A stretch of DNA of 64,000 nt from Desulfobacteraceae bacterium Eth-SRB1 (GTDB lineage Bacteria > Desulfobacterota > Desulfobacteria > Desulfobacterales > ETH-SRB1). Below the pieces are notes generated by a model that saw only the letters and a program-made list of their open reading frames with translations, had not been told where the DNA came from and made no database searches. Each line of letters begins with the position of its first letter. The first letter of the stretch is position 1. The position numbers and the translations under genes were made by a program. The stretch is taken from the NCBI GenBank assembly GCA_004193555.1, contig RPGP01000040.1, forward strand, positions 997,127 to 1,061,126, given 5' to 3'. Of the stretch, positions 1-64,000 are shown one piece after another.

Positions 1-129
1 GCCGTCTATCACAGTATATCCGGTGATATTATGATGCTCATCATAATGCTTTACAATATCATCGGCTATGGCTACAGGTATGGCAGCACAGCACAATATA
101 GCAATAAATATAATATATAATCTGTTCAT
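1..129 (-). CDS. Secreted protein, N-terminal part (runs off window)
   Basis: The first 43 codons of a minus-strand gene that continues past the left edge. It starts at the ATG ending at 129 and begins with a clear signal peptide (MNRLY, a hydrophobic IIFIALLCCAAIPVAIA stretch, then ADD). The mature part starts with HYDEHHNITGYTV, a YD..xNxxGY unit. The same kind of unit recurs in a gene fragment at 1672-1860. The Cys pair at the end of the hydrophobic stretch is not a convincing lipobox. Function is unknown; a periplasmic or exported repeat protein is inferred. Confidence 0.55.
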   Translation of the reverse strand, partial: MNRLYIIFIAILCCAAIPVAIADDIVKHYDEHHNITGYTVIDG

Positions 130-167
130 GTCTGCGCTAATCAAGATATGACAATAAGTTCCTCTTT

Positions 168-1661
168 TCATACCACATCCAGAACTTCTTTGCCTCTTTG
201 TTCAACAATTTTGGGGACAGCATTCTGCCTTAGCATCTCCATGTAAGGATCAAGGGCTTCATTTCGCCCTAAGGTTTCGATACGTTCAATCAGTTCTAAA
301 AATGAGATTCCCCTTTCTACAAGACTTAAATAATTCTCAAATTCTTGCAATGACAACACAACAAATGATGGTTTCGAAATTCCTTTTTTTTCGAGGCGAT
401 CAATGATGGACGGTTTAAAGAAGATAGTATTTACGGCCTGAAGCCTTCCTAATGTAAGCACAATAATTTTGTATTCATCAGACATGAATTGCTTTAGATC
501 TATGTGACCACTTTTTATTTCATTTATGTGTTTGTAAACTTGTTCAACAGCATCTGCGATTCGCCGAGTGTAATTTTCAATATCCACCTCTGAGGCTAAT
601 GTTTTCATGCTTAAACTTGGCTCAAAGGATTTGCACTCAATAAGAATTGCGCAAGAATTATCTAAAATTGTCCAATCTGAGGGCCCTTTTTTCCGATTTC
701 GTTTACTACCATATTGTTGCTCTTTTATGACTTTTTCTTTTGGAAAAACAGACAAAAGCAGATCTCCAACGTATTTTTCGAATATTGGGCCGAAATGGTC
801 TGTAAATGATTTTCCACTTACATCTAACAAATCGTAGTATATCCCGGAAGTAACTCTATCTACTATTAGATCAGGATTAGGAGAAATCCATCGCTCAGAG
901 TGTATCTTAATGAATGGATACTTCATTAGAGGATTAAATTCGTATAAAATAAACTTATTGTCGGAAACCTTGAATCGGGCTTGATCTGCGGTTATACGAA
1001 ATTTGCCATAATCACAAGAAGCGACATGAAGAAAACGTTGAACTTTGTCTTTATCTAAGGCATCAATTCCAACGTTAATTCCTTTATCTATCCAAGTTTG
1101 ATTAAGTGTGCCCGCAGTTTTATAAGGTCCTGCTTTCGCACTAGATAATACCATCCCTAACTGCATAAATTCTTTAATGCTTAGCTCAGTAATGCTCTGA
1201 AATTCATTCGGAATATCATAATTGCTTCTACTACCGGCTTTTTCGTACAATAAGGAAGCAGAACCATATGACTGAAGCTTTATACGCTGCTGCCCCGATA
1301 ATTGCTGATAGAACATTCTGATAATAAGGTTTAATGGCTCTTCCTTTTTTAATTTTTGGTCTGTTACAAAAGGATCGTTTATCTGGTTATAAAGTTCAGA
1401 AAGCTTCAAGTAGGCGGGCCAATCCAATACTTTCGGCGAAAGAATAACGTTTGACGTAAATTCTGAACAAATTATTAGCCATTTTGAAAAAAAATCTATC
1501 TTAAAATCGGTAATTGCGCCGGGGTGTTTTTTTGAGAATTCATGTATTTTGGGATTTATTTTCGGGTCGTTTCTAGCATGCAGGAGGTAATTCAAAAAAA
1601 CAAGTGCATCATCGATTTTAATTTTTTTTAGATGTCGCTTAATTTGATCAAAAGGACTCAT
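168..1661 (-). CDS. Large PD-(D/E)XK-type nuclease-like protein
   Basis: A 497-residue protein with no signal peptide or membrane segment. Around residues 290-350 it has an FGPIFEKYVGDLL helix, then a basic linker, then GPSDWTIL followed about ten residues later by LIECKSFEP. This E...D...ECK spacing fits a PD-(D/E)XK (NERD/REase-like) nuclease core, with Asp in SDW and Glu/Lys in ECK as the likely catalytic residues. The N-terminal 280 residues are not recognised. It sits among other nuclease-type genes and gene debris, so a defence role is inferred. No partner methylase is adjacent. The fold assignment is by motif only. Confidence 0.6.
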   Translation of the reverse strand: MSPFDQIKRHLKKIKIDDALVFLNYLLHARNDPKINPKIHEFSKKHPGAITDFKIDFFSKWLIICSEFTSNVILSPKVLDWPAYLKLSELYNQINDPFVTDQKLKKEEPLNLIIRMFYQQLSGQQRIKLQSYGSASLLYEKAGSRSNYDIPNEFQSITELSIKEFMQLGMVLSSAKAGPYKTAGTLNQTWIDKGINVGIDALDKDKVQRFLHVASCDYGKFRITADQARFKVSDNKFILYEFNPLMKYPFIKIHSERWISPNPDLIVDRVTSGIYYDLLDVSGKSFTDHFGPIFEKYVGDLLLSVFPKEKVIKEQQYGSKRNRKKGPSDWTILDNSCAILIECKSFEPSLSMKTLASEVDIENYTRRIADAVEQVYKHINEIKSGHIDLKQFMSDEYKIIVLTLGRLQAVNTIFFKPSIIDRLEKKGISKPSFVVLSLQEFENYLSLVERGISFLELIERIETLGRNEALDPYMEMLRQNAVPKIVEQRGKEVLDVV

Positions 1662-1671
1662 TTGTTACATT

Positions 1672-1860
1672 TCATTTTTTGTATCCCTTACGGTTCCAGG
1701 AATTGTCAAACATGACCTCTTTGTCTTTATATTTCTTGAAATATCCGGTTCGATTATGATTTTTGTCATAACGGCTGCCGGTATCATCATTGTCCCATTC
1801 AGTATGTCCGATCCGGTTCCACGAGCTGTCATAATGGGTCTGCCTTAATGCTGTTAGGAC
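1672..1860 (-). pseudogene. 3' fragment of a YD/WN-repeat exported protein
   Basis: An open stretch of about 62 codons ends at TGA (1672-1674) and has no start codon of its own; an in-frame TAA lies just upstream at 1861-1863. It encodes three repeats of the type YDSSWNRIGH, YDKNHNRTGY and FDNSWNRKGY, about 20 residues apart. The first mature residues of the gene at 1-129 have the same pattern (YDEHHNITGY). This looks like the surviving tail of a second copy, or a piece separated from the first copy by the intervening nuclease gene. Confidence 0.5.
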
Positions 1861-1875
1861 TTAATCTGAGGTTCC

Positions 1876-2822
1876 TTACTTGGCAGATTCGGGAACAATG
1901 TCAAGAATGGACGACCCTATAGATTCACAAGAATATTGTTTTCTAGCTTCCTTTGAGGGACTTTTAGGATTAACCGCTATATTTATGTGTCTGTATTTTG
2001 TACTGCTATTGATGGTGTCCTCTGGCATTTCCATCCTTCTTTCTGAAACCATAACAAGATAGTAATAATTTCTGATTTCGATTCCACCTAATACATCAGA
2101 GTTATATATTTCAGCTTGTTTTTGTGCTTCTTTAATTTTATCATGAAGCTCATTTGAAGATTTTACAAGTTTCCATTCCGTAAGCACAAGAGCGTCAGCT
2201 GAGCTCTCAATGACCGACGCAGATGGCAAAGGCTCATTTAATATTAAATCAGTCCTACCTCCTGTTGCATCGGCCTTAAAAGCCCATACACCATGATACA
2301 ATAGGTGTAATGCCCCAAGTTTTCGCATTTTGGTTCATGCATGTTAAAAGTGCTGACCCATTTTTGCCGCACCTCTTCGTCCACAACTATACACCTCTGT
2401 AAATGTATGAAGGCACGTTCCGTAATTCTCCGTGCTATGAATTGTGTGTCAGCGATGATGTAGTTGAATTCTGATTGGAATGCTGCGAGAGAAGTTAAAG
2501 CGAATTGGACGTTCCCTGACTCCCAGATTTTTTCTGGTTGAAAAAAGCCTGAATCTCTTAACATTGGTTTATTTAAAAATTCACTAAGGCACTCAACCGC
2601 AATTCTTGGAAGCACAGATTGGTGGTTTTCTGAGAATTCCTTCAGGTTCCCAAATATTTTCTCCGCATTTTTTAATAGTATTTCCTTCTTTACCGAACGT
2701 GTATCTACAGCGCTAGGGAGTAGTGCTTTATAAAAGAAAGAGCCAGCATCAAGTATGCTTTTAATTCGGGCGGATAAAGCTTGCCATTCAATTAGCCAAT
2801 TCATGATAATACTTCCTGTCAC
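1876..2822 (-). pseudogene. PD-(D/E)XK-like nuclease split by a frameshift
   Basis: Two overlapping minus-strand frames together make one protein of about 310 residues. The upstream frame (2822 down to about 2310) is helical and ends in CENLGHYTYCIMVYG, reading out of frame. The downstream frame (about 2328 to 1876) continues as KLGALHLLYHGVWAFKADATGG. The switch lies near the run gaaaac at about 2325. The second half has GGRTDLIL...LVLTEWKLVKS, an Asp and an E-x-K typical of PD-(D/E)XK nucleases. A single-base slip in a short A run explains the break. Programmed frameshifting or a sequencing error are alternatives. Confidence 0.6.
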
Positions 2823-2977
2823 TGCTGTCCAAAATAATTTTTATAAAACGTTATAACAAAGAGTGTCCATAAATAACTAAGAATTTATTAATTCAGACCA
2901 TCTGAAATTACTGTATAAACAATTTTTTCATTCGTTGCTTCGTGAACTTTAACGACATTATCTTTAAAACGAATCTT

Positions 2978-3118
2978 GATGGTTTCGTAAAAAGTCCAAC
3001 TTGGCGTATTTGTCATTTCGACCGTAGGGAGAAATCTTATGTTCTCAATTGGTTACAGCTTAAAGATTTCTCGCTTTGCTCGAAATGACAAGTTTAGGAG
3101 ACTTTTTACGAATTCATC
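2978..3118. repeat. 141-bp palindromic MITE-like element
   Basis: The outer arms (2978-2998 and 3100-3118) are inverted copies built on cgtaaaaagtc. Inside them a second pair of arms reads tgtcatttcg..gagaaatctt and its complement. The whole element can fold into one long hairpin. It has no coding capacity and lies in the 397-bp gap before the FRG gene. The rest of that gap (2823-2977 and 3119-3219) shows nothing I recognise. Confidence 0.75.
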
Positions 3119-3219
3119 AAAATTATTATCATTTATTAAATTAGTTTTGAAAAATTCGGACAGACCCTGATAAAAATTTTCATCATCTACTTAAAAATCA
3201 ACTACTATTCAGGCTCTAA

Positions 3220-4005
3220 TTAAAAAATTGATTTTAATTCTTTAGACAATCCAAATAAATCAGGAAATAATGTTGCCTGAGATATTCCCATGAACATCAA
3301 ATCTTTTTTCATTTGATTTACACTTTGCTTAACAATTATATATTTATTCAATAGGTTGTTACATTCTTTTTTGTCTTCTTTTACAAGATGCGAAAGCCCT
3401 TTCTTTTCTGAGCCGTGAATAGTAAAGCAGCTTTTTTGCACGCTCATTCTCATATCAATATATGTGGGTTTTACTGCGACAGGAAATTCAATTGCCCCTT
3501 GTTCAAGTCTCCAAGCGGCATCAATATTTTTTCTTAAAATATTATTAACTGGATCTCCCCAAGTTAGAGTCAAAGGACAATTTTCAGGACTTTTATTTTC
3601 AGTGGATATGTTGCATAACTTAATTGGATCTAACATCCAAACTACAGGTTCTTCTTTAAGCAAAGCAAAATATAAAGCGATACACAAACCCTCTGTCCAA
3701 CCTAATAGCCTTGTTGGAAGGCCATAATGTTGAGCCAAAAACAACCATAGATCATGGTTTCCACGAACTGGTGTTCTCATTTGACCATATATTGGAGCTT
3801 TTGCCCTAAAATTTTGAAGAAGACGATTTTCTTTATGCTCGCGTCCATCTTCGGCTGGTCTATATAGCTTTGGAAGCAATGATGTACCGGTATTATTTGG
3901 TTCACCACGAAACCACGGAAATGTTTCTGTTTTCCAACTTGCATAATCCTTTCTTACTTCATAAATAAGCTCTTCAATAGAAGCAACCGTCTTTTCATCA
4001 ATCAT
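3220..4005 (-). CDS. FRG domain-containing protein
   Basis: A 261-residue soluble protein. Residues 28-45 read WFRGEPNNTGTSLLPKLYR, the motif that gives the FRG domain its name. It is followed by an HYGLPTRLLGWTEGLCIALYFAL segment that matches the conserved second block (QHYGLPTRLLDWT-like). FRG proteins have no settled biochemical function but are often found near restriction genes and other defence loci. The start overlaps the end of the upstream DUF4238-like stub by 8 bp, so the two are probably co-transcribed, and a NotI-like R-M pair lies just upstream. Confidence 0.8.
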   Translation of the reverse strand: MIDEKTVASIEELIYEVRKDYASWKTETFPWFRGEPNNTGTSLLPKLYRPAEDGREHKENRLLQNFRAKAPIYGQMRTPVRGNHDLWLFLAQHYGLPTRLLGWTEGLCIALYFALLKEEPVVWMLDPIKLCNISTENKSPENCPLTLTWGDPVNNILRKNIDAAWRLEQGAIEFPVAVKPTYIDMRMSVQKSCFTIHGSEKKGLSHLVKEDKKECNNLLNKYIIVKQSVNQMKKDLMFMGISQATLFPDLFGLSKELKSIF

Positions 4006-4186
4006 TATTTTTCAACTCTCCTTTGTTTTTAAATTGTGGATAGGGCCCATTTATTTTCTGCCTTAATGCCTTATCTTTTTCAGCCTGCTTTACGAAATAG
4101 CATATGAAGTCTTTTTGGCCTTCAGTCTTGGAGGAAAAGCCTTTTAGGAGGAAGCGGGGTATATAATACTGTCGTTTACCGGCCAT
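3998..4186 (-). CDS. DUF4238-like N-terminal stub
   Basis: 62 residues starting MAGKRQYYIPRFLLKGFS. This matches the start of DUF4238 proteins, which typically begin with a QHYVPRFLL-like motif and run to about 300 residues. Only the first 35 residues look like the family; the tail is Lys-rich and unlike it. The stop overlaps the FRG start by 8 bp. It is most likely a truncated gene still translated as a leader to the FRG gene; a genuine small protein is possible. Confidence 0.5.
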   Translation of the reverse strand: MAGKRQYYIPRFLLKGFSSKTEGQKDFICYFVKQAEKDKALRQKINGPYPQFKNKGELKNND

Positions 4187-4210
4187 GATACATTTTTATT
4201 GCAACTCAAG

Positions 4211-5038
4211 TTAAAATTCCAGCTTCAGTTGCATTTTTGCTGTTAGTTTTGTTTTTAGTTTATTAACAAATGTCTCTTTTGATGGAATATTCGGGTTGTT
4301 TCTAAACGCTTTGAACAAATCGTCAATTGTGGAAGATTCAACCCTTGTGTCAAACAGCTTATATTTGCCAGATTCCTTTTTCATGTCATAAATTGTAAAA
4401 ACAGTTGCATGCTCATCATGATATGCCATGCCATTGAGATTATACCGGTTCAGAAAATCCTGATAAACAGGTTCCTGTACAACCCAGAAAATCTTATGAC
4501 CCCAATTCTCCATGACTATGCCTTTATTAAGAATTTGTGTAAATGAGCGCTTCCAAATGTCAGCCAGGTTCAGTCCAAAACCATAGCTCTTACCCTCGAC
4601 ATCTTTTCCTTTCAGACAATCTTTAAGTCCCTGTACTAATTGGCCTGTGCCAGTGGTTTGCCCTGTTTGAAATTCAATAACGATAAAATCTTCAATATCG
4701 CTGCTGAACGGTTTATGCTTTACCATCACATAGTCGAAAGTCCCGGTATGGGGCAAACCGATTTCACTGAAAACAACGAGGTCATTCCGTGTCTTAAAAT
4801 AGCTATCAGCAATATTCTTAAAGACAGTATTATTTTGCAGAAATCGCCTGGGGCATAAAGCTACAATGCTATCGCCATACCTTGCAGAGCACACACCCAT
4901 GGGATAGCTGATAAGACGACTCTGTTTATTACATTTCTTTCCTGCAAAAGGGCACCAATACCTTTTAGAACCTTTCTTTGGAAGTTCTGAAGCTGCGTTG
5001 ATGGGGTATCCGAATACTTCAGCCGGATGCTTTGCCAT
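4211..5038 (-). CDS. NotI-like type II restriction endonuclease
   Basis: 275 residues. The N-terminal part has four Cys (C29, C36, C50, C62) spaced like the metal-binding Cys cluster of NotI (RE_NotI family, PF12183). Next comes FDYVMVK with D102 and, 20 residues on, IEFQTGQTTGTG with E122 and Q124. This is the D...E-x-Q active site of the NotI branch of PD-(D/E)XK enzymes. The first 20 bases overlap the 3' end of the methyltransferase gene, the usual translational coupling of an R-M pair. A long GC-rich recognition site, as for NotI (GCGGCCGC), is possible, but specificity cannot be read from the sequence. Confidence 0.85.
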   Translation of the reverse strand: MAKHPAEVFGYPINAASELPKKGSKRYWCPFAGKKCNKQSRLISYPMGVCSARYGDSIVALCPRRFLQNNTVFKNIADSYFKTRNDLVVFSEIGLPHTGTFDYVMVKHKPFSSDIEDFIVIEFQTGQTTGTGQLVQGLKDCLKGKDVEGKSYGFGLNLADIWKRSFTQILNKGIVMENWGHKIFWVVQEPVYQDFLNRYNLNGMAYHDEHATVFTIYDMKKESGKYKLFDTRVESSTIDDLFKAFRNNPNIPSKETFVNKLKTKLTAKMQLKLEF

Positions 5039-7076
5039 TGTTATTTTTTCCTCCTATTAAACGTTTCCATCCTTTTCTGATATCTTCTTCGCTGGCATCT
5101 GAACCCAAAAACCAGCCCAGAGCTGTTCCGCAATCATGACAAAATTTGTGGCTGTCTGTAATGTCAATCAATGAAGGTTTTAACCATTTCCCAGGTTTCT
5201 CTTTAGTGGTATTTGGTTGCAGGACCAGCACGGTATCGTGTTTCAGAGATTTTAAACCCATAATATGAACCGATATGGGATTTTCGGAGAATACAACATA
5301 GCGATTGACTAAGGTAAACTTTGCCTTTTTCAAAGAAAGAGTCAATTCGGCCCATGCTTCCGGTTTCCAGTGATGGAAAGTAAAGATAAGCCTGCCATAT
5401 TTTTTATTAAGAATCCGAAAACAATTTTTCCATATTTCACCTAAGACCTCACCATATTTGCGGCCGTCTGAGCTGCCTCCCTCTGATACTGCCGACCCAA
5501 GGGGGTTGTAATGCCAATCTGCTTCGTGCGGCAATAATCGACACAACCATACTCGAAAGAAATTTGACAGGTCACTATATTGTACGCTGTCAAAGTATGG
5601 AGGGTCGGTAACAACATAGTCTGCTATTCCATCAGGAAGATCAACACAAGCGGCATCCCCTTGGAGTATTAAGAATTTACGTTTTCCCTGTTTCAGGGAT
5701 TTCCAGTCGTTCACTGGTTCGCCAGCATCTATCTCTCCGATGATTTTTATTTTTGTACGGCGGCCATCGGCTATCATGGTTTCAACAGGCTCAATAGCCC
5801 ATTTCCATGCTTTTTGGATACGGTCATTGAAAAGTCTGTTCAATGTGCCGGATGTATTGCCGTAAAATACAGGGTTGTTTTCCAGGGCCGTGTATGGGAA
5901 TGAATAGGCATGATGTGAAAATACATGACGAATCGCACCAGGTCTCCGAATATCACTGCCCTTATACCCGCATAAAAGGCAATTGAACTCTAAAGAAGTA
6001 GAAATCAGCAATGCCAACCATAATCGATCTTCAGCAGGTAGTTTTGACAGGCAGCGCAAAGAAGCGCTTAAATAGAGTAATTGCCTGTGAGTAAACAGAT
6101 CTTGAAAGCTGTTGATACCTCGCCGCAAAAGGTCACTGGATTTCGGGCCTTTGGGGATACGAAAGTCCTGGGAGTTTCCAAAACTTATATGTTTTGTTTG
6201 AGAAAGGGCTTGAGTTATTACTGCCAGATCATCATTGTTTGCTGATTTAAAAAATGTCCCATGCTCAGCGCATGATCCGACAATTACCAGAGGAATATAA
6301 CGCTCTAAAAATGGCTCATCTAAAATGTCGGCAAATACAGAGCCGCACTTTTCACAACACTTGGTACCCTTTAAGATTAGCGGAATGTTTGCCTTCTTCT
6401 GGCAGGTATGAGTTTTGCCTGTGTAAACTTCATGGCATGTTGAGCAGATGTTTATATCATTATGATTATTCTGCCGTAATAAAAGGCTATCCACAAAAAT
6501 TACTTCCCTGCATGAACACCTTTTACGCAGCCCGTACAATGTAAACTGGATTTCACTTTTCAGGTTGCAGATGGGGCATAACGTTTTGTATAATGGAGTT
6601 AATTTGTCCTTCAATGCTTTGAGAAACCAGTTAAATATATCCTTTTTGTGTTTCAGAGAAGATTGAGTTAAGCTTGCTTTTGCCTGAAGAACAGGGATCG
6701 GATCAATATCTATTCCTATAACATTTGCTTCCATTCGAATGGCTTCATGAAGAATCGTACCACCACCCATCATGGGATCAAAAATGATTTTGCCTTCCAG
6801 GCCACCAGCTTCATAAAAATTTTGCTTGCCCGGGTTGCTTGCCAGTTGCTTAAGTATGTAACGAAAGGTGGTGCCGGACCGACGAGCCCACCATTTGTGT
6901 AAATAAGTATTTGGTCTGTATAAATGCTTGTTATAGGACTCAAAAGCTGCAAGCTCATTGGCCTCATCTTCAGGGAAATACTTATCAATTGGTATTTCTG
7001 AGGGTATTTCCGAAGCAGGGGTATTATCAAGCCGGCTATCGTTAAAGTTCAGTGCTAATTGAAAAGATTGGCGCAT
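5019..7076 (-). CDS. DNA amino-methyltransferase of the NotI-like R-M system
   Basis: 685 residues. AdoMet motif I is IFDPMMGGGTILHEAI at about residue 100, followed by IGIDIDP. The catalytic motif IV is TDPPYFDSVQYSD near residue 495. DPPY indicates an N6-adenine or N4-cytosine amino-MTase with motif I before motif IV. Between them lie several Cys pairs (CPICN, CSCRE, CSTCH, CCEKCG) forming zinc ribbons, probably part of target recognition, and a last CHDCG near the C terminus. It precedes and overlaps the restriction gene, so the host would be methylated first. The domain order resembles DUF1156-type methylases found in other defence loci. Confidence 0.85.
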   Translation of the reverse strand: MRQSFQLALNFNDSRLDNTPASEIPSEIPIDKYFPEDEANELAAFESYNKHLYRPNTYLHKWWARRSGTTFRYILKQLASNPGKQNFYEAGGLEGKIIFDPMMGGGTILHEAIRMEANVIGIDIDPIPVLQAKASLTQSSLKHKKDIFNWFLKALKDKLTPLYKTLCPICNLKSEIQFTLYGLRKRCSCREVIFVDSLLLRQNNHNDINICSTCHEVYTGKTHTCQKKANIPLILKGTKCCEKCGSVFADILDEPFLERYIPLVIVGSCAEHGTFFKSANNDDLAVITQALSQTKHISFGNSQDFRIPKGPKSSDLLRRGINSFQDLFTHRQLLYLSASLRCLSKLPAEDRLWLALLISTSLEFNCLLCGYKGSDIRRPGAIRHVFSHHAYSFPYTALENNPVFYGNTSGTLNRLFNDRIQKAWKWAIEPVETMIADGRRTKIKIIGEIDAGEPVNDWKSLKQGKRKFLILQGDAACVDLPDGIADYVVTDPPYFDSVQYSDLSNFFRVWLCRLLPHEADWHYNPLGSAVSEGGSSDGRKYGEVLGEIWKNCFRILNKKYGRLIFTFHHWKPEAWAELTLSLKKAKFTLVNRYVVFSENPISVHIMGLKSLKHDTVLVLQPNTTKEKPGKWLKPSLIDITDSHKFCHDCGTALGWFLGSDASEEDIRKGWKRLIGGKNNNGKASG

Positions 7077-7460
7077 TGATAAATTCCTGGCTCTTGCAGA
7101 ATAAAATTACCTGCAAATTCAATAAGTTCAAAGCTTGCGCTACATTAGATGATTTTGGTTGTGAATGGATGATATTTTGTATTTTTAATTAAAAGAATCT
7201 GTCTCGTCAAGAACAATGATGCTGATGGTATTTTTGTGCGAATCCTTAGTGAAGAACTATAACGTCCAAGAGATCGGCGCAGATCGAGTAAAAAACCGCT
7301 CAATTTAGATTTTAACCAAATGCCGTCTCAACATTGATAGAAATCAAGGGTGTGAAACTCAAATTATTTATTGACAAGAAACTTCATTTATGAATAATGG
7401 ATGTTGACTAAATTTAGTCAATGCATATTGTATATAAATAATCAACAGGATGGGCTAAAT
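7077..7460. other. Divergent intergenic region with a solo repeat end
   Basis: This 384-bp gap separates the leftward methylase from the rightward ATPase, so both promoters should lie here. A segment at 7333-7361 (attgatagaaatcaagggtg then aaactc) matches the right end of the inverted-repeat element at 40761-41053. A TTGACA hexamer follows at about 7374, upstream of the ATPase, but no good -10 is seen at proper spacing. No small gene was recognised. Confidence 0.45.
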
Positions 7461-8840
7461 ATGGACATTCGCTTTCTGCCACACAATATTCACCTTGAAG
7501 ACCCCGGCTTATTCTCCAGCAGGGATCCCAATCTGCAACATCTCCGGAAACAATTATTAATCCATCGTTCTGAATTGCTTGATCTTCTTCCACGTCATAA
7601 CCCTGGGATTTACACAATAAGCGGAGGCCGTCAGATCGGCAAAACCACTCTTTTGAAACAATGGATGAATGAACTTCTTGAAAGTGGTGTTGCTCCGGAA
7701 TGCATTATCTATTTTACCGGTGAACTTATAGATGACCATCATTCTCTCGTCAGATTGTTTACAGATATTTTAAATGAGAGGCAGACTGCAGATCTGAGTT
7801 ATATCCTTCTTGATGAGGTAACTTACATCAAAGACTGGGATAAGGGCATTAAATACCTGGCCGATGCCGGCATGCTTGAAAATGTAGCGCTATTAATAAC
7901 CGGATCGGATCTTGTAATCATTAAAGAGGCGCTCATGTACTTTCCGGGCAGACGAGGGACCGCCGATACTGTAGATTTCCACCTCTATCCACTAAGTTTT
8001 CTTGAAGCAGTCAGTCTGAATGGGCAAATAGCCGCTGATGAGATAGAACGTCTTATATCTTCCGATATTGAACCGGACGATTTATTGATCAATAAACTTT
8101 ATGATGAGTTTGATTCTTATCTTGCCCATGGAGGTTTCCTGACGGCTATGAATGACATGGCAATGCGCCGATCCATATTGCCGGCGACCTTTTCGACTTA
8201 CAACGACTGGATTCGCGGGGATATGTTAAAGAGGCATAAACAGGAACACTATCTTCGTGAAATATTAGGGGCTATTGTAAAACGATATGGCAGCCAGGTT
8301 ACCTGGAATGCCCTGTCAAGGGATCTTTCTATTGATCATCCCCATACGGTTTCGGATTATGTATCCCTTCTTGAATCCATGGACGCGGTATTTATCCAGC
8401 CGGCTCTTCTGGAAGATAAGCTTGCAGCCGCCCCAAAAAAAGCAAGAAAACTAATTTTCTCTGATCCTTTTATTTTCCATGCTGTCAGGGCATGGTTAAA
8501 TCCGTGTCAAGATCCTTTTGATCAACAGGTTGTGCCTGCTTTAAACAATTCCGACTGGGCCGCCAGACTGACGGAGGCCTGTGTTGTTACACATTATCGG
8601 AGAAAATTTCCTACATATTATATAAAAGCTGAAGGGGAAATCGATATCGCCTATATTGATAAAAACAGGTTCTGGCCGGTTGAAATAAAGTGGACAAAAC
8701 AATTACGCCCCAAGGAACTTAAACAGATTTCAAAATACCCGAACAGTCTTATATTAACCAGGTCAAAACAGATTGGGAAAATTAGAGATATTCCAACCAT
8801 GCCTTTGCCTCTTGCACTGTTGCGTCTTTGCTCAAGTTAA
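7461..8840 (+). CDS. DUF4143-type P-loop ATPase
   Basis: 459 residues from the chosen start (MDIRFLPHN). That start has an agga-type site upstream; an earlier ATG at 7401 has none. Walker A is SGGRQIGKTTLLKQW (residues about 50-65) and Walker B is YILLDEV. The C-terminal half is the DUF4143 region and ends in GEIDIAYIDKNRFWPVEIKW, an E..D..E-x-K nuclease-like signature. The family is common in anaerobes and archaea, and its physiological role is unsettled. A second, truncated family member lies at 16019-16190. Its position inside the island suggests mobility or defence, by inference only. Confidence 0.8.
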   Translation: MDIRFLPHNIHLEDPGLFSSRDPNLQHLRKQLLIHRSELLDLLPRHNPGIYTISGGRQIGKTTLLKQWMNELLESGVAPECIIYFTGELIDDHHSLVRLFTDILNERQTADLSYILLDEVTYIKDWDKGIKYLADAGMLENVALLITGSDLVIIKEALMYFPGRRGTADTVDFHLYPLSFLEAVSLNGQIAADEIERLISSDIEPDDLLINKLYDEFDSYLAHGGFLTAMNDMAMRRSILPATFSTYNDWIRGDMLKRHKQEHYLREILGAIVKRYGSQVTWNALSRDLSIDHPHTVSDYVSLLESMDAVFIQPALLEDKLAAAPKKARKLIFSDPFIFHAVRAWLNPCQDPFDQQVVPALNNSDWAARLTEACVVTHYRRKFPTYYIKAEGEIDIAYIDKNRFWPVEIKWTKQLRPKELKQISKYPNSLILTRSKQIGKIRDIPTMPLPLALLRLCSS

Positions 8841-9149
8841 GAAATGGGGCGGTTGGAATGCCACGAACGGCTCTGAAAAGAGGGCGCCCGATCAAGAAAA
8901 AATATACTGAAGCCGGCCCGTCATCTTGAGGTGTCGCCTTCTACAATTGCTAAAACGCTTTATCGGTTAAATAGTCATAAGTCCCGTAAAATTCCTCGCT
9001 AACCCCTCTGCAAGCTACGGGGAATGCGCTCGCTATTGCGGTTCAACATAGTTTGCCCCGCCTGTCTCGTAGCTCCGGCAGATGGTACTGGGGTGAAATC
9101 ATGTTTGCTTTTATTTAACTGGAGTCAACTACGTTCTTCTGGATATCAA
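8841..9149. other. Gene debris and a REP-like hairpin
   Basis: No intact gene. Bases 8857-9002 contain two short frames, one with RGRPIKKKYTEA and the next with ARHLEVSPSTIAKTLYRLN. They look like one helix-turn-helix protein tail broken by a frameshift. At 9067-9094 a segment reading cgtagctccggcagatggta then ctggggt belongs to the same repeat family as 18244-18275 and 43980-44008. Confidence 0.4.
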
Positions 9150-9385
9150 GCAGATAGATATTTCTCAAGAGCTTCAGTTACTACAGTATTAAGCGTGGTT
9201 CCAACGAAAACACCAACGGTTTAATAAGACAATATTTCCCCAAAGGGACAAACTTTAGAAATATAACCAGCAAAGATCTTGCATTTGTAGTAAAAAAGTT
9301 AAATCATAGTCCAAGAAAATGCCTCAATTATCAGACGCCTCATGAAATCATTTACGGCGCTATTCATGGTGCACTTGCAATTTGA
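9150..9385 (+). pseudogene. IS30-family transposase, C-terminal remnant
   Basis: The frame ending at TGA 9383-9385 encodes YYSIKRGSNENTNGLIRQYFPKGTNF, then LNHSPRKCLNYQTPHEII. The block NENTNGLIRQYFPKGT is the strongly conserved C-terminal signature of IS30-family DDE transposases and includes the catalytic Glu region. Only about 75 residues remain, with no start, no N-terminal HTH and no recognisable inverted repeats. The 5' boundary is approximate. Confidence 0.8.
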
Positions 9386-9502
9386 ATTCACCTAAAACAA
9401 GAAACACATAAAATCATGGGTGTCCCGCTGCCCACATAAAGAGGATCTCAACATATGTCTTTTCAGCAGGTATTTGTGCCATTTGCGTTGCTACCCTCTT
9501 TA

Positions 9503-10564
9503 TTATCCCTTTTTAAGGGTACTACCTTTTTTTTGCCAAATAGCCCCGGGACCACGGCCCAGGCATTCCACAAATCCGGCCTTTTGTAAATTTCTCAGCA
9601 CTTTTCGAACCATATCCCGGCTAACACCCATACATGCGCATTCAAGTTCATAGAGGGTAAATGTTCCGGTAAATGCTTTAACCGCTGCCTCGACCTGCTC
9701 TGTTTTGGCTCCGCGGGGGCTTTTCATCTGATCGACGCGATTTTCAAATTCACGATAAGCATTTTTGAGAATGGAGAGGATGTAATTGATATAGGGCCAT
9801 GGGTCATGCTTTCCTTCATGCCAGCCCTGCGAGCTTTGCTCAAGTGTTTCGTAATAGCGTTCCTTGTTTTGTTCAATCAGCCGTTCCAGGCTTATATAGC
9901 GGCCAACTTCAAGCCCTGAGTGGTAACAGATCAGCAGCAAAAGAAGACGCGAGACTCGGCCATTGCCATCGCGAAAGGGATGAATGCACAGGAAATCGAG
10001 ATTCAGGACGGCCAGAAGGACAAAAGGGTGAGCCCATCGTTCTCGAAGTCCACAAGACCAAAGTTCAATCATTTCGCTCATAGCTTGAGGCGTTTGATCT
10101 GCAGGAACAGTTTCAAAACGCACACGCTGGCGGCCATCAGGGTATTTCTGGATGATGTCTATGTTCTTTTCCTTATATTTGCCGGCATCCCATATTTGTC
10201 CACGCGAAAGTTTATGAAATTTCAGGATAGTTTTCTCTGAAACGGGAATTCCCCCAGCCTTTTCATGGATGAGTTGTAAAGCATCACGGTAGCCCCGAAC
10301 CTCCTCTTCATCCCGGTTCTTCAAAAACGGTTCCCCCAAAATAAGTGTATTAATTCGGGACTGGTCAACATTTATGCCTTCAATGCGGTTTGAAGAAACA
10401 GCACTCTCAATCAGGGCATGCTCGCGAAGAATCTTGAGTTTTTGAGGCGATTGATGAGTAAACAATTCCTGTTTACCCTGCGCTTTACTCAAATCAGCCA
10501 GATACCAACTGGTAATGGTAGGGATTGTGGATGGCTCCGCAGAAAATTGTCGTAATGTCATCAT
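9503..10564 (-). CDS. Fic-domain protein with N-terminal inhibitory motif
   Basis: 353 residues. The Fic core motif HPFRDGNGRVSR (about residues 195-206) carries the catalytic His and the anion-binding loop that place an AMP or similar nucleotide on target hydroxyls. Residues about 60-67 read SSNRIEG, matching the (S/T)xxxE(G/N) inhibitory helix, so this is a class II, self-inhibited Fic protein. The C-terminal 90 residues look like a winged-helix domain (LYELECACMGVSRDMVRKVLRNLQKAGFV). Targets are unknown. It could act as a toxin-like or stress regulator. Confidence 0.85.
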   Translation of the reverse strand: MMTLRQFSAEPSTIPTITSWYLADLSKAQGKQELFTHQSPQKLKILREHALIESAVSSNRIEGINVDQSRINTLILGEPFLKNRDEEEVRGYRDALQLIHEKAGGIPVSEKTILKFHKLSRGQIWDAGKYKEKNIDIIQKYPDGRQRVRFETVPADQTPQAMSEMIELWSCGLRERWAHPFVLLAVLNLDFLCIHPFRDGNGRVSRLLLLLICYHSGLEVGRYISLERLIEQNKERYYETLEQSSQGWHEGKHDPWPYINYILSILKNAYREFENRVDQMKSPRGAKTEQVEAAVKAFTGTFTLYELECACMGVSRDMVRKVLRNLQKAGFVECLGRGPGAIWQKKGSTLKKG

Positions 10565-10746
10565 AATGGTTTATTCTTTAACTATCTGATTCCGTCTCAA
10601 TAGTCCTTTGAAAATGCCTGACCGAAAATCTATTTCTTATTACAAATAATGAGGAATTGGTGTCACCATAGCCCTTATATGTCTGCGATCTCCGCAAAAG
10701 ACCAAAAATAAAACAAGAAACGCAACATAACCCCCCTTTGTCGCCA

Positions 10747-11025
10747 CTAAGCACTTCTTTTTTTCTTTTTAGCTCTCAGAGATGCCTCAGCAGCTTGTTG
10801 ATAAATGGATTTTTCCCAAGATTCAGGCAAATTTTTTACGCCTGCTTCAACTAAAGCCTTGTGGACTTTAGGTTTTATATGAGTATCAAACATAATGTGA
10901 CATGTTGGGCATAACATCAATAAATTGGTTCCTCGCTTTTTACCCTCAGCAACAATGTGGGCCTTTTGTCTAATGACAACATAATGTCCACATAACTCGC
11001 ATATTCCTTCTGATTTGTTTTTCAT
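10747..11025 (-). CDS. Small HNH-type zinc protein
   Basis: 92 residues. CELCGHY near the start and LCPTCHIMFD form two CxxC pairs. Between them are QKAHIVAEGKKRGTNLLMLC, giving the H...N...H pattern of an HNH endonuclease fold. The C terminus is very basic (LRAKKKKRSA). It follows the toxin gene across an attC-like palindrome on the same strand, so it may itself be a cassette gene. Nuclease activity is inferred from the motif. Confidence 0.65.
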   Translation of the reverse strand: MKNKSEGICELCGHYVVIRQKAHIVAEGKKRGTNLLMLCPTCHIMFDTHIKPKVHKALVEAGVKNLPESWEKSIYQQAAEASLRAKKKKRSA

Positions 11026-11037
11026 CTTTTTGTTTTA

Positions 11038-11103
11038 CCCCCGAACGCCTGCGGCTCAGGGGCGGCGTGGCTACACGCCGTCCCTTGCAGCCTTTTGTTC
11101 GCA
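11038..11103 (-). repeat. attC-like palindromic site
   Basis: On the minus strand the site runs from GCGAACAAAAGGCTGCAAGG to CAGGCGTTCGG, with an inner hairpin GGCGTG-tagc-CACGCC. The layout matches integron attC sites: AAC near one end, CGTT near the other, two imperfect pairing boxes and a central hairpin. It lies directly after the toxin stop, where an attC belongs relative to its cassette gene. Against it, the outer box is GTTCG rather than the usual GTTAG/GTTRRRY. A plain terminator or REP element is the alternative. Confidence 0.45.
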
Positions 11104-11109
11104 TTTTCA

Positions 11110-11409
11110 CTATTTATCGCCAAGCCTATGCTTCCAGTACGATGGCTCCCTACTGCAGTGCATGACGGCAAGTATCAAAACGTAATGATCCTCAATGGAA
11201 TAGAGAATGGCGTAGGGAAAGCGTTTAGTGAGGCAACGGCGAACGTCTTCGTCAATCATACGATATAAAACTGGGTTTTCAACAATTCTTTCAATCGTGT
11301 ACTCCACTTCAGTGTAAAACGCCAACCCCAATGAATAGCTTTTCTCGGAATAATAGAGTGTCGCTTCTTTGAACTCAGCACGTGCCTCTGGGTGAAATGA
11401 ATATGTCAT
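11110..11409 (-). CDS. ParE/RelE-superfamily toxin
   Basis: 99 residues, with the family pattern FHPEARAEFKEATLYYSE at the start, IVENPVLYRMIDEDVRRCLTKRFPYAILYSIED in the middle and ILAVMHCSREPSYWKHR at the end. The last block is the common ParE C-terminal strand and helix. ParE toxins inhibit gyrase and RelE toxins cut mRNA on the ribosome; the lack of the RelE catalytic set favours ParE. The start overlaps the antitoxin stop by 4 bp. Confidence 0.85.
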   Translation of the reverse strand: MTYSFHPEARAEFKEATLYYSEKSYSLGLAFYTEVEYTIERIVENPVLYRMIDEDVRRCLTKRFPYAILYSIEDHYVLILAVMHCSREPSYWKHRLGDK

Positions 11410-11633
11410 TTGTTATCAAGCAGTTTTCGGACGCTTTTCATGGCATCGATACCAGGTATTGGTTTGACTTGACCGCTTCTTACTTCATCGAGACGCCTCT
11501 TTGCCTCGGTAAGCCAAATGTCTTGAACTAATTCTTGATCGAGGCTCTCAACAAGTTTCTCAGCTAACAGCGCTCTTGCTTCGCCAGGCAGAGACATGGC
11601 CTTTGTTGTCAGTTCGTCCACAGATATAATCAT
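11406..11633 (-). CDS. Addiction-module antitoxin (PF09720 type)
   Basis: 75 residues. The N-terminal half ELTTKAMSLPGEARALLAEKLVESL is the signature helix pair of the unstable antitoxin family PF09720 (TIGR02574). The C-terminal half, with WLTEAKRRLDEVRSGQVKPIPG, is the usual toxin-binding tail. A GAGGTGAT site lies about 7 bases before the ATG. It is the first gene of the toxin-antitoxin operon, and such antitoxins normally repress their own promoter. Confidence 0.85.
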   Translation of the reverse strand: MIISVDELTTKAMSLPGEARALLAEKLVESLDQELVQDIWLTEAKRRLDEVRSGQVKPIPGIDAMKSVRKLLDNK

Positions 11634-11639
11634 CGCATA

Positions 11640-11905
11640 TCACCTCATGAGGAAATTAATTTATTCTACAATAGCTGAGCCACGGATTCAAGCACGATCT
11701 TTCAACCATTCGGGGCCACTAACCACAGGCATATCAGAAATTACATGCGGCGGAATTTCTTACCGATCTACTCCATACGCGAACGGCAAGGATAACCTGA
11801 TGAAAAAGCAAACAAAATATGGCTAAAAAGCGAAGAAAAATCGATAAACAACAAAATTTGTAGAAACAAAAAAACGGCCAGGCTTTTTCAGTCAGAGTTC
11901 ATACT
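11640..11905. other. Gene-poor stretch with a coding remnant
   Basis: The promoter of the toxin-antitoxin operon should lie at its left end. On the minus strand, about 11692-11760 encodes HVISDMPVVSGPEWLKDRA followed by a stop. An in-frame stop precedes it, so this looks like the tail of a decayed gene I cannot identify. Nothing else is supported before the intron start at about 11910. Confidence 0.3.
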
Positions 11906-11909
11906 TTTG

Positions 11910-13030
11910 TGTACGCCCGGCATGGGCGTGAACTAATGGGGTGCAAGTCCCCTATAGCTGAACTGCTGTTAAATTAATCATTTAACATAAACTATTAGCT
12001 TAAGGCAAGGGCATTATCGTGAGCTAATGTCTGGAGGAAGTCTACAGCAAAACTGCGAGCCGACGGACAGAAATCTCATATAAGGCCGAACACCCGACGT
12101 AATGGTCGGGACATGGTGAAGGGCTGAACATGAAGCAGGGAAAGGAGCATCAATGAGTTCTCATGACACGAAGAATCCGAACGGAGGAGTGAGCATGGGG
12201 CACGTCATTGAACCGCCCGACCCAAATAGTAACCTTTTGGAACTGGTGCTTTCACGTGATAACATGCATTTGGCATGGAAGCTGGTCAAGTCGAATAAGG
12301 GAGCTCCCGGAGTTGATGATATTTCCATCAAGGAGTTTACTGACAATATCCGTGATAAATGGGAAGGCATCCGTGAATCTTTAATGGAAGGCACTTATGA
12401 GCCTTCACCTGTTTTGCGAGTAGAGATACCCAAGCCGACCGGGGGAACCCGGCCTTTGGGTATTCCGACCGTTTTAGACAGACTGATTCAGCAGGCGATT
12501 ACCAGGGTTATAACACCAATTTTTGATCCTGAATTTTCGGATTTTAGTTATGGTTTCAGGCCTGGTCGATCTGCCCATGATGCAGTGTTTAAAGTACGTG
12601 AATATATCCGGCAGGGTTATCGCAAACGCCGTGGATATGGACTTATCGAAATCTTTCGATACCATAAACTATATACCCGTATGGGCGTTCCGCTTTCACC
12701 CCTGCTTGCTAATATATCCTTTTGGATGATCTTGATAAAGAGCTGGAAAAGCGAGGTCATAAGTTTGTCCGGTATGCCGATGACTTCATCGTTTTGGTGA
12801 AAAGTCGGCGGGCGAGCGTGTGATGCGCAGTGTTCAACGATTTCTTGAACACAGGCTCAAGCTCAAGGTTAACGCAGGCAAAAGCAGTGTGTTGCCGACT
12901 GATCAAACCTCTTTTCTTGGTTTTACCTTTAAGGGAACTAAAATAAGGTGGTCTGATAAAGCTTTCCGGGAGTTCATAAGGCAGATAAAACGTCTGACAG
13001 GCCGCAGTTGGTTTGTCTCGATGGATCATC
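11910..13030 (+). mobile_element. Degraded group II intron (copy 1)
   Basis: The 5' end is gtgtacgcccggcatgggcg, then ctaatggggtgcaagtcccc, a typical bacterial group II intron domain I start (GUGYG-like boundary plus the conserved hairpin and receptor segments). It runs into a maturase/reverse-transcriptase reading frame at 12153. The element is cut near 13030, and neither domain V nor a 3' boundary is found. The missing 3' half and the broken ORF make it inactive in cis. Confidence 0.8.
12153..13030 (+). pseudogene. Group II intron reverse transcriptase/maturase, broken
   Basis: The N-terminal RT blocks are clear: NKGAPGVDDISIKEF, VLRVEIPKPTGGTRPLGIPTVLDRLIQQAI and FSDFSYGFRPGRSAHDAV. At about 12620-12690 the frame loses the segment around the first catalytic Asp (replaced by YGLIEIFRYHKLYTRMGVPLSPLLANI). 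The YADD box survives in another frame at about 12771 (FVRYADDFIVLVKS). A third piece from 12820 carries the thumb/X-domain part (FLEHRLKLKVNAGKSSV...FLGFTF). At least two frame breaks and one internal deletion are present, and the C-terminal HNH is missing. Confidence 0.85.
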
Positions 13031-13044
13031 CCATTCTCGCTTTG

Positions 13045-13290
13045 CTACGCCTGTATTTAATTTAAGAAAATCAGGGGCAGCGTCTTTCGCAAAAATAACA
13101 TAGCTGTAGGGAGGCGACACAAAGGAAACTGAGCGCCAACCTTGAGTTATGAGTAAGTCAAAATTTGTAATATCGGTAGCTGGGTTAAGAAATCTATTTT
13201 TAAGACTCACACAAACAAGTACGTCCAGGTCAGAACAACCCTGTTTCCCGTAACGAAAGGCTTTTTTTGAAAGAGCAGTAGTAATTTTAT
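13045..13290 (-). pseudogene. Unidentified gene fragment
   Basis: A minus-strand frame between the intron remnant and the IS200-like left hairpin encodes KAFRYGKQGCSDLDVLVCVSL, later ITQGWRSVSFVSPPYSYVIFA. The composition looks coding, but no family is recognised. It has lost both ends: its upstream part is the hairpin of the IS element, and its downstream part runs into intron sequence. It is probably a bystander gene cut by both elements. Confidence 0.3.
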
Positions 13291-13404
13291 CAAAGGTAAA
13301 CCACCGGCTATGCCGGTGGACTATCAATGTTTGACATTTACGGGAGTATATGAAAGCCCCTCATAAAGTGAACCGCTCAAAATTCACAGAAAGAGAGGCT
13401 TTCA

Positions 13405-13432
13405 ATGAACAATGAACAATGAACAATGAACA
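13405..13432 (+). repeat. Tandem heptamer atgaaca x4
   Basis: Four perfect copies of a 7-base unit cover the original start region of the transposase. Each unit carries an ATG, but seven is not a multiple of three, so every copy shifts the frame. Copy number changes here would switch the start frame. In this sequence every ATG runs into an early stop. Confidence 0.85.
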
Positions 13433-13850
13433 GAGTTTAAATCATACGAAGTAGGAATGCAAATACCATTTAACCTGGATTCCAAAATATCGTAAAAAAC
13501 AGCTTTTCGGAGACCTTCGTAAGCATTTAGGTGAAGTTTTCAGAGAACTGGCCCGAAGACGAGAGTGTGAGGTATTGGAAGGCCATCTTATGCAGGATCA
13601 TGCCCATATGCTGATATCAATTCCACCCAAATATGCGGTTTCTCAGGTAGTTGGTTTCATCAAAGGTAAAAGCGCTATCCATATAGCGAGAGAGTATTTT
13701 GGTCGGAAGAAGAATTTTACAGGTCAACATTTTTGGGCCAGAGGCTATCATGTCTCGACGGTAGGCAGAGATGAGGAAGCAATCCGCAAATATATCAGAG
13801 AACAGGAACAAGAAGATCGAAGAATCGATCAGCTAAACTTATTTAAGTAG
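13405..13850 (+). pseudogene. tnpA: IS200-type Y1 transposase (TnpA), frameshifted
   Basis: The main frame reads KYHLTWIPKYRKKQLFGDLR, then EGHLMQDHAHMLISIPPK, which carries the HUH (H-x-H) pair, and near the end GYHVSTVGRDEEAIRKYI with the nucleophilic Tyr region. These are all hallmarks of Y1 HUH transposases. The conserved leader FKSYEVGMQ lies one base out of frame just upstream, at the caaatacc junction near 13461, and the ATGs before it open into stops. An internal ATG at 13575 would remove the first strand, so the gene is judged dead. Confidence 0.75.
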
Positions 13851-13974
13851 TATTGCCACCTTTGAGGTGGCTCATGGTTTTAACCGCTTTGAGCGGTTCA
13901 CATGTTCAAGCTACCGGCTTTGCCGGTAGTATATGACTGTTGGGATTTGATATATAAGTTTACTTTTGTATCTT

Positions 13975-14898
13975 TGAAATTCGATGTTGTTACCCAGTGG
14001 GTGATCGGGTGAAGACGTATTTCACCTTTCTCTTTGCAGGGCTTGCCGTGGCATTGAGGTTAAGAAAATCCCATCTGATTAGAGCTTAGCCGGCAGGTCA
14101 GCAGTGAAGTCCGAGGGCAAGACCGGTAACGGGAGTCCGAAGCCGGACGGAATCAAGAATGCAGGCTCTGTATGGAGCCCCGAAAAATGTATAGTTGTGG
14201 ACAGAGGATAATGCCGAACTTTGGCAGAAAGCCGACGCTATGGATGCCGCGGAAGGCAGCAGCCCTGAATTCGATATGGCAAGAGTTCAGGACACCACCG
14301 GGGTCTGAGACCAGGGCATGTGTTCATAAGGGTAGCTCGGGAAATGGGGAGATCCGGATGTCTCCTTGTAAGCTGAAGTTACAGCAAACAAGGTATCAGG
14401 TGCGGATAGTGAATAACAAACAAACCTGAGATTGACATTCGGAAGTCTTAACGGATCATAGTACCGATGGTCAGTCATGTGTCGAAAGACCGGGAAGGTG
14501 GGGAAGTGATGCTCAAGCGACCCACTGTAGGGAAGGTGAAGTAGGGTATAACGTTTCACTGGCAGGAACTATGGGAGATACACAGAAATCACAAACCATA
14601 TCAACAGGAAGCCAGAGGATTGCAAAGAAGGCCGCTTGCAAACCCGGTCTGAGTTTCTGTGATCAGGCATGGGATAGACCACCACTATTAGTGAGAGAGT
14701 CATCCCTTGTTAAAATCAGAATGCTGGCAGAGAGTGACCCCGAGATGGTGTTTACATCTCTGGCTCACCGGATCGACCTGTCCTTGTTAGAGAAATCCTT
14801 CCGTCAGGTACGCACGAGTAAATCATCCGGGGTGGACGGGATAACAGCAGAGGAGTACGCTGAGAATCTCGATGAAAACCTCTATAATCTGTATCAAC
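13975..14898 (+). mobile_element. Second group II intron, 5' half
   Basis: This is non-coding RNA-like sequence with repeated paired segments (for example ggtcagcagtgaagtccgag, then gggagtccgaagccggacgg) leading into an intron-type reverse transcriptase start at 14571. It is a different lineage from the intron at 11910, because its leader and ORF start are unlike that copy. It ends abruptly at about 14898 inside the RT gene, fused to a minus-strand substrate-binding protein fragment. The 5' boundary is approximate. Confidence 0.65.
14571..14898 (+). pseudogene. Group II intron RT/maturase, N-terminal fragment
   Basis: It begins MGDTQKSQTISTGSQRIAKKA, close to the usual start of one class of intron-encoded proteins. 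It continues with DPEMVFTSLAHRIDLSLLEKSFRQVRTSKSSGVDGITAEEYAENLDENL, the RT0 block. After NLYNLYQ the frame enters unrelated DNA. Less than a quarter of the protein remains, without the YADD box or maturase domain. Confidence 0.8.
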
Positions 14899-15390
14899 TG
14901 TCGGAAGAAAAGTTACTTTGCCAGGAATATTTTTCTCTGAAAGCTTGGTCCCTAGTACAGCACCATTATGATATTTCTTAAGAGAATCCCATCCGTCCAC
15001 GGGGAATGATAGATCCTTGGTGTATACTGAAAACTCGATAGTAATAATAGCTTCCGGTACTTTAACCAGGTTGCCGGTATTTTCAGGGGAGATTTCTTTA
15101 AGATTAGGCACACGGGCGGCATCTCCATCACCATCTTCGTTTGCCAGCATCAATGCTCTTTGCCTTGAAGGGGTTATGACGAGTTATGCATTGAGATTAA
15201 GTCTGCGAAATGCTTCCTGAATACGGACGTCTAAGATCTCTTTTATAGGAGATCCTATAGCAGTGTGAAAAACATACAATTTTTGTTTTGTAATTTCTGT
15301 CCCGTCAGCCGCAAGCAAATGGCTACTAACAACAGTACAAAACAACAAGGACATCACTAGAACGAGATAATTTCTATTGTTCCTATACAT
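14899..15390 (-). pseudogene. ABC-type substrate-binding protein, disrupted
   Basis: It starts at the ATG ending at 15390 with a good site (gggagtcctt) and a signal peptide (MYRNNRNYLVLVMSLLFCTVVSSHLLAADG). It continues with VFHTAIGSPIKEILDVRIQEAFRRLN, which resembles family-3 solute-binding proteins. An in-frame TAA at 15184-15186 interrupts it, and the same frame then continues (ITPSRQRALMLANEDGDGDAARVPNL...FSVYTKDLSF). The distal part is cut off by the intron fragment at about 14898. Two independent lesions show a dead gene. Confidence 0.65.
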
Positions 15391-15432
15391 AAGGACTCCC
15401 CTTTTTATAGGATGACAAAACGATCCTGGCAC

Positions 15433-16018
15433 ATTGAATAATGCAAAATTTCAGTTCAAGTAAATCAGACTAATGCTTCGTTAGATAAGGATGAGAAATA
15501 AGAGAGAGCAGGTTTTGCGCCATAACCTGGATTTCGGCCTGCCCTGTTACGTTCCGCCCTGCGGTCTGGGCCAGGGATTGCAGAATTTCTTTCGGGCATT
15601 TCCTCAGTCCTTCGTGGCGACATTTTTTCTGATTATATCGGCTTACCCGAGTTTAAAAAGGATTTTCATTTCTAAATTGCCAAATCCCCGCCACACAGAC
15701 GGCGGGCAAGACTCAATCCCCTAATTCCCCAATTCCTAAATTTTTCTTTACTTTCTTCAAGCTCCTTTATTCTGTTCAGAACAAAATATGGGCTCGAAAT
15801 ATCGGGTGTAATCAGCGATCAGATCAGGCTAAAGCAAGTTTGAGAAGGATGTGCCACTATAATCTATAGCGGTAGTAAAAGGCAAGATGTAGTGTATTGA
15901 AGAACTCGAAAAGAAGAACCAGGGGTCTTCATTCTTCACTCTCTATTAATTTCTGTCAAAAATGTAGGACCTGATCCGCCGCCTATTTTTTCGACCCGAC
16001 TTCAAGAACTAATAATTA
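15433..16018. other. Gene-free stretch
   Basis: About 585 bp with no supportable gene. It includes a GC-rich patch at about 15530-15630 and AT-rich sequence with short inverted repeats. No promoter, RNA or insertion-sequence end is recognised. Confidence 0.4.
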
Positions 16019-16190
16019 TCAATCAGCAACCAAAAAATCTTTTATATTCACATGCCTTATTCCTTTGAATTTGCCGCCTGTTATCTCGTCCATGGAAACC
16101 ACGATTTTAGGGAAATTGTCCCTGATTTCCAGAAGGTTGCCGAATTCACGGTCATGAACCCTCTGATCAGTAATCATATACGCCATCTAC
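16019..16190 (-). pseudogene. DUF4143-type ATPase, C-terminal fragment
   Basis: The last 55 or so codons of an ATPase-like gene: REFGNLLEIRDNFPKIVVSMD, then GIRHVNIKDFLVAD and a stop. Archaeal/anaerobe ATPases of the DUF4143 group end in the same way (LLxIxDNxPKxVVsxDE...GIxHxxIxdFL). No upstream part remains. It differs from the full-length paralogue at 7461, whose C terminus ends differently. Confidence 0.65.
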
Positions 16191-16204
16191 ACGTAGAGCC
16201 TTTC

Positions 16205-17665
16205 CTAATCACTTAAAGAAGGGGGATTATATGTAACGAATATTGGATTAGAGGTTAAATCTCCTCTTGTATTCATCAGACGATAATATGTTATCTCCCC
16301 GTGCGGAGCTTCCTTATCTACATATTCCATTTCCATGGGAGTTTTACCTTTAAATGTATGTATCAGTTTGCCACCACGGATAAGAAGAAGAGTTGTTGGA
16401 GTTTGTTTCCCTGTAGTATAAGAAATACTGAATTTGATGATCGGGAAATGGGAGGCGGTCAGCGTTTCTCCCATAAAAGCCTTTCTGCCGTCTTTTCCAA
16501 AAATGTTAAAGGAATCCAACCTTGGCCAGACGCGGCTATCACCTCTGGAACAATACATGCGGCCCTTTTCCATGGCCTCTAACACACCTTTCCTGGAAAA
16601 TTCCTTAACCAGAAAGGTGGTCGGGAAATTTCCCAGTTTTTCACCCATACCACCATCTTCGTGAAAGTCCGCTGTCGATATTCCCCATGCTGGTTTTGCC
16701 CTTTCACCCCGGCAATATTCATTTAAGACCCTGTCCCATTCTTTTCCCGGATCCGTTGCCGTGATGTTGTCCCCGTAAATAGCGGAAAAACCGGTATAAT
16801 TCCTGGACTGATAGAGGACTTGGGGATATGGAGGTGTGTTGACATTAATAGGGCCGTATTTCCTGATGCCGGACATTTGCTCTATGTAGTTCCAGAAACA
16901 AAACCCTCCCTTTTGGTTAACATAGTCGATCACTTCCTGATATGGCGCGATACCCTGATCCCCCGCATAGGGGTTAAACATAGAACTTCTGAAAGGGTTG
17001 TAATTAATAATAGCAAGGATTGAAAAAATAATAAGCAGCATACCTATAAGTGGTGAAAAACCCCTTTGCCACTTTAAGAGCATAAAACCTATAAAAAGAG
17101 GAACTATAAATATTATAGCCCACGGAAGCAATTTTTTAGTGTATTTAAGGGATAATTTATTATGCAGGTTTGGGATAAGATTATAATCATCAGGGTTATT
17201 GAAGTTCATAATAAGGATCCTGCGGTCATACTCATTAACCGTTAAATCCTTTTTAAACCATGATCCTGTCCAGTAGTAGTAGGCTGATGTTTCGCAACCC
17301 GGAATGATTATCATATCAGGATATTTTTCCGATATCCTGCTGATTTCCTCAAGAAATTTTTCAGGCCCGTGGGTCATTATCGAGGGAAACTCTTTTTTAT
17401 ACCTCAGTATTTTTCTGAAAGGGGGTACTCCATAGGATAGGGCAAGCCGATCATGGTCATTGATAAACAGGATCTTAAATCCCCTCGAACGGGCTATTTG
17501 CACCAGCTCCTCGACAGTATGCGCTCCATCGCTGAGTGTGGAACGCAGGTCTATGAGTCCCGGAACTGCTTTATACCTGTCCAGTTGGCTTGAATCGGCT
17601 ACACACAGGTGTGTCGAAAAAAAAATCAGGGCTGCAAATCCAAAGAATCCGATGATCTTTCTCAT
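16205..17665 (-). CDS. Exported PHP-domain protein with inner-membrane segments
   Basis: About 486 residues from the ATG ending at 17665, chosen because it has an aggggga site and opens a signal peptide (MRKIIGFFGFAALIFFSTHLCVA). The domain starts DLRSTLSDGAHTVEELVQIARSRGFKILFINDHD, a PHP phosphoesterase pattern. The first metal ligand pair (HxH) is replaced by RST, while the NDHD and DFHEDGG blocks remain. Two or three hydrophobic segments lie at about residues 205-250. Metal-dependent hydrolysis is doubtful with the altered motif. The PilZ gene lies 10 bp upstream on the same strand, so they are probably one operon. Confidence 0.75.
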   Translation of the reverse strand: MRKIIGFFGFAALIFFSTHLCVADSSQLDRYKAVPGLIDLRSTLSDGAHTVEELVQIARSRGFKILFINDHDRLALSYGVPPFRKILRYKKEFPSIMTHGPEKFLEEISRISEKYPDMIIIPGCETSAYYYWTGSWFKKDLTVNEYDRRILIMNFNNPDDYNLIPNLHNKLSLKYTKKLLPWAIIFIVPLFIGFMLLKWQRGFSPLIGMLLIIFSILAIINYNPFRSSMFNPYAGDQGIAPYQEVIDYVNQKGGFCFWNYIEQMSGIRKYGPINVNTPPYPQVLYQSRNYTGFSAIYGDNITATDPGKEWDRVLNEYCRGERAKPAWGISTADFHEDGGMGEKLGNFPTTFLVKEFSRKGVLEAMEKGRMYCSRGDSRVWPRLDSFNIFGKDGRKAFMGETLTASHFPIIKFSISYTTGKQTPTTLLLIRGGKLIHTFKGKTPMEMEYVDKEAPHGEITYYRLMNTRGDLTSNPIFVTYNPPSLSD

Positions 17666-17675
17666 TAAAATCCCC

Positions 17676-18053
17676 CTATTCCTTTCCGTACTGCGCGTCG
17701 AGCCTCCGGAGCACGTCAAGCGCGTTATGTGAGTTATGACCTCTGTGACCGGTAAACGGCATGAATTCGACACCCAGGAGCATATCACCGCTGTTTGTCT
17801 GCCTGCGCCACCGCACCCGCGCACGCAGATTCAAAGGTTTTTCGTTCGGAGCCAGTAATTGCACTATTAATTTCTCGCCTTGGTTAAGCTCTTCATCGCA
17901 CGCTAAAGAGAGTCCCCCTTTGCTTACGTCCACTACATGGTATTTTGCCGAAAAACCCTTGATTAAAAGGAACAGACCGGTTTTTTTGTATTTTCCTTTT
18001 GCGCCGGGTATCTCAAACCGGCGAGCTCTTCTCTTCTTAACGCCCTGTACCAT
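17676..18053 (-). CDS. PilZ-domain c-di-GMP-binding protein
   Basis: 125 residues. It has the basic RxxxR-like start (KKRRARRFEIPG) and, about 30 residues later, DVSKGGLSLAC, the (D/N)xSxxG c-di-GMP motif, followed by the beta-barrel segments VQLLAPNEKPLNLRARVRWRR and LGVEFM. Single-domain PilZ proteins transmit c-di-GMP levels to partner proteins. It is the first gene of a pair with the membrane PHP protein 10 bp downstream, which makes that protein a candidate partner. Confidence 0.85.
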   Translation of the reverse strand: MVQGVKKRRARRFEIPGAKGKYKKTGLFLLIKGFSAKYHVVDVSKGGLSLACDEELNQGEKLIVQLLAPNEKPLNLRARVRWRRQTNSGDMLLGVEFMPFTGHRGHNSHNALDVLRRLDAQYGKE

Positions 18054-18199
18054 TACGATATCCTCCTCTGTGATTGATGATCGTTGATTTATGATTATGG
18101 ATGGGCAACCTCCTTTCAGGCTTTCAGGGTAGATAGCTTAACTTAACAAGAGATGATAATCGGTGGTAAACACCTATCTTTGTTCGGGTTTTACAGACT

Positions 18200-18403
18200 G
18201 AGACCTTTGCAAAATGTTTCCTTTTGCCCGATTACTGCGCCCGCCCCGTAGCTCCAGCAGATGGTGCTGAGGTCAGGTTCACCCGTTCTTAATAAAATGG
18301 GTCAATCCTCGAAATATTCAATATATTCCTCTGGTTGAACCTGACTCGAAATTTGGTCGCTTTCCTTGTACTCGAACAAAATTGAATATTTCTTTAAGGT
18401 TTC
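18200..18403. repeat. Palindromic element family A (about 204 bp)
   Basis: It begins gagacctttgcaaaatg and ends with ttgaatatttctttaaggtt, which are inverted ends. The inside matches, in reverse orientation, the element at 40169-40369 (shared segments ccttttgcccgattactgcg, tcgaaatattcaat and gtactcgaacaaaattga). The middle contains the ccccgtagctccagcagatg REP unit. It occupies the middle of the gap before the methyltransferase gene; the rest of that gap (18054-18199 and 18404-18650) holds no recognised gene. Confidence 0.8.
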
Positions 18404-18650
18404 AGGCTTTGACATTTTTTGGACTATAAGAGAGCTTTATCTATGTGTACCGCCTTGACATTGATACAAATTAAGGGGTACGACTTGAGTATAATATATA
18501 ATGTAGAATTACAAATAGAATCTTATTCCCAAAATCCGACATAGTAAAGTAGGAGACATCAGTTTCCCACCTATATCCTCCTGTTAAGAGAAAAATAAGG
18601 GGAAATAGCATCACGATATGATTACAAAACATAGAGGAGATAAACAGCAA

Positions 18651-19796
18651 GTGGCAGCATATAAGTATCAACTGGGTTCCCGTTATTTTGTTCAGATAGC
18701 TGAAGGCTTAATAGAAGCGGGTGCGGAAGAGCTGGCTGAATTAGGCGCTGAAGACATTGCTCCGGAGTTTCGCGGAATTCATTTCAGAGCGGACAAATCA
18801 ACCCTGTATCGAATTAATTATTTGACAAGGCTTGCTTCACGGTGCCTTGCGCCGTTAATATTATTTAATTGTCATGATACCGATACGTTGTACAAGAAGG
18901 CAAAACAGATACAGTGGGAAGATTTTTTTGCAGAAGGCAGTACATTTGCTGTGGTTGGAAATGTTTCAGACAGTACTATTTCTCACTCAAAGTACGCTTC
19001 TCTCCGTCTCAAAGATGCTGTTGCCGATTATTTCAGGGAAAAAACCGGTAAGCGCCCTGATGTGTCTATAAGGAATCCTGATATCCTGCTAAATCTTCAT
19101 ATCAGGCACGACAAGGCAGAAATAAGCCTCGATACGTCTGGAGGCGCGCTTCACAGGAGAGGATACAGAGAGGAGACAGTATTAGCGCCCATGCAGGAAA
19201 CTGTCGCGGCAGCGATTATTCGATTTGCAGAATGGAACGGGTCTGTTCCTTTATATGATCCCATGTGTGGTTCGGGAACACTTTTGTGCGAAGCGCTCAT
19301 GCAATACTGCAACATTCCTTCGGGCATTTTCAGAAACAAATTCGGTTTTGAATTTCTGCCTGACTTTGACGGTTCTATCTGGAAGCAGGTTAAAAAAGAG
19401 GCCGACGCAAGCATTCGGGAGCTGCCGCAAGGGCTGATTGCAGGCAGTGATCTATCCGAAGAAGCTGTCGATGCGGCGAGGATAAACATAATGGGGATTA
19501 ATTACGGAAAGAATGTAAGAGTTGAAAGGGCTGACTTCAGAGAATTGCCTGCTATTTTCGGCCGGGTAATTGTAGCAAACCCTCCTTATGGCATTCGAAT
19601 GGGGAGAGATGAGGATCTTGAAGCGTTTTACAAAGATTTCGGTGATTTTCTTAAACAGAAATGCAAAGGTTCAACCGCTTATATTTACTTCGGAGAACGC
19701 AGGTATATAAAAAAAATCGGTTTGAAAGCATCATGGAAAAAACCGATCAAGGCAGGCGGGCTTGACGGCAGACTGGTTAAATATGAGATGTACTAA
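18651..19796 (+). CDS. THUMP-domain 23S rRNA guanine-N2 methyltransferase (RlmL-like)
   Basis: 381 residues from the GTG at 18651. This start was chosen because a gaggag site lies 11 bases upstream and the protein then begins AAYKYQLGSRYFVQIAEGLIEAGAEEL, as in homologues. The N-terminal half is a THUMP RNA-binding domain. The methyltransferase half has DPMCGSGTLLCEALM (motif I) and VANPPYGIRMG (NPPY motif IV). The family methylates guanine N2 in 23S rRNA (RlmL N-terminal half, G2445 in E. coli). An in-frame ATG at 18618 is the alternative start. darP follows closely. Confidence 0.85.
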   Translation: MAAYKYQLGSRYFVQIAEGLIEAGAEELAELGAEDIAPEFRGIHFRADKSTLYRINYLTRLASRCLAPLILFNCHDTDTLYKKAKQIQWEDFFAEGSTFAVVGNVSDSTISHSKYASLRLKDAVADYFREKTGKRPDVSIRNPDILLNLHIRHDKAEISLDTSGGALHRRGYREETVLAPMQETVAAAIIRFAEWNGSVPLYDPMCGSGTLLCEALMQYCNIPSGIFRNKFGFEFLPDFDGSIWKQVKKEADASIRELPQGLIAGSDLSEEAVDAARINIMGINYGKNVRVERADFRELPAIFGRVIVANPPYGIRMGRDEDLEAFYKDFGDFLKQKCKGSTAYIYFGERRYIKKIGLKASWKKPIKAGGLDGRLVKYEMY

Positions 19797-19806
19797 GGGT
19801 CTGAAA

Positions 19807-20304
19807 ATGAATGATGATCGTAAAAGCAGAACTCAAAAGAAAAATGAAGCCAGGGCTTTGCAGAAGCTTGGCGAACAGCTTGTAGCCCTGTCGTCTGAAC
19901 AACTTGAAAATATTGATATTTCGGATGATTTGCGCAATGCTGTTATCGTCGCCAAAAAAACAAAAAGTCACGGAGCAAGGCGCAGGCAATTGCAATACAT
20001 CGGCACACTCATGCGTGATATCGACCCTGAACCCATACAGAATGCTCTTGCAAATATCAGGCTCGGTGATCATCAAAAGATCCTTGCCTTTAAAAAGATT
20101 GAAAAATGGCGGGATGAACTTAAGGGAGGAAACAAAGCGCTTATTGAGGAGATTTTAGACAACTGTCCTGATGCAGAAAGGCAGCGCCTGACGCAGCTTG
20201 CAAAAAACGCACGCAATGAATATGAAGCAGGAAGGGGTGTAAAGTCTTCAGTGATACTTTTTCGTTATCTGAATAAGATTTCAGGAAAGGGCTTGTGTCC
20301 ATAA
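19807..20304 (+). CDS. darP: Ribosome-associated protein DarP (YjgA, DUF615)
   Basis: 165 residues from the ATG at 19807. It begins NDDRKSRTQKKNEARALQKLGEQLVALS and continues with RRRQLQYIGTLMRDIDPEPIQNAL, the core of the DUF615 family. All-helical and basic, it binds 50S assembly intermediates and aids late large-subunit maturation in E. coli. It starts 10 bases after the RlmL-like gene stops, so two large-subunit factors share an operon. An in-frame start at 19762 would overlap the upstream gene and is less likely. Confidence 0.85.
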   Translation: MNDDRKSRTQKKNEARALQKLGEQLVALSSEQLENIDISDDLRNAVIVAKKTKSHGARRRQLQYIGTLMRDIDPEPIQNALANIRLGDHQKILAFKKIEKWRDELKGGNKALIEEILDNCPDAERQRLTQLAKNARNEYEAGRGVKSSVILFRYLNKISGKGLCP

Positions 20305-20478
20305 ATAAATAACTATCTTTTAAGCATGGAAAGGGTTGCGGTACATTAGTTTATATATTTATCAAGCTGCCCCTCTCATGTATCTGTTTTTTGTCGAGTC
20401 TTTCTCGAAGCCTGCTAACCGTCGATTATTACGTAGAATCTTCCATTTACATTTGCCCTGTGTTTTCCAAGAAAAATA

Positions 20479-20531
20479 TTGACAACTATAGCGCGGGAAA
20501 TATAAAAGATAAAAAACTGAACGATCGTTCA
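20479..20531 (+). promoter_or_regulatory. Sigma70-like promoter with palindromic operator
   Basis: TTGACA at 20479-20484 and TATAAA at 20501-20506 are 16 bp apart. Eleven bases on lies the perfect palindrome TGAACGATCGTTCA (20518-20531), over the expected transcription start. The site resembles operators of TetR-type fatty-acid regulators (FadR of Bacillus/Thermus type: TGAAYGN2CRTTCA). It precedes the acyl-CoA dehydrogenase start by 43 bp. No TetR gene is present in the window, so the regulator would act from elsewhere. Confidence 0.7.
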
Positions 20532-20574
20532 AAAAGCAAACATGATTTTTTCAGAGACCTTTGAAAAGGAGATA

Positions 20575-21726
20575 ATGTTGAATTTTGATCTGACAAAAGA
20601 ACAGGAAATGATCCGCAAGGAGGTAAGAAGGTTTGCGGCGAAAGAGATTGCTCCTGTTGCCGGTGATCTGGATGAAAGTGAAGAATTTTCCGTAGAACTT
20701 ACAACCAAGATGGGTGAGATAGGTCTTTTTGGCATGTTTGTTTCAGAAGAATATGAAGGCCAGGACATGGATTATCTTTCTTATATCATTGCCGTTGAGG
20801 AGATTGCAAGGGTGGATGGGTCCCAGGCTGCGACGATTGCTGCTGGTAATTCCCTTGGAATTGGTCCGATATACTATTTTGGCACCAAAGAGCAAAAAAA
20901 GAAGTATCTGCCGAAGCTTTGCACGGGCGAAGCGCTCTGGGGCTTCGGCCTGACAGAGCCGACTGCCGGTTCGGATGCAGGCGGCAGCAAAACAACTGCT
21001 GTTTTAGACGGCGATGAGTGGGTGATCAACGGGTCTAAAATATTCATAACCAATGCTGCATGTGAAATGACAATGGGAGTGACTGTTCAGGCGATTACCG
21101 GAACCAGACCCAGCGGAAAGCCCGAATATACATGTTTTCTTGTAGAACAAGGAACACGGGGTTTTAAAGCTGTTCCAATGCATAAAAAAATGATGTGGAG
21201 GGCGTCAAATACAGCCGAACTTTATTTTGATGATGTGAGAATTTCTAAGGACAGTCTGCTTGGTGAAGTTGGAGACGGGTTTCATCAGATGCTTAAAACC
21301 CTTGATAATGGCAGGCTTTCCATAGGCGCCATGGGATTGGGGGGAGCCCAGGGGGCTTATGAGGCAGCCCTGAAATATGCAAAAGACAGAATCCAGTTTG
21401 GCCAGCCGATTTGCAAGTTCCAGGCAGTGGCTTTCAAACTTGCTGATTGCGCTGTTGAAATAGAATGCGCAAGAAATTTGCTGTACAAGGCTTGCTGTCT
21501 GAAAGATCAGAACAGAGCCTTTGAAAAAGAGGCTGCAATGAGCAAGCTGTATTGTTCAGAAATGATGGGCAGGGTAGTAAATCATGCTGTACAGATTCAC
21601 GGCGGGTATGGGCTGATGAAGGAATACGATGTCGAAAGGTTTTACAGGGACCAGAAACTTCTTGATATCGGAGAAGGAACATCGGAGATTCAAAGGATTG
21701 TGATATCACGGTATATCGGCTGCTAA
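20575..21726 (+). CDS. Acyl-CoA dehydrogenase
   Basis: 383 residues from the ATG at 20575, which has an aaaaggaga site; an earlier ATG at 20542 lacks one. Typical blocks are [17 protein letters not shown] (FAD/substrate loop), [45 protein letters not shown] and the C-terminal [38 protein letters not shown]. The expected catalytic-base region (Glu of YDVERFYRD or nearby) is intact. It oxidises a short or branched acyl-CoA with FAD, passing electrons to ETF. In this operon an isovaleryl-CoA-type substrate is plausible but not proven. Confidence 0.9.
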   Translation: [383 protein letters not shown]

Positions 21727-21728
21727 GT

Positions 21729-21873
21729 AGTGTCCATCCACAAATGGCATCTTTCGGCCCCTGGCGGCGTTCTCGCTTTTTTGCAATCCTCGGAATAGTC
21801 GCATTAGGCCTGCGGTTGCAAAAACGCTCGGGCCTTGCCAGGAACCAAAATCTACCACTTGTGGATAGACACT
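21729..21873. repeat. Palindromic element family C (145 bp)
   Basis: The ends agtgtccatccacaaatgg and ccacttgtggatagacact are inverted copies. The centre is GC-rich and also partly palindromic. It lies between the dehydrogenase and hydratase genes within the operon, so it would be transcribed and could fold in the mRNA. Related end sequences (gtgtccataaataa) occur near 2862 and 20291. Confidence 0.75.
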
Positions 21874-21903
21874 AAGTGGATGATTCTGCATGCGGAGGTA
21901 GCA

Positions 21904-22686
21904 ATGAATGATAATGTTCTATTGGCAGAAGAGGAAGGCGGCATAGCGATTCTTACTTTTAATCGTCCCGATGTTATGAACGCTATAAATTTTTCTTTGC
22001 TTCATGCTTTAAAAGAAAAGATTGAAGATCTGCGTGCTAAACAGGGCATCAGGGTGATAATAATAACCGGAGCTGGAGGGAAGGCCTTTTGCGCCGGTGC
22101 AGATCTAAAGGAAAGAGCCACACTTGACGATCGACAGGTAAGGGAGTTTATTTTTACAGTAAGAGATCTTTTTACTTCTATTGCGCTGCTTAATAAACCT
22201 GTTATTGCAGCAATAAACGGCGTGGCGCTTGGCGGGGGTACTGAACTGTCACTTGCATGCGATATCCGTATAGCCTCAATGAATGCTTCCATGGGGCTTA
22301 CGGAAACCCGGCTTGCTATAATTCCCGGAGCAGGTGGAACCCAGAGGCTGCCGAGACTTATCGGGTGCGGGAAAGCCAGGGAGCTGATATTTACAGGCCG
22401 CAGGATTGGGGCTCAGGAAGCCTTGCAGATTGGCCTTGTAAATCACATCTGTGAGCAGGAATCGCTGCTGGATGAATGCAGAAAAATGGCGGCCATGATT
22501 TGCGAAACAGGTCCTATTGCAATTGAACAGGCCAAGTACGCAATAAATTACGGTCTTGAGACGGACATAAATACCGGCCTTGCCATTGAATCAAATGCTT
22601 ACTGGGTTACAATACCGACTGAGGATCGTCTGGAAGGGCTAACGGCTTTTCGTGAAAAAAGAAAACCAGTATATAAAGGGAAATGA
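21904..22686 (+). CDS. Enoyl-CoA hydratase/isomerase
   Basis: 260 residues from the ATG at 21904, just after a GGAGGT site. Crotonase signatures are ITGAGGKAFCAGADLKE (oxyanion-hole strand), AINGVALGGGTELSLACDIRIAS and ETRLAIIPGAGGTQRLPRLIG. The second block holds the backbone NH for the oxyanion, and ETRLAIIPG carries the hydratase Glu region. By context it would hydrate the unsaturated CoA ester made by the dehydrogenase or by the carboxyltransferase (methylglutaconyl-CoA hydratase-like). The substrate is not determinable. Confidence 0.9.
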   Translation: MNDNVLLAEEEGGIAILTFNRPDVMNAINFSLLHALKEKIEDLRAKQGIRVIIITGAGGKAFCAGADLKERATLDDRQVREFIFTVRDLFTSIALLNKPVIAAINGVALGGGTELSLACDIRIASMNASMGLTETRLAIIPGAGGTQRLPRLIGCGKARELIFTGRRIGAQEALQIGLVNHICEQESLLDECRKMAAMICETGPIAIEQAKYAINYGLETDINTGLAIESNAYWVTIPTEDRLEGLTAFREKRKPVYKGK

Positions 22687-22688
22687 TA

Positions 22689-22814
22689 ACTACTCAGGTT
22701 ATTAGCCTGAAGGCTGAAGACTGTTAGGAAAAAGCGAAAATACGGCAATCGTGCTCTTCTGATCCCTTCAGCCTTCAGCCTAAACAGCTTCAGCCTGACT
22801 ACGTGAGTAGTCAC
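22689..22814. repeat. Palindromic element family D, copy 1
   Basis: The element starts actactcagg and ends gtgagtagt, with inner arms cctgaaggctgaagactg and cccttcagccttcagcct. A second copy with the same inner core lies at 24438-24580. Both sit between genes of the same operon. Confidence 0.75.
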
Positions 22815-22829
22815 AAAGAGGATAAACAC

Positions 22830-24431
22830 ATGACAGATAACGGAGCAGTAAACCGGTCGCACTGGAAAAATGAAGAAAAAAGGCTTGACGAGCTGGTTTA
22901 TCAGGCCATGTGGCCGGGTGGAGAAAAGGCTGTAAGCAAGCTGGCAAAACAGGGCAAACGTCCGGTTCGGGAACTGATTGAGAAGCTGACAGATCCGGGC
23001 ATGCAGTTCTTTGAGTTAAGCCGTATTGCCGGCTTTGGAATGGATTATCCCGGTGTTTTTGATGTGCCCTGCGGGGGGCTGGTGACAGGAATTGGAAAAA
23101 TCCACGGCAACTGGACCATGATTTTTGCCAACGACAGCCGTGTGAAGGCAGGCACATATTTTCCGATCACACTAAAAAAACATATGCGCGCCCAGGCGAT
23201 CGCAAAACAGTGCGGTTTAAACTGTGTCTATATCGCCGATTCAGGAGGAGCCTTTCTTCCGATGCAGGCGGATGTTTTTCCTGATGATCAGCACTTTGGT
23301 TCCATGTTTTACAATATGGCTCGTATGTCGGCCCAGGGATTGAAACAGATTACTTTAAGCACCGGGGGCAACACGGCAGGAGGAGCTTATATTGTTTTTA
23401 TGGCCTGTCAATCCGTGATGATAGATCAAATGTCATACTCATTTTTAGGGGGTCCTCCTTTGGTTAAAATGGCGACAGGAGAAGTGATTTCTGCGGAAGA
23501 CCTTGGAGGAGCAAAGGTGCACACACAGATTTCAGGCGGCGCGGATCATTTGTGCGACAACCAGGATGAAGCAATAGAGCGAGTGCGGGAATTGCTGTCG
23601 CTCGAACCTCCCCAAAAGATAAATCTTCACAGGTACGCTGAAACCCCTCCGAAGATTCCTGCGGATTCAATTTACGAGCTAATGCCTGCAGCCGTGCATC
23701 AGGGCATTGACGGCAGGAAGATTCTGGAAGCTATTGCCGATGACAGTTATTTTATTGAATATAAGCAGAATTATGCTCCTGGAAGAGGAGACAATATTAT
23801 TACAGGGAAAATACGCATAAAGGGGATTCCTGTTGGTGTTATTGCTTCCAATGTGGTCGGGATAATATTTTTTGAAGCTGCGCGCAAGGCTACGGAATGG
23901 ATTGTGCGTTGTTCACAGGAAAAGATGCCGATACTCTTTGTCCAGAGTTCTCCAGGCTATATGGTGGGGTCTGAATCAGAGCATATGGGTATAGGCAAAT
24001 ATGGGGCCGACATGGTGAGAGCGGTTTCATGCGCTCAGGTGCCCAGGATCCAGATTGTAATAGGCCCGGATAATGGCGCTGCAAATTACGGCATGTGCGG
24101 CAGGGCATACAGACCGCATTTTCTGTTTTCTACAATGAGGTCGCGCACTTCGGTTATGAGCGGGCGCAGCGCAGCAGGAGTGCTTCTCTCAATCGAAGAA
24201 CGGAAGAGGGATGCCCGTGGAAAGCCCATGACCGAAGAGGAAAAACAGGCTTTCCGTCAAAAGATGATTGAAAAGTATGACGGGGAAGCACATCCTTTTT
24301 ACTGCGGCGCCCGTCTTTTGAATGACAGAGTTTTAAAATTTTCAGAGATTCGGGATTGGCTTGCCATGGCTTTTGAGGTAAGCCTGCTTAAACCAACAGG
24401 CGAGCCTTCTTTTGGGAATTTTAGATTTTAA
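22830..24431 (+). CDS. Acyl-CoA carboxylase carboxyltransferase (beta) subunit
   Basis: 533 residues from the ATG at 22830. It is of the family that moves carboxyl groups between biotin and an acyl-CoA. It has two crotonase-like halves: VYIADSGGAFLPMQADVFPDDQHFGSMFYNMARMSAQG and ITLSTGGNTAGGAYIVFMAC in the first, GVIASNVVGIIFFEAARKATEWIVRCSQEKMPILFVQSSPGYMVG and NYGMCGRAYRPHFLF in the second. Length and composition match methylcrotonyl-CoA carboxylase beta better than glutaconyl-CoA decarboxylase alpha (about 587). No biotin carboxylase or biotin carrier gene is in the operon, so the partner must be elsewhere, or the protein has another role. Confidence 0.85.
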   Translation: MTDNGAVNRSHWKNEEKRLDELVYQAMWPGGEKAVSKLAKQGKRPVRELIEKLTDPGMQFFELSRIAGFGMDYPGVFDVPCGGLVTGIGKIHGNWTMIFANDSRVKAGTYFPITLKKHMRAQAIAKQCGLNCVYIADSGGAFLPMQADVFPDDQHFGSMFYNMARMSAQGLKQITLSTGGNTAGGAYIVFMACQSVMIDQMSYSFLGGPPLVKMATGEVISAEDLGGAKVHTQISGGADHLCDNQDEAIERVRELLSLEPPQKINLHRYAETPPKIPADSIYELMPAAVHQGIDGRKILEAIADDSYFIEYKQNYAPGRGDNIITGKIRIKGIPVGVIASNVVGIIFFEAARKATEWIVRCSQEKMPILFVQSSPGYMVGSESEHMGIGKYGADMVRAVSCAQVPRIQIVIGPDNGAANYGMCGRAYRPHFLFSTMRSRTSVMSGRSAAGVLLSIEERKRDARGKPMTEEEKQAFRQKMIEKYDGEAHPFYCGARLLNDRVLKFSEIRDWLAMAFEVSLLKPTGEPSFGNFRF

Positions 24432-24437
24432 CAGGGT

Positions 24438-24580
24438 AACTATTTAGGTGGATAGGCTGAAGGCTGAAGACTGTTAGGAAAAAGCGCATTTTGAAGCCAT
24501 GTTTGGTGCGGTAATCGTGCTCTTTTGGCCCCTTCAGCCTTCAGTCTAAACAGCTTCAGCCTGACTACGTGAGTAGTCAC
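24438..24580. repeat. Palindromic element family D, copy 2
   Basis: It shares ggctgaaggctgaagactgt, then aaaaagcg, and the right end cagcttcagcctgactacgt with copy 1 at 22689-22814, with a longer centre. It ends 12 bases before the Shine-Dalgarno site of the next gene. Confidence 0.75.
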
Positions 24581-24608
24581 ATTTTTTGGAAAGGAGGCCT
24601 TGATTGAT

Positions 24609-25775
24609 ATGACTGAATATGATTTTTGGAAGATTTTTCCCAGAATGCCTAAAAAGGTAACTATCGGCGACATAACGATCAGGGACGGTTTTCAGCATGA
24701 AGAAAAATTCATTTCCACTGCGGCAAAGATATTTTATCTTGAAGAGCTGATATTCGCAGGCTGCAGGGATATTGAAGTAACCAATCTTGGAAGCGCATTT
24801 TTAATGCCTCAGTTCAGGGATGCGGAAGAATTGTTTAAACACCTGAGAGGGGACCGGTTCAAAAAACGATGCGAAAGAAAGGGCGTGGATTATGACGATA
24901 TCTGTCTGACAGCCATTACGATTCGTGAATCTGCGGTTGACAGGGCTGTTATGTTAAAAGAAAAGGGGATTGGGCCTGATCGTCTTTTGATGATGGTTTC
25001 CACAGAGGAGGAGCATCATTTTGCAAACTCAGGGACAACCCTTCCGGATTACTGGAAAGAGGCGGACAGATGTATAAAAAAGTGCAATGATGCAGGCATG
25101 AAGATGTGCGGAACTGTCAGCACTATCTGGGGGAGTCCTATTGGCGTGGCTACGGACATGAAGGATGCGGTGGAATTTTCAAAACGATGGCTGGAAATCG
25201 GAGCTCATGACATTGAACATGCGGACCACGACGGTAGCGCTTCAGCTCATGATGTTTACCGTTATTTTTCCATGATACTTGATGAAATTCCCGACCCCGC
25301 CCTGCATATTGCTCATTTTCATGAAACAAAGCGGATGGCTTCGGCATCTGTCCTGGCTGCATTGCAGGCAGGGATTACAAACTTTGAGGCTACTCTTGGA
25401 GGGCTCGGAGGGCAGCCTGCCAACTTTCTGGACGACTGTCCAACCAGAGGCACCGGAGATTACTATTATGAAGATCCAAGATATGTAGGTCTGGTTACAC
25501 TTGAGGATACGCTGGTTCAGATCGACGAGATGGGCATTAAACATGGATATGATGTTGACCGCATCTTGTGGCTTGGCAGGCAAATGGAAAAAACGATTGG
25601 ACGTAGACTCCGTTCCGAGGCTGTAATCAACGGCCGGACTTTAAAGGAAGGACATATGGAATTTGCCAGACCCGGGCTAAAGGAAAGAAAAATAAAATTA
25701 GGCGAAGAGCCGGGACAAAAAATTCCAGGTGACTGGAATTCCAAAGCTGTGCTGCCTGAAAAGTACAGTACATAA
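24609..25775 (+). CDS. HMG-CoA lyase-like/pyruvate carboxyltransferase-fold enzyme
   Basis: 388 residues from the ATG at 24609, after an aaaggaggc site. It has the HMGL/DRE-TIM barrel features ITIRDGFQHEEKFI (catalytic Arg-Asp of RDG), DIEVTNLGS, and HFHETKR (metal-binding HxH). The segment FEATLGGLGGQPANF aligns with the HMG-CoA lyase loop GLGGCPYA, but Gln replaces the catalytic Cys. It is also about 90 residues longer than HMG-CoA lyase. It is therefore a divergent lyase, aldolase or carboxyltransferase acting on a CoA ester, and true HMG-CoA lyase activity is unlikely. It is part of the CoA operon. Confidence 0.75.
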   Translation: MTEYDFWKIFPRMPKKVTIGDITIRDGFQHEEKFISTAAKIFYLEELIFAGCRDIEVTNLGSAFLMPQFRDAEELFKHLRGDRFKKRCERKGVDYDDICLTAITIRESAVDRAVMLKEKGIGPDRLLMMVSTEEEHHFANSGTTLPDYWKEADRCIKKCNDAGMKMCGTVSTIWGSPIGVATDMKDAVEFSKRWLEIGAHDIEHADHDGSASAHDVYRYFSMILDEIPDPALHIAHFHETKRMASASVLAALQAGITNFEATLGGLGGQPANFLDDCPTRGTGDYYYEDPRYVGLVTLEDTLVQIDEMGIKHGYDVDRILWLGRQMEKTIGRRLRSEAVINGRTLKEGHMEFARPGLKERKIKLGEEPGQKIPGDWNSKAVLPEKYST

Positions 25776-25852
25776 TGTGAAATTACAAGTGAGTAAAGCG
25801 AACTGAACAATTTAAAATTAGAGCGTAGCTCACTATTGTTAAGGAGTTGAAA

Positions 25853-26491
25853 ATGGAGACAAAGAATCAGAAATTCCATATAAATGTGGACTTTTTTGAA
25901 GATTTGACAGGTGATATCTCAAAGTCAAAACATGAAGGCATTGAAGATATTGGGAAAAAGATCAAATCTCTCAGAGAGGGAAAAGGGTTGTCTATTGACG
26001 AGGTTTCCAGGTTGACCGGGTTTGATGCGGAGCTTCTTACAAGTATAGAAAAGAATGAAGTGCAGCCCCAGCTTGGCACGGTCATCAAGCTTTCAAAGGC
26101 ATTGGACGGCGCATTCGGACGTCTGGTTTCAGGGGTTGGCGACAGGCTCTATTCGGTTACCCGGAAGGATGAGCAGAAGATTGTTTCAAAATCGACGTCA
26201 AAAAAGGGTAAAAAGAAACTATATACTTACAGAAGTCTTGCCCCGGAAGTAAAAGGGCGCCACATGGAAGCCATGATTGTTCAGCTTGAAGAAAACCCTG
26301 AAAAGGATATGTCGGTCCATGATGGGGAAGAATTTATCTATGTTATAGATGGTGTTGCGGCGCTTAAAATCGGAGAGGATTCATTTGATCTTGAACCCGG
26401 GGACAGCGTTTACTATCTTTCAACTGTGCCGCACCAGATTGCTTCTAAAAAAGGCAAGGCAACAATATTAGCAGTGCTTTATGAAGGTTAA
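25853..26491 (+). CDS. XRE-type HTH regulator with C-terminal cupin
   Basis: 212 residues from the ATG at 25853 (aaggag site). Residues about 30-90 are an XRE helix-turn-helix (IGKKIKSLREGKGLSIDEVSRLTGFDAELLTSIEKNEVQPQLGTVIKLSKAL). The last 80 residues are a cupin barrel (VHDGEEFIYVIDGVAALKIGEDSFDLEPGDSVYYLSTVPHQI) with a likely metal or ligand pocket. Such proteins sense a small ligand and control the neighbouring operon. Its place inside the CoA operon suggests feedback control of these genes. Confidence 0.85.
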   Translation: METKNQKFHINVDFFEDLTGDISKSKHEGIEDIGKKIKSLREGKGLSIDEVSRLTGFDAELLTSIEKNEVQPQLGTVIKLSKALDGAFGRLVSGVGDRLYSVTRKDEQKIVSKSTSKKGKKKLYTYRSLAPEVKGRHMEAMIVQLEENPEKDMSVHDGEEFIYVIDGVAALKIGEDSFDLEPGDSVYYLSTVPHQIASKKGKATILAVLYEG

Positions 26492-26504
26492 AGGAGACTC
26501 ACCA

Positions 26505-27266
26505 ATGCCCAAAACAGCTAAGACGCCTGAAGATCTTAACCATGAAGATAAGGCGCGTTTTGTTCTTGACATGTTTCATCGGATAATAATCCATTATGCT
26601 CTCTGGTTTGCCGAGGTAAAACATCAGATGGGTATGGAGAAGGCTCTTGAAACACTGGAAAATGCATCCCAGAGAAGCTACGGTTATCAGATGAAAAGGC
26701 TTTCCAGGGTTCTTGGATTTGAGATGAAGGATGATCTGCCCGCGCCTTTGCTGGAAATGCCGGAAGAATCGGTTCAGGAGCTTATGGACAGCGTTGCGTT
26801 AAACTGGCTTGCAAATGATGGCGTATGGTTTCAGGCAGTAGAATTTACCAGCGGCATGAACGATGCCAAGCGGTGCAACGATTCCTGCTGGGCGCATTTT
26901 TCTCCATTCGAAGCCTGGTCAATAAAAAAATTTCTTAGTCTTTCTGATAATTCCGGGCTCGAAGGTTTAAAAAGAGCTCTTAATTTTCGTCTCTATTCCC
27001 GTGTTAATATTCAATCCATTATTGATGAAGAGCCTGACAGTTTTGTGTTTCAAATGAATGACTGCCGCGTACAGTCAGCGCGAAAACGGAAAGGGCTTGA
27101 TGATTATCCATGCAAATCCGGAGGAATGGTAGAATATACATATTTTGCAAGAGCCATCGATCCGGCAATCAGCACAGAGTGCATAGGCTGTCCCCCGGAT
27201 GCACATCCTAACGAATGGTACTGTTCCTGGCGGTTTAAAATCAACCGATCAGCAGTTAAAGAGTAG
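26505..27266 (+). CDS. DUF6125-like protein with C-terminal Cys motif
   Basis: 253 residues from the ATG at 26505 (aaaggag site), 13 bases after the cupin gene. It is helical, with no signal or membrane segment. Two Cys-rich spots are seen: KRCNDSCWAH near residue 125 and STECIGCPPDAHPNEWYCSWRF near the end, suggesting a bound metal. It looks like the DUF6125 group, which I connect loosely to the aminothiazoline-carboxylate hydrolase-like fold. Function is unknown. Its fixed place after the XRE-cupin gene suggests a role in the same CoA pathway. Confidence 0.6.
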   Translation: MPKTAKTPEDLNHEDKARFVLDMFHRIIIHYALWFAEVKHQMGMEKALETLENASQRSYGYQMKRLSRVLGFEMKDDLPAPLLEMPEESVQELMDSVALNWLANDGVWFQAVEFTSGMNDAKRCNDSCWAHFSPFEAWSIKKFLSLSDNSGLEGLKRALNFRLYSRVNIQSIIDEEPDSFVFQMNDCRVQSARKRKGLDDYPCKSGGMVEYTYFARAIDPAISTECIGCPPDAHPNEWYCSWRFKINRSAVKE

Positions 27267-27318
27267 TTGCCTTGTCTATATAAAGCGCGACACCAAATTA
27301 AATCGTGATACTGTTCAG

Positions 27319-27690
27319 CTACTTTTTATCCTTCAGCAAGGCATCGAGACCAGCGAACGGCCTGTAGGTAGAGGGTGGGTCTTGCTCGCCGCCGGGCGTC
27401 GTCTCGTCACACCATTCCTGATCCAGATGCCGCGAGTGCTCATTGTCGTGACAATAGATACACAGTAGTTCCCAGTTGCTGCCATCAGGCGGATTGTTAT
27501 TGTGGTTGTGATCCCTGTGATGAACTGTGAGCTCACGAAGTTTCTTGCCTGTGAATTCGCGCCCGCATCGAGCACAGATCCAAGGGTAAATTTTGAGCGC
27601 TTGCTCCCGATAATCCTGCTCCCGCTGCTGCCGATTGCGCCGAGCCTCGGCAACGACCCGGTCCAGCTTGTCTTTGTCTGATTGCGGCAT
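27319..27690 (-). CDS. YajD-like HNH nuclease
   Basis: 123 residues. ICARCGREFTGKKLRELTVHHRDHNHNNNPPDGSNWELLCIYCHDNEHS has two CxxC pairs around a VHHRDHNHNNN core, the HNH layout of the YajD family. Natural targets are unknown. It is encoded convergent to the CoA operon and just left of a family B repeat. It has no visible partner gene. Confidence 0.75.
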   Translation of the reverse strand: MPQSDKDKLDRVVAEARRNRQQREQDYREQALKIYPWICARCGREFTGKKLRELTVHHRDHNHNNNPPDGSNWELLCIYCHDNEHSRHLDQEWCDETTPGGEQDPPSTYRPFAGLDALLKDKK

Positions 27691-27717
27691 AATAAATTCA
27701 ATATTATTAATATGCTT

Positions 27718-27876
27718 AGGGCTCGCTCAAAAATAACTTAATATTTTAAGCGCCGATGCATCCCGCCTTGCTGCGTTGCGAAAGTTCGGAATATGCCTGA
27801 TATTCCTGCGCTTTCGCGCCTTGCCAGCCGGGCGCCTCAACACTTAAAATTGCCAATTTATTTTTGAGCGAACCCT
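27718..27876. repeat. Palindromic element family B, copy 1 (about 159 bp)
   Basis: The ends agggctcgctcaaaaataa and atttttgagcgaaccct are inverted. It is nearly identical to 30829-30986, with only a few differences over the full length. The inner part pairs ttttaagcgccgatgc with gggcgcctcaacacttaaaa. The two copies bracket a three-gene block. Confidence 0.85.
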
Positions 27877-27882
27877 AAGCTG

Positions 27883-28713
27883 TCAGCTGATCTTTTCTTT
27901 TGTTTTTTTAAAATAGTGGTTAATCGCTTCTTGTATCGTTTGGATGACTAATTTGGCGCAGTGCTGTCCTTCGTTGGGCAGGCCGTTCAGTGAACGGACA
28001 ATATCTTCGTGCATCAAACCATATGCTTCATCCAATGTTTTGCCTTCGGCCAGTTCAGCGCCTACGGAGGCGCATGCGGCGCTGTTGGGACACCCATTGG
28101 TGAGATAGCGCGCCTGCTCGATCCGATCATTTTTTAGCTTGAAATATATCTCAATGGTATCACCACATGGTCCTGTAAGCTTGGCAAAGGTGTCGGCATC
28201 CGGAATGGCGCCCCTATTTTCTGGTCTGAGCCACCGTTCAATAACCTCAGTAGCAATGGCCTCGTGCTCACCATGTTCCTTGCGGTGCTGAAAAAAAGCT
28301 TCCACAAACTTTAAAACTTTTGGTGCGTCTTCCTTGGGAGCGTTTAGCTTTTTGGTATCCTTTAGGATATCGGCAACTGTTTTGCCCTCCTTTAAGGCGG
28401 CAATGGTTAGCAGGAGTGCGAGAGGTCTGATCCCCTTTGGTCCATGAATGTAAATGGGATACTTCTCCTCATCAAAAACCGTCTGATAAAACATACTTAA
28501 TTTGTCTTCCGACAATCCGTCGCCCTTAACGGGCAGATGAATATATCGAATCCCCATACTCTGGGCAAGCCGTGGCTCGTCTGGGTTACTAATTTCTTTC
28601 CCGGTTCTCAAATCAACGACCGTCTTAAAGCCTTTTTGGGCCAGCTCTTTGATGCCGGCCTCATCGGGGACACCTCCAACAAATACGTTTTTGTTAAATT
28701 CAATAAAAAACAT
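27883..28713 (-). CDS. Fusion of phosphatase-like domain and NifU-type Fe-S scaffold
   Basis: 276 residues. Residues 1-115 look like the dual-specificity/DUF442 phosphatase fold (NVFVGGVPDEAGIKELAQKGFKTVVDLRTGKE...YIHLPVKGDGL). The active-site loop reads IHGPKGIR instead of HCxxGxR, so the catalytic Cys is Gly and phosphatase activity is unlikely. Residues about 150-270 match the NifU/IscU N-terminal domain, with three Cys ligands in GPCGD, NGCPNSAACAS and GQHCAKL. The fusion suggests Fe-S assembly or storage steered by the N-terminal domain. The linker is helical and charged. Confidence 0.75.
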   Translation of the reverse strand: MFFIEFNKNVFVGGVPDEAGIKELAQKGFKTVVDLRTGKEISNPDEPRLAQSMGIRYIHLPVKGDGLSEDKLSMFYQTVFDEEKYPIYIHGPKGIRPLALLLTIAALKEGKTVADILKDTKKLNAPKEDAPKVLKFVEAFFQHRKEHGEHEAIATEVIERWLRPENRGAIPDADTFAKLTGPCGDTIEIYFKLKNDRIEQARYLTNGCPNSAACASVGAELAEGKTLDEAYGLMHEDIVRSLNGLPNEGQHCAKLVIQTIQEAINHYFKKTKEKIS

Positions 28714-28736
28714 GTGTTAACCTCTGTTTTGATAAC

Positions 28737-28970
28737 TTATTGAGAAGCTATCTGTTTGTGAAACGCCCGGTGCGGACCCGCATGCCGTGGTGTTGTGGGG
28801 ATGGGGAGAGAGAAATTCCCTCTTTCTTTTTCATCTAACACTTCTTCAAAGAAAAGTGTTCTAAGGAGAATAAGGCTCTTTACTCCCATTTCCGGATCAT
28901 CAAGTGCAAAAGACACAATAAGATCTTTGTCATCTTCTTCAAGGTTGATAAATTTAACTTTATGTTTCAT
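28737..28970 (-). CDS. Small hypothetical protein
   Basis: 77 residues starting MKHKVKFINLEEDDKDLIVSFALDDPEMGVKSLILLRTLFFEEVLDEKERG. Acidic N-terminal half, basic Pro/His-rich tail (PTTPRHAGPHRAFHK). An aaagga site precedes the ATG. It lies 23 bp upstream of the NifU fusion gene on the same strand, so it is probably co-transcribed. No family is recognised. Confidence 0.6.
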   Translation of the reverse strand: MKHKVKFINLEEDDKDLIVSFALDDPEMGVKSLILLRTLFFEEVLDEKERGNFSLPIPTTPRHAGPHRAFHKQIASQ

Positions 28971-29047
28971 ATCTGAATTATTCCTTTCGCCTCGTATAAG
29001 CTCAGCGGCAGCTATCGAGCACCAGCGGGATAGGGTTCCTGACCCTG

Positions 29048-30805
29048 TTAATTCTGCGGATTTTCAATCCGTTGGGTTGTTTTTTCGTTCTGGTAGGTTG
29101 TCGGTCCATTGAGCCATTCTGACTTGTCATACCAATCTTCAGGATAACCTACTTCCTGGGCCATTTTCCCAGGCGCGTTGATATAGCCATCGTCATAACG
29201 GGCTACAAGAGTCCAGGCAAATTCCCACCAGTTTCTCACAACTTGGTTAGCATGCGTTTCGCAGTATGTAGTGAGCAGCTTTCGCGCTTTTTTCGGGTCT
29301 TGTTTATAAAGAGCAAGCGCCTGCTCATCCATCTTCTTGATGCCTTCAATTTCAGATAATTCGATTTCATCCTGTTTCTGCTGAATATCTTTGATTATAT
29401 AATTGTATTTCAGGCCCGCCCAATTGGCCACAAAATTGAAAGCCCACCACGCGCTTTTCCGGCTGAATTTTGTTGTGTCACATGTGTAATATGGTGCGGC
29501 GATGTTTGTGACCCCAGCGTAAAAAGGGACATAGCAAGTACTCATCGGTTCATCCGGGCCGAACCAGACAATGCCCCCGATGGGATCCGGCAGCCGGCCG
29601 CGTGCCTGGCAGACATAGCTGAACCCACAGCGAAAGATGGAAATCGGACGTTCCCACCCCCCCTTCAATTTGGCATTCGGATCACCTGTATCACCACCAC
29701 CCGCGTCCTCAGGGCCGGGATAGCGGTAGGGGCAGCCGAAAGGCCCTGCGGTTACTCCTTTTGACTGGTCAAACTCAGTTCCCTGATAGTAATCGCGGTA
29801 AAGACTCATAATGTCACGGACGCTGAGTTTCTTATCCGGTTTAATAGAGAATGGATATTTTTTCGAATAGCCATCTTTGACCCATGGCGATTTTTTCAGC
29901 GAAGGCGCAATCCGTGCTTGCAGACGCCAGACCCGGCGCAGTGAGTAGTAGGGATGGTTGTATTCTCCTAAACTTACGGTTTGCAGCCAGTCCAGCTTGC
30001 CGTTTTTTGGTTTCCACCATCCATGTTTTTCGGCGATGGAATGAAGGTTTTTAGAATAGAGCATATCGGGGTCATCCGGATCAACTTCGCGAATACGCAG
30101 TTCATTTGCGGCCACAAACACCTCGCCGTCAGGTATTTGTTTTGCCACCCAGAGACCGCCTGTGCCTTCAGGGCTGGGCGCCATTTCTATGACCCAGCCT
30201 TCTTCTGTATCCCCGATGGGCAGTGTTTCGCCCGTGCCGTAGTAGCCATAGGTCTCAATAAGATGACCGATCAATTCAACGGCTTCGCGTGCTGTTTTAC
30301 AGCGTTCCGCCGCTACGCGGCTCAGTTCGGCGCTGTAGAAAATAAGTTTGCCAGGTATTGGCTCGAGTTGGATTTTGGTTCCGTCGGTGCACTCGCCGAA
30401 CATAAGCTGATGTTCGTTCATGATAGCATAGGAACCATCGAAGTATGCATAGGTATGTGCTGCTTGAGGAATAAAACCAAGCGGTATGCTTTGCGGCTGA
30501 TCGGGATTGATATAAGTTGGGCCCCTGTGATTGCCAACATAACGACGCAGTGCATATCCGTGATATTCCGGTCTGTCACCCAGCGATGCAGCATCATAGT
30601 ATACAGGCCGGAGTGATCCGGGCTTATGATCTGCGGCCGGTACGTAGACCAGGCGCTGATCGAACAATTCGCTGTCGTCCGAATGCGCGACAATGACCGA
30701 ACCGTCCTCTGATGCTCCCCTGGTAACAAGAATGGTCGTGCAGGCCAGTGCAGGTACAAGATTCATCAGGCTTAGGATGAGTGCTGTAATAATTACTTTT
30801 ATCAT
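29048..30805 (-). CDS. C69-family dipeptidase-like peptidase, exported
   Basis: 585 residues. A signal-like start (MIKVIITALILSLMNLVPALA) ends directly at Cys22 in ACTTILVTRGASEDGS. C69 (PepD-type, Ntn-hydrolase) enzymes use such an N-terminal Cys after cleavage as the nucleophile. Further blocks are AHSDDSELFDQRL and YAIMNEHQLMFGECT (Ntn-fold Asn-Glu region), and GDTEEGWVIEMAP. It probably cleaves dipeptides in the periplasm. A strong aaggaggt site precedes the start. It is the first gene of a block bracketed by two family B repeats. Confidence 0.85.
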   Translation of the reverse strand: MIKVIITALILSLMNLVPALACTTILVTRGASEDGSVIVAHSDDSELFDQRLVYVPAADHKPGSLRPVYYDAASLGDRPEYHGYALRRYVGNHRGPTYINPDQPQSIPLGFIPQAAHTYAYFDGSYAIMNEHQLMFGECTDGTKIQLEPIPGKLIFYSAELSRVAAERCKTAREAVELIGHLIETYGYYGTGETLPIGDTEEGWVIEMAPSPEGTGGLWVAKQIPDGEVFVAANELRIREVDPDDPDMLYSKNLHSIAEKHGWWKPKNGKLDWLQTVSLGEYNHPYYSLRRVWRLQARIAPSLKKSPWVKDGYSKKYPFSIKPDKKLSVRDIMSLYRDYYQGTEFDQSKGVTAGPFGCPYRYPGPEDAGGGDTGDPNAKLKGGWERPISIFRCGFSYVCQARGRLPDPIGGIVWFGPDEPMSTCYVPFYAGVTNIAAPYYTCDTTKFSRKSAWWAFNFVANWAGLKYNYIIKDIQQKQDEIELSEIEGIKKMDEQALALYKQDPKKARKLLTTYCETHANQVVRNWWEFAWTLVARYDDGYINAPGKMAQEVGYPEDWYDKSEWLNGPTTYQNEKTTQRIENPQN

Positions 30806-30828
30806 AATACAATACCTCCTTCATACTA

Positions 30829-30986
30829 AGGGCTCGCTCAAAAATAACTTAACATTTTAAGCGCCGATGCATCCCGCCTTGCTGCGTTGCGAAAGTTCGG
30901 AATATGCCTGATATTCCTGCACTTTCGCGCCTTACCAGCCGGGCGCCTCAACACTTAAAATTGCCAATTTATTTTTGAGCGAACCC
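30829..30986. repeat. Palindromic element family B, copy 2
   Basis: A near-identical direct copy of 27718-27876. It lies directly upstream of the C69 peptidase gene, in a 340-bp gap. The rest of that gap (30987-31146) shows only AT-rich sequence without a recognised feature. Confidence 0.85.
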
Positions 30987-31146
30987 TAAATAGAATGGCA
31001 ATAATCAGTCATTTCATTATCCTGCGAATAGTTTTAATTTTTCCTTGATAAGGAGGATATATCAGTGGCAAGTCAGGATTCACCAAATGCTGTATACAGT
31101 GATTAATACACCCACCGCCAAACTGAATCCTTGAAATCAGTTCACG

Positions 31147-31359
31147 CTACACGGTTTTACTTTTACTGAAAATATAGCAGACTAAAGGAAGTTGAGGCAA
31201 CTTTGTTATAATATCTAATATTTCATCAAAGTTATCATATTCCATCACCGGCAGAACAGGTCCGAATATTTCTTCTGCCATAACATTGTCCTTCAATGTT
31301 ACATTTTTCATAATACTGCTATCATTTTTTTGGTATAACGGTTCCTTATATTTCCACAA
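31147..31359 (-). pseudogene. Aldehyde dehydrogenase fragment
   Basis: About 60 residues with IMKNVTLKDNVMAEEIFGPVLPVMEYDNFDEILDII. These match the region of NAD(P)-aldehyde dehydrogenases around the conserved EEIFGPVLPV motif, after the catalytic Cys. Both the N-terminal 300 residues and the C-terminal end are missing, and the frame stops after SKSKTV. It is a remnant next to a tRNA gene. Confidence 0.7.
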
Positions 31360-31391
31360 AAAAAGGGGTTACCCCAAATGGCTAACCCCTT
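31357..31391 (-). terminator. Rho-independent terminator of tRNA-Leu
   Basis: On the minus strand a 9-bp stem AAGGGGTTA/TAACCCCTT is followed by a run of seven T. It lies 10 bases after the tRNA-Leu 3' end. Confidence 0.85.
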
Positions 31392-31400
31392 GATTTATTC

Positions 31401-31487
31401 TGGTGCCGGAGGTCGGAATTGAACCGACACGAACTTGCGTTCGGAGGATTTTGAGTCCTCTGCGTCTACCAGTTTCACCACTCCGGC
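31401..31487 (-). tRNA. tRNA-Leu (CAA)
   Basis: 87 nt with an encoded CCA end. Acceptor stem GCCGGAG pairs with CTCCGGC. The anticodon stem GAGGA/TCCTC encloses the loop CTCAAAA, anticodon CAA. A long variable arm (CGAACGCAAGTTCG) and the T loop GGTTCAATTCC identify a class II Leu tRNA. Confidence 0.95.
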
Positions 31488-31605
31488 ACATGAGACAGGG
31501 TTCAGGGATCTGGTATCAGGAAGGCTTTGATTCCTGACGGCTGAACCTCGTAAACGGCCACAATGATTTTTAGGCAAATTCGAGGTGGATGTCAATAAAA
31601 ATGCG

Positions 31606-32280
31606 CTAACTTAAAACAGCAAAGATATCTTTTGCCGGAACCGCTCCTTCTCTTAAGATCTTCGGCGCACTGCCTGTAACATCTATAACCGTTGATCCTG
31701 CGCCTCCTTTGAGCCGGCCCGCGTCAAGTATGAGATCAAGTTTGTCAGCGATTAAAGGCTCAAGATCAGAAACCACTGAACATCCCGGGCTGCCTGAAAG
31801 ATTGGCGCTTGTTCCGGTTATCGGGCTGTCTAACATATTTGCAAGAGCAGAAGGAACCGTGTGTTCAGGTATGCGTATGCCGATCTTGCCGGTGCCTGCT
31901 GTCAGGTTAACAGGCAGTGCGGCTTTTGCCTCAAATATAATTGTAACTTTGCCGGGCCAGAAACTGTCCATAATTTGCAATGCACAGGGCGGAACATATT
32001 GAACAAGCTTCTCTACAGCTTTTCTATCCTTTACCAGCACGGACATAGGCTTGTTAACCGGCCGCTGCTTTATTTTGAAAACCCTGCTTACGGCATCGGC
32101 ATTAAAGGCATCTGCGCCCAGCCCGTACAGGCACCTGGTGGGGAACAAAACGATTCCCCCCTTTTTTATTACATCGGCCGCCTCACGGATGATATCAGGC
32201 AGGGGATTAACCGGATCTATTTTTCTTATTTTCTCTGTGATCTCTGTGTGCTCCGTGGTGAAAGTGTTACGGTAAATCAT
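31606..32280 (-). CDS. L-threonylcarbamoyladenylate synthase (TsaC/YrdC/Sua5)
   Basis: 224 residues. It has the YrdC motifs GGIVLFPTRCLYGLGADAF, FKIKQRPVNKPMSVLV (KxR..KP substrate pocket), FWPGKVTIIF and GTSANLSG. It makes threonylcarbamoyl-AMP from Thr, bicarbonate and ATP for t6A at position 37 of ANN-decoding tRNAs. The first 14 codons overlap the end of purDE. The N-terminal TFTTEHTEITEKI comes from a simple repeat (cacagagatcacagag), so the true start may be slightly downstream. A second YrdC-fold gene lies at 51933. Confidence 0.85.
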   Translation of the reverse strand: MIYRNTFTTEHTEITEKIRKIDPVNPLPDIIREAADVIKKGGIVLFPTRCLYGLGADAFNADAVSRVFKIKQRPVNKPMSVLVKDRKAVEKLVQYVPPCALQIMDSFWPGKVTIIFEAKAALPVNLTAGTGKIGIRIPEHTVPSALANMLDSPITGTSANLSGSPGCSVVSDLEPLIADKLDLILDAGRLKGGAGSTVIDVTGSAPKILREGAVPAKDIFAVLS

Positions 32281-34039
32281 TTAGTTTTTCAGCTTTAAGA
32301 TCAACCTGCAGCTCCATTTCTTTTTTAAACATTTCAAGTTTTTTATAAAGATTACTGTCGGAAAGGGAGAGTATCTGTACTGCAAGAATAGCCGCATTTC
32401 TTGCGCCTGGTTTTCCGATGGATACGGTTGCTACAGGTATGCCGGGAGGCATCTGTACCGTGGAAAGAAGTGAATCCAGACCCTTTAAAACAGAGGAATC
32501 AATAGGGACTCCGATAATCGGAAGGGAAGTATTGGCGGCTATTGCTCCTGCAAGATGTGCGGCATGTCCTGCGCCTGCAATAATAACCTTTATTCCCTTT
32601 TTGCGGGCGGAAGATGCAAATTCAGCCGCTTTTTTGGGGCTCCTGTGAGCGGATGCCACAGTCATTTCAAAGGGAATGCCGAATTTTCTCAATACTGCAA
32701 TTGTTTCCTCCATGACCTCCATGTCGGAATCGCTTCCCATTACAATTCCCACCTCAGGAGGCTCCTCAAGCCTTTTTACAGCCTTTTGTCCTATGTCTTT
32801 ACGGTAATAAACATTTTTCCATGATATTTTGGATACAGCAAGATAGGCTCTTGAGATAGCCTTGTTGATTGAGTCGCCAAGAGCGGTGACTCCCAGAATA
32901 CGTCCGCCATTTGCAACAAATTGATCATTTTCTGTTTTGGTGCCTGCATGGAAGACGACAACATCTTTCATACGGCGTGCATCTTTAAGGCCGGAAACAG
33001 GCATACCCTTCTGATATAAGCCTGGATACCCGCCCGATGCCATGACAACGCATACCGACGGCCTGTTGTCTATCTCGAGCCTGCACCTGTCTAATGTGCC
33101 GTCAATTGTGGCCTCCATAACAGGAATAATATCGTTTTTCATACGTATTAAAAGGGGCTGGGTTTCCGGATCTCCAAAACGGGCATTAAACTCGAGGACC
33201 TTAATTTTATCATTATTAATCATTAATCCGGCATATAGAATGCCTCTGTATGGACGGCCTTCTGATTCCATTGCGCGTACAGTCGGTATCATTACCTCTT
33301 TCATAATTTTTTTATGCAGATACCCGTCAACAATGGGCGCTGGAGAATAGGCGCCCATACCTCCTGTGTTAGGCCCTTTGTCATTATCATATATCGGCTT
33401 ATGGTCTTGTGATGAAGGGAAGGGAAGAACGGTTCTGCCGTCTGTAAAAGCAAGAAAGGAAACCTCTTCACCGGTCAGACACTCTTCAATTACCACCCTG
33501 TTCCCGGCATCACCAAAGTCTCGTTTTATCATTATCTGCTTTAACGCTGTTAACGCCTGTTTAACTGTGGAGCATACAATTACACCCTTGCCGGCTGCAA
33601 GTCCGTCAGCTTTAACAACGATGGGGGCGCCTGTTTTGCGAATGTAGCTTTCAGCCTTTTTATAAGCGGTAAATACCCGTCCTGAAGCGGTTGGGATTCC
33701 ATATTTATCCATCAGAGTCTTTGCAAAGTATTTGCTGGATTCTATTTCCGCAGCCTTTTTTGTTGCACCGAAAATTTTCAGGCCTTCTTTTTCAAAAACA
33801 TCTACTATGCCTTCGGCAAGAGGCGCTTCGGGACCGACTACTGTGAGATCGATCAGCTCTTTTTTTGCGAATTGAACAAGTTTATCGATTTCTCCCGCAC
33901 CAACAGGCACACAGGTTGCCTGCCCGGCAATTCCCGCATTTCCTGGGGCGCAAAAAATCTTTTTTACTTTCGGGCTTTGAGCGATTTTCCAGACAAAGGC
34001 ATGTTCTCTGCCGCCACTGCCAATTACTAAGATTTTCAT
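32267..34039 (-). CDS. PurD-PurE fusion (GAR synthetase + AIR carboxylase/mutase)
   Basis: 590 residues. Residues 1-420 are phosphoribosylamine-glycine ligase: ILVIGSGGREHAFVWKI at the start, ATP-grasp segments VVKADGLAAGKGVIV and EFNARFGDPETQP. Residues about 425-585 are PurE: VGIVMGSDSDMEVMEETI, ASAHRSPKKAAEF and GAGHAAHLAGAIAANT, with conserved His in the last two blocks. The domains are joined by a short linker with no stop. Both act in purine synthesis, at steps two and six. PurD normally stands alone or is fused to PurM/PurN, so a PurDE fusion is unusual. The aggtatt site supports the start. Confidence 0.9.
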   Translation of the reverse strand: MKILVIGSGGREHAFVWKIAQSPKVKKIFCAPGNAGIAGQATCVPVGAGEIDKLVQFAKKELIDLTVVGPEAPLAEGIVDVFEKEGLKIFGATKKAAEIESSKYFAKTLMDKYGIPTASGRVFTAYKKAESYIRKTGAPIVVKADGLAAGKGVIVCSTVKQALTALKQIMIKRDFGDAGNRVVIEECLTGEEVSFLAFTDGRTVLPFPSSQDHKPIYDNDKGPNTGGMGAYSPAPIVDGYLHKKIMKEVMIPTVRAMESEGRPYRGILYAGLMINNDKIKVLEFNARFGDPETQPLLIRMKNDIIPVMEATIDGTLDRCRLEIDNRPSVCVVMASGGYPGLYQKGMPVSGLKDARRMKDVVVFHAGTKTENDQFVANGGRILGVTALGDSINKAISRAYLAVSKISWKNVYYRKDIGQKAVKRLEEPPEVGIVMGSDSDMEVMEETIAVLRKFGIPFEMTVASAHRSPKKAAEFASSARKKGIKVIIAGAGHAAHLAGAIAANTSLPIIGVPIDSSVLKGLDSLLSTVQMPPGIPVATVSIGKPGARNAAILAVQILSLSDSNLYKKLEMFKKEMELQVDLKAEKLNDLP

Positions 34040-34059
34040 AATACCTCCGTATTAATTTC

Positions 34060-34195
34060 GTAACCGTTCACGGTTTTTTTTGAATTTTTTCAGAAAATAT
34101 TTTAACTTCACATGCAATATAAACTTGAGTTTTCAGTTTAGCATCAAGGCATTTCGTCTTTATGTTTCAATCAACCGTTAACTGTGAACGGTTAC
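34060..34195. repeat. Palindromic element family E, copy 1
   Basis: It starts gtaaccgttcacggttt and ends aactgtgaacggttac, inverted ends that recur at 41125, 43798, 45168 and 46672. It fills the gap between ddl and purDE. Confidence 0.8.
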
Positions 34196-34210
34196 TTAAT
34201 TTCAAAGGTC

Positions 34211-35149
34211 TTACTTATTGTGCCGTTCGATGCCGAGCTCTATTAATTTGTCAAGGAGCCGGCTGAAACTTATTCCCGCGGTTTTTGCGGCCAGAGGTAA
34301 AAGGCTTGTTGTAGTCATGCCTGGTATGGTGTTTGTTTCAAGAACATATAAACCTTTATCGTTGAGAATCATATCGGTTCTGCTGTATCCTTTGCAGAAA
34401 AGAGCCTGGTGAGCCATTTGCGCATATGTTTTGGCTTTTTCCGCCACAGCATCATCAATACGCGCCGGGCATATTTCGCGGGTTATGCCGGCAGTATATT
34501 TTGCATGAAAGTCAAAAAAATCATGTTTTTTATCAGGAATGATTTCGATAATCGGCAGGGCTTCCGGATTGTTATTACCTATAACGCTGCCTGTCAGTTC
34601 AAGGCCGTCAATATATGTTTCGATAAGGACGGTATCATCATAAATAAAAGCGGCATTCAGAGCCTCTTGCAATGATTCTGTTGATTTGACAATTGACATG
34701 CCGATGCTTGAGCCCCCTGTAACCGGTTTTATTATTAGAGGCAGACCAAGCTGCCTGGCGCATTCTTCCGGCTTGATAATATCGCCCTGTTTGACGGCCA
34801 TATATGGAGGGACAGGGATTCCCGCCTGTTCGTAAAGCTGTTTTGAAATCTTCTTATTTATTGCAAGAGCGCTTCCAAGGACTCCTGAGCACTGGTATGG
34901 GATATCAAGAAGGTCGAGGAGTCCCTGAATGGTCCCGTCTTCACCAAAGGGGCCATGAAGTATTACAAGGGCGGCATCAATTCTGGGAGCATCCGCTATT
35001 AAACGACCAAGATCTGTTTTTGGATCATATCTGATAACCGTGTATTTTTTCTTGTCCAGAGCTTCGCAGACCTGGTCGCCACCATACAGAGAGATCTTCC
35101 GCTCAGATGATATTCCGCCGGAAAGAAGGGCTATGGTTAGTTTTTTCAT
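34211..35149 (-). CDS. ddl: D-alanine--D-alanine ligase
   Basis: 312 residues of an ATP-grasp ligase. Blocks: ALLSGGISSERKISLYGG at the N terminus, HGPFGEDGTIQGLLDLLDIPYQCSGVLGSALAINK, KPVTGGSSIGMSIVK (ATP-binding) and VLETNTIPGMTTTSLLPLAAKTAG near the end (metal ligands Glu/Asn). It joins two D-Ala residues with ATP for peptidoglycan. It lies 12 bp downstream of the SHOCT membrane gene, with purDE downstream, separated by a family E repeat. Length matches the family (about 305-310). Confidence 0.95.
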   Translation of the reverse strand: MKKLTIALLSGGISSERKISLYGGDQVCEALDKKKYTVIRYDPKTDLGRLIADAPRIDAALVILHGPFGEDGTIQGLLDLLDIPYQCSGVLGSALAINKKISKQLYEQAGIPVPPYMAVKQGDIIKPEECARQLGLPLIIKPVTGGSSIGMSIVKSTESLQEALNAAFIYDDTVLIETYIDGLELTGSVIGNNNPEALPIIEIIPDKKHDFFDFHAKYTAGITREICPARIDDAVAEKAKTYAQMAHQALFCKGYSRTDMILNDKGLYVLETNTIPGMTTTSLLPLAAKTAGISFSRLLDKLIELGIERHNK

Positions 35150-35161
35150 GGGATAATGATT

Positions 35162-35665
35162 CTATTCCTCTGCCCCTGAAGTCTTGAAAATCTGCTGTTT
35201 GATTCTGTTATATTCATCCTGTGTAATCAGGTTCTTTTCAAGCAGACGGGCAATCTCGGTTAGTTCTCTGACACGGATGCTGTTTGCATCTTCAAGCTGC
35301 AATACCTGTTTTGACGGGTCATTGTCTAATGCCGGCAAAGTATTGTCAGGCCTCCCCATCCTGACAGATGCAAGACCTCCCAATATGCTGACTTCAACCG
35401 GTCTGCCGCCAAATATGGGGGAGTTTAGCGTTTCCTTGAGATTCTTTCCTTCTTTTTTCATATGCCTGTAAAAAAGATAGGCAGAGATACTTATGATTGC
35501 AGAAACGCCAAGAAAGATCCACAGCATGTAATTTATGATACCGCGGAAAAAAATAATCAAAAGGACGACACCCACAATTAGAACAACATGAAGAACAAGA
35601 ACCATATAGGCCAGCATGACACCTTTAAAAAGGCTCTCTCCTCCCCTTTTTTTCTTAAACAGCAT
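35162..35665 (-). CDS. Two-TM protein with SHOCT-like C terminus
   Basis: 167 residues. Two hydrophobic stretches at about 20-40 and 47-65 (YMVLVLHVVLIVGVVLLIIFF and MLWIFLGVSAIISISAYLFY) are membrane helices. The last 45 residues (RVRELTEIARLLEKNLITQDEYNRIKQQIF) fit the SHOCT helical hairpin found at protein ends. Function is unknown. It lies between a DUF1992 gene and ddl on the same strand. Confidence 0.7.
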   Translation of the reverse strand: MLFKKKRGGESLFKGVMLAYMVLVLHVVLIVGVVLLIIFFRGIINYMLWIFLGVSAIISISAYLFYRHMKKEGKNLKETLNSPIFGGRPVEVSILGGLASVRMGRPDNTLPALDNDPSKQVLQLEDANSIRVRELTEIARLLEKNLITQDEYNRIKQQIFKTSGAEE

Positions 35666-35695
35666 AGAGATTGATCGGTCCTGTCTGAGAGCGGT

Positions 35696-36079
35696 TTATT
35701 TTGCAGGCTTTGATCCGAAACGCCCGATTAGCTTTGCTTCGTACTGTTGAGGCATTTCATACATTACAGGTGTGTTTCGTATTGAATTAAGCTTCATGAT
35801 CAAAAAGTTCAATTTTTTTATCAAACCGTATTTGTCAGCGGTTTCTTTCATGCCTGATAGAAGCTTTTTTGTCTGATTAATTTCTTTTTTTAATTCGACT
35901 TCAGGAGGAAGGCAATCCGCATTTTTCAATATTTTGTAAGCGAGCCGGAGTTCTTCCGAGACATTACTGTTATCTTCAAACACAAGAGGTTTGCCGGAAC
36001 CAGCCAGATTGTCGAATTCCCCTTTTTTTATGGCATCATGAATTCGCTGTTCAACAATTTTTTCAAAGCCCGTTATCAT
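35696..36079 (-). CDS. DUF1992 (DnaJ-C28-like) protein
   Basis: 127 residues. VEQRIHDAIKKGEFDNLAGSGKPLVFEDNSNVSEELRLAYKILKNADCLPPEVELKKEI is the complete DUF1992 core, the conserved domain of DNAJC28 homologues. Small, cytoplasmic, without a J domain. Role unknown. It is probably the first gene of a run with the SHOCT gene and ddl. Confidence 0.85.
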   Translation of the reverse strand: MITGFEKIVEQRIHDAIKKGEFDNLAGSGKPLVFEDNSNVSEELRLAYKILKNADCLPPEVELKKEINQTKKLLSGMKETADKYGLIKKLNFLIMKLNSIRNTPVMYEMPQQYEAKLIGRFGSKPAK

Positions 36080-36204
36080 TACCTTTTCGTCTCTGTATTA
36101 ATATTGATGACGTCGCAAGAAGCCCAAAAAATTATTATAATATATATTACACTATTTTTTCAAGCTCAAAGATTGTATAGTTTCCTGGAAATAATTGCAC
36201 GAAA

Positions 36205-36237
36205 AAAGCCCCTCTGCAAATTAACCAGAGGGGCTTT
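36205..36237 (-). terminator. Rho-independent terminator of tRNA-Met
   Basis: A 12-bp stem AAAGCCCCTCTG/CAGAGGGGCTTT is followed on the minus strand by TTT, lying 16 bases after the tRNA. Confidence 0.85.
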
Positions 36238-36252
36238 AGGTTGAATTAAGAC

Positions 36253-36329
36253 TGGTGGCGATGCAGGGAGTCGAACCCCGGACACTGCGGATATGAGCCG
36301 CATGCTCTAACCGTCTGAGCTACATCGCC
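36253..36329 (-). tRNA. tRNA-Met (CAT anticodon, elongator type)
   Basis: 77 nt with encoded CCA. Acceptor stem GGCGATG/CATCGCC, D-arm AGCTCAGACGGTTAGAGC, anticodon loop CTCATAT (anticodon CAT), T-arm GGGGTTCGACTCCC. The first pair G-C rules out an initiator tRNA (C1:A72 mismatch). A lysidine-modified Ile tRNA cannot be excluded by eye. Confidence 0.9.
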
Positions 36330-36424
36330 ATTAGATTTTTTCAAATATTTTAACAACGACCCCTGTAACAGCTCAGATTTAACAAGTCAAGCCGAAATAT
36401 AAATTTATAGTATAGGAATTTCCT

Positions 36425-36520
36425 TTTCTGACAGGATAACAGGATTGATTTGATTTTAAAAAACCATTGTGCCGATATCCTGTTTGTCAGCCAATTCTAT
36501 CCTGTTAATCCATTCAAAGT
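36425..36520. repeat. Short palindromic repeat (aacaggat type)
   Basis: tctgacaggataacaggatt at the left pairs with atatcctgtttgtcag and then tatcctgttaatcc at the right. It lies just downstream of the DUF3426 gene and could serve as its transcription end. Confidence 0.55.
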
Positions 36521-36551
36521 TTTAATAAAGTTCGCCCGCAGAGCGTTATGT

Positions 36552-38021
36552 TTATGCCGGAGAGGAACCTGTAACTTCAATGGTGTATTCTTCAATATTA
36601 TCCGGAATATTGGTGAATATAATCATAAACGGAACCTGTTTCCCGGGTTTAATGTTCACATTTGTTTTATTAGTTCCAAGCCTGTTTGAAAGTATTTTGT
36701 TTATTTCATTTATATCCAGGCTGGCAAGCTCCGCTTCCGATATGGTATTGCCGCAATATACTGTTGCAGATTTTGCAAGAGTCTTCCCTTTAGTATAGAG
36801 CTTTCCTGTTGCCTTGATAAAGCTGCGTGCTTTTGGATATTCATTTTTTATCTTTCCTGTTATCACAAACAATTTTCCAATTTTGGTATTATCTACAAAT
36901 TTGCCGTTTATATTTAGAGCGGTTATTTTAAGGTTGCCGGGATCCTGTATTCCCGGCTTTAAAAAATCGCTGACAAAAGGAATCTTAATATTCATGCTGT
37001 CTAATACAACATATGTTCCGTAAGCTCCTCCGGCTAAAAGAACTACTATAAAAAGTATAAGAAGCGGTGTGCTTATGCGTTTTTTTCCGGCAGATTTTTG
37101 ATTATCAGCAGTTATTAATTTTTCTTTTTCTTCTTCTGCTACTTCTTCTTCATCCTGAGAGAGTTCTTCAATTTCTTCTGCTTTAAGCTCCCCTGTTCCG
37201 GCCTCCAACTCGACCGTTTCAGTAAAATTTTTCTCAATTTCTTCTGATGGTTGTTCCTCAGCGGTTTTGTTTTGATCTATACCCTCAAATTCAAGCTCAA
37301 CATTTTCTGCTTTTGCTTTTTCTATAGTCTCTTCAGCCACCGCTTCCATGTCGGCATCCAGTTCAAGATTGAGCTCTTCCGGTTCTTCTTCACCTTCCGG
37401 CCTTGGCTTATCTTCCAGGTCGAGCATCTCCTCTATTTCATACAGATCAAGTTCCTCTTCAACAGGCTTATCTTCTGTTATAGCTTTTTCCTCGATTTTT
37501 TCAACCGGTTCGGTATCCAGTTCAAGTTCCAGCTTTTCAGGCTCCCCCCCGGCTTCTTCGGGTTCTGCTTCATCCTCAAGCTTTAAACCATACAGATCGA
37601 GTTTCTCTTCAACAGGCTTATCTTCTGTTATAGCTTTTTCCTCGATTTTTTCAACCGGTTCGGTATCCAGTTCAAGTTCCAGCTTTTCAGGCTCCCCCCC
37701 GGCTTCTTCGGGTTCTGCTTCATCCTCAAGCTTTAAACCATACAGATCGAGTTCCTCTTCAACAGGCTTATCTTCTGTTATAGCTTCTTCCTCGATTTTT
37801 TCAATATTTGAGACATCTCCTTCAGCAATTTCTTTCTTAACGTCCTCCAGTTCAGTGGTATATATTTTCTCTGACGTTTCATCGGGCATGTCTGCAATTG
37901 TTTCTGGATAGGCTGTAAAAATATTTTTGCATTTTGAGCATCGGACTTTAGAGCCGGTCTGCCTTAAAAGGCTTTCATCCAAATTAAAACTGGTATTGCA
38001 ATTTTCACATGTTATAATCAT
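36552..38021 (-). CDS. Zinc-ribbon/DUF3426 single-TM protein with acidic repeats
   Basis: 489 residues. The N terminus has a CxxC..CxxC zinc ribbon of the MJ0042 type (ITCENCNTSFNLDESLLRQTGSKVRCSKCKNIF). Residues about 60-310 are very acidic and repetitive. Two near-identical 50-residue units (LDLYGLKLEDEAEPEEAGGE...) and a partial third are seen. One membrane helix follows (TPLLILFIVVLLAGGAYGTYVV), then a DUF3426 beta domain to the end. This architecture is common in Desulfobacterota and other proteobacteria, with the DUF3426 part outside. Function is unknown. The repeats vary the reach of the acidic linker. Confidence 0.85.
   Translation of the reverse strand: MIITCENCNTSFNLDESLLRQTGSKVRCSKCKNIFTAYPETIADMPDETSEKIYTTELEDVKKEIAEGDVSNIEKIEEEAITEDKPVEEELDLYGLKLEDEAEPEEAGGEPEKLELELDTEPVEKIEEKAITEDKPVEEKLDLYGLKLEDEAEPEEAGGEPEKLELELDTEPVEKIEEKAITEDKPVEEELDLYEIEEMLDLEDKPRPEGEEEPEELNLELDADMEAVAEETIEKAKAENVELEFEGIDQNKTAEEQPSEEIEKNFTETVELEAGTGELKAEEIEELSQDEEEVAEEEKEKLITADNQKSAGKKRISTPLLILFIVVLLAGGAYGTYVVLDSMNIKIPFVSDFLKPGIQDPGNLKITALNINGKFVDNTKIGKLFVITGKIKNEYPKARSFIKATGKLYTKGKTLAKSATVYCGNTISEAELASLDINEINKILSNRLGTNKTNVNIKPGKQVPFMIIFTNIPDNIEEYTIEVTGSSPA
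37441..37740. repeat. Tandem 150-bp coding repeat (two full copies plus part)
   Basis: Units 37441-37590 and 37591-37740 are almost identical base for base, and a partial third copy follows to about 37805. The 150-bp period keeps the reading frame (50 codons). The near identity indicates recent duplication. Confidence 0.9.
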
Positions 38022-38033
38022 GGCATACCCTCA

Positions 38034-38555
38034 CTAATTAAATTTAAGCTGATAAATTTCCGGTAAATGCCTGTAATCTTCATTATAATCAATTCCATAG
38101 CCAACGATGAACCCTTTCCCCACCACATGACAGGCATAATCGATTTTTATTTCCATCTTTCGACGTTCGATTTTGTCAAGCAAGGAGCAAATCTTAACAG
38201 TATTTGGCCCAAAAGAATTCAGATAGTCAATGAGATAGGCTAAAGTAAGGCCTGTATCGACTATATCTTCAACTATCAGCACATCTTTATTTTTTATATT
38301 AATTTCTATCTCTTTGGTCAAACGGATATTTCCTGATGAGGAAGTGCCGGAACCGTAGCTGGCTACCCGTACGAAATCAATCTTGACCGGAATAGTAAGA
38401 TGCCGGGCGAGATCAGCTAAAAAAATAAATGCGCCTTTTAAAACACCGATAAGAACCAGTTCACGATTTTTATAATCGGATGATATCTTATGCGCAACTT
38501 CAGCTACCATCTTATCAATGCTGTTTTTTCTAAGAACAGGAATTAACTCTGGCAT
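38034..38555 (-). CDS. hpt: Hypoxanthine phosphoribosyltransferase
   Basis: 173 residues. It has the PRPP motif VLIVEDIVDTGLTLAYL and, upstream, LIGVLKGAFIFLADLARHL. The C-terminal DYACHVVGKGFIVGYGIDYNEDYRHLPEIY matches the base-recognition end (Lys then FIVGYGxDY..RNLP). It salvages hypoxanthine/guanine to IMP/GMP. It lies 12 bp upstream of the DUF3426 gene on the same strand. Confidence 0.95.
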   Translation of the reverse strand: MPELIPVLRKNSIDKMVAEVAHKISSDYKNRELVLIGVLKGAFIFLADLARHLTIPVKIDFVRVASYGSGTSSSGNIRLTKEIEINIKNKDVLIVEDIVDTGLTLAYLIDYLNSFGPNTVKICSLLDKIERRKMEIKIDYACHVVGKGFIVGYGIDYNEDYRHLPEIYQLKFN

Positions 38556-38676
38556 TATCGAATCCTTAGTTGACTCAGGTCTCTATAAAACTTCTTGATT
38601 TTCAATAAGTAGTAGAATTTCCAATACATTTAATCACGTACATTGATTTAGCTGTCCTGTCAATAAATTTGCTTTA

Positions 38677-39594
38677 TTACAAACCAGTCTCTGCCAATTG
38701 TTCAATCAAGCTTTTTTGCTTTAGTGTAAGATCTTTTGGCATATTAACATGTATGATTACATAAAGATCGCCTTTTGCTTTACTTTGCATATTGGAAAGG
38801 CCGTGCCCGGAAAGCCGCATTTTGGTTTTATGCCTGGTCCCTGCCGGTATTTTCAGGCTTAATCGCTTGCCGTCGATAGTGGGCACATATATTTTTGCCC
38901 CAAGCAGCGCCCTGGTCAACTTAATATCCCTGTTTATATAAAGGTTGTATCCTTTAACGCTGTAAACCGGATCATCAAGCAACTTTGATTGTATATAGAG
39001 ATCGCCAGGAGGGCCTCCATACGGACATTGCTCGCCCTTTCCGGCAAGACGGAGCTTTTTCCCTGTAATCATTCCTTCTGGAATTTTTACTGTAATATTT
39101 TCAGAACGCCCCTGGTGTCGCAGAGTTATTGTTTTACCGGTACCTGTTGCTATCTCTCGAATTGTAAGGGGTAATTCATATATCAGATCAGACCCCCTGG
39201 TTTGGGCTTGTTGCCGCCTTGCACGGCCACCGAACGGGGAGCCATTGCCGAAAGCAAACCGCATGCCGCCACCCCTTTTGCTGCTGAAATCAGCATTGCC
39301 AAATCCGAACTCTTTAAAGATAGTTGAAAAGTCAAACCCTTTAAAGATATCTTCCTGTGAATAGCGCTGCTGAAATCCGGACGAACCAAACGTATCGTAT
39401 TGGTTACGTTTTTTCTTATCGCTTAAAACAGCATAAGCTTCGCTGATTTGTTTAAATCTTTCTTCGGCTTTTTTATCTCCCTTGGTGTGATCAGGGTGAT
39501 ACTTCATGGCGAGCTTCCGATAAGCCTTCTTGATTTCCTCGTCAGAAGCATTTTTGCTAACACCTAATGTTTTATAATAATCCGATTCAGGCAT
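38677..39594 (-). CDS. CbpA-like DnaJ co-chaperone
   Basis: 305 residues from the ATG ending at 39594, with an aaaaggaa site. A J domain with HPD ([35 protein letters not shown]) is followed by a Gly/Phe-rich segment. Two C-terminal substrate-binding barrels follow ([21 protein letters not shown]-type and [22 protein letters not shown]). There is no zinc-finger, so it is a type II, CbpA-like protein. It stimulates DnaK. A 7-bp hairpin (ccccgcc-ttttaa-ggcgggg at 39631-39650) lies just upstream, in the leader or promoter region. Confidence 0.9.
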
Positions 39595-39600
39595 TCTCAA

Positions 39601-39851
39601 ATTTCCTTTTATGAAAAATATGCATGAGTACCCCGCCTTTTAAGGCGGGGATAATTTATTTTTAATATTATGCCTTAATACTGCGAATATTTCAAGAAAA
39701 TTATTTGCCGGCAATAATAGTAAAAAATAATTTGCAAACACTTCTCCCTGTCCGTTGTAAGAAGCGGTTAATAAAAAAACAAATAGAAGTAAATGATATA
39801 AAAAAAAGTGCTATTTTCTTTTCGGTCTAAATGGTTTCTGGAAGCGCAAAT
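39601..39851. other. Intergenic region with one hairpin
   Basis: Contains the hairpin ccccgccttttaaggcgggg (39631-39650), followed on the plus strand by AT-rich sequence. It lies 37-56 nt upstream of the dnaJ-like start. It could be a repeat element, a terminator for plus-strand transcripts or a leader structure. Otherwise AT-rich, with no gene. Confidence 0.4.
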
Positions 39852-40163
39852 TCAATTCTCCTTTTCGCAATAGTTCTTTGACAAATTTAACACCGGGCAA
39901 TTTCTCCTCTCAGCCCGCTTTTTAACAAATGCCCGACCGGAAAAAGTCTTTAAATATTTCTCAAAATCAAGCGCTTTTCCCCGACCAGTAAAAGTAATAG
40001 CTGTTTTGACCTGCCAGGGTTTAAATTTAAAAGTGTGGGAACACTGCCCGCTGTTGTGGTGTTTCAGGCGGCTATCCAGATTTTTGGTAAACCCGGTGTA
40101 ATAACGGCTTGGGTCTGTTTCGGATTGAAGGATATATACATAATGCGGCAGTCTTTGCTTCAA
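39852..40163 (-). CDS. GIY-YIG nuclease-like protein
   Basis: 103 residues. HYVYILQSETDPSRYYTGFTKNLDSRLKHHNSGQCSHT is the GIY-YIG core (here VYI...YTG), with the Arg of SRLKHHN, as in the YhbQ family. The Glu of the ALDFEKYLK helix is the likely metal ligand. The gene starts at a TTG eight codon-lengths or less from a family A element that ends just upstream, so the original start was possibly lost on insertion. The role is unknown; some family members act on DNA. Confidence 0.7.
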   Translation of the reverse strand: MKQRLPHYVYILQSETDPSRYYTGFTKNLDSRLKHHNSGQCSHTFKFKPWQVKTAITFTGRGKALDFEKYLKTFSGRAFVKKRAERRNCPVLNLSKNYCEKEN

Positions 40164-40168
40164 GCGAA

Positions 40169-40369
40169 GAGACCTTTAAAAAATGCTCAATTTTGTTCGA
40201 GTACAAGCCTGCCTGTGCGTTGCACGCAGACAGGGCTGGCGAAAATTTTAAACGTAGGAATACATTGAATATTTCGAGGCTTAAAATTTGAGCCTGACCC
40301 CAGTACGATCTTCCAGGCCTACGGGCAGGCGCAGTAATCGGGCAAAAGGAGGCATTTTGCAAAGGTCTT
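40169..40369. repeat. Palindromic element family A, reverse copy (about 201 bp)
   Basis: Inverted relative to 18200-18403. Ends gagacctttaaaaaatgctc and ggcattttgcaaaggtct. It fills the gap between the tmRNA gene and the GIY-YIG gene. An inner hairpin gtgcgttgcac lies in a segment shared with 58633-58665. Confidence 0.85.
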
Positions 40370-40377
40370 GCGAAGAC

Positions 40378-40729
40378 TGGTGGAGGCGGCGGGAGTCGAA
40401 CCCGCGTCCGAAAACATTCCACAAAGGCATCTACATACTTATCCTGAGTTTTGGCTTTCGCCTTGTCAAGTCCCCCTCAGGCAGGATACTTGAAAGACTA
40501 TCCTGTAAAAGTTTTGCTGGTCCTGTAACAGGCTATCAGGGTCAGCTATCCTGCTAGTCGACGCCCTTGCCGGATGCGCAGGAATAATCCGGCAGGACGT
40601 TAGCCTAAGCGGCTAAAGCGTAATTATAATCGTCTGCGATTATGTTTATTTCCAGCCTGTTTTACGAGCAGACAGGAGCTCGATATGCAACCTTAGCTTC
40701 TTTATCCTCGTCGAAGCCGTTTCGCCCCC
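40378..40729 (-). ncRNA. ssrA: tmRNA (ssrA)
   Basis: The 5' end GGGGGCGAAACGGCTTCGAC and the 3' end GGGTTCGACTCCCGCCGCC, then TCCACCA, form the tRNA-like domain. The tag frame is at 40605-40637: resume codon GCA, then ADDYNYALAA and TAG. The ALAA end is the standard degradation signal. About 352 nt with pseudoknot segments on both sides. It rescues stalled ribosomes with SmpB, whose gene lies 490 bp upstream on the same strand. Confidence 0.97.
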
Positions 40730-40760
40730 AAGATTGATTTTTAAAAATACATAAATATAA

Positions 40761-41053
40761 CTCAAGTTTCGCACCCTTTAATTTAGCCAAAGCGTTAGAC
40801 GGTAAGGGCTAAAAATAAATTTTAAAGCGAAATATACTGCCTGTGTTTTTTACAACGGCGCCAATCAATAAATATAAGATTGATGCCTGGCGCTTTATTA
40901 AGTTCAATAAGTTATATCTCCTTTGCGCCTGATCGTAATCTATGTTGCACTTAGATGTTGTTTACAAAATATAAGCAAATGATTTCGCTGTAAAAATGTT
41001 ATTTTCAACCCTTACCGTCTTGATATTGATAGAAATCAAGGGTGCGAAACTTA
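40761..41053. repeat. Long inverted-repeat element family F (about 293 bp)
   Basis: The left end ctcaagtttcgcaccctt and the right end aagggtgcgaaactt are inverted. A nested pair, gacggtaagggc and aacccttaccgtc, lies inside. It separates ssrA from smpB, and its left arm lies 32 bp upstream of the tmRNA 5' end, in the promoter region. A right-end fragment is found at 7333-7361, and left-end pieces near 59035 and 60449. Confidence 0.75.
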
Positions 41054-41124
41054 AAAATATAATATAAGCTATTGAAAGACTAATGTCAATATAGACATTA
41101 GTTCTAATTTCACATTTTTTCTCT

Positions 41125-41225
41125 GTAACCGTTTACAGTTCACGGTTTTTTCAATGAACTATGCAACGACTGATTGCTATTATCAATTTTGATTAACCGC
41201 TAACTGCAAACTGTGAACGGTTACC
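41125..41225. repeat. Palindromic element family E, copy 2
   Basis: gtaaccgtttacagttcacg at the left, tgtgaacggttacc at the right. Its right end overlaps the smpB stop: the TAA at 41221-41223 is part of the terminal repeat. Confidence 0.75.
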
Positions 41226-41679
41226 TATCTTTTTTTATTCTGTCCATCTCCCTTTTTTCATCACGTCTTCTAATGGTTTCACGTTTATCATACTTGCGCT
41301 TGCCTTTGGCAAGGGCAAGTGTCATTTTAGCCTTTCCGTTTTTAAAATAAACCTTTAAGGGTATCAGAGAAAACCCCATTTCATTTACTTTGCCGTACAG
41401 TTTTTTGATCTCTTTTTTATGCAAAAGCAGTTTTCTTGGCCGCAGGGGAGCATGATTGTCAAAATATGCAAAGGGATAGACCCCTATATGCATCTGATAA
41501 ACATATACCTCACCATTTTTTATTTTGGCATATGAATCTTTCAGGTTTGCACGGCCGAGTCTGAGTGATTTAACTTCTGTTCCCAAGAGGACCATTCCGG
41601 CCTCATAAGTATCTTCGATAAAATAATTGTATCTGGCTTTTCTGTTTTCAGTTACATTTTTGTTGTGATTTGTTTTCAA
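41221..41679 (-). CDS. smpB: SsrA-binding protein SmpB
   Basis: 152 residues. NRKARYNYFIEDTYEAGMVLLGTEVKSLRLGRANLKDSYAKI, then VYVYQMHIGVYPFA and RPRKLLLHKKEIKKLYGKV are the OB-fold. The basic tail LAKGKRKYDKRETIRRRDEKREMDRIKK mimics mRNA in the decoding centre. It binds the tRNA-like end of tmRNA. It lies 2 bp after ptsI, on the same strand, with ssrA downstream. The last codons and the stop come from a family E repeat. Confidence 0.97.
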   Translation of the reverse strand: MKTNHNKNVTENRKARYNYFIEDTYEAGMVLLGTEVKSLRLGRANLKDSYAKIKNGEVYVYQMHIGVYPFAYFDNHAPLRPRKLLLHKKEIKKLYGKVNEMGFSLIPLKVYFKNGKAKMTLALAKGKRKYDKRETIRRRDEKREMDRIKKDR

Positions 41680-41681
41680 AT

Positions 41682-43454
41682 CTAACCTTCGTAATATAGT
41701 TTATCAGGAAGAATTTCGCCATAAGTATCCCGAACTAATTGTACAATCTCTGTAGAGGACGATTTTTTTAAAACATCTTTTATAAATAGTCTGGCATCTT
41801 TAAGCTTCATTGATCTTATTATGCTCTTGACAGCAGGAATGGATTGAGGATTCATGCTTAATTCATCTATTCCGATGCCAAGCAGTATCGGCATGTTAAT
41901 TGGATCACTGGCCATCTCGCCGCACATGGCAACCTTTATACCTTTGTCTCTGGCAACATCGGCAACATGTTTCACTGACCGGATAATAGCTGGATGAAGA
42001 GGATTAAAAAGGCTTGCAACCTTATTGTTTCCCCTGTCGATAGCCAGCGAATACTGTATAAGGTCATTTGTTCCAATGCTGAAGAAATCAACAGCCTGAG
42101 CCATAACATCCGCCATTATTACCGCTGAAGGAATCTCTATCATAATCCCGATTTTGATATCCCTGTTAAAGGCTATTCCTTCCTTATCCAGAGAATCGGC
42201 AGCTTCGTTTAAAATTCTTTTTGTCTCAAAGATTTCATCACAACTTGATATCATGGGAATCAGCAACCGGACATTACCAAACGCAGCAGCCCTCAATATA
42301 GCCCTTAGCTGTGTCCTGAAAACATCAGGATTTTGCAGGCAGTACCTGATGGCGCGAAGTCCAAGGGCCGGGTTTATCTCATCGCATTCTGAATTAGGGG
42401 AGATTGCCTTATCCCCGTTTATGTCAAGAGTACGTATGGTTACAGGTTTTGGCGCCATGACCTCGACAACATCCCTGTATTTATCAAACAGTTCACCTTC
42501 TTTGGGAAAATCAGAGCGGTTTAGATATTGAAACTCTGTTCTGTAAAGTCCGATCCCATCCCCGCCGTAATCGATAACCGATACAACCTCCTCAGGCAGT
42601 TCGATATTACCCATAACATGCAACCGGAATCCATCTGTTGTTTCAGCAGCAAGGTGGCTGCCACGGGCAACAGCAGCTCTATATTCTTCGTATCTGATTT
42701 TATGTTCTTCGAACTCAACAAGTGATTTTTCTGTGGGGTTAACAATTACTATGCCCGCATTGCCATCAACTATGATCAGATCATCATTTTTAATTATCCC
42801 TGTTGCATATTCAAGACCCAGAACGGCCGGGAGTTCAAGGGTTCGCGCTATTATGCCGGTATGGGATGCTTTGCCGCCGCGATCTGTCACAAATCCCATT
42901 ATTTTTTCAAGTTGTATCTGGGTTGTTTCTGCGGGAGAAAGATCGTGAGCAACAAGTATTACACGCTTTCTTATTTCAGAAATATTTACCGCTTCCGCTC
43001 CAACAAGGTTTCTCATTATTATGTCGGATACATGTACAATATCTGAAGCCCGTTCTCCTAAATAAGGGTCCGTGATATTCTGGAACATCGATTTCAGGGT
43101 TGACACAACCTTTTTAAGAGCCCACTCAGCATTTACCTGTTCCTTTTCGATGGTTTTGATTGTCTTGCCATACAGCATTTTATCTTTTAGCAGTACCATA
43201 TGGGTCTCAAGGATATATGCATGCTGACGCAACTCTTCATGTGTGCCTTTTATTATTGCCTGGACTTCATCCTTTGCGGACTTTACGGCGCTTTTGAAAC
43301 GCTTTATCTCTTTTTTTAAATTTTTTTTATCAATAAAATATTTTTCAACAACATCTACACCTTCTTTATCAACCAGATAAGCCTTTCCTATACAGATGCC
43401 CGGAGAAGCGCCGATTCCGTTTAATACTATTTCTATTGTATCTTTATCCGCCAT
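41682..43454 (-). CDS. ptsI: Phosphoenolpyruvate-protein phosphotransferase (Enzyme I)
   Basis: 590 residues. The active-site His lies in VTDRGGKASHTGIIARTLELPAVLG, the PEP-binding barrel has GIGLYRTEFQYLNRSDFP and the C terminus has MCGEMASDP. It moves phosphate from PEP to HPr. Length is normal (about 575-590). It follows ptsH by 6 bp and precedes smpB by 2 bp. No EII gene is in the window, so the pathway may be regulatory here (for example PTS-like control of sigma54 genes). Confidence 0.95.
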   Translation of the reverse strand: MADKDTIEIVLNGIGASPGICIGKAYLVDKEGVDVVEKYFIDKKNLKKEIKRFKSAVKSAKDEVQAIIKGTHEELRQHAYILETHMVLLKDKMLYGKTIKTIEKEQVNAEWALKKVVSTLKSMFQNITDPYLGERASDIVHVSDIIMRNLVGAEAVNISEIRKRVILVAHDLSPAETTQIQLEKIMGFVTDRGGKASHTGIIARTLELPAVLGLEYATGIIKNDDLIIVDGNAGIVIVNPTEKSLVEFEEHKIRYEEYRAAVARGSHLAAETTDGFRLHVMGNIELPEEVVSVIDYGGDGIGLYRTEFQYLNRSDFPKEGELFDKYRDVVEVMAPKPVTIRTLDINGDKAISPNSECDEINPALGLRAIRYCLQNPDVFRTQLRAILRAAAFGNVRLLIPMISSCDEIFETKRILNEAADSLDKEGIAFNRDIKIGIMIEIPSAVIMADVMAQAVDFFSIGTNDLIQYSLAIDRGNNKVASLFNPLHPAIIRSVKHVADVARDKGIKVAMCGEMASDPINMPILLGIGIDELSMNPQSIPAVKSIIRSMKLKDARLFIKDVLKKSSSTEIVQLVRDTYGEILPDKLYYEG

Positions 43455-43460
43455 ATCAGC

Positions 43461-43733
43461 TTATTCCTCGAATCCTTTTTCAACCAGTTCCACGATACTG
43501 TTTAAGATATCCATGTCTGACTTATTATCGACTTTTAATGTTATTTTTGAACCTTTTGAACAGGCAAGTGTCAGAACGTCAAGAATGCTTGAAGCATCAA
43601 CCTTTTCTTCACCCCTTATTACCCACACTGTTGATTTAGCATTTTGTGCAAGTTTTGCTATTTTTGCAGCAGACCTCGCATGAAGGCCAAGTTCATTTAT
43701 AATAATAACATCTTTTGATAATTTTGTATTCAA
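43461..43733 (-). CDS. ptsH: Phosphocarrier protein HPr
   Basis: 90 residues from the TTG ending at 43733. A GTG further up would add a run (PLWLNSDKFFIL) unlike the family. The phosphorylated His is in NELGLHARSAAKIAKLA, and the Ser-46 region is KVDASSILDVLTLACSKGSKI. It passes phosphate from EI to acceptors. It is the first gene of ptsH-ptsI-smpB. The start is weak and lacks a clear site, so the N terminus is uncertain by a few residues. Confidence 0.9.
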   Translation of the reverse strand: MNTKLSKDVIIINELGLHARSAAKIAKLAQNAKSTVWVIRGEEKVDASSILDVLTLACSKGSKITLKVDNKSDMDILNSIVELVEKGFEE

Positions 43734-43797
43734 AATAAAAAACTTATCAGAGTTCAGCCACAAAGGCACTAAGACACCAAGATTATAATATAATTCT

Positions 43798-43948
43798 GTA
43801 ACCGTTCACGGAATGTTGAAAATAGAAAATAGGAATTGGAAATTTGGCCTTCATGCTTTTGTACCGTTCTTCCCAATTTCCAATTTCTATTTTAATCTCT
43901 CCCAAATTTCTACTTTCCAATTTCAAGTTTCAAGCCGTGAACAGCTAC
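43798..43948. repeat. Palindromic element family E, copy 3
   Basis: gtaaccgttcacgg to ccgtgaacagctac, with the inner arms aggaattggaaatttggcct and ttcccaatttccaatttcta. Copies 4 and 5, at 45168 and 46672, share this inner core. Confidence 0.8.
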
Positions 43949-43979
43949 TTGTATTTAAACCTATCTGCATTCATCTGTG

Positions 43980-44008
43980 CCCCGTAGCTCCAGCAGATGC
44001 TACTGGGG
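43980..44008. repeat. REP-like hairpin ccccgtagc/gctactgggg
   Basis: Stem ccccgtagc and gctactgggg around tccagcagat. Similar copies at 18244-18275 and 9067-9094. On the minus strand its sequence encodes the last residues (DSPQ) and the TAG stop of the aminotransferase gene. Confidence 0.65.
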
Positions 44009-45151
44009 TGAATCTGCGGCTGAATAAAACTCTTTTATTTTTTGAACAACATATTCCTGCTGATCTTCCGAAAGTTCAGGATATACAGGAATAGCCAGGG
44101 TATGTGAGGCCGCATGTTCAGCTACAGGAAAGTTCGCTTTTTTGTAGTTCAGATATGAAAAGCATTCCTGGAGATGCATTGGAATAGGGTAGTAGATTTC
44201 CACACCTATTCCAGCGTCATTTAAAAACCGGCGAAGCTCGTCCCTTTTATCCTTTAAGGTTATCACAAACTGGTTATATATGTGGCGACTTTCCCTTTCA
44301 ACCGGAAGCTTAACAATATCTTCTAAGCCGGCATCGGTAAAAAGGGTTCGATATTTGCCGGCATTTTCCTGTCTTTTTTTTGTCCATTTATCAAGGTGTT
44401 TAAGCTTCAACGACACAATAGATGCCTGGAAAGCGTCAAGCCTGAAATTTCCGCCAATAACCTTATGATAATATTTTGGTGAGGAACCATGAACACGAAG
44501 TATGCGCAATTTATCATACAAATCGTCTGAATTTGTTGTTACAATTCCTCCGTCTCCAAAGGCTCCAAGATTTTTTGAAGGAAAGAAGGAAAAACAGCCA
44601 AAATCACCCATGGATCCTGCTCGTCTATTCCTGTACTCTGATCCAATGGCCTGAGCCGCATCCTCAATGACGATTAAATTGTATTTTTCAGCTATTTTTA
44701 GAATCGGGTCCATATCAGCGCATTGGCCGTATAGATAAACAGGGATTATTGCTTTAAGTTTTGCCCGCTCTTGTTCGCTCATATCGGCTATAGCCTTTTC
44801 CACCCATTCCGGCGAGATGTTATATGTATCAGGATCGATATCAACAAACACCGGTCTGGCGCCTGTGCGAACAATGGATCCGGCTGTTGCAAAAAATGTG
44901 TAGGCTGTTGTTATTACGCTGTCTTCATGCCCGATATCTGCAGTCATAAGTGAAAGCAGAAGACCATCTGTACCGGATGAAACTCCAACAGCATGACGGG
45001 TGGAACAATATTCGGCGATTTCCTTCTCAAGGGCATCAACCCTTGGCCCAAGAATAAAATACTGGCTCTCAAAGACTTCTTCGGCAATTTTAAGAACATC
45101 GTCTTTAATGGTTTTATACTGACTTTTAAGATCAAGCAGTGGTACTTTCAT
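44000..45151 (-). CDS. DegT/DnrJ/EryC1-family sugar aminotransferase
   Basis: 383 residues. PLP-enzyme marks: GVSSGTDGLLLSLM at the N-terminal phosphate pocket, VIEDAAQAIGSEYRNRRAG, and SFFPSKNLGAFGDGGIVTTN, where Lys carries PLP. The C terminus is GVEIYYPIPMHLQECF. It makes a nucleotide amino sugar (keto-sugar plus Glu) for surface polysaccharide, probably together with the ManC gene just upstream. The final residues and stop lie in a REP-like repeat. Confidence 0.9.
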   Translation of the reverse strand: MKVPLLDLKSQYKTIKDDVLKIAEEVFESQYFILGPRVDALEKEIAEYCSTRHAVGVSSGTDGLLLSLMTADIGHEDSVITTAYTFFATAGSIVRTGARPVFVDIDPDTYNISPEWVEKAIADMSEQERAKLKAIIPVYLYGQCADMDPILKIAEKYNLIVIEDAAQAIGSEYRNRRAGSMGDFGCFSFFPSKNLGAFGDGGIVTTNSDDLYDKLRILRVHGSSPKYYHKVIGGNFRLDAFQASIVSLKLKHLDKWTKKRQENAGKYRTLFTDAGLEDIVKLPVERESRHIYNQFVITLKDKRDELRRFLNDAGIGVEIYYPIPMHLQECFSYLNYKKANFPVAEHAASHTLAIPVYPELSEDQQEYVVQKIKEFYSAADSPQ

Positions 45152-45167
45152 AATAAATTAATCCCTT

Positions 45168-45271
45168 AAACGTTTATGGAGCATTGAAATTAGAAATTTG
45201 GCCTTTATACTTTCGTACTGTTTTTTCCAATTTCAAGTTTCCAATTTCAAGTTTCAAGCCGTGAACGGCTT
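45168..45271. repeat. Palindromic element family E, copy 4
   Basis: aaacgtttatgg..ttgaaattagaaatttggcc at the left, tttccaatttcaagtttcaa then gccgtgaacggctta at the right. It lies between the aminotransferase and manC genes. Confidence 0.65.
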
Positions 45272-46649
45272 AATACCTTACCTGAATAATGAAAAGAGGT
45301 TCATTCCCGGGATTTTCCAATTCTGCCCGGTCATTTTCAGATATTACGGTTGATTCTCCTTTAGTAAGAAGCGTGCTTTGCCTCTCTGATTTGATTTTTG
45401 CCTGGCCTTTAATGACAATAAGATGTTTAAACATTGAGGCGTCAACCTTAATTTGAAATATTGAACCCGGGTTTACAATAATTTTGGATACCATATAATC
45501 GTCTTTTTCTTCCAGGACGGTTAATATTCCCCATGGATGGTGTACTGTCTTGTGCTCATGATATTCCTTTCTTCCCTTTTCCTTGAGCTGGGCAACAATA
45601 GATTTAACGTCCCTGCTGTTAACAATATCTGAAACAAATACTGAATCCGGTGTTTCAACGACAACCATATTATCAAGGTAATTTGTTGCAATCAGGCGTT
45701 CATGCCCCATAATGAAGCAGTTTTTTGTGTCATTTGCGATAACATCTCCATCAATAACATTATTATTCTCATCCTTTGGAAGAAAGTCATAGAGGGACTT
45801 CCATGACCCTATATCGCTCCATCCAAAATCTGATGGAAGAACAACCCCTTTTTCTGTTTTTTCCATAATGGCATAATCAAATGCAACATCAGGAAGCTGC
45901 TGATACCCTTCTCTGGTTATCTGATCGTCTGTTGAAACCAATTCTTCCATTTTTTTCAGCAGTTCCGGTTGAAAGGTTTTGAATTCGTTAAGCATAACAG
46001 ATGCTTTAAAAGTAAACATACCGCTGTTCCAGTAAAAGTTGCCTGCCTCAACATACTTTGCTGCGGTTGCTTCATCAGGTTTTTCAACAAATCTTTTTAT
46101 TGCCAATGCTTCATCAAGTATCTTTTCTGAACCTTCAATATATCCATAGCCTGTTTCAGGATAATTCGGTTTAATACCGAATGTTACAATATATCCGGCC
46201 TCAGCGAGCTTTATAGCGGTCTTTAATTTTTTGTGAAAACTTTTCACATCCCTGATAACATGATCGGCAGGGAAGACACACAAAACAGCATCTGAATCGA
46301 TTTTTAGTATATTTAATACCGCAAGAAGAATTGCCGGCGCGGTGTTCCTTCCGCATGGTTCACATATTACTTTCCCCTTAGCCTGAACACCTATTTCCGC
46401 CATGTGCCTTGCAGTTTCGTGAAAATGCTCCTCACCGCAGACAATCCTGATATTTTCCGTGCCAAGAACAGGCTCCAGCCTTTTTATTGTGCTTTGAACA
46501 AGAGAATCAGCGCCAATGAATTTTACGAGCTGCTTTGGATATAATTCTCTTGACACAGGCCACAAACGTGTTCCTGTTCCGCCTGCCAACAAGACAGCAT
46601 ATGTATTTATATTGCCGTTATCGCCGATTTTATGATCTTGGGGGTCCAT
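45270..46649 (-). CDS. manC: Mannose-1-phosphate guanylyltransferase (ManC type, bifunctional)
   Basis: 459 residues. The pyrophosphorylase start AVLLAGGTGTRLWPVSRELYPKQ and FPADHVI mark the nucleotidyltransferase part (residues 15-290). The last 110 residues form a cupin (HHPWGILTVLEEKDDYMVSKIIVNPGSIFQIKV), the phosphomannose isomerase-like part of GDP-mannose enzymes of type II. It makes GDP-mannose for O-antigen or capsule. Length matches E. coli ManC/AlgA (about 470). Confidence 0.9.
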   Translation of the reverse strand: MDPQDHKIGDNGNINTYAVLLAGGTGTRLWPVSRELYPKQLVKFIGADSLVQSTIKRLEPVLGTENIRIVCGEEHFHETARHMAEIGVQAKGKVICEPCGRNTAPAILLAVLNILKIDSDAVLCVFPADHVIRDVKSFHKKLKTAIKLAEAGYIVTFGIKPNYPETGYGYIEGSEKILDEALAIKRFVEKPDEATAAKYVEAGNFYWNSGMFTFKASVMLNEFKTFQPELLKKMEELVSTDDQITREGYQQLPDVAFDYAIMEKTEKGVVLPSDFGWSDIGSWKSLYDFLPKDENNNVIDGDVIANDTKNCFIMGHERLIATNYLDNMVVVETPDSVFVSDIVNSRDVKSIVAQLKEKGRKEYHEHKTVHHPWGILTVLEEKDDYMVSKIIVNPGSIFQIKVDASMFKHLIVIKGQAKIKSERQSTLLTKGESTVISENDRAELENPGNEPLFIIQVRY

Positions 46650-46671
46650 AGTTCTTCCTAACCATTATGAA

Positions 46672-46770
46672 GAGATGAAAATAGAAATTGGAAATTGGGA
46701 AGAACAATACAAAGCATGAAGGCCAAATTTCCAATTTCTATTTTCTAATTTCAATGTTCCGTGAACGGCC
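46672..46770. repeat. Palindromic element family E, copy 5
   Basis: aaaatagaaattggaaattg at the left and aatttccaatttctattttc then ttccgtgaacggccg at the right. Its right end encodes the last DnaE residues (RPFTEH) and the TGA stop at 46751. Confidence 0.75.
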
Positions 46771-49700
46771 GCCTCTTTCTTTTGCCGTTGTTTCTAAAAT
46801 TATTAACCTGTTGAGAAGCAGCAATTTCTTTGCATACCGTTTCCACAACATTATAACCGAACAGTTCATTAACTTCCCGTGTTAATGCCGGGCCGGCTTT
46901 TACTTTTATTGTGTCGGGCAAGGCTATTAATATCTCTGTTTTTTCAGGTTCGCACAGATGAATATGCGCCATGCATAACCCGGGATGTTTTTTAAGAATA
47001 TCGTATAATTTTAAAAGTGATTCTTTATTCGTTCTGGTTATGTCGAGATTAAAATGGATGCCCGCGGTCAATTTTTCTTCAGCTTTATCAAGCGGCATTA
47101 AAGTATCTACCAGTATCTTTGCCGAATTTTCATCTTTTTGTATCCGCCCCTGGACAAGGACAGGGCTGTCTCCTGATAAATAATTATAAACCGATGCATA
47201 TACAGTGTGAAAAATTGTAACCTCAACAGAACCGAGAAGATCTTCTATTGTTACAAAGGCCATCAAATCGCCCTTTTTTGTCTTTATAGTCTTTACATTC
47301 CTGACAATACCGCCAATTCTTATAGTTTCGCCATCTTTTTTTTCCTTTAATGAGATGCTGTCTGCATTTGTGAATTTTTCAAGAACATCTTCATGGCTGG
47401 TTAAAGGGTGGCCGGTAATGTAGAAACCAAGGAATTCTTTTTCAAAAGCTAAAAGCTGTTTTTCATCCCACTCATCTATTCCCGGCATGGGAGGATAATC
47501 AGCCGTCTGTTTAATTCCCACTGTATCAAAAAGCCCTATCTGCGGGTCAGCCATTTCCCTTTGAACTCTTTGGCCGTAATCCAGCGCATCTTCGAGAGAT
47601 GCCATCATACGGGAACGCCTGGCTCCGGTGGAATCAAAAGCTCCGCATTTTATAAGGCTTTCCACAACCCTTTTGGTTACCTTTTGAAGGCTTACACGTT
47701 TACAAAAATCAAACAAAGAAGTAAACTTTCCATTTTCTCTGACTTCAACAATAGATTCGATGGCGCCTTCTCCAACATTTTTTACCGCCGCAAGACCGAA
47801 TTTTATTTTTGAACCGGTTACAGTGAATTCCTTATTGCTTTCGTTTACATCAGGTGGAAGCACATTTAGGGAATGATTGCGGCATTCCGCAATATATTTC
47901 ACAACACCATCAATTGAATGAATTTCACTTGTAAGCAGAGAAGCCATTAACTCAACAAAAAAGTGAGCCTTCAGAAACGCTGTCTGGTACGCTATAAGGG
48001 CGTATGCAGCGCTGTGAGATTTGTTAAACCCATATCCTCCGAATTTTTCTATAAGCTCGAATATTTTTTTTGCCTTATCATGCGCTATGCCATTGTCCTT
48101 GGCGCCCTGAATGAAACGCACGGTGTGTTTGGCCATGATTGCCGGTTTTTTCTTGCCCATTGCTTTCCGAAGATCGTCTGCTTCAGCCATGGAATACTTT
48201 GCAAGAACAGCGGCAATCTTCATAACCTGTTCTTGATAAACAATAACGCCGTAAGTTTCCTCTAAAATCGGTTCAAGTTCAGGAATAATGTATTTAACCG
48301 ACTTTCTACCATGTTTCCTTTCGACAAAACCATCAACCATTCCACTGTCAAGAGGGCCTGGACGGTAAAGAGCCACAAGAGCTACGATATCATCAAAGCA
48401 TTCAGGCTTTAACCGCACAAGCAAGTCTTTCATGCCGGAACTTTCAAGCTGGAATACTCCGGTTGTGTCGCCTGACGATAGAAGGCCATATGTATCAGAA
48501 TCTTCAAGGTCGAGATTCTCAATATCAGGAGGGGTTGTTCCTTGTTCTGAAATAAGAGAAAGGGTATTAGCGATAACAGTCAGGTTGCGAAGGCCTAAAA
48601 GATCGAATTTAACCAGCCCGATCTTTTCCACGCATTTCATGTCAAACTGTGTGACAACCTCCCCCTTTTTACCTTTATATAAAGGCAGATATTCAACAAG
48701 TGGTTTGTCTGAAATCACCACTCCCGCGGCATGTGTTGATGCGTGTCTCGGAAGACCTTCAAGAACCCTGCAAATATTGATGAGATCCGCTATTTCCGGT
48801 TTATTTTCCGCTAACTCCTTAATCTTCGGTTCCTGCTTTAGAGCGTCATTTAGTGTAATGCCTAATATATCAGGCACCATCTTGGCAATGGAATCCACCT
48901 CGCGTAAAGGTATATCAAGAGCGCGGCCCACATCTCGAATTACGGCCCTGGTTTTCAATTTTCCAAAGGTAATTATCTGAGCCACATAATCGCCGCCTCC
49001 ATATTTTTCAACAAGGTATTTAAATATTTCTTCTCTGCCGTTAATACAAAGATCAACGTCAATATCAGGCATGCTTTTACGCGCAGGATTCAAAAATCGT
49101 TCAAAAATAAGACCATACTCTATAGGATCAAGACCAGTGATCCCAAGCGAATACGCCACAAGGCTTCCTGCCGCAGATCCCCTGCCAGGGCCGACAGGGA
49201 TATTATTTGCTTTGGCATAACGTATGAAATCGGCAACAATCAGGAAATAGCCCGGAAAGTCCATATCAATGATAGTTGAAATTTCATATTCAAGACGATC
49301 ATTATATAAGTTTTCATCAATATCAGGGTTCTTTGCTTTTATATGCTCTAATACTCGTGAGTATCCTTCTCTTACTTTTTGTTCAAAGATTTCATCTGCT
49401 GTCTGTTCCGAAGAAGTGTTAAATTTCGGAAAGTGATATCTTGTGTCTGAATTTGTGTAAAAATCGAATTCAACGTTGCATCTCTTTGCGATGTCAACGG
49501 TGTTGCTTAGAGCGCCGGGATAGTCGGCGAAAGAAGAATGCATCTCTTCCGGTGATTTAAAATAGAGCTGGTCTGTTTGAAATTTAAAGTGGCTGGGGTC
49601 ATGAATTGTTTTTCCGGTCTGTATGCACAAAAGCGCTTCATGGGCTCTCACATCCTTTTTGTCTAAGTAATGGCAGTCGTTTGTGGCAACGAGGGGGATT

Positions 49701-50305
49701 GAAAGCCTTTTGCTCATGTTGAGGAGGGCATAGTTAACCTTTTCCTGCCTGTCAATACCGTTGTTTTGAACCTCAAGGTAGAAGTTATCCTCGCCAAATA
49801 TGTCAAAAAAGGAACGCGCGGCTTCATCGGCTTTATCTTGCCTGTTTTCAATGATCAGAGTGGGTATTTCGCCGTGCATGCAAGCTGAAAGAGCGATAAG
49901 CCCTTTATGGTATTTTTTTATAATTTCTCTGTCGATGCGGGGTTTGTGGTAGAATCCTTTAAGCTGGGCGATGGTAGCCAGTCTGCACAAATTTTGATAT
50001 CCTTCCTGGTCTTTTGCAAGGAGAACAAGGTGGGAAAGCCCTTTGTGATCGAGGGGGGTTTTATCGGAAATGGAGCGCGGCGCAACATAGTATTCGCACC
50101 CTATAATCGGTTTTATCCCGGATTTTTTTGCCTTTTCATAAAACTCAACAACTCCGAACATGGTTCCATGATCTGTAATGGCTACGGAATCCATACCGAA
50201 ATCGGCTGTACGTTTTAAAAGGGCATCGATCCTTATAGCACCGTCAAGCAGACTGTACTGGGTATGAACATGAAGATGGATAAAATCGAATGCTGGGTTT
50301 GTCAT
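46751..50305 (-). CDS. dnaE: DNA polymerase III alpha subunit
   Basis: 1184 residues. N-terminal PHP domain (FIHLHVHTQYSLLDGAIRI), then polymerase core with GPGRGSAAGSLVAYSLGIT and PDIDVDLCINGREEIFKYL (two catalytic Asp), third Asp region in KFDLLGLRNL. GGYGFNKSHSAAYALIAYQTAFLKAHFFVE and an OB-fold near residue 1000 (IRIGGIVRNVKTIKTKKGDLMAFVTIED) follow. It copies the chromosome. It starts 35 bp after guaB. The C terminus is extended by a repeat-encoded RPFTEH. Confidence 0.97.
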   Translation of the reverse strand: MTNPAFDFIHLHVHTQYSLLDGAIRIDALLKRTADFGMDSVAITDHGTMFGVVEFYEKAKKSGIKPIIGCEYYVAPRSISDKTPLDHKGLSHLVLLAKDQEGYQNLCRLATIAQLKGFYHKPRIDREIIKKYHKGLIALSACMHGEIPTLIIENRQDKADEAARSFFDIFGEDNFYLEVQNNGIDRQEKVNYALLNMSKRLSIPLVATNDCHYLDKKDVRAHEALLCIQTGKTIHDPSHFKFQTDQLYFKSPEEMHSSFADYPGALSNTVDIAKRCNVEFDFYTNSDTRYHFPKFNTSSEQTADEIFEQKVREGYSRVLEHIKAKNPDIDENLYNDRLEYEISTIIDMDFPGYFLIVADFIRYAKANNIPVGPGRGSAAGSLVAYSLGITGLDPIEYGLIFERFLNPARKSMPDIDVDLCINGREEIFKYLVEKYGGGDYVAQIITFGKLKTRAVIRDVGRALDIPLREVDSIAKMVPDILGITLNDALKQEPKIKELAENKPEIADLINICRVLEGLPRHASTHAAGVVISDKPLVEYLPLYKGKKGEVVTQFDMKCVEKIGLVKFDLLGLRNLTVIANTLSLISEQGTTPPDIENLDLEDSDTYGLLSSGDTTGVFQLESSGMKDLLVRLKPECFDDIVALVALYRPGPLDSGMVDGFVERKHGRKSVKYIIPELEPILEETYGVIVYQEQVMKIAAVLAKYSMAEADDLRKAMGKKKPAIMAKHTVRFIQGAKDNGIAHDKAKKIFELIEKFGGYGFNKSHSAAYALIAYQTAFLKAHFFVELMASLLTSEIHSIDGVVKYIAECRNHSLNVLPPDVNESNKEFTVTGSKIKFGLAAVKNVGEGAIESIVEVRENGKFTSLFDFCKRVSLQKVTKRVVESLIKCGAFDSTGARRSRMMASLEDALDYGQRVQREMADPQIGLFDTVGIKQTADYPPMPGIDEWDEKQLLAFEKEFLGFYITGHPLTSHEDVLEKFTNADSISLKEKKDGETIRIGGIVRNVKTIKTKKGDLMAFVTIEDLLGSVEVTIFHTVYASVYNYLSGDSPVLVQGRIQKDENSAKILVDTLMPLDKAEEKLTAGIHFNLDITRTNKESLLKLYDILKKHPGLCMAHIHLCEPEKTEILIALPDTIKVKAGPALTREVNELFGYNVVETVCKEIAASQQVNNFRNNGKRKRRPFTEH

Positions 50306-50340
50306 TTAGATAGATTTGCTTTTTTACGAGTTCATCACAC

Positions 50341-51804
50341 TTAATCAAGACGATAATTTGGCGCTTCCTTTGTAATTATAACGTCATGGACATGGCTTTC
50401 GCGTAAACCGGCTGCGCTTATCTTAATGAAACGGGCCTTTTTTCTAAGGTCTTCTATTGTTCGACAGCCTACATATCCCATTCCTGCCCTTAATCCCCCA
50501 ATAAGCTGAAAGATGTTGTCTGCAAGGGAACCCCTGTACGGGACACGTCCGACAATTCCTTCGGGGACCAGCTTGTCGCCTTCTGCTTTGTCTTCGTGAT
50601 AGTATCTGTCTGTACTCCCTTTTTTCATAGCTTCAATAGATCCCATACCCCTATAGGCCTTGTAGCTGCGGCCCTGAAATATGACTAATTCGCCGGGGCT
50701 TTCCTTGGTTCCGGCAAAAAGTCCGCCTATCATCACCACATGGGCGCCGGCGCCAATAGCTTTTGTTATGTCGCCTGAATGTTTTATTCCGCCGTCGGCA
50801 ATCAAAGGCACTCCGGCTTTATCGGATATTGCCTTGCATTTCATTATGGCGCTTAACTGCGGCAATCCAATACCCGCTACGATACGTGTGGTGCATATGG
50901 ATCCAGGCCCGATTCCAATTTTTACCCCGTCAACTCCTGCCTTGATAAGAGCTTCAGCTCCTTTTGCAGTGCCGACATTGCCGGCGATAAGTTGGATGTT
51001 TTTAAAATTGTTTTTCAATGTCTTAACAGCGTTGATTACATTTTTGGTATGTCCATGAGATGTGTCGATTAATATAACATCAGCGCCTGCCTTTATAATG
51101 GCCTCTGTGCGTTCTTCCATATCAGAACCGACTCCGATTGCAGCTCCTGCTCTGAGTCTGCCCATTTTATCCTTGCAGGATTTTGGATATTGCTTTATCT
51201 TTTCAATATCTTTTATGGTTATCATGCCTGCAAGCTGACCTTTTTTGTTGACTACAAGGAGCTTTTCGATTCTGTGTTTGTGAAGCAGCTTCTTTGACTC
51301 TTCCAGGGAAATTCCCTCTGAAACGGTTATTAGATTTTTTTTTGTCATAACTTCAGAGACCTTTTTTGACAGATTAGTTTCAAATCGCAGGTCTCTGTTT
51401 GTTACGATTCCGACGAGTTTATCCCCTTTTGTAACCGGTATTCCGGATATGCGATACTGCTCCATCAGCTTCAGCACTTCGTGTATGCGTTGATCAGGAC
51501 GAATAGTAACAGGATCGATAATCATACCGCTTTCAGATTTTTTTACCTTGCCTACTTCAAGAACCTGGCTTTTAATACTCATATTGCGATGTATAAAACC
51601 TATACCGCCTTCACGAGCCAGACTTATGGCTGCATTCGCTTCTGTTACGGTATCCATAGCAGCGCTGACAATCGGAATGTTTAGTGAAATCTTTTTTGTC
51701 AGCATTGTTCTGGTGTCGGCATCTTTTGGCAATACGTCGGAATAGTTAGGAATAAGCAAGACATCGTCAAAAGAAAAAGCTTCTTCAATCGGCTTTTTTA
51801 TCAT
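50341..51804 (-). CDS. guaB: IMP dehydrogenase
   Basis: 487 residues. Catalytic loop [18 protein letters not shown] with the nucleophilic Cys. Two CBS domains between residues 90 and 210 ([18 protein letters not shown] and [16 protein letters not shown]). The flap has [22 protein letters not shown]. It oxidises IMP to XMP with NAD, the first step to GMP. Directly upstream of dnaE on the same strand. Confidence 0.97.
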
Positions 51805-51932
51805 ATCGTTTCTCCATAAAGAATTTTGTTAATATTAATATATATATTTTCGAATCCCGAATAGCAAATGGATTTTTCTTTAGCAATCTTTATTTGTTGC
51901 CTTGACGATGTAAAAGGATTAAGGATTAGAGG

Positions 51933-52544
51933 ATGCTTATTAAAATAAATTCAATAAATCCGCAGGAGCGGCTGATTAGAAAAACTGTTGAGGCGCTTAA
52001 AAGGAGCGGTATAATCGCCTATCCAACAGACACTTATTACGGAATAGGTTGTGATATAATGAACAAAAAGGCTATTGGGAAGATATATCAATTAAAGCAG
52101 AGGAATAAAAAAAAACCCTTTAGTTTTATTTGTTCAGGGCTGAAAAACATCAGCCATTACGCCAAAGTCTCAAATTATGCATACAAAACCATGAAGCGTC
52201 TATTGCCTGGGCCTTACACTTTCATTCTTGAAGGCTCAAAACTTGTGCCCAAGATAATGTTGACCAAGCGCAAAACCGCCGGCATACGCGTTCCTGACAA
52301 TTCCATTTGTCTTGCTCTTGTGGAAGAGTTGGGAAATCCAATAATTACCACAAGCGCAACAATGCCCGACGGTACAATCTTGCATGATCCAGCCATAATT
52401 CACGATTTATTCCATCCCAGAATAGATATCGTAATCGATGGAGGAACTCCGGTCATCGGACAACCCTCAAGTGTAATATCGCTGATTGATGACATGCCTG
52501 AAGTAATACGCAAGGGCATGGGGGATGTTAGTATTTTTGAGTAA
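51933..52544 (+). CDS. YrdC/Sua5-fold protein (YciO-like)
   Basis: 203 residues. GIIAYPTDTYYGIGCDI, YQLKQRNKKKPFSFIC (KxR..KP) and ITTSATMPDG show the YrdC fold. The last block lacks the SANxSG form of true TsaC enzymes, and the spacing fits YciO. The other copy at 31606 has the canonical motif, so this one may have a different or secondary role. It overlaps or abuts the UbiA-type gene downstream. Confidence 0.8.
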   Translation: MLIKINSINPQERLIRKTVEALKRSGIIAYPTDTYYGIGCDIMNKKAIGKIYQLKQRNKKKPFSFICSGLKNISHYAKVSNYAYKTMKRLLPGPYTFILEGSKLVPKIMLTKRKTAGIRVPDNSICLALVEELGNPIITTSATMPDGTILHDPAIIHDLFHPRIDIVIDGGTPVIGQPSSVISLIDDMPEVIRKGMGDVSIFE

Positions 52545-52569
52545 AAATATTTCTATAATATTGGGCCCC

Positions 52570-53436
52570 ATGCGTTTGCCGTTTCTTATTTTAAACCCGG
52601 CGTGCGTTTTGTTAGGCGCAGCTACAGCAGCATGGTCTGGAAGCAGGATAAATATTTATTATCTTATAATTGCCCTTATCGGCGCGGTTTCAACACATAT
52701 AAGCGTAAATGCCCTTAATGAATACTATGACTTTAAAAGCGGTCTGGATTTTAACACGCAGCCGACTCCATTCAGCGGAGGCAGCGGCACTTTGCCCAAA
52801 ATTCCTGAAAAGGCGAATGCAGCATTCTTTACAGGTATTGTTGCATTTTTTATCACAGCAATTATTGGGATATACTTTTTATGTGTCAGGGGGGTGTGGC
52901 TCCTGCCGCTGGGAATCCTTGGATTGATAATTGTTGTTACTTATACGGAGACGCTTACAAAAAACCCGTTTCTCTGTCTGATTGCGCCCGGCCTTGGATT
53001 TGGCCCGTTAATGGTGATGGGCACACATTTTGTTTTAGCTGGATCATACTCATTAACTTCATTTGTTGCGTCACTTGTTCCGTTTTTTCTTGTGAGCGAT
53101 CTTTTACTGCTGAACCAGTTTCCGGACGTGGAGGCCGACAAGGGGGTTGGAAGAAGGCATTTGCCTGTTGTTATAGGAAGAAAAGCCAGCGTAAAGGTCT
53201 ATGGAGCGTTTCTTGCGTGTGCGTACATATCGATTGTCCTGGGCTTTCTTTCCGGAACTCTTCCAATTGAAGGATTATTAGCCCTTTTCTCAATTATTCT
53301 TGCGGTGCCGACATTGAAGGGGGTGGCAAGATATGCCGAAGATATGCCGAAATTGTTGCCCTATATGGGCAGAAATGTCGTTATAAATATATTAACGCCT
53401 GTGTTGCTTGCGATCGGTCTGTTTGTTGGGCGGTAA
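52570..53436 (+). CDS. UbiA-family prenyltransferase (MenA-like)
   Basis: 288 residues from the ATG at 52570, which begins MRLPFLILNPACVLLGAATA, as in homologues; an upstream ATG at 52525 is possible. It has eight or nine membrane helices. The two Asp-rich motifs are NALNEYYDFKSGLDFN and NQFPDVEADKGVGRRHLP, which bind the prenyl diphosphate through Mg. It attaches an isoprenoid tail to an aromatic ring (menaquinone or similar). It starts 25 bp after the YciO-like gene, so probably in an operon. Confidence 0.85.
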   Translation: MRLPFLILNPACVLLGAATAAWSGSRINIYYLIIALIGAVSTHISVNALNEYYDFKSGLDFNTQPTPFSGGSGTLPKIPEKANAAFFTGIVAFFITAIIGIYFLCVRGVWLLPLGILGLIIVVTYTETLTKNPFLCLIAPGLGFGPLMVMGTHFVLAGSYSLTSFVASLVPFFLVSDLLLLNQFPDVEADKGVGRRHLPVVIGRKASVKVYGAFLACAYISIVLGFLSGTLPIEGLLALFSIILAVPTLKGVARYAEDMPKLLPYMGRNVVINILTPVLLAIGLFVGR

Positions 53437-53449
53437 AAGTTGTGTATTG

Positions 53450-54277
53450 TTAAAAAAAATTACGCAGGTATTCCTCCATGTTAATGGATGTATAGGAAGA
53501 CATGTCGGGCAGACCCAATGATTTTTTTGCGAAGTCAAAGACCTGGTTGTAATTAAATCCTGTTCCAATTTTATCGAAGTATTTCTCCATAATTTTTTTT
53601 GGCCTTAGATTTTCAAACCTGCATGGTATTGAAAGGTTTGGGATATCCTTTTCTGACACAACTTTTTGAATTTCGTTGTTGTTGAATTTTATCAGGGGTC
53701 TGAAGATAGTATAGCCTTCCTTCATCTTCATCATGGGATAAAAACGCTGGGCTGTTTCAAGAAATCTTTTGTTTTTTTCTACAGTTGTATGGTTGTCAGG
53801 TGTAGAAAAGATATTAGATGTCAAATGTTCGATAGAATAACTGACAATATCCCATAGAGAGTAGCCTGCTATCAGTACGAGGTTGTTCCAGTCTTGTGTC
53901 GAGGAAGTCAAAATGTTTTTTAGCATTTTTTTCCTCAGCTCCTGACATAAAAGACACGGATTTGCTGTATTATAAATATATTCATCGGTCTCTTTGGTTT
54001 TATGCCACATTATATTTTTGCCTTGTTTGCTCCAGTAAGATCCGATTTTATCCTTTTCTTCATCTGTATATCTGTGAACAGGAAATGATGCTGCATGCGC
54101 TTCAAAATCAAACCTGAATTCTTTTGCCGCTCTTAAGATAAAATTCATTGCCACAGATGAATCCTTTCCTCCTGAAAACAATATGTAAATTTGTTTGCCG
54201 GGAAGGCTTTCCAGCACATGCCTGTATTCCTCTTTCCATTGGATATAAATTAAATCGGCGCTTAAATTTGCTTTCAT
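53450..54277 (-). CDS. PP-loop ATPase of TtcA-like type
   Basis: 275 residues. The PP-loop motif ILFSGGKDSSVAMNFIL binds ATP. NPCLLCQELRKKML gives a CxxC followed by a basic helix, as in TtcA/TtuA tRNA-sulfur enzymes. The later stretch FRPLIKFNNNEIQKVVSEKDIPNLSIPCRF resembles their RPL..E..IP.C block with one Cys only. So three Cys are positioned like Fe-S ligands. It adenylates a substrate for sulfur or amide transfer. tRNA thiolation is one option. Its partnership with the enolase-family gene 5 bp upstream suggests a small-molecule role instead. Confidence 0.7.
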   Translation of the reverse strand: MKANLSADLIYIQWKEEYRHVLESLPGKQIYILFSGGKDSSVAMNFILRAAKEFRFDFEAHAASFPVHRYTDEEKDKIGSYWSKQGKNIMWHKTKETDEYIYNTANPCLLCQELRKKMLKNILTSSTQDWNNLVLIAGYSLWDIVSYSIEHLTSNIFSTPDNHTTVEKNKRFLETAQRFYPMMKMKEGYTIFRPLIKFNNNEIQKVVSEKDIPNLSIPCRFENLRPKKIMEKYFDKIGTGFNYNQVFDFAKKSLGLPDMSSYTSINMEEYLRNFF

Positions 54278-54282
54278 AAAAA

Positions 54283-55434
54283 TTAGGGTCTCATAATTGT
54301 AACGGTTTTTGAAGAATCGGATAAAAACGACAGGTTTTGCCTGTTGATTTTGACACCCAGCCCAGGGCCATCCAGGGGACCTGCTTCGCCGCCAGGCCCA
54401 AAAGAAACATCATTATCTGTAATATTTTTCTTTAACAAATATTTATCATAGGACCCGTCGTAATATACAGCATCACCACATAAAAGACATAAAATTCTTC
54501 CCGCGGCAGAAAGGATGCCTGATTCGCCTATTGAACATCCAAGCTGGAAAGCAACTTTATTTGCACGAAGATAGTCAATAACCTTGAAAGTTCTTCTAAA
54601 CCCGCCGTTTCTGGACAATTTGACATTTATCATTTGATAGCAACCTTCTTTTACGATTTTTATTACATCCTTTAATGAAGCTGCCGATTCACAGGCCATT
54701 AACATTACACCCGTAGACTTTATTACCTCTGTAAATTCTGCAAAATCCGGATCCTCTTTAGCCATAGGTTCTTCTAATATTTTAATATTATGTTTTTTGA
54801 TAAGCGGTATATGTTTGAATGCAAGATCACGGTTCCAGGCAGAATTCGGATCCAACCTGAGATCGTAATCATTGCCAAACATCAATGCAATTGTTTCGAT
54901 AGCATCCTTATTTTGTTTCAGGTCTTTACTCATCTTAACCCGTAATCTGTTAATTTCCATTTTCCTGATCAATTCACATAGTTCTATTATGCGTTTTTTG
55001 TCGGCAAGAGGGATTGTTGCACCGTAGCAAACTCTGTCGGCAAAGAAATCTTGAGAAAAATATTTAATAATAGAGCGCCCCTGTCTCTTTGCCAACGCAT
55101 CTAAAAGAGACATTTCAAGGGCGCATACAGCCGTATTATGCTCCTTCCCGTCGGGCAGACAGTCGACGAAATTCCAAATTTGCGAAACATTTTTTAAGTC
55201 CCAGGGGAAATAATCTTTTTGTGTAAAAAGATTTATATCTTTTACTACAGTTGCCGGCGTTTCTTTAGTAATAAATTCTACAGGCAGCCCCTCTCCATAA
55301 CCTGTAACTCTTCCCTGATCGCATATAATCTCGACAACGATAATATTGGAAGAAATGCCCTGCATGCGGGAAATAGAAAAATCATCCTTAAAGGGAAGTA
55401 ATATTTTATATACGTTTACCTTCTCAATTTGCAT
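54283..55434 (-). CDS. Enolase-superfamily enzyme (MLE/dipeptide epimerase-like)
   Basis: 383 residues. The N-terminal capping domain is followed by a barrel with RLRVKMSKDL (Lys base), RLDPNSAW (Asp ligand), ILEEPMA (Glu ligand), LMACESAAS (Glu ligand) and INVKLSRNGG (second Lys). These are the catalytic set of the muconate-lactonizing/epimerase subgroup, which takes a proton alpha to a carboxylate. The substrate is not predictable. It ends 5 bp before the PP-loop gene, which strongly suggests co-translation. Confidence 0.8.
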   Translation of the reverse strand: MQIEKVNVYKILLPFKDDFSISRMQGISSNIIVVEIICDQGRVTGYGEGLPVEFITKETPATVVKDINLFTQKDYFPWDLKNVSQIWNFVDCLPDGKEHNTAVCALEMSLLDALAKRQGRSIIKYFSQDFFADRVCYGATIPLADKKRIIELCELIRKMEINRLRVKMSKDLKQNKDAIETIALMFGNDYDLRLDPNSAWNRDLAFKHIPLIKKHNIKILEEPMAKEDPDFAEFTEVIKSTGVMLMACESAASLKDVIKIVKEGCYQMINVKLSRNGGFRRTFKVIDYLRANKVAFQLGCSIGESGILSAAGRILCLLCGDAVYYDGSYDKYLLKKNITDNDVSFGPGGEAGPLDGPGLGVKINRQNLSFLSDSSKTVTIMRP

Positions 55435-55515
55435 AGAATTTTATTCCTTTGTTCATGATGGCTTTAACACACTACCTATACTCAAATATTGTCCGGAAAA
55501 GATTGTTTTGAGAAT

Positions 55516-57507
55516 TTATCGATTTGATAATTTCGAAGAAAGATCGGCAGGCAGTGTCAGGATGAACGATGTTCCTTCATTAACCCTGCTTTTTACTTCC
55601 ATTGTCCCGTTGTGATCCTGCATATGTTTATCGGCAATAAACAGGCCAAGTCCCGTGCCACTGTGCATGCTGCTCTTGTGTCTGGTAGTAAAATAAGGAT
55701 CAAATATCTTATTAATCATGGGCTCAGGAATTCCGGGGCCGTTGTCTTTTATCTCTATGTGAATAACAGCAGGTTTTCCATCCCTGAGAACATTTTTTGT
55801 TCTTAATTCGATTTTTCCTCCCTGGGGTGTAAAATTGATAGCATTTGAAAGAAGATTCAATACAACCTGCTTTATCTTTTCAGAATCCATCCATACTTTT
55901 CCGACGTCAGGATCAAAATCACGCAACATATTAATCTGCTTTGAATTGCTCTGAGGTGAAACAAGCAGGATCATTTTATTAATCAAGTCATGAAGATCTG
56001 TCAACTCAAAATGGGATTCTTTTGTCTTGACCAGATCCAGAAGCTCAGTAATGAGGTTATTAACCCTTTCGGTTTCTTCTTTTGCAATCTCGTAGAAATC
56101 TTTGCGGAATTCTTCATCATCAAATTTACCTGGCAGCAACTGGATAAAGGTTCCTATGGCTGTCATTGGATTTTTGATTTCATGGGCCAGTCTTGCGGCA
56201 ATGTTACCTAAAAATGAGAACTTCTCAGCCCTGCTTAACAGGGCATGAGATTGCTTTAGATCTATCATCTGTTCGTGGAGTTTGCTGTAAAGCCTGGCAT
56301 TGTCAATGGCCATAGCAATCTGTGGCGTAAATATTTCCAGGGTTTCCCTGGTTTCTTCCGGAACACCGTCTTCATCAACAGCATCGGTTGCAATCACCCC
56401 GATTACCTTTGATTTGGCGATCAGAGGAACTACATATACAGAAACAGGATTTCCATAAGTTAATATAATATTCTCTTTTCTCAGGTTTGAACTGTTAACA
56501 TCAGGAACATATTCGGAACGTCCCGTATTGACAACCCTGATCAGGATATTGCTTACACGGTCCATAGAAACCCGGTAATTTTTCACCTCATCCGGCACTT
56601 CACCGTCAAAACCCATCCCGTGTATATATTCAAGATACTTCTTATCTTCATTTACAAGCATTATTATGGCCCGGTGTATATGACACACATTTGATATAAG
56701 GTTCATGACAACCGATAAAAGCTGTTTCAGATCCAGAACGGAAAGGATGGCCTTTCCTGTCTCCTGTACGGCCAAGAGCTGTTTGATTTTTTGATTCAGC
56801 TCAAGATTGAGTCGATTTACCTCTTCGTATTTTATTTCAATAAGCTCCTTGTCCTTCTCCTGTTCGGCAATAATATCTTTCAGTATTGTTCTGGACATAA
56901 AAAATCTGGAAAAATACTCACGAACTCTGTTTTGAAATTGCCATTTTATATGGTACTCACAATATGGAGCGCCGTTAAAATAGCAGCATTCCTCTTTGAA
57001 TGTATAAGGCTTTCCTGACCAGACAGTTGGCAAAAATGTATATATTCCATGATTGAAAAGACATAAATCTTTAGAAAGTTTCATCGACGAATCCCAGTGT
57101 AAACGAAATATGGCCCGATTTCTTCTCACATCTACAAGTTCGACCTTTTTGCTCCGGTTAAATTTATCGTTGATCGCCTGGGCATGTTTAAAGCTCTTTT
57201 CCGAAGACCAGAACGCCTTAACAAATATTTTTTGGATATAGCCAAGAGATGAATTCTCGACAGCATGTCTGGCAATCTTATAGGCGGCCATCTCATCATT
57301 TAGTATAATCCTGGCTCTCTTGAGCAATTCGATAGTTACGGCACAGGAAATCCAGTTATTAGAATCAGTTAAAAAACTTTCAGGGTTTGGAAGCCGATCG
57401 ATTTCATAATCAAGGTGTTTAATAAGGCCTGAACAGTCGCCATTATTATGCACCTTCACATAATTTATTATAGATTTGGAGTTTATACAGTTTACTTCCT
57501 TTTCCAT
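55516..57507 (-). CDS. Sensor histidine kinase with V4R-like and GAF domains
   Basis: 663 residues. No membrane segment is seen, so it is cytoplasmic. Residues about 100-185 end in EECCYFNGAPYCEYHIKW, like the V4R/XylR-N ligand-binding domain. A coiled helix follows, then a GAF domain (LLSVVMNLISNVCHIHRAIIM...). The HisKA box is NIAARLAHEIKNPMTAIGTF (phospho-His), followed by the HATPase motifs NLLSNAINFTPQGG, DNGPGIPEP and GTGLGLFIADKHM. It would sense a small molecule. A partner regulator is not adjacent; the NtrC gene at 59096 is the nearest candidate. Confidence 0.85.
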   Translation of the reverse strand: MEKEVNCINSKSIINYVKVHNNGDCSGLIKHLDYEIDRLPNPESFLTDSNNWISCAVTIELLKRARIILNDEMAAYKIARHAVENSSLGYIQKIFVKAFWSSEKSFKHAQAINDKFNRSKKVELVDVRRNRAIFRLHWDSSMKLSKDLCLFNHGIYTFLPTVWSGKPYTFKEECCYFNGAPYCEYHIKWQFQNRVREYFSRFFMSRTILKDIIAEQEKDKELIEIKYEEVNRLNLELNQKIKQLLAVQETGKAILSVLDLKQLLSVVMNLISNVCHIHRAIIMLVNEDKKYLEYIHGMGFDGEVPDEVKNYRVSMDRVSNILIRVVNTGRSEYVPDVNSSNLRKENIILTYGNPVSVYVVPLIAKSKVIGVIATDAVDEDGVPEETRETLEIFTPQIAMAIDNARLYSKLHEQMIDLKQSHALLSRAEKFSFLGNIAARLAHEIKNPMTAIGTFIQLLPGKFDDEEFRKDFYEIAKEETERVNNLITELLDLVKTKESHFELTDLHDLINKMILLVSPQSNSKQINMLRDFDPDVGKVWMDSEKIKQVVLNLLSNAINFTPQGGKIELRTKNVLRDGKPAVIHIEIKDNGPGIPEPMINKIFDPYFTTRHKSSMHSGTGLGLFIADKHMQDHNGTMEVKSRVNEGTSFILTLPADLSSKLSNR

Positions 57508-57601
57508 TCAACATCTCTTTTGCAATTGTTTTAGAAGGTTGGCTTTAATTACTTTATGACTTGATATCATATTTTAATATTCGTTGGTTTTAACGCCGGT
57601 T

Positions 57602-58579
57602 TTATGCAAGCCTGCCTAAAAAGGGCCTAAGTTGTGGCAAATATAATGGTTGTTCAACTATTACGCCGGATGATGGAATCTCTTTCATGGCCGGATATTT
57701 TTTCCATTGATACCAGCCTTCCGGATGTTTGTAAATATATTGCTCCAGATATTTTAATACGATCTCTCCGACAGATGCACCTGTTAATTGTTTGAACTGC
57801 TTTTTTATTTCTTCTATTGAAGTCCCAATAAATTTATAACGATGGTTATAATTTCTATGCATAACGCCGAACACTACGGAAGTGCCGCCTCTTTTTGAAA
57901 TAATATTCATCGTTCTATCCAGATTTATTTTTTTACCCAAAAAGGATATTATGTTGTTTTTAGAAGGTCTCCATTCATCTATCTCATCACACTGAGTGAG
58001 TACCACACGATTTTCTTTCAGGTTATCAAAAATGGCTTTTATGACATTAGGAGTATTATCAGCGTCGATAATTCTTGTTGAGAAGTTATTAGACTGTTTC
58101 ATAGCTGTGTTACGCATGTGGGCTGATGAAAATCTTACTATCATCGTTACAGGATATTTCTTATTACAAAGAAAAGCCGGAATCAGTTCAATGCCTCCTA
58201 CATGGCCGGTGATTAACAAAACGCCCCTGCCTCTGGAAAGACCTCTTTCTATGGCTCCTGTGCCTGTACTTTCCATGTGTGTTTTTACAAAAGCTCTGAG
58301 TGTTTCAGGAGATGAATATGCGTTGAAAAACTTTTCATAATAGTGAGATACTATACCCCGAAAAATATCCCTGGTAATTGACCTTATCTCAGATCTACTT
58401 TTTGGGCCGGCAAATACCTCCTTAACAGAGCTTTTTATTTTCTGCTTTTCTTTTCTGTTAAAGAAAAAATATAACCTGCCAAGACAGGTTATATAGAAAA
58501 AGGTGATTTTCCACCCGATTTTCTTGCACATAAAAATGTTAAACCTTAATTGCAAAAAAGAGCTCAAATTTATCTTCAT
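57602..58579 (-). CDS. LpxL/HtrB-like lipid acyltransferase
   Basis: 325 residues from the ATG ending at 58579, which has a ggggg site; a longer start would add an unlikely tail. The first 40 residues include a membrane anchor (IGWKITFFYITCLGRLYFFF). The catalytic motif is TGHVGGIEL (HxxxxE), and VVLTQCDEIDEW and the HPEGWYQWKKYP end are typical of the LpxL/LpxM family. It adds an acyl chain to a lipid A-like or related lipid acceptor. It is the first gene of a minus-strand run with the kinase. Confidence 0.8.
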   Translation of the reverse strand: MKINLSSFLQLRFNIFMCKKIGWKITFFYITCLGRLYFFFNRKEKQKIKSSVKEVFAGPKSRSEIRSITRDIFRGIVSHYYEKFFNAYSSPETLRAFVKTHMESTGTGAIERGLSRGRGVLLITGHVGGIELIPAFLCNKKYPVTMIVRFSSAHMRNTAMKQSNNFSTRIIDADNTPNVIKAIFDNLKENRVVLTQCDEIDEWRPSKNNIISFLGKKINLDRTMNIISKRGGTSVVFGVMHRNYNHRYKFIGTSIEEIKKQFKQLTGASVGEIVLKYLEQYIYKHPEGWYQWKKYPAMKEIPSSGVIVEQPLYLPQLRPFLGRLA

Positions 58580-58941
58580 TGTAATTACCCCCTTATGTTT
58601 GATGGTTTTGTAATAAGTTTTTTTTATCAAGAAAGCCAGTCTGCGTGCAACGCACAGGCAGGTACGAAAACACGAAAAATATGTAATCATTTCAGGCTTT
58701 CAGTTTTTTATGATTATTTTTTATTAAATCTTATTAAATTTCCTCAAAATACATGCCAGAGTATCAATTTCTTAGAATTTAGTTCAAAAAACAGACGCTG
58801 TTTATATGGATGAGTATGACTCAATTTATAAAAAGACTTATTTTACAAGTAGTTATCGCCGATATCATATAATGCAACCAGACTGATTTTTAGCGGGAAG
58901 TTTAACGGAGTGAAGAGAAAGAATAAAGATATTTTATAGTT

Positions 58942-58983
58942 ATGCACAACAACCTGTGCATTCATGCACATATTTTTGTGCAT
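58942..58983. promoter_or_regulatory. Twin palindromic operator-like sites
   Basis: atgcacaacaacctgtgcat (58942-58961) and atgcacatatttttgtgcat (58964-58983) share ATGCACA-N6-TGTGCAT with different spacers. Their centres are 22 bp apart, two turns of the helix, so two dimers could bind side by side. They lie about 115-155 bp upstream of the NtrC start, a typical place for enhancer sites. Stem-loop or terminator function is the alternative. Confidence 0.65.
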
Positions 58984-59051
58984 ATTAATTGTCTGACATA
59001 GATTGACGTAATATGAATTTTATGGTGATATCTTTTACTAAAGTTTCGCCT

Positions 59052-59092
59052 TCTTTGTGCTTGAACAAAATTGAATATTTTTCAAAGGTCTC
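59052..59092. repeat. Family A element, right half
   Basis: ttctttgtgcttgaacaaaa then ttgaatatttttcaaaggtctc matches the right end of the family A element, ending 3 bases before the ATG at 59096. Its AAAGG serves as the Shine-Dalgarno sequence of that gene. Confidence 0.75.
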
Positions 59093-59095
59093 AAT

Positions 59096-60442
59096 ATGAA
59101 TAAAAATGCTACAATACTTGTTGTTGATGATGAATCCGGAGTCCGCAGATCCTTTAATATGGTCTTAAAGGATGAATATAAGGTTTTGCTTGCCGGAACA
59201 GGGAAAAAGGCTGTCGACATTTATACCAAACATGCTATCGACCTTGTTTTGCTGGATATCCTCCTTCCTGATATTGACGGCATTGATCTTCTTAAAAAAC
59301 TCAAGCAGACAGATCCAAATACCGAGATTATTATGGTAACAGCCGTCAACGATCTTCAGACGGCGGTAAAAGCAATTAAATTAGGAGCTTATGAGTATAT
59401 CATCAAGCCGTTTATTGTTGAGGATGTTTTAACGATAATCAGCAGGGCTTTAGAAAAAAGGCAGCTTGTTAAGGAGGTAACATATCTCAGAAATGAGCTT
59501 GAAAGGTATCATCCTTTTGAGCAGATGGTGGGTAAAGATAAAAAGATGAGAAGTATTTTTGAGTTAATATCGACTGTTTCTCAAAGTGACGGCGCCGTAC
59601 TTATTCAGGGGGAAAGCGGAACAGGCAAGGAGCTTGTTGCCAGAGCGATACATAACCTTAGTCCGCGGGGAAATCAGCTTTTTGTGGTGATAAATTGTGC
59701 GGTCATACCCCCGACCCTGATGGAAAGTGAAATTTTTGGGCACAACAAGGGAGCATTTACGGGCGCTACAGGCACAAGCATCGGCAAGATGGAAATAGCC
59801 AATAAGGGAACGGTTTTTCTTGATGATATTGATTCCCTGAATATTAATATGCAGGCCAAACTCCTCAGGGTTATACAGGAGAAGGAATTTGAGAGATTGG
59901 GCAGCCGCAAGGTTTTTAAGGCTGACGTGAGGTTTGTTGCCGCTTCTAATCAGGACTTAAGCAAACTGATTTTACAGGGTAAGTTTCGTGAAGATCTTTT
60001 TTACAGGCTGAATGTATTTACAATAAAGTTGCCTCCTTTGAGAAAGCGAAGAGGCGATATATTGTTACTTCTGGAACACTTTTCTGATCTGCATGCAAAA
60101 AAGACAGGAAAACCCGGCATAAAGTTTTCAGAGAGGGCTATAAAAGTATTAATGGAATATGACTGGCCCGGAAATATCAGAGAAATTCAAAATCTGGTGG
60201 AAAGGTTATGCACAATAAAACAAAATTCGGTTATTCAGTTGAAGGATGTTGCAACACTTAATATCAGCAAGAAAAAAATAACAGATGGCTCTCTCAAAGA
60301 GGCGGTAAGTTCTTTTGAAAAACAATATATTGCCGAAGCGCTTGAAATGCTTGAAGGCAACAGAAAAAACGTATCGGAAAAATTAGGCATTCATCGCAAT
60401 ACACTCCTTGCGAAAATTCATGAATACGGATTGCATATATAA
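59096..60442 (+). CDS. NtrC-family sigma54-dependent response regulator
   Basis: 448 residues. Receiver domain with phospho-acceptor D54 (LVLLDILLPD). Central AAA+ domain with GESGTGKELVARAIH (Walker A), GHNKGAFTGAT (sigma54 contact loop), GTVFLDDI (Walker B) and SNQDL...FREDLFYRLNVF. C-terminal Fis-type HTH (NRKNVSEKLGIHRNTLLAKI). It activates sigma54 promoters when phosphorylated. The Shine-Dalgarno sequence is supplied by a repeat element. The following hybrid kinase gene is the probable partner. Confidence 0.95.
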   Translation: MNKNATILVVDDESGVRRSFNMVLKDEYKVLLAGTGKKAVDIYTKHAIDLVLLDILLPDIDGIDLLKKLKQTDPNTEIIMVTAVNDLQTAVKAIKLGAYEYIIKPFIVEDVLTIISRALEKRQLVKEVTYLRNELERYHPFEQMVGKDKKMRSIFELISTVSQSDGAVLIQGESGTGKELVARAIHNLSPRGNQLFVVINCAVIPPTLMESEIFGHNKGAFTGATGTSIGKMEIANKGTVFLDDIDSLNINMQAKLLRVIQEKEFERLGSRKVFKADVRFVAASNQDLSKLILQGKFREDLFYRLNVFTIKLPPLRKRRGDILLLLEHFSDLHAKKTGKPGIKFSERAIKVLMEYDWPGNIREIQNLVERLCTIKQNSVIQLKDVATLNISKKKITDGSLKEAVSSFEKQYIAEALEMLEGNRKNVSEKLGIHRNTLLAKIHEYGLHI

Positions 60443-60484
60443 TGATACTCAAGTTTCGCCAACTCAGAATAGGAAATAAATATT

Positions 60485-61705
60485 TTGCCGAATGAAGATA
60501 TCCTGAAGATGTGCTCAGAACTAAAAAATAAGGATAAAAATAACAAGCGCCCGGGAAAGCCATATGTTTTGGTGGCAGATGATGAGCAGAACATTCTGCG
60601 AGCCATGTCTTTGGTACTTGAAGCAGAGTTTGATGTTACCGTAGTAGATAGTGGCGACAAAGCAATCAAAAAAATTCGGAAGGGCATGGATTTTGATGTA
60701 GTTTCATTGGATCTGCAAATGCCTGGGCTGTCAGGCATTGATACGCTCAAAGCTATAAAACAATTAAGCCCTTCTACGGAAGTATTGATCGTTACAGCTC
60801 ACTCAAATGTTGAATCGACAAAAGGAGCTCTCAAATTTGGGGCTTACGATTACATTGACAAACCATTCAACAATGCTAAATTACTTGCAGCAATTCGCAA
60901 AGGTGTAGAACGCCGAAACAATACAATAAAAGCGGAAAAAGCCAAAGAACAGCTTGAATTTGTCAAAGCACAATTAATGGAATCGGAAAAATTCTCCGCT
61001 ATTGGGCAACTGTTAGCCGGGGTTGCTCATGAATTAAATAATCCCTTAACAACGGTTATGGGTTTCTCAGAGCTTCTTCTTACAAGAAAATATTCGTCTG
61101 ATGAAACACGAAACTGCCTGGAAAAAATAAACAAAAGCTCTTTGCTCTGCAAAAATATCGTCCAAAAGCTGCTTACATTTTCCAGAAAAGAGGAATCCAA
61201 ACAGGAATACATCCAGGTCAATCACATTATCGAAAGTACCCTTGAGCTTAAACAGCATGACTTCAAAGTAGATAGTATCAAACTGGTCAAGCAATTGGCC
61301 GATAATATGCCCTGTACAATGGCTGACTTCTACGAACTCCAGCAAGTATTTCTGAATATGATCAATAATGCAGACCAGGCGATGAAAATGTATGCCGGAA
61401 GAGGAATACTGACTGTTAAGAGTGCGTTTGATGAAAAAGTAATACGCATAAGTTTCATTGATACAGGACCCGGCATCCCTAAAAAGAATCTTCAGAAAAT
61501 CTTTGAGCCCCTCTTTACAACAAAGAAAAGAGGAGAAGGCACAGGGCTTGGTTTAAGTATTTGCTATGAAATAATCAAAAAACATGAGGGGGATATCTTT
61601 GTGGCCAATAACCCAAAAAAAGGAGCAAGCTTCATAATAGAGCTGCCTGTTGTTGACAAGCTTTCGCAAACTGTACCAATCTCCAATAAAAAACAAAATC
61701 CTTGA
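60485..61705 (+). CDS. Receiver-histidine kinase hybrid
   Basis: 406 residues from a TTG start; an ATG at 60511 is an alternative. The receiver comes first (YVLVADDEQNILRAM, phospho-acceptor D76 in VVSLDLQMPGLSG, TAHSN and DKPF). Then follow a short coiled coil, the HisKA box FSAIGQLLAGVAHELNNPLTTVMGFSELL, and HATPase with NMINNADQAM, DTGPGIPKKNL and GTGLGLSICYEI. No sensor domain or membrane segment, so it would act as a relay between an upstream kinase and the NtrC protein, 42 bp upstream. Confidence 0.9.
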   Translation: MPNEDILKMCSELKNKDKNNKRPGKPYVLVADDEQNILRAMSLVLEAEFDVTVVDSGDKAIKKIRKGMDFDVVSLDLQMPGLSGIDTLKAIKQLSPSTEVLIVTAHSNVESTKGALKFGAYDYIDKPFNNAKLLAAIRKGVERRNNTIKAEKAKEQLEFVKAQLMESEKFSAIGQLLAGVAHELNNPLTTVMGFSELLLTRKYSSDETRNCLEKINKSSLLCKNIVQKLLTFSRKEESKQEYIQVNHIIESTLELKQHDFKVDSIKLVKQLADNMPCTMADFYELQQVFLNMINNADQAMKMYAGRGILTVKSAFDEKVIRISFIDTGPGIPKKNLQKIFEPLFTTKKRGEGTGLGLSICYEIIKKHEGDIFVANNPKKGASFIIELPVVDKLSQTVPISNKKQNP

Positions 61706-61759
61706 AAATTCTTCAAGCTGTTTTTTGAAGATTCCCGCAGCTTCGTACAAGAAGGATCT

Positions 61760-63340
61760 TTACTTACGCTTAGAGACCTTTGCAAAACGCTCGCTTTTGC
61801 GGTGCAGCCTTTCGATGTTTTCCCTCGCCGGAATCATATCCGGATCCAGAGCCAGCGCCTTTTCATACATAACTATTGCCTTGTCAAAGTCGCCTTTTTC
61901 ACGATAATTCGATCCAAGGCTTGCGTAATCAACAGCAGAATAAGGATCTATCTCGACGGCAGCGTTTAGATTTTTGATGGACTTATCATAGTTTTTAAGC
62001 TGAAAGTAAGAGAAGCCTAATGCGTTATATATTTCTTTCATATGGCCGGCTGTTTCCCCGGCCTTTTCCAGCGCAACAACCGCCTGCTCATAATCGCCGA
62101 TATTATTGAAGCATGTGCCTTTGTAAATTAGAATTCTGACCATGTCTTCCTTTTGAGGCTTTAGACGAAGGGCATCGGAAAATTTTTCTATAGCTGTGCT
62201 GTAATTCCCCATTGCAAAATAACAAAGTCCCTTGTAAAAGTGGAAATAGTACTGGTCTGCATACGTAAGTTCGGCGCTGTTAAAGGCTTCGAGGGCTTGG
62301 TTATAATGTCCAGTCATTTTGTAGCTCAGGCCTAATCGGAAATTAATATGACCGGCTTCCTGAGCCGGGGACAACTTCAATGACAGCTCATATTTTTTCA
62401 CGGCCTGAATATCGTCTCCCGCCTCATGGTGCAATGTTCCAAAATGACAGAGCAACGCTCCGATCTGTTGTTTCCTGCCTTGTGATATGGGCAAATCCGC
62501 AAAAGACTCAGCGGCTCGTCCCCTGCATCCAAGACAGTCTCTTTTTGACCTGTCGTGCTCATAATAGAGTGTCATGAGCGTATCTACGTTGCTGCTTTCA
62601 TAAATATCCGTCAGGCTTTCGTTTTTGCGGAATGCATCCAGACAGGTATAAACCTTGCCGTCCTGGGCCGAGATAATGAGTGAAGCCCGACACGGGCCTG
62701 GTATAAACCGGTCTTCGGACGTTAACATCTCTAATGAATCATCAAGAAGATCTCCGTTAAACATATTGCAGGCGATTTCAGCCGGCTCTTTTGAATCATC
62801 ATTTCCATAGTAAAGCTTTTCCGTGCTGGACATAAGATCTTTATCCTGCGTAAGAAAAAAAACGCTTTTGTCAAGGTAAAGACAGGGTAACATAAAAGCG
62901 CCCTTAAGCCTGTCTAACAAGGTTATAAGCGAAGCAGGTTCAATCCGGTTGTCGGGAACAATAACCGGAAGCAGCATAAACCTTGGCACCTCCTGATATA
63001 TATATCCCTCCTGATCAAATGTTCTGGTTTCACGTTTCAGATACTGGTAATAATACTGAAAATAATAATCTATTCCTTTGACGGTTGTCTGTGGGACAGT
63101 ATGAACAAAATGGAGATAAAGCCGGGCAAACAGGTTCTTTTTTAGAAATTTGATGACATCCTTCTGAATACGTTCCACCTGCGGCATGCTTTCAGACAGA
63201 TTCCCGGCCACAAGATAAAGATTAGATGTCGTGTTCACGTATGAAAACAGGCCCGACAACGTCCTGGAAAGCTGCTCAAGATTCCCATTGTCCTGTTTGC
63301 CAAATATCACGTATATTTTATGTATAGCAGTCTTGAACAT
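61760..63340 (-). CDS. TPR protein with Cys clusters (maturase-like)
   Basis: 526 residues from the ATG ending at 63340; a TTG 10 codons up is an alternative. Residues about 185-290 hold six Cys (EIACNMFNG, GPCRASLII, YTCLDAF and DCLGCRGRA), spaced like a SPASM-type Fe-S region. The C-terminal half has at least five TPR repeats (AGHINFRLGLSYKMTGHYNQALEAF and so on). The start is 1 bp after the stop of the upstream radical SAM gene, so the two are coupled. The protein may bind the radical SAM enzyme and its product. The tail RFAKVSKRK is encoded by a family A repeat end. Confidence 0.7.
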   Translation of the reverse strand: MFKTAIHKIYVIFGKQDNGNLEQLSRTLSGLFSYVNTTSNLYLVAGNLSESMPQVERIQKDVIKFLKKNLFARLYLHFVHTVPQTTVKGIDYYFQYYYQYLKRETRTFDQEGYIYQEVPRFMLLPVIVPDNRIEPASLITLLDRLKGAFMLPCLYLDKSVFFLTQDKDLMSSTEKLYYGNDDSKEPAEIACNMFNGDLLDDSLEMLTSEDRFIPGPCRASLIISAQDGKVYTCLDAFRKNESLTDIYESSNVDTLMTLYYEHDRSKRDCLGCRGRAAESFADLPISQGRKQQIGALLCHFGTLHHEAGDDIQAVKKYELSLKLSPAQEAGHINFRLGLSYKMTGHYNQALEAFNSAELTYADQYYFHFYKGLCYFAMGNYSTAIEKFSDALRLKPQKEDMVRILIYKGTCFNNIGDYEQAVVALEKAGETAGHMKEIYNALGFSYFQLKNYDKSIKNLNAAVEIDPYSAVDYASLGSNYREKGDFDKAIVMYEKALALDPDMIPARENIERLHRKSERFAKVSKRK

Positions 63341-63341
63341 T

Positions 63342-64000
63342 TTACGACACGATCCGCTTTCCCCCGTCAAGAGAATTAGCTCGCCACATATTTTGAATCT
63401 TATGAAAGTCGCTGCTTTTCATGTATTCAGTTTCGTATTGAGATCCAATCGATATATATGCAGGACGATCTGTGTTTAACGGGCGTATATTATAGTCTTT
63501 GTAATGACCGGCCAGGTGTGTTCCAAAATAGATCTGCATCTGCTGTGAATTTGTATTTCCCATGATTTTAACCTTATTTTCTTTTACAAACTCCAGTGTC
63601 TTTACCGCATCGTCAAAGGTTTCATAAGGGAGGCCGAAAATAGTAAAAAGCTCCACCTCAATTTCCTGCTGCTGTGCCATTCTGATTGCCTGGACTACCT
63701 TGTCAAGGGCTAAATGTTTGCCTAATCTCGTCAGAACCTGTTCCGAGGCCGACTCCAGTCCAAAGGCGATGGTTTTAACACCTGCATTTTTCATTTTTTT
63801 CATTAGCTCAGGAGTTACAAGATCCGCACGGGTCTGCATCCACATTTCAAATTTAAGGTTCTCTGATAAAATCCTGTCAAGAAGTTCTATCACCCGCTCC
63901 ATTTTAAAGGATATATTTGGATCTGCAAACCAGAGTCTTTTTATACCTTTTTTGTTTATCCATTTAATTTCTTCAATAACCCTGTCAACAGAATGAAAAG
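63342..64000 (-). CDS. Radical SAM protein, C-terminal part (runs off window)
   Basis: 219 residues to the right edge. DRVIEEIKWINKKGIKRLWFADPNISF and MQTRADLVTPELMKKMKNAGVKTIAFGLESASEQVLTRLGKHL are the beta-strand 3-6 blocks of B12-binding/Elp3-type radical SAM enzymes (MiaB-like order). The CxxxCxxC motif lies beyond the edge. The frame continues without interruption to base 64000. The substrate is unknown. The TPR protein gene starts 1 bp after the stop. Confidence 0.8.
   Translation of the reverse strand, partial: FHSVDRVIEEIKWINKKGIKRLWFADPNISFKMERVIELLDRILSENLKFEMWMQTRADLVTPELMKKMKNAGVKTIAFGLESASEQVLTRLGKHLALDKVVQAIRMAQQQEIEVELFTIFGLPYETFDDAVKTLEFVKENKVKIMGNTNSQQMQIYFGTHLAGHYKDYNIRPLNTDRPAYISIGSQYETEYMKSSDFHKIQNMWRANSLDGGKRIVS

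Follow-up and report, generated by a model that had tools for sequence, protein, structure and literature searches.

A sigma-54-linked operon of Desulfobacteraceae bacterium Eth-SRB1 that may make and sense a small molecule

Why should an acyltransferase, a sensor kinase, an enolase-superfamily enzyme and a PP-loop ATPase be encoded side by side? The question is raised by a locus in the genome of Desulfobacteraceae bacterium Eth-SRB1, which we have analysed within a window of 64,000 nucleotides (contig RPGP01000040.1, positions 997,127 to 1,061,126). An earlier, sequence-only reading of this DNA described four co-directional genes with gaps of 94, 81 and 5 bp, and suggested that together they may make and sense a carboxylate- or sulfur-containing compound. 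The coordinates of the open reading frames bear out the layout, with all four genes on the minus strand. The features of the locus, in window positions, are the following.

57602-58579, minus strand: acyltransferase, LpxL/HtrB-like (LPLAT), the operon's first gene (Lip_A_acyltrans PF03279, E 1.7e-10)
55516-57507, minus strand: histidine kinase with an H-NOX/V4R-fold sensor (1-195), GAF, HisKA and HATPase domains (Pfam; AF2 model and fold searches)
54283-55434, minus strand: enolase-superfamily (MLE subgroup) enzyme of a rare 'MACES' subclass (PF13378 / MR_MLE_C, E 9e-30; alignments, tree)
53450-54277, minus strand: PP-loop ATPase with CxxC...C, a predicted [4Fe-4S] sulfur transferase (ATP_bind_3 PF01171, E 3e-7; AF2 model)
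58743-58758, minus strand: sigma-54 -24/-12 element TGGCATGTATTTTGAG, upstream of the operon (motif kept in homologous upstream regions)
58943-58960 and 58965-58982, no strand assigned: paired enhancer-like sites TGCACA-N6-TGTGCA (copy number, conserved spacing)
59096-60442, plus strand: divergent NtrC-type sigma-54 activator/response regulator, the presumed partner (PF00158, PF00072)

The acyltransferase frame is open to 58690; a start at 58579 gives a 325-aa form that agrees with its relatives, and the HX4E motif is kept in 28/28 homologues. Directly after the sigma-54 regulator lies a second receiver-histidine kinase hybrid (60485-61705), whose position is conserved in the same family.

The grouping of these genes was followed in a class-wide set of 291 genomes and in a separate profile scan over named genomes; a first scan of close relatives had given no match, and a plasmid search one weak match only. 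PP-loop relatives turned up in 21 of the 291 genomes of the class. The profile scan gave 43 loci, mostly in Desulfobacterales MAGs, with others in NaphS2, Eth-SRB2, Candidatus Desulfatibia vada and Spirochaetales. An intact PP-loop ORF is present at 41 of them (Desulfobacterales and two Spirochaetales), and at 29 the enolase gene directly adjoins the PP-loop gene, often overlapping it, so the pair that the sequence-only reading had asked to be sought in other genomes is conserved there. The kinase is also present in about 20 loci, and the acyltransferase cluster comprises 19. Within the 291 genomes, the enolase was found in 30 and the sensor kinase in 31, with both in 28 (P about 1e-33, phylogeny ignored), and 13 of the 14 genomes with the PP-loop gene also have the enolase (P about 1e-13, again with phylogeny ignored); one genome (G100) has the kinase without the enolase. 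Several exceptions are found at contig ends. With gene order, too, shared by many genomes and kept across families, the grouping is far above chance. It also outlasts rearrangement, as the order at a spirochaete locus (L082) is enolase, PP-loop, kinase, acyltransferase.

It should be pointed out that the operon need not include the PP-loop gene, an addition to a core made of the acyltransferase, the kinase and the enolase. Seventeen genomes have the enolase without it, and in three members of the window's own family (G014, G002 and G106) the operon occupies the same tsaC/guaB locus with the PP-loop gene missing. Its absence from so many otherwise equal operons places sulfur outside the operon core. 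A further add-on at several loci is a 512-aa protein, named by reading its sequence as a B12-type radical SAM protein; it is not in the window, and lies between the acyltransferase and the kinase in L054 (5202-6740), L060 (5288-6826) and L071 (5188-6726). Other variants were seen as well. One PP-loop gene can be flanked by two different enolases (L062 8074-11343; L063 5169-8288; L064), kinases stand in tandem at L073 (2946-6625), where the first consists of sensor and GAF without the catalytic part, and the sensor part of the kinase at L153 (G002:C13:25603-26323) is apparently split by a frameshift.

In one clear case, the enolase and the PP-loop gene have been exchanged together as a cassette. 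When L054, a locus with the PP-loop gene, is compared with L156, a locus without it, identity is 95% for the regulator, 89% for the sensor and 88% for the acyltransferase and kinase core, against 64% for the enolase. At the DNA level the two are about 90% identical as far as the 3' end of the kinase gene, where identity drops to about 65%, and it is low throughout the enolase gene. Enolases 74-81% identical to that of L054 are found in other PP-loop operons, in which the regulator shares only 76-77% identity with the L054 one. The pattern in the window's family resembles such an exchange, though less decisively: enolases are 68-71% identical between the two PP-loop states and 86-91% within them, with kinase cores at 79-91%.

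How is this operon controlled? The pattern TGGYRYG-N4-TTG, in practice nearly always with TGGCAYG, is found upstream of the acyltransferase gene in 16 of 33 loci, compared with one occurrence on the reverse strand and 0.14 expected in shuffles. The family-specific form TGGCAYG-N4-TTG is required for this distinction, as the generic consensus TGGCACN5TTGCW with 2 mismatches stays at chance level. In the window, the element stands about 220 bp downstream of the paired TGCACA-N6-TGTGCA sites, which are the sole exact copies in the 3.34-Mb genome, and the distance is held at 216-224 bp in the window, L049, L060, L071, L089, L153 and L156.

In four relatives there are 8-18 copies of the site per genome, and they mark a regulon. 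The 33 site-bearing regions contain 23 sigma-54 elements, 20 of them correctly oriented at 60-250 bp from a site. Such positions make up about 8% of the bases, and for the reversed control pattern the count is 0 of 3. The genes near these sites encode teneurin/Rhs-like giants, a GAF/MshEN secretion-pilus ATPase (L190), PilZ proteins, a response-regulator cyclase, receiver proteins and a TIR-HEAT protein. The giants, which are secreted proteins, are encoded beside the enhancer sites at L192 (1-4113), L198 (1-3564) and L202 (2-3718), and at L192 and L198 a sigma-54 element is present as well, at a distance of 164-199 bp. The window genome has five one-mismatch sites, none of them suitably spaced from a sigma-54 element. 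As for the protein that reads the sites, the position and conservation of the divergent regulator suggest that it binds the pair: it is divergent to the operon in many loci, 14 of its 15 homologues have GAFTGA, the phospho-Asp is kept, and the helix GIHRNTL is found in nearly all. RpoN is encoded in the genome.

With the genes of an apparent small-molecule pathway and a ligand-sensing kinase in one operon behind an enhancer/sigma-54 promoter, the cells probably make a compound, sense it and boost its production. That the operon is, in full, a sigma-54-dependent and autoregulated make-and-sense module is a reading to which we give an even chance. The acyltransferase and the enolase-family enzyme would produce a small molecule, probably an acylated carboxylate, and in some lineages, the window included, the Fe-S PP-loop enzyme may modify it further, probably through ATP-driven sulfur insertion. 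The H-NOX/V4R-fold kinase would bind this product or a related ligand and phosphorylate the divergent NtrC-type regulator as its putative partner. The regulator, in turn, would bind the paired TGCACA-N6-TGTGCA sites and activate the operon's own sigma-54 promoter, closing a feedback loop; in the relatives it might activate surface-protein, pilus and signalling genes as well. The original suggestion of a compound both made and sensed gains from the sigma-54/enhancer layout and the sensor-fold kinase, and loses in two respects, since sulfur does not belong to the core and the sensor alleles do not track the enolase.

This last point leads to the main rival, a pure output operon, in which the kinase detects a cue, from outside or from metabolism, that has nothing to do with the product, and the enzymes make an envelope lipid or a secreted metabolite in response. 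We regard it as a serious minority view. The acyltransferase is LpxL-like, surface proteins are abundant in the regulon, and the enolase swap described above leaves the sensor unchanged. Sensor alleles switch independently of enolase type in L049 and L050, too; a matched signal/receptor pair should be expected to change in step, and this independence counts against the product being the ligand. Weighing further against a make-and-sense module, the kinase looks cytosolic, with no exporter and no extracellular sensor. What speaks against the output operon is the placement of the kinase gene among biosynthetic genes in nearly all loci, together with the feedback promoter at its own operon, although an embedded kinase and a feedback promoter are also usual for autoregulated two-component systems. 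We also considered co-evolution of enolase and sensor as proof of a signal/receptor pair and rejected it: besides the independent switching, the partial correlation of enolase distances is unspecific, at 0.49 with the sensor and 0.41 with the GAF domain.

The kinase sensor deserves a closer look. Its N-terminal part in the window has zero Pfam matches even at E = 1, the V4R profile PF02830 is not listed among the matches of 12 kinases at E up to 1, and a sequence search of solved structures with the sensor gave no match. The AF2 model (pLDDT 79) matches H-NOX folds first (E about 1e-5, Z up to about 15), followed by DmpR/MopR/PoxR (Foldseek E 0.0016-0.04), VirS and Bet3. The domain had earlier been called V4R-like and ligand-binding; given the match to DmpR/MopR/PoxR the name is right in fold, and the cysteine spacing agrees with it, while the Pfam V4R profile does not. 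C149, E172, C175 and C183 are invariant in the enolase-linked kinases, and the cysteine spacing of 26 and 8 equals that of the DmpR zinc ligands Cys151, Cys177 and Cys185 (PMC7264223), which predicts a zinc site from sequence; the zinc-site Glu in that paper is numbered two residues off the position equivalent to the invariant Glu172. The H-NOX matches, the best of all in fold with Z about 15, could also mean that the domain binds heme and senses NO or O2, the enzymes being a stress response, and His108 of the window kinase does lie near the expected proximal position. This residue, however, is Asn, Tyr or Arg in relatives, the 21 sequences compared have neither an invariant His nor YxSxR, and a DmpR-like Cys3/Glu site takes the place of the heme features, which makes a gas sensor improbable.

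The PP-loop protein keeps C108, C111 and C219 invariant in 39 sequences, as it does G37, D39 and S40, and its SGGKDS motif is invariant or nearly so across the same 39. The three cysteines are the TtcA-like ones noted earlier. The best fold matches of its AF2 model (pLDDT 89.5) are NcsA and TtuA, two of the [4Fe-4S] thiolases, enzymes that bind the cluster by three cysteines and leave one iron site free (PMC10067955). Could it act on tRNA after all, as an additional thiolase or as the housekeeping TtcA in a chance location? The shared Fe-S PP-loop fold invites the thought, and so do the three cysteines, all of which align with those of a TtcA-like paralogue elsewhere in the genome (L002). The presence of this paralogue, however, argues that the window protein is not the housekeeping enzyme; a genome devoid of a separate TtcA, along with a pair that is not conserved, is what the sequence-only reading had named as fatal to its proposal. 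The paralogue has GHNKDD where the window's family has GYSLWD in the same aligned segment, the window protein gave no match to the TtcA family model, and its sparse distribution is tied to the enolase. The tRNA reading is thus very doubtful, and the NcsA/TtuA-type fold, the invariant cysteines and the exchanged motif suggest that the protein likely inserts sulfur into a non-tRNA substrate.

In a more distant PP-loop clade (36% identity), the partners are a methyltransferase and kinases or HD-GYP proteins. It defines a second operon type (L043 7515-12788, L044 7312-12792, L045 8297-14203, L077 10007-15440, L080 5765-11671), in which the PP-loop relative is joined by a SAM methyltransferase, by a further protein that has about 375 aa or is larger, and by a kinase or HD-GYP protein carrying a related H-NOX/V4R-like domain. 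The N-domains of these kinases and HD-GYP proteins are profile-similar to the window-type sensor (hhalign 97%, E 1.7e-10) and have C-H-C-C residues.

The enolase of the window shows clear fold and sequence matches to its superfamily, the best in sequence being 3jva and 2p88; a reading as MenC was discarded at 112.7 bits, below the cut-off of 200.65. Most operon enolases have RxK or KxK on strand 2, D-N, E-Q, ADES and an Arg on strand 6. The window enolase has RVK, DPN, EEP, ACES and a strand-6 Lys (Lys272), with Cys248 where an Asp would be expected to serve as third metal ligand, a role that we presume from superfamily knowledge carried over through the 3jva alignment. The same Cys/Lys pattern is found in NaphS2 (L072) and L074, and the three enolases group in the tree with SH-aLRT 99, or 84 after removal of the active-site columns, which indicates a small conserved subclass and not a private lesion. 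By its sequence, then, the window enolase falls in a rare subclass with Cys for the metal-ligand Asp. It is 54% identical to the L049 enolase, compared with 70-86% for the neighbouring genes; a shared origin of f1-family and window enolases is not rejected (AU p 0.12), so both replacement and fast divergence are possible. The Asp-to-Cys change and this low identity might be taken for loss of the catalytic metal site in a decaying operon, a reading made very unlikely by the recurrence of the pattern in NaphS2 and L074, whose grouping does not depend on the active-site columns, and by the intact ORFs, promoter and enhancers.

Some sulfate reducers of this order are uncultured and belong to syntrophic and aggregate-forming communities. 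One may speculate, tentatively, about chemical signalling in Desulfobacterota by a system that has relatives in Spirochaetota. An autoinducer would come from the acyltransferase and the enolase, with or without the Fe-S PP-loop and B12 radical SAM enzymes, and would be sensed by the kinase; it would turn on teneurin/Rhs-type surface proteins and pili as a sigma-54 regulon, and the swappable tailoring cassette would give strain-specific variants. Our literature searches met with no account of such a signalling system in these sulfate reducers, and the terms looked for do not occur in PMC10553843. The operon, its control code and the exchangeable cassette are well supported, the interpretation first offered for the locus partly so. 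New beyond it are the sigma-54/enhancer code with its regulon, the cassette exchange, the optional nature of the PP-loop gene and the Cys enolase subclass. Target genes can be listed from the predicted enhancer/promoter code, and through the exchangeable enolase/PP-loop cassette the chemistry becomes open to test. If the assignments are true, [4Fe-4S] PP-loop enzymes would gain a role outside tRNA, and the enolases a subclass with Cys at a metal position.

Among known systems, LuxO-type quorum sensing is alike in having a kinase and a sigma-54 activator linked, here to biosynthesis genes; the window kinase is soluble, however, and a self-made diffusible signal would here be a hypothesis drawn from gene linkage and promoter logic. 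The V4R/XylR-N sensors DmpR, MopR and PoxR share the fold and the spacing of the three zinc cysteines. Unlike them, the window sensor is fused to a histidine kinase and has no Pfam V4R match, and the His/Trp of their aromatic pocket has no counterpart in its sequence. LarE offers a precedent for PP-loop sulfur insertion into a small molecule, and some LarE proteins carry [4Fe-4S], but the window protein reaches 21.8 bits with TIGR00268 against a cut-off of 150, and no lar genes are nearby. It has the PP-loop fold, SGGKDS and CxxC plus third Cys in common with the [4Fe-4S] tRNA thiolases NcsA, TtuA and TtcA; it differs from them in lacking the substrate-side motif of TtcA and in belonging to a biosynthetic/sensor operon, and it is 26% identical to its TtcA-like paralogue. 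With the dipeptide epimerases and N-succinylamino acid racemases of the MLE subgroup, finally, the operon enolases share the fold, the strand-2 Lys and, in most of them, the D/E/D ligands. Most depart from that subgroup in having RxK or KxK on strand 2 and Arg for the strand-6 Lys, whereas the window enolase has the strand-6 Lys and a Cys as its third ligand.
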